Shown here piece by piece: positions 1 through 8,746 of a stretch of DNA of 8,746 nt (position 1 is the stretch's first letter; each line of letters opens with the position of its first letter). Origin of the DNA: Microcaldota archaeon (GTDB taxonomy: Archaea; Micrarchaeota; Micrarchaeia; Micrarchaeales; CABMGC01); NCBI GenBank assembly GCA_021835105.1, contig JAKBQS010000037.1:1-8746 (forward strand). Direction: 5' to 3'. The notes beneath the pieces were generated by a model. That model was given only the letters and a program-made list of their open reading frames with translations, ran no database searches and was not told the origin of the DNA. The position numbers and the translations under genes are program-made.

Positions 1-960
1 TACTCTCCTCACCGCGGTTATTCCATGCTTTGATAGGTAGTGCTGTGCCACATCGTCTATTCCCTTCTGCACGAATACCACGTTGGCCTTGCTCTTTACT
101 ATCTTCTCTACCATCTCCCTGAGCATCTTCTCCTCCTGTTCGAGGAATGCCTGCATCTGTTCTGGGGATGTTATCTCTATCTTTGCATCTGTCTCGGTCT
201 TCTCTATCTCAAGGGCTATGTCCAAGAGGGCTATCGACGCGTTCTTTATCTGCTTTGGCATGCCTGGATGCGCTATCTCCTTGTCGATGAGAACCCCGTT
301 TATCAGTTGTGTGTCCTCTATGCTTCCGCCCTCCTTCTTCTCTATCTTTATGAAATCCCTGTCCACATGTGACTTGGAGCCTTCCATGGTTGCCACCTGC
401 TTCACAGCCTGTATGGCGAGCTTTGTGAGGTACTTCTTTGTCGCATCGCTTCCTATGTTCTTTGAACCTACGGATACCCTTGCGACCTTATCAAGTTTGT
501 CGTCATCATTTATCGATATGTCCGTGGCTATTGATCTAAGGGCGGCTATTGCGCGCTCCTTTGCCATTTCGTATCCTTTTATTATTGATGCAGGAGGCAC
601 TCCCTGATCCAGCAGGTTGCCGGCATTCTTGAGGAGATCTCCAGCTATTATAACTGCAGTAGTTGTGCCATCGCCCACTTCCTTGTCCTGGGTCTTTGCC
701 ACCTCGGAAAGTATCTTTGCTATTGGATGCTCAACATTCATCTCTTCGAGTATGGTTGCTCCATCGTTTGTTATTACAATGTCGCCAAGCTCGCTGACAA
801 GCATCTTGTCCATTCCCTTCGGACCCAGTGTTGAGCGGACTATGCTTGCTACCGCATAGCCTACTGCTATATTGGTCCTCTGGGCTTCTCTGCCTATTAG
901 CCTGCTCGCGCCTTCCGGCAATACCATATACTGTTGTCCTCCTAATTGATTTTCTGCCAT
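1..960 (-). CDS. ths: Thermosome subunit (group II chaperonin), N-terminal part, cut by the window edge
   Basis: This is a subunit of the archaeal group II chaperonin, a double-ring ATP-driven folding machine of the cytoplasm. Only the first 320 residues are present; the family is usually about 540 residues, so part of the apical domain, the second half of the equatorial domain and the C-terminal catalytic Asp lie off the left edge. Visible family motifs are [10 protein letters not shown] at about residues 45-54, NDGATIL at 65-71 and the nucleotide-binding GDGTTTAVI at 96-104. The ATG at 960 is chosen because AGGTGA (965-970 on the plus strand as TCACCT) lies 4 bases upstream and because relatives have about ten residues before the VLPEG segment. 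A second in-frame ATG at 927 has a GGAGG 10 bases upstream and is a possible internal start. A weak TATA-like ATAAAAAT lies on the minus strand near 1032-1039. The alpha/beta paralogue type cannot be told from this part. Confidence 0.97.
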
Positions 961-964
961 AAAT

Positions 965-970
965 TCACCT
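965..970 (-). promoter_or_regulatory. Ribosome binding site of the thermosome gene
   Basis: AGGTGA on the minus strand, 4 bases before the ATG at 960. It matches the complement of the archaeal 16S 3' end (GGAGGTGAT) and decides the start over the downstream ATG at 927. Confidence 0.7.
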
Positions 971-1091
971 ATATTTAAGCGTAAATTTTGTATTTGGATT
1001 TTTGCAAGTTTTTACAGTTGTTTGAAGCGCGATTTTTATTGCTCTCTGCCGAACCCCTTCAACAAGAGCTCTTAACTCCTGAGAGACCACC

Positions 1092-1128
1092 CGCTACAAT
1101 AGATTTTAGGAGAAATATTGTAATAGCG
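1092..1128. other. Bulged stem-loop, possible structured RNA or regulator site
   Basis: CGCTA (1092-1096) pairs with TAGCG (1124-1128) and CAATA (1097-1101) pairs with TATTG (1116-1120), leaving a 3-base bulge TAA at 1121-1123 and a 14-base loop. Ten base pairs in an A/T-rich intergenic region are more than expected from a casual hairpin, but there is no known family match. It could act as RNA on either strand or be an inverted repeat bound by protein. Confidence 0.4.
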
Positions 1129-1151
1129 CCTTATAGCCGTATCTTTATAGC
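1121..1151. repeat. Three short direct repeats, TWATAGC
   Basis: TAATAGC (1121-1127), TTATAGC (1131-1137) and TTATAGC (1145-1151) lie in the same orientation with start-to-start steps of 10 and 14 bases. The first copy is part of the right arm of the stem-loop. Such spacing suits a repressor or activator binding the same DNA face, but this is inference. Confidence 0.35.
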
Positions 1152-1159
1152 AGTAAAGG

Positions 1160-1167
1160 TATAAATA
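1160..1167 (+). promoter_or_regulatory. TATA box with no gene directly behind it
   Basis: TATAAATA preceded by the purine-rich AAAGG. An archaeal start site would be expected about 25 bases on, near 1190, but no credible open frame begins there. A T-run at 1229-1234 could end a short transcript. This might be a promoter for a small RNA, or a distal promoter for the microprotein and GCS2 genes. Confidence 0.4.
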
Positions 1168-1185
1168 CTTTTCTAATGCGCAGGT

Positions 1186-1204
1186 GTATATTCTCCGTAT
1201 ATTC
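1186..1204. repeat. Tandem direct repeat GTATATTC x2
   Basis: GTATATTC at 1186-1193 and again at 1197-1204, an 11-base step or about one helical turn. The pair sits at the start site predicted from the TATA box at 1160. A second small duplication, TAATCC x2, follows at about 1213-1225. The position suggests an operator, but no known regulator motif is recognised. Confidence 0.35.
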
Positions 1205-1260
1205 AAGACGTGTAATCCATAATCCGCTATTTTTGCAAACACCCTTGCGTTGTAGAAAAG

Positions 1261-1270
1261 ATTTAAATAG
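1261..1270 (+). promoter_or_regulatory. Strong archaeal promoter (BRE plus TATA)
   Basis: ATTTAAATAG preceded immediately by GAAAAG, which closely fits the archaeal BRE plus TATA consensus. The expected start site, about 26 bases from the box centre, falls at 1290-1293, exactly at the ATG of the small open frame at 1292. If that frame is not translated, this promoter would give the GCS2-family gene a leader of about 200 bases. Confidence 0.6.
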
Positions 1271-1291
1271 TTGGAAACGGGCAAGAGATAT

Positions 1292-1390
1292 ATGGCAGAA
1301 TGGGCATTTGGAGATACAGTTACTTTTCCTGCTTCCAGCATATTTAGCATAGCTGCCATAGTAATGCGCTTGTTTGCCATATTGGCATAA
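1292..1390 (+). CDS. Possible 32-residue hydrophobic microprotein, leaderless
   Basis: A 32-codon frame from ATG 1292 to TAA 1388-1390. The N-terminal half is mixed and carries two acidic residues (Glu3, Asp8). Residues 16-32 are hydrophobic with one Arg in the middle, so they could form an amphipathic or membrane-associated helix. Support comes from the promoter: the TATA at 1261-1270 places transcription start on or within a couple of bases of this ATG, which fits leaderless translation. A small hairpin with T-rich sequence follows at 1396. No family is recognised. It could also be chance in a non-coding leader, and no codon-bias argument can be made at this length. Confidence 0.35.
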   Translation: MAEWAFGDTVTFPASSIFSIAAIVMRLFAILA

Positions 1391-1395
1391 GCGTC

Positions 1396-1412
1396 AAGGT
1401 AAAACCTTCTTT
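1396..1412 (+). terminator. Weak hairpin plus T-rich tract
   Basis: AAGGT (1396-1400), loop AAA, ACCTT (1404-1408), then CTTTTGCTTT. The stem is only 5 base pairs, but it lies directly behind the small open frame and could stop a short transcript or attenuate transcription into the GCS2 gene. Confidence 0.25.
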
Positions 1413-1496
1413 TGCTTTGGTGCTTTGTATGACATTCAGAATGTTTAATGCTTTTTGCTCCTCTTGTTTCTGGAGCGCTGTGAATTGGTAATATAT

Positions 1497-2912
1497 ATGG
1501 AACGGATTGTTGGAGGGGATCTTTACGGAAAGATGAAGGAAGCTTATAGGAATGGCTTCGTTGATAATGTAGCGGTGCGCAAGGTAGGGCCAGAGATAGA
1601 GGGCATATTGGTAAGGGCTTCTGACGGCATGGCACCGAACCTCAAGGAGATAACCGGCCTCTTTGAGAGCATGAATGCGAGGGACAAATCCTGGAATTTA
1701 GTCAAGGAAAAACTTATGGTAAACGGCACAGAGAGGGAGATGTGCACCGCTGTAGAGAAAGAAATAGGAGGGTATAAGGCCACAGTAACCACCGACCTGG
1801 GCAAGGGTACTGTAGAGATAACAATACCTCCCGCCGCGACGCTTAGGAAGAGCGAAGAATACGTAAGGTCTCTGCTTGGCACTGTATCTGAAGCGGCGGA
1901 GGCAAGAGGCTTATACCTTTTAGGCGTAGGAGTGCAGCCTTTTACCACCCCTTCGGTAAATGTCATGATGCCTAAGGAAAGGTATTCGCATATGCACAGG
2001 GTAATGGGTGACAACCTGCTTAACATGACGCTCACCGCTGCTGCGCAGTGCCATGTTGATGTAAGCAAGGAGGAGATTAGCGGCGTGATCAATGCGCTGA
2101 ACGGCTTTGCGCCTGCGATGATAGCGCTTACGGCAAATTCCACGATAGTCGAGGGAAGGAAAAGCGGCTACCTGGAGTTCAGGGGCGTCGCATGGGACAA
2201 CATTGTAGCGGAGGGAAAGCTTGAGAGGGACCGCGTAGGCATAGCGCCGAGGCTCTCGGGAGAAGACGGCGCCTTCGAGCTTATTACAAGATTTGTCCCA
2301 TTCCTGACAAAACGGGACGGGGAATATGTCGCTTACAACATGCTCAGGAGCATGACTGAGCACCTATCAGAAGAGCAGGCAGAGGTATCGCTGATATTTG
2401 GGAACAGGACGTTTGTAGTGGAGCTTACGCATGTGGATCTTGCATTCCTTGAAGGGACCGTGTGGCACGAGGCCAGGGCTAAGAGCGCATACGGCACTGT
2501 AGAATCACGTGCATGTGCATTCCAAAGATCCACTGAAGAGATAATGGCGATAGCGGCAGTTACGAAAGGCATCGCAGAGAATATGGTGGAAGCTGAGGAG
2601 CGCGTAAGTAGGTATACGCTCGAGGAGCTCAGGCGCGGCAGGGATGAGGCACTGAAGCATGGATTTGGGGCGCATGTTGGCAAGGAACCGGTTGAGGAAC
2701 TGGCGAGAGATATGCTCGATATTGCCCGGCGCGGGCTAGAGAGGAGCGGTGAGGATCCTTCCTACCTGAAACCATTATACGACAATCTTGACGCAATGGA
2801 GAACCCGGCAGTAAGGACGCGGAAGCTATACGACGAGCTTGTGAAGACCTCTGGTGGAGACGATGCAACGGTAAGGGCGGCGCTAGTCGAGAGCATGAGA
2901 TTCAGGGGCTGA
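1497..2912 (+). CDS. Glutamate-cysteine ligase type 2 (GCS2) family carboxylate-amine ligase
   Basis: A 471-residue protein of the GCS2 (YbdK/EgtA/GshA-like) fold, whose members use ATP to join the glutamate gamma-carboxylate or another carboxylate to an amine, classically giving gamma-glutamylcysteine. Visible family landmarks are the N-terminal glutamate pair in GPEIEG (31-36), the CHVDV segment (C185, H186) corresponding to the family CHVH-type motif, ANSTIVEGRKSG (213-224) and the C-terminal WHEARAKSAYGTVESR (323-338), which matches the usual W-D-x-R...YGTVE-R-x-C signature. ATG 1497 is chosen because GGTAAT lies 4 bases upstream; a TTG at 1455 and an ATG at 1533 are less attractive. The actual substrate is uncertain: it could be a gamma-glutamylcysteine synthetase or a different ligase of the family. 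It heads a plus-strand run with an amidohydrolase 47 bases behind. The sequence is divergent, so the family assignment is firm and the reaction is not. Confidence 0.85.
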   Translation: MERIVGGDLYGKMKEAYRNGFVDNVAVRKVGPEIEGILVRASDGMAPNLKEITGLFESMNARDKSWNLVKEKLMVNGTEREMCTAVEKEIGGYKATVTTDLGKGTVEITIPPAATLRKSEEYVRSLLGTVSEAAEARGLYLLGVGVQPFTTPSVNVMMPKERYSHMHRVMGDNLLNMTLTAAAQCHVDVSKEEISGVINALNGFAPAMIALTANSTIVEGRKSGYLEFRGVAWDNIVAEGKLERDRVGIAPRLSGEDGAFELITRFVPFLTKRDGEYVAYNMLRSMTEHLSEEQAEVSLIFGNRTFVVELTHVDLAFLEGTVWHEARAKSAYGTVESRACAFQRSTEEIMAIAAVTKGIAENMVEAEERVSRYTLEELRRGRDEALKHGFGAHVGKEPVEELARDMLDIARRGLERSGEDPSYLKPLYDNLDAMENPAVRTRKLYDELVKTSGGDDATVRAALVESMRFRG

Positions 2913-2959
2913 GGCTTAAGCAATTAAATCTGTGCGGGAAGATACCAATAGGTAATAGT

Positions 2960-3682
2960 ATGATAGTTGATGTCCATACCCACATAGGAGGGGATATAGA
3001 CGGCGCAATGCAGAGTAAGGAAGAGCTCCTGCTCTCCATGAAGGCCAATAAGATAGACAAAGCAGTGGTCTTCCCGTTCAATGAGAGGGGGAATGTGCTT
3101 GAGAAGAGCATTGAGCTTCTTGGCAAATGCAGAAATGATAGGAGGTTGGTAAACTTCCTTAGATTCGATCCCAAGACGATAACCAGGGATGCCATGGAAG
3201 AGCATCTGCCGCTTTTCAGGGGAGTCAAGCTGCACCCCAGGAGCCAGAACTTCGATCCATTGGACAAGAAGTATCGCTGGATATACGAGATGATTGAGGA
3301 CTCGGGGAAGCCGGTGATATTCCATACGAGAAAGGAGAACAACCCAAACAGCGATCCTGACAGGATAGTCAGGCTTGCGGCACTGTTCCCAAAGATGAAT
3401 ATAATAATAGGGCATTTTGCTGGCGCATCTAATGTCGCGTTCAAGGAGATAGCCGCACGGCGCAACCTGTTTGTTGAAACTTCAGTGCTCTCCAGCAATT
3501 ACCTCATTGGCTATGTAACGAAGAAGGTGGTAGGGGCAGATAAGGTAATATTTGGCTCTGATGCACCGTACTCTGATCAGGAGATAGAGCTTCTTAAGGT
3601 AAAGAAGGCAGGGCTTTCCAAAACTGATGAGAAGAAGGTCCTTGGCGGGAACATATCTAAGCTCCTGAAGCTTGACAGTTGA
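2960..3682 (+). CDS. Metal-dependent amidohydrolase (amidohydrolase-2/TatD-like TIM barrel)
   Basis: A 240-residue TIM-barrel hydrolase. It begins with the metal-binding HTH motif (H6, H8 in VDVHTHIGG), followed by K90/H92 in VKLHP, H122 in VIFHTR, H152 in IIGHFAG and the catalytic/metal Asp D201 in FGSDAPY. That is the complete residue set expected for a mono- or binuclear member, so it is probably active. The substrate cannot be told; relatives hydrolyse or decarboxylate small aromatic or cyclic compounds or act as nucleases. The start at 2960 has GGTAAT 3 bases upstream, like the preceding gene. The next gene begins 7 bases after its stop, so the two are likely co-transcribed. The length is short but normal for this group. 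Confidence 0.85.
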   Translation: MIVDVHTHIGGDIDGAMQSKEELLLSMKANKIDKAVVFPFNERGNVLEKSIELLGKCRNDRRLVNFLRFDPKTITRDAMEEHLPLFRGVKLHPRSQNFDPLDKKYRWIYEMIEDSGKPVIFHTRKENNPNSDPDRIVRLAALFPKMNIIIGHFAGASNVAFKEIAARRNLFVETSVLSSNYLIGYVTKKVVGADKVIFGSDAPYSDQEIELLKVKKAGLSKTDEKKVLGGNISKLLKLDS

Positions 3683-3689
3683 TTTGATC

Positions 3690-4370
3690 ATGGCGCACGT
3701 TCATTCCAGCAGGTTTGCCGGCACTTTTATAGGCATGGATGACTCAGCCAGATGGGAAGCTACCCTTTACTCCTCACTTAGGGGCTTCTACGGCGACAGA
3801 AAGATAATCGGGGACGGGACGCTTGTTGTCGGATGCGGGCACGGGCTTGAGTTCCCTGCGGGGTTCAGGGGCGTGTTGGTTGATCTTAATCCAGCTGCTG
3901 TTGCAAACACGGCAAGGCTGCATAAGGATGCAAAGGTAGTTAACGCCAATGCGCTTGACCTCCCCTTTCCAGACGGACAATTCGATTCTGTAGTGCTTTC
4001 GCTCATCCTTTCACAGATGCAGAGGACCGGGATTGGAGGCAGGAAAGGGGATCCGAAGGATAGCATTGCGGCATACGCGGAAGCGTGCAGGGTTCTGAAA
4101 GGCGGCGGAGAGCTCTTTGCAATTGATACGGTATCAAGGACTACAACAGTGCTTGTGAACGGAAGGAATGCGATCACAGAATTAAGGGAGTATTTTGACA
4201 TTGACGAGGTAATAGCAGGTTCGGAGAGAAGAGCCCGGGAAGTGGGCAGATTTAGATGGATACAGGATGAGCCTGTTCCTTATGTGCCTTCTATAAACAT
4301 GGATCTCGCGCCTGAAGGAAAGACAGGGGTATGGTACGATGTCGCAATCTTTGAGCTGAGGCGGAATTAG
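3690..4370 (+). CDS. Class I SAM-dependent methyltransferase, substrate unknown
   Basis: A 226-residue protein with a Rossmann-like methyltransferase core. Motif I is VVGCGHGLE (46-54), with the G-C-G-H-G turn that binds S-adenosylmethionine. The acidic residue ending strand 2 is in VLVDLNP, and motif IV is DLPFPDGQFDSVVLS with the usual PF-x-D/FD pattern. The later CRVLKGGGELFAID is the typical post-IV helix and strand. The C-terminal part ends in FELRR and shows no extra domain. ATG 3690 is preferred; a TTG at 3672 would overlap the end of the amidohydrolase. No clear ribosome binding site is visible at either. It is the last gene of the run from the GCS2 gene and ends before a T-rich stretch at 4375. 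A small-molecule or protein/RNA target cannot be deduced. Confidence 0.85.
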   Translation: MAHVHSSRFAGTFIGMDDSARWEATLYSSLRGFYGDRKIIGDGTLVVGCGHGLEFPAGFRGVLVDLNPAAVANTARLHKDAKVVNANALDLPFPDGQFDSVVLSLILSQMQRTGIGGRKGDPKDSIAAYAEACRVLKGGGELFAIDTVSRTTTVLVNGRNAITELREYFDIDEVIAGSERRAREVGRFRWIQDEPVPYVPSINMDLAPEGKTGVWYDVAIFELRRN

Positions 4371-4381
4371 GCGATTTTTGC
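4369..4381 (+). terminator. Possible T-run terminator after the methyltransferase gene
   Basis: TTTTT at 4375-4379 inside a short AGGC/GCCT hairpin, directly after the stop codon at 4368-4370 and ahead of a new promoter. T-runs commonly end archaeal transcripts. Confidence 0.35.
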
Positions 4382-4405
4382 CTTCGGTAGCTCTTCCTGC
4401 GCAGG

Positions 4406-4414
4406 TTTATATAA
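4406..4414 (+). promoter_or_regulatory. TATA box of radA
   Basis: TTTATATAA, 42 bases before the radA ATG. A start site near 4436 would leave a leader of about 20 bases that contains the GTGATT ribosome binding site. Confidence 0.65.
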
Positions 4415-4446
4415 TTTTAGAGCCATAACGTCTAAGAGCTAATTTT

Positions 4447-4452
4447 GTGATT
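4447..4452 (+). promoter_or_regulatory. Ribosome binding site of radA
   Basis: GTGATT, matching part of GGAGGTGAT, 4 bases before ATG 4457. It supports this start. Confidence 0.55.
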
Positions 4453-4456
4453 CTTT

Positions 4457-5407
4457 ATGGCTAAGGAAAAAGGCATACACGGCGTTGAGGACCTGCCAGG
4501 AATAGGGCCTGCTACTGCAGATAAGCTCAAGGAGAAAGGATATGATGACATAGAGAAGATAGCTGCCGCATCGCCATACGAGATTGCGGAGCTTACAGGC
4601 ATGAGCTCTGAGGCGGCTAAGAAGGCGGTGGAGGCTGCGAGGCAGGCGACCACAGTAGACTTTACCACCGGATACGATGCGTATGAAAAGAGAAAAGCGC
4701 TTGGAAAGATTAATACAGGTTCTGAGGCTTTGGATGAGCTCCTTGGCGGAGGGGTGGAGACTAGCGCCATAACCGAAGCTTACGGAAAGTTTGCATCGGG
4801 AAAGACGCAGCTCGGCTTCCAGCTATGCGTCAACGTGCAGCTTCCTCCCGGGAAAGGAGGGCTTGGAGGAAGCATCCTCTTCCTTGATACTGAAGGAACC
4901 TTCAGGCCGGAGAGGATAGAGTCCATAGCAAAGGCCGCAGGGATGGACCCTAAGGATGCACTCAGCAGGATCTATTTTGTCAGGGCTCTCACTACTTCGC
5001 AGCAGATACTAACTATAGAGAGAGCTGACAAGTTGATAAGGGAGAATAACATAAAGCTTATTGTTGTGGATTCGATGATGGCCCTCTTCAGATCGGAGTT
5101 CATGGGAAGAGGGGCGCTTGGGGAGAGGCAGCAGAAACTTAACAGCCATATCCACAAGCTGCAGATGCTTGCGGATACATACGGTCTCGCGGTTTACATA
5201 ACGAACCAGGTTATGGACAACCCCGCAATACTTTTTGGTGACCCTACGACTCCAGTAGGCGGCAATGTAATAGCTCACGCCGCTACGACAAGGCTTTACA
5301 TGCGCAAGAGCAAGGAGGAGAAGAGGATAGTAAGGCTTGTGGACTCGCCAAATATGCCTGAGGGCGAAGCGGTAATAAAGATCACCACAAACGGCATCAA
5401 GGATTAG
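4457..5407 (+). CDS. radA: DNA repair and recombination protein RadA
   Basis: The archaeal RecA/Rad51 recombinase, which forms ATP-dependent filaments on single-stranded DNA and drives strand exchange in homologous recombination. Its 316 residues are normal length. The N-terminal helix-hairpin-helix domain spans about residues 7-62 (DLPGIGPATADKL). The polymerisation motif in the linker reads FTTG (69-72), Walker A is GKFASGKTQ (110-118), Walker B is the LIVVDSMMA strand, then come the GERQQKLNSHIHKL helix and the ATP-cap/L2 region GDPTTPVGGNVIAHAATTRL. Compared with the common GEFGSGKTQ, the Walker A loop has Lys and Ala at positions 2 and 4, but the essential G-x4-GKT is intact. It has its own promoter at 4406, and diphthine synthase follows 7 bases after the stop, so the two probably share a transcript. 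Confidence 0.98.
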   Translation: MAKEKGIHGVEDLPGIGPATADKLKEKGYDDIEKIAAASPYEIAELTGMSSEAAKKAVEAARQATTVDFTTGYDAYEKRKALGKINTGSEALDELLGGGVETSAITEAYGKFASGKTQLGFQLCVNVQLPPGKGGLGGSILFLDTEGTFRPERIESIAKAAGMDPKDALSRIYFVRALTTSQQILTIERADKLIRENNIKLIVVDSMMALFRSEFMGRGALGERQQKLNSHIHKLQMLADTYGLAVYITNQVMDNPAILFGDPTTPVGGNVIAHAATTRLYMRKSKEEKRIVRLVDSPNMPEGEAVIKITTNGIKD

Positions 5408-5414
5408 TGTTTCA

Positions 5415-6188
5415 ATGCTCGTACTGGCAGGGCTTGGGCTTGAGAAAGGGGATATCTCGCTTAGGTCCTTGGATTACCTTAAGAAATGCAAAGTAGTGTA
5501 TCTGGATTCGTATACCTCGTTTGTATCTGGCGAGTACCTCTCGTTCTTAAGCGATATGTTGGGCAAGAAAGTGTTGCCTATAGGAAGGAAGGATCTGGAG
5601 GATAATGTGTGGGATACCATAAGGGCTGCGGAGGGGAGTGATATAGGCATCGTTGTAGGAGGGGACCCGCTTATCGCCACGACCCATAAGATAATAATCT
5701 CCGAAGCGCAGAGGCATGGCATAAGGACTATTGTGCTTCATTCTTCGTCCGTATTTTCTGCCGCGATAGGGGAGAGCGGCCTTGATTTTTATAGGTTCGG
5801 GCCCACGGTTACGCTCCCTTTCTGGTCGGAGAATTACAAACCTGTCTCCTTCCTGAAGAGCATAGAGAAGAATCTTGAGAACGGGGAGCATACTCTCCTT
5901 CTGCTCGATATACGCAAGCCGGGAACCCCTATGACGCTTTCTGAAGCTGTTGAGATACTTGGCAATGCAATCAAGGCATCCGGTGGGAGCAGGCTGGGCA
6001 ATGTTAGGCTCATGGTAATGGCTGATGCCGGGAAGGAGAGTGCGGCAATGTTATCTGCCACTCTCGATGAGCTGAGTGTTTACGATGGAAGCAGGTTTTC
6101 TGGGAAGGCTTTGTGCATTATCGTCCCGGCAAAAATCTCATTCGCAGAGAAAGAGGCACTTGAAGCTGCAGGTATAAGCGGATATTGA
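5415..6188 (+). CDS. dphB: Diphthine synthase
   Basis: A SAM-dependent methyltransferase that methylates the modified histidine of translation elongation factor EF-2 on the way to diphthamide; it acts in the cytoplasm. The 257 residues match family length. Signature segments of the tetrapyrrole-methylase fold are present: GLGLEKGDIS at the N-terminus (6-15), YLDSYTS (29-35), VGGDPLIATTH (81-91), SAAIGESGLDFYRFGPTVTLPFW (115 onward) and the C-terminal half with LLLLDIR. The usual HGVS segment reads HSSS (109-112) here, a mild divergence. No strong ribosome binding site is visible in the 7-base gap after radA, suggesting translation coupled to radA. No other dph gene lies in the window. Confidence 0.96.
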   Translation: MLVLAGLGLEKGDISLRSLDYLKKCKVVYLDSYTSFVSGEYLSFLSDMLGKKVLPIGRKDLEDNVWDTIRAAEGSDIGIVVGGDPLIATTHKIIISEAQRHGIRTIVLHSSSVFSAAIGESGLDFYRFGPTVTLPFWSENYKPVSFLKSIEKNLENGEHTLLLLDIRKPGTPMTLSEAVEILGNAIKASGGSRLGNVRLMVMADAGKESAAMLSATLDELSVYDGSRFSGKALCIIVPAKISFAEKEALEAAGISGY

Positions 6189-6263
6189 ACTTTTCAGTAG
6201 CAGGCAGTATGTAGTTTTATCTTGCCATGAACTGAATCTTGTTTTTCAGCAAAAATAATGAAA

Positions 6264-6279
6264 TTGGGGTCGCCCCCAA
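6264..6279 (-). terminator. Hairpin terminator behind the histone-fold gene
   Basis: TTGGGG (6264-6269), loop TCGC, CCCCAA (6274-6279): a G/C-rich 6-base-pair stem. Read on the minus strand it is followed by TTTCATTATTTTT, as expected for the end of the histone transcript, 20 bases past its stop. It could also back up termination of dphB on the plus strand, where T-rich stretches occur at 6212-6247. Confidence 0.45.
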
Positions 6280-6293
6280 ATCCGTGCTTACTA

Positions 6294-6308
6294 GAGGTTT
6301 TACCTCTC
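6294..6308. repeat. Perfect hairpin spanning the histone stop codon
   Basis: AGAGGT (6294-6299), TTT, ACCTCT (6303-6308): a 6-base-pair inverted repeat centred on the TAA stop of the minus-strand gene. It may protect the 3' end of the message or help termination together with the G/C hairpin 15 bases further on. Confidence 0.4.
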
Positions 6309-6587
6309 TTCCCTTGCCCTCTGCCTCAATCTCGCTGCAGCTACGGCGACATGTTGTGCCTGTACCTCCTGCGCCTCCTCCCTTTCCTCTGCAACAGCTA
6401 CTGCTTCCTCAGCAAGCCTTGCGGCTTCCTCCTCTGTAACTGCGCGCAGTGCACGTGCGGCCTCGGGGCTTACTTTCCTAGCTCCTGCTGCCTTAAGAAC
6501 TTCCTGCAGACGCTCTTCATCTACAGCTTCCCTTGCGTTTCTCCTTGTCTCTCTGCGTCTTGTTCGTCTTTCCTCTTCTGCCCCCAT
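6300..6587 (-). CDS. Divergent archaeal-type histone with arginine-rich N-terminal tail
   Basis: A 95-residue protein whose second half follows the archaeal histone fold: short helix 1 LQEVLKAAG (27-35), loop 1 with ARKVS (36-40; HMf-type histones read AERVS), long helix 2 from about 41 to 68 (SPEAARALR...EEAARLAEEAVAVAEE, compare SDDARITL...IASEAIKLARHAG), loop 2, and helix 3 VQAQHVAVAAARLRQ (75-89). Unlike classical histones, loop 2 is acidic (EEREEAQE) where GRKT is normally found, and the Asp partner of the loop-2 Arg is replaced. Residues 1-26 form an extra charged tail rich in Arg (RRTRRRETRR). ATG 6587 has GGTGA 5 bases upstream. Likely role: chromatin-like DNA packaging or a heterodimer partner, though DNA binding may be altered. 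An alternative reading is a charged helical protein resembling a histone by composition. The forward open frames over this region (6239-6623) are Pro/Leu/Cys-rich shadows. Confidence 0.72.
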   Translation of the reverse strand: MGAEEERRTRRRETRRNAREAVDEERLQEVLKAAGARKVSPEAARALRAVTEEEAARLAEEAVAVAEEREEAQEVQAQHVAVAAARLRQRAREER

Positions 6588-6653
6588 ATATTCACCGCTT
6601 TGGATATTCCTAGAAAGGGTTAAAAGGGTTTACTCCAAATCAATTTTGGTTTG
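6588..6653. promoter_or_regulatory. Shared divergent promoter region, histone / NHLRC2-like gene
   Basis: Only 66 bases separate the two divergent starts. GGTGA for the histone lies on the minus strand at 6593-6597. A TTAAAA core at 6620-6625 reads CTTTTAA on the other strand. It lies about 36 bases from the histone ATG and about 30 from the plus-strand ATG 6654, with the purine-rich AGAAAGG upstream for the plus direction. It can therefore serve as TATA box in both directions, giving a short leader for the histone and a nearly leaderless message for the other gene. Confidence 0.45.
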
Positions 6654-8174
6654 ATGCTTGGGGGATTTGTCGGGAGAATGTCACCTGCTTTTCCAGATGG
6701 CACAGAATTCGTTAACTTCAGCGGAAATCTCACAATGAATGCCCTGCGCGGAAGGATAGTGATTCTTGATTTCTGGACCTATTGCTGCATAAACTGCATG
6801 CACATGGCCCCAATATTTAGGAAGTTAGAGGATAGACACAGGGATGGCAGCGTTCTCATCATAGGAATACATTCGGCAAAGTTTGACGGAGAGAATGATG
6901 AAGCGAATGTAGCAGGAGCTATAGCAAGGTATGGAATCTCCCATCCTGTAGTGCTTGATAAGGATCGCAAGATATGGAAATCGTACTCTATCAACGCATG
7001 GCCTACTGTAATTATCATTGGCCCGGACGGAATTGTAAGGTATAGAAGAGCAGGTGAACAGTCGGAATCGCAGCTTGAAGAAGAAATTAGGAAGATAGAG
7101 AGGAGGTATAGAAAGAGTACTGCACTGGGAATGACATTCCGCAAGATAAATTGGGTGAGGAAGGATACGGTAAGGGATGCGGGTTCCTTCCTCAGGTTTC
7201 CTTCGAAAATCTCTTTCAGCAAAGGCTCAGAAGGAGTATTTGCGTTGAGCGATTCTGGAAATAGCCGCATCATGATAGGGCGCATAGAAGGGGATAAGGC
7301 AAGCTTATCTGACATTGTAGGAAACGGAAGGTTTAATGGAAAGCGGATGGAAGGCGCGTCTTTTTCCAAACCGCAGGGGCTCTGCTGGCTGCCTAATGGA
7401 AAGCTTCTTGTCGCAGATACCGATAACCACAGCTTAAAGATTGTATCAATCGGCCGCAAAAAGGCCATTAAGACTGTCGCAGGGACGGGAAAGAAAGGAG
7501 GATACGGCAGATTTGGAAGAAAAATGAGAAGCCTTGAGACTGATATTAATTCCCCATGGGATGTTGCCTTCAGCGTAAGGGAAGGTTTGGCTTTCATAGC
7601 CATGGCAGGGCTCCACCAGGTATGGACCCTGGACCTTGACAGCGGCTACCTGGAGGTCTTTGCAGGAAACGGATACGAGAATCTCATTGATGACAGGAGA
7701 AGCAGCGCTGAATTTGCGCAGCCTAGCGGAATCTTCACACATGGGAATATGGTGTATACTGCAGATAGCGAGTCTTCTTCGATAAGAAGCATCCCGCTTG
7801 ATCTTGACTTCGTGAGCACCATGATTGGCAGGGGACTTTTCGTTTACGGAGATGAAACCGGATCGCTGCCTGATGCGCTGCTGCAGCACCCCATGGGGCT
7901 TTGCAGGGAGGGTAGGAGGATATACGTTGCGGATACCTATAACAATGCAATAAAAGCTATCGATGAGAGGGGAAAGGAAGTGGTTAGATTGGTAGGAAAA
8001 CCGCATGCAAGATCCGAATGCAGGTTTGGAGATAAGGAATGCGATGCGTTAGGGCTTTACGAGCCTAACGACGTCAAATATTATGGCGGTCAGCTATATA
8101 TAACAGATACAAACAACCATATGCTTAGGGCTTTTGACCTTCGCAGGAAGGTGCTGAAGACCGTAATCAAGTAG
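6654..8174 (+). CDS. NHLRC2-like protein: thioredoxin-like domain plus six-bladed NHL propeller
   Basis: A 506-residue two-domain protein. Residues about 10-150 are a TlpA/thioredoxin-like fold with the redox-type motif WTYCCINC (C44, C45, C48) and the cis-proline segment AWPT. This double-Cys CCxxC form is typical of the NHLRC2 family. From about residue 175 follow six NHL-type blades, each with a D/A-x-x-N/H-x-x-(I/L/V) pattern: ALSDSGNSRIM, LVADTDNHSLK, FIAMAGLHQVW, YTADSESSSIR, YVADTYNNAIK and YITDTNNHMLR. There is no signal peptide or membrane segment, so it is probably cytoplasmic. Function in the family is poorly defined; a thiol-redox enzyme or scaffold is inferred. ATG 6654 suits the promoter at 6620; ATG 6678 (MSPAFPDG) lies closer to the start seen in relatives, but its GGGAG is too close at 1 base. 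The next gene begins 8 bases after the stop. Confidence 0.93.
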   Translation: MLGGFVGRMSPAFPDGTEFVNFSGNLTMNALRGRIVILDFWTYCCINCMHMAPIFRKLEDRHRDGSVLIIGIHSAKFDGENDEANVAGAIARYGISHPVVLDKDRKIWKSYSINAWPTVIIIGPDGIVRYRRAGEQSESQLEEEIRKIERRYRKSTALGMTFRKINWVRKDTVRDAGSFLRFPSKISFSKGSEGVFALSDSGNSRIMIGRIEGDKASLSDIVGNGRFNGKRMEGASFSKPQGLCWLPNGKLLVADTDNHSLKIVSIGRKKAIKTVAGTGKKGGYGRFGRKMRSLETDINSPWDVAFSVREGLAFIAMAGLHQVWTLDLDSGYLEVFAGNGYENLIDDRRSSAEFAQPSGIFTHGNMVYTADSESSSIRSIPLDLDFVSTMIGRGLFVYGDETGSLPDALLQHPMGLCREGRRIYVADTYNNAIKAIDERGKEVVRLVGKPHARSECRFGDKECDALGLYEPNDVKYYGGQLYITDTNNHMLRAFDLRRKVLKTVIK

Positions 8175-8182
8175 GTTTTCTT

Positions 8183-8746
8183 ATGGAATTTGCAGAGGAA
8201 TTGGGTTTTCTCAAGGAGCAGGTGCTTTTCGGAGAAAGGATAGATGCAGGAAAGAGGTTCAGGAATGTTGCTGTCGCAGGAATGGGCGGTTCGGGCATAG
8301 TTGGGAAGATATTCAGCGAGATATATACCGAAAGGCCTGTAACGCTTATAGACGGATATAATGTGCCGGCACATCTATCAAGGGATACGCTCTTTATTGC
8401 AGTAAGCTATTCGGGCAACACTGAAGAGACTATAAAAGCTGCAAAGTATGCGGCGCGGAAGGGTTGCATGGTGGTTACCATCTCTTCCGGAGGCAGATTG
8501 GGAGAATATGGGGACCAGAAAATACGCATACCCAGGTCGGATCTGCAGCCGAGATCCGCAATAGGGTATATGCTTATGCCTTTCATGAAAGGCTTCGGGT
8601 TGGTTGATGATGCAGGAGTCAAGGAGGCATACAAAGTTCTAGGGGGCCTTGACCGCAACAACCAGGAATGCTTTGCGCATGCGAAGAGGATATCAAGGAA
8701 CAAAAAGATACCAATAGTATATGGCGCGTACCCATTCAGCAGCATA
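8183..8746 (+). CDS. Bifunctional phosphoglucose/phosphomannose isomerase, N-terminal part, cut by the window edge
   Basis: First 188 residues of the archaeal-type bifunctional isomerase that interconverts fructose 6-phosphate with glucose 6-phosphate and with mannose 6-phosphate; members are about 300-330 residues, so the C-terminal catalytic part lies off the right edge. The SIS (sugar isomerase) fold shows in AGMGGSGIVG (32-41), which holds the phosphate-binding loop, in SYSGNTEET (75-83), and in QPRSAIGY (122-129), the segment typical of this bifunctional group rather than of classical Pgi. ATG 8183 is 8 bases after the NHLRC2-like stop; AGG at 8173-8175 is the only hint of a ribosome binding site, so coupled translation is likely. 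It links the window to gluconeogenic or glycolytic sugar-phosphate flow and to mannose-containing glycan precursors. Confidence 0.93.
   Translation, partial: MEFAEELGFLKEQVLFGERIDAGKRFRNVAVAGMGGSGIVGKIFSEIYTERPVTLIDGYNVPAHLSRDTLFIAVSYSGNTEETIKAAKYAARKGCMVVTISSGGRLGEYGDQKIRIPRSDLQPRSAIGYMLMPFMKGFGLVDDAGVKEAYKVLGGLDRNNQECFAHAKRISRNKKIPIVYGAYPFSSI

Follow-up and report, generated by a model that had tools for sequence, protein, structure and literature searches.

The DNA analysed here, called the window, is a stretch of 8,746 nucleotides from a Micrarchaeota archaeon (contig JAKBQS010000037.1). A preliminary description, made from the letters alone, proposed that a short reading frame of its minus strand codes for a histone-fold protein with an arginine-rich tail and an acidic loop 2. 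The locus raises the question of whether a protein that keeps the core of an archaeal histone and has exchanged the residues by which such histones hold DNA is still a histone, and what it might do in the cell.

The gene and its conservation

The gene of the 95-residue histone-fold variant occupies exactly positions 6300-6587 of the minus strand, from an ATG start codon to the stop codon, which is included. The reading frame, the pattern of changes over codon positions, the dN/dS ratio against the sister genome G050 and the existence of a family of relatives show that it is a real gene under strong purifying selection. G050 has the same gene order as the window and its copy of the variant is 97% identical; 31 of the 288 bases differ, with 2, 3 and 26 of the changes at first, second and third codon positions. 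The NG86 method gave a dN of 0.014 and a dS of 0.58 (dN/dS 0.024); in the same genome pair (window contig against G050), from which all these ratios come, dN/dS was 0.011 for radA, 0.026 for the chaperonin, 0.12 for a tetrapyrrole-methylase family gene that we take to be dphB, 0.17 for the methyltransferase and 0.19 for the NHL gene.

A GGTGA motif at 6592..6596 of the minus strand, four bases before the ATG and identical in G050, is presumably the Shine-Dalgarno sequence. This motif, the start codon and the first 16 codons form a block of 59 bases (6538-6596) in which the window and G050 are the same, synonymous sites included. The chance of finding the first 16 codons without any changed codon is about 0.001, and the block may act in the start of translation or in regulation. 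Between the variant gene and the divergent thioredoxin-NHL gene (6588-6665), 72 of the 78 upstream bases are the same in G050. Past the stop codon, a short terminator-like hairpin (6263..6281, minus strand) is nearly the same in G050, with weak folding support (z -1.74; 10 of 200 shuffles fold equally well). No Rfam family reached its gathering score anywhere in the window.

Evidence for a histone fold

The core had been aligned by eye with HMf-type histones, and a search against histone-fold families had been advised. Both families concerned recognised the protein at scores below their curated cut-offs: PF00808 gave 18.1 bits (cut-off 21.4) and NF043032 'archaea_histone' gave 27.3 bits with an E-value of 3.7e-6 (cut-off 50). 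A profile built from nine canonical Micrarchaeota histones scored 25.5 bits, a value reached by none of 5000 shuffled sequences, the best of which attained 14.1. With the same profile the 19 other family members scored lower: no shuffle out of 500 reached ten of them (including P0002), 1 to 5 reached eight and 15 reached P0005, so that nine of the 19 are equalled by 1 to 15 shuffles. HMfA matched the window protein with an E-value of 0.007, and a relative in genome G093 passes the PF00808 cut-off (23.8 and 23.4 bits in two runs). When the family profile was compared with the PDB, HMfA (E 1.6e-4), HPhA, an Asgard histone and HMfB ranked first. The alignment of the family and canonical profiles by hhalign had a probability of 78% over 43 columns and ended before loop 2.

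The AlphaFold2 model obtained with the family alignment (pLDDT 94, pTM 0.78) contains the succession alpha1, loop 1, long alpha2, loop 2 and alpha3. It superposes on HMfA and HMfB with an rmsd of 1.0 to 1.2, in the case of HMfB over 67 residues at 1.0 A and with 25% identity, which supports the histone-fold assignment of the core. In the model, and on the minus strand of the window, alpha1 corresponds to residues 24-33 (6489..6518) and superposes on its HMfB counterpart, loop 1 to residues 34-40 (6468..6488), with the AGARKVS motif that had been described, and the long central helix alpha2 to residues 41-68 (6384..6467). The acidic end of this helix together with loop 2, residues 67-74 (6366..6389), reads EEREEAQE, as had been noted. 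Helix alpha3 spans residues 77-94 (6306..6359) and is longer than the 10 residues given for nucleosomal histones in PMC11390915; it is also unlike the truncated alpha3, of 3-4 residues, of the alpha3 histones (face-to-face and kin). In comparison with the coiled-coil histones, whose long C-terminal helix builds a coiled coil in the tetramer, the main extension of the variant is N-terminal, together with a modelled alpha3 longer than the canonical one. We conclude that the window protein is a divergent histone-fold protein of Micrarchaeota, with established homology and a predicted fold.

A small family beside ordinary histones

The family is almost unannotated. At least 23 protein-database clusters besides the window protein were found by phmmer and profile searches, a lower bound since only candidates sharing most words were scored; none has precomputed Pfam domains, and the few that bear a name are called 'hypothetical', 'uncharacterised' or, in one case, 'acylphosphatase'. 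The phmmer search of a protein database of 5.8 billion yielded one relative, a genome search of 35 relatives added two more members (E 5e-5 or better) and a genome search of 148 relatives of G027 gave the remaining genome members. One family protein, P0018, is named from a Micrarchaeales archaeon. By profile search the family is present in 8 of 301 Micrarchaeota genomes, with E-values below 1e-25 followed by a gap to 8e-11, all eight matches having served to build the profile. A virus origin of the variant was rejected: when viral contigs were scanned with alignment A3, of 20 family rows, no relative appeared among 600 pattern matches.

A canonical histone, whose search elsewhere in the genome had been proposed, was found in the sister genome G050: the tail-less, 64-residue L150, with KRKT and Asp59. 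Two more histones are encoded in G050, L158 with a tail at its C-terminus and L166, another divergent protein. L158 (FSLYEMEQF...) matches CENP-T_C with 36.9 bits (cut-off 28.1) and passes the PF00808 cut-off too. All eight genomes with the family have another histone over the PF00808 cut-off, some of them not of the classical KRKT type, and the variant probably coexists with ordinary histones in its host. A second, remoter histone-like family of Micrarchaeota (L132, L136, L139, L142, L144, L149 and others) has a basic loop 2; many of its members end in GAAALIIAAEKDRW-like helices, and one typical member had no Pfam match at E 1. In a tree, the family and the remote 'GAAALIIAAEKDRW' rows together split from 25 other histones in 99 of 100 bootstrap trees. 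Taken by itself, the family requires 2 changes on this tree, which is built on few columns, and only 34% of the bootstrap replicates leave it one-sided; the tree thus does not show that the family arose once, separately from the remote group.

According to Pfam, the neighbours of the gene in the window code for a chaperonin, a GCS2 ligase, an amidohydrolase, a methyltransferase, RadA/Rad51, the tetrapyrrole-methylase family protein, a thioredoxin-NHL protein and a SIS-domain protein. Only G050, among the eight genome copies, has genes in common with the window; the other seven have no neighbour family in common with it or among themselves, and no conserved operon partner was found among mechanically called reading frames around the eight copies (E 1e-5). 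This neighbour test is a rough one, as the caller put an opposite-strand frame in the place of the histone frame in the window and at four loci, and three loci extend over no more than 3.5 to 10.6 kb. Among 80 radA loci, a good number of them truncated where their contigs stop, no clear relative lay near radA (best frame match, E 0.62); a match to the putative dphB followed radA (window region 4457-6188) within about 1 kb in 63 of the 80, some of the others ending at contig ends.

Residues of the loops and of the dimer interfaces

We compared the family with HMfB in alignment A5, whose 27 rows comprise three genome copies besides the window protein and the 23 clusters, with near duplicates among them. 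The stacking glycine of loop 1 (HMfB Gly16) and A24 are kept in 27/27 rows, and K13 is kept or replaced by Arg in 26/27. The minor-groove arginine R10 is kept in a single row (Glu29 in the window protein) and R19 in three (Lys38). In the dimer core, L28 is kept in 8 of the 27 rows and L32 in none, mostly with smaller residues in their place. The dimer-dimer interface consists of L46, H49, D59 and L62 and the R52-D59 bridge stabilises the fold, according to PMC6136690. No row keeps L46 (Val65 in the window protein), H49 (Asp in 16, Glu in 10, Ala in one; Glu68) or D59 (Ser in 17, Ala in 4, Thr in 3, His in 2, Cys in one; His79), in agreement with the earlier observation that the Asp partner of helix 3 is missing. 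The L62 equivalent of the window protein (P0001) is Val82, and Val65 and Val82 are still hydrophobic. R52 is kept in one row (Glu in 24, Asp in one, Gln in one; Glu71 in the window protein). T54 was left out of these counts because a few rows have one residue inserted there; the window protein has this extra residue in loop 2, and 3 of the 20 rows of A3 carry it. The replacement of GRKT had been read correctly, and the acidic end of loop 2 is, like the lost Asp, a family feature, with the reservation that at least 90% of the A5 rows have Arg at position 50, so that the family loop 2 is not purely acidic.

As a control, 33 other Micrarchaeota histones were examined, selected by PF00808, which favours canonical ones: 32 fit a loop 2 pattern in which R52 is obligatory, and of these 32/32 have D59 and 0/32 an acidic residue 49. 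In PMC13260811, RKT is reported in nearly all archaeal histones, the R-D clamp is strongly conserved with its Asp invariably placed, and the L1-L2 residues are termed a universal histone signature. Since RKT and the clamp Asp, near-universal in that account, are absent from the window protein (E71, H79), we file it as a variant inside the histone-fold superfamily and not as a canonical archaeal histone. It shares with HMfA and HMfB the fold, the loop 1 glycine and part of the hydrophobic core, and differs from them by the absence of R10, R19, RKT, D59, H49 and L46, by its N-terminal helix and by its longer alpha3. Prokaryotic histones are divided into 17 groups in PMC11390915, in whose descriptions a front helix and an acidic loop 2 were not found combined, though a supplementary list in the literature might contain the family without naming it. 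The acidic singlet histones (cluster 2 of PMC13260811) have in common with the variant a single fold and a near-neutral to acidic pI (6.0 for P0001); RKT and the R-D clamp, typical in that survey, are both absent from the variant.

A capstone-like reading

An acidic residue 49 was predicted in PMC7776873 to make a histone a capstone that halts filament growth. The capstone feature, a negative or hydrophobic residue 49, is present in the window protein as Glu68 (Asp or Glu in 26/27 rows, Ala in one). The Methanobacteriales capstones of that paper (Msp_0383, compared by its description) likewise have an acidic residue 49 and occur beside ordinary histones; they belong to another phylum, and the variant, unlike them, has lost the R-D clamp and RKT and has a front helix. 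With an acidic residue 49, without L46 and D59 and with almost no R10, R19 or R52, the protein should dimerise and should neither extend a filament nor hold DNA in the usual way. We therefore favour, tentatively and with a probability of about 0.48, a capstone-like, non-wrapping variant that would dimerise through the usual histone core and end or alter the canonical filament. The archaeal DNA grip (R10, R19, R52/K53 and the R52-D59 clamp) and the dimer-to-tetramer residues (L46, H49, D59) would both have been given up; joined to a canonical histone chain, either in a heterodimer or as the terminal dimer, the variant would stop or loosen the filament, and what basic surface is left would be its Arg-rich front helix, in contact with DNA or with acidic faces of neighbouring proteins. 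We infer dimerisation, pairing and the role of the front helix in this scheme, as well as capping, which is drawn from single residues only. Of the two options offered by the preliminary description, DNA contact by the tail or a non-canonical partner subunit, the second would fit best because residues 46, 49 and 59 are changed as well.

Several observations speak against the capstone-like reading. The dimer core is partly altered, as seen at L28 and L32, hmmscan finds PF00808 in only 3 of 20 family members at E 0.01, shuffles equal nine of the 19 other members, the single-sequence prediction is a hairpin, the family occurs in only eight of the 301 genomes of the phylum, and no conserved operon partner was found for it. 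Moreover, simulated Methanosphaera capstone dimers stay on DNA, and the variant may not.

The predicted N-terminal helix

The arginine-rich extension had been described as a tail, with 26 charged residues ahead of the fold and five to six Arg in one run. Counting gave 17 charged residues among the first 26 (9 Arg, 8 Asp/Glu), a longest unbroken run of three Arg, and five Arg within residues 7-12. Residues 1-21 comprise 8 Arg and 5 Glu (net +3) and no Lys. AlphaFold2 with the alignment predicts a 20-residue helix, alphaN, over residues 2-21 (6525..6584, minus strand; block pLDDT 87 and 93), and the segment is helical in the single-sequence prediction too. The basic N-terminal extension therefore stands, as a modelled helix and not as a flexible tail of the eukaryotic kind. 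The tailed histones of Asgard archaea, Huberarchaea and Bathyarchaeota (PMC6136690; PMC11390915) also carry a basic extension before the fold; the Asgard tails are described there as long and disordered, whereas that of the variant is Arg-rich, Lys-free and predicted helical both with and without the alignment.

The two front helices of a homodimer could provide a new mode of DNA binding, by clamping or bridging DNA, with the usual face left free by the acidic loops. In 20/20 rows of A3 the part corresponding to residues 1-21 carries a net positive charge, and that corresponding to 22-86 a net negative one in 19 rows and none in the last; all 27 rows of A5 have Arg10 (own numbering), the model places the helix as a separate element ahead of alpha1, and chains that we took by their numbering as histone H3 span it, loosely (rmsd about 4 to 6). 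Against such binding, five Glu among 21 residues leave a net charge of only +3, and only +1 in P0004, P0007, P0019 and P0021, and we consider it unlikely, if still conceivable. Structures whose match extends over the front helix (TAFII28, H3-like chains) were set aside as proof, their rmsd being at least 3.6.

Other readings of the fold

Another reading is a role outside chromatin, as a protein-protein module of the kind of the TAFs or NC2 of eukaryotic transcription that contacts TBP, RNA polymerase or another partner. TAFII28 (TAF11), a subunit of the eukaryotic TFIID, has a histone fold with extra helices, a weak sequence match and a fold Z tied with that of HMfB. HMfA and HMfB are better by sequence and superpose much more closely (rmsd 1.0 to 1.2; TAFII28 86 residues at 3.6 A, HMfB 67 at 1.0 A), the invariant Gly16 suits stacked histone filaments, and no common neighbour gene suggests transcription machinery, which makes such a module improbable.

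The charges of the two loops allow another scheme, in which the Arg or Lys of loop 1 (at the Arg37 site, 14 of the 19 other A3 rows have Arg and 3 have Lys) and the Glu of loop 2 (the E71 site, Glu in 24/27) would replace the R-D clamp as a cross-dimer bridge. The protein would then select itself as partner in an orthogonal dimer and make up a second histone system next to the canonical one, meeting DNA only via its paired Arg-rich front helix; we hold this to be quite improbable.

The protein might finally have no histone fold and be a hairpin or coiled coil of charged helices, which resemble those of histones through their Ala/Glu/Arg composition. From the single sequence, AlphaFold2 indeed returned a two-helix hairpin (3-34 and 41-94, pTM 0.45), so that the fold call rests on the family alignment; the composition is of low complexity, the PF00808 score is weak and the Foldseek E-values of the model are weak as well (best 0.078). 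The preliminary description had named the lack of any histone-fold match together with one continuous coiled coil as grounds for giving up the idea. A sequence match does exist, however, at a canonical-profile score that no shuffle attained, and the model is a histone fold with the alignment, within about 1 A of HMfB, and a hairpin without it. All rows share the AAG of loop 1, 25/27 have Ala77 where helix 3 begins, and the one-residue indel sits in loop 2; a mere hairpin is thus very improbable. The overlapping forward-strand frame 6258-6623, raised earlier as the possible real gene and open over 121 codons in G050 as well, is refuted by the 26 of 31 changes at third positions of the minus frame, and two overlapping forward frames tested against Pfam had no match at E 0.01.

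Significance

With only 3 of 20 members matching PF00808 at E 0.01, histone counts based on this family can miss members. The capstone-like variant probably caps or modifies chromatin, to judge from its residues, without the usual DNA wrapping. A conserved family in which the fold and the stacking glycine persist while the L1-L2 signature is inverted would set the 'histone fold' apart from loop-based DNA wrapping, and would make capstone ideas testable in Micrarchaeota.
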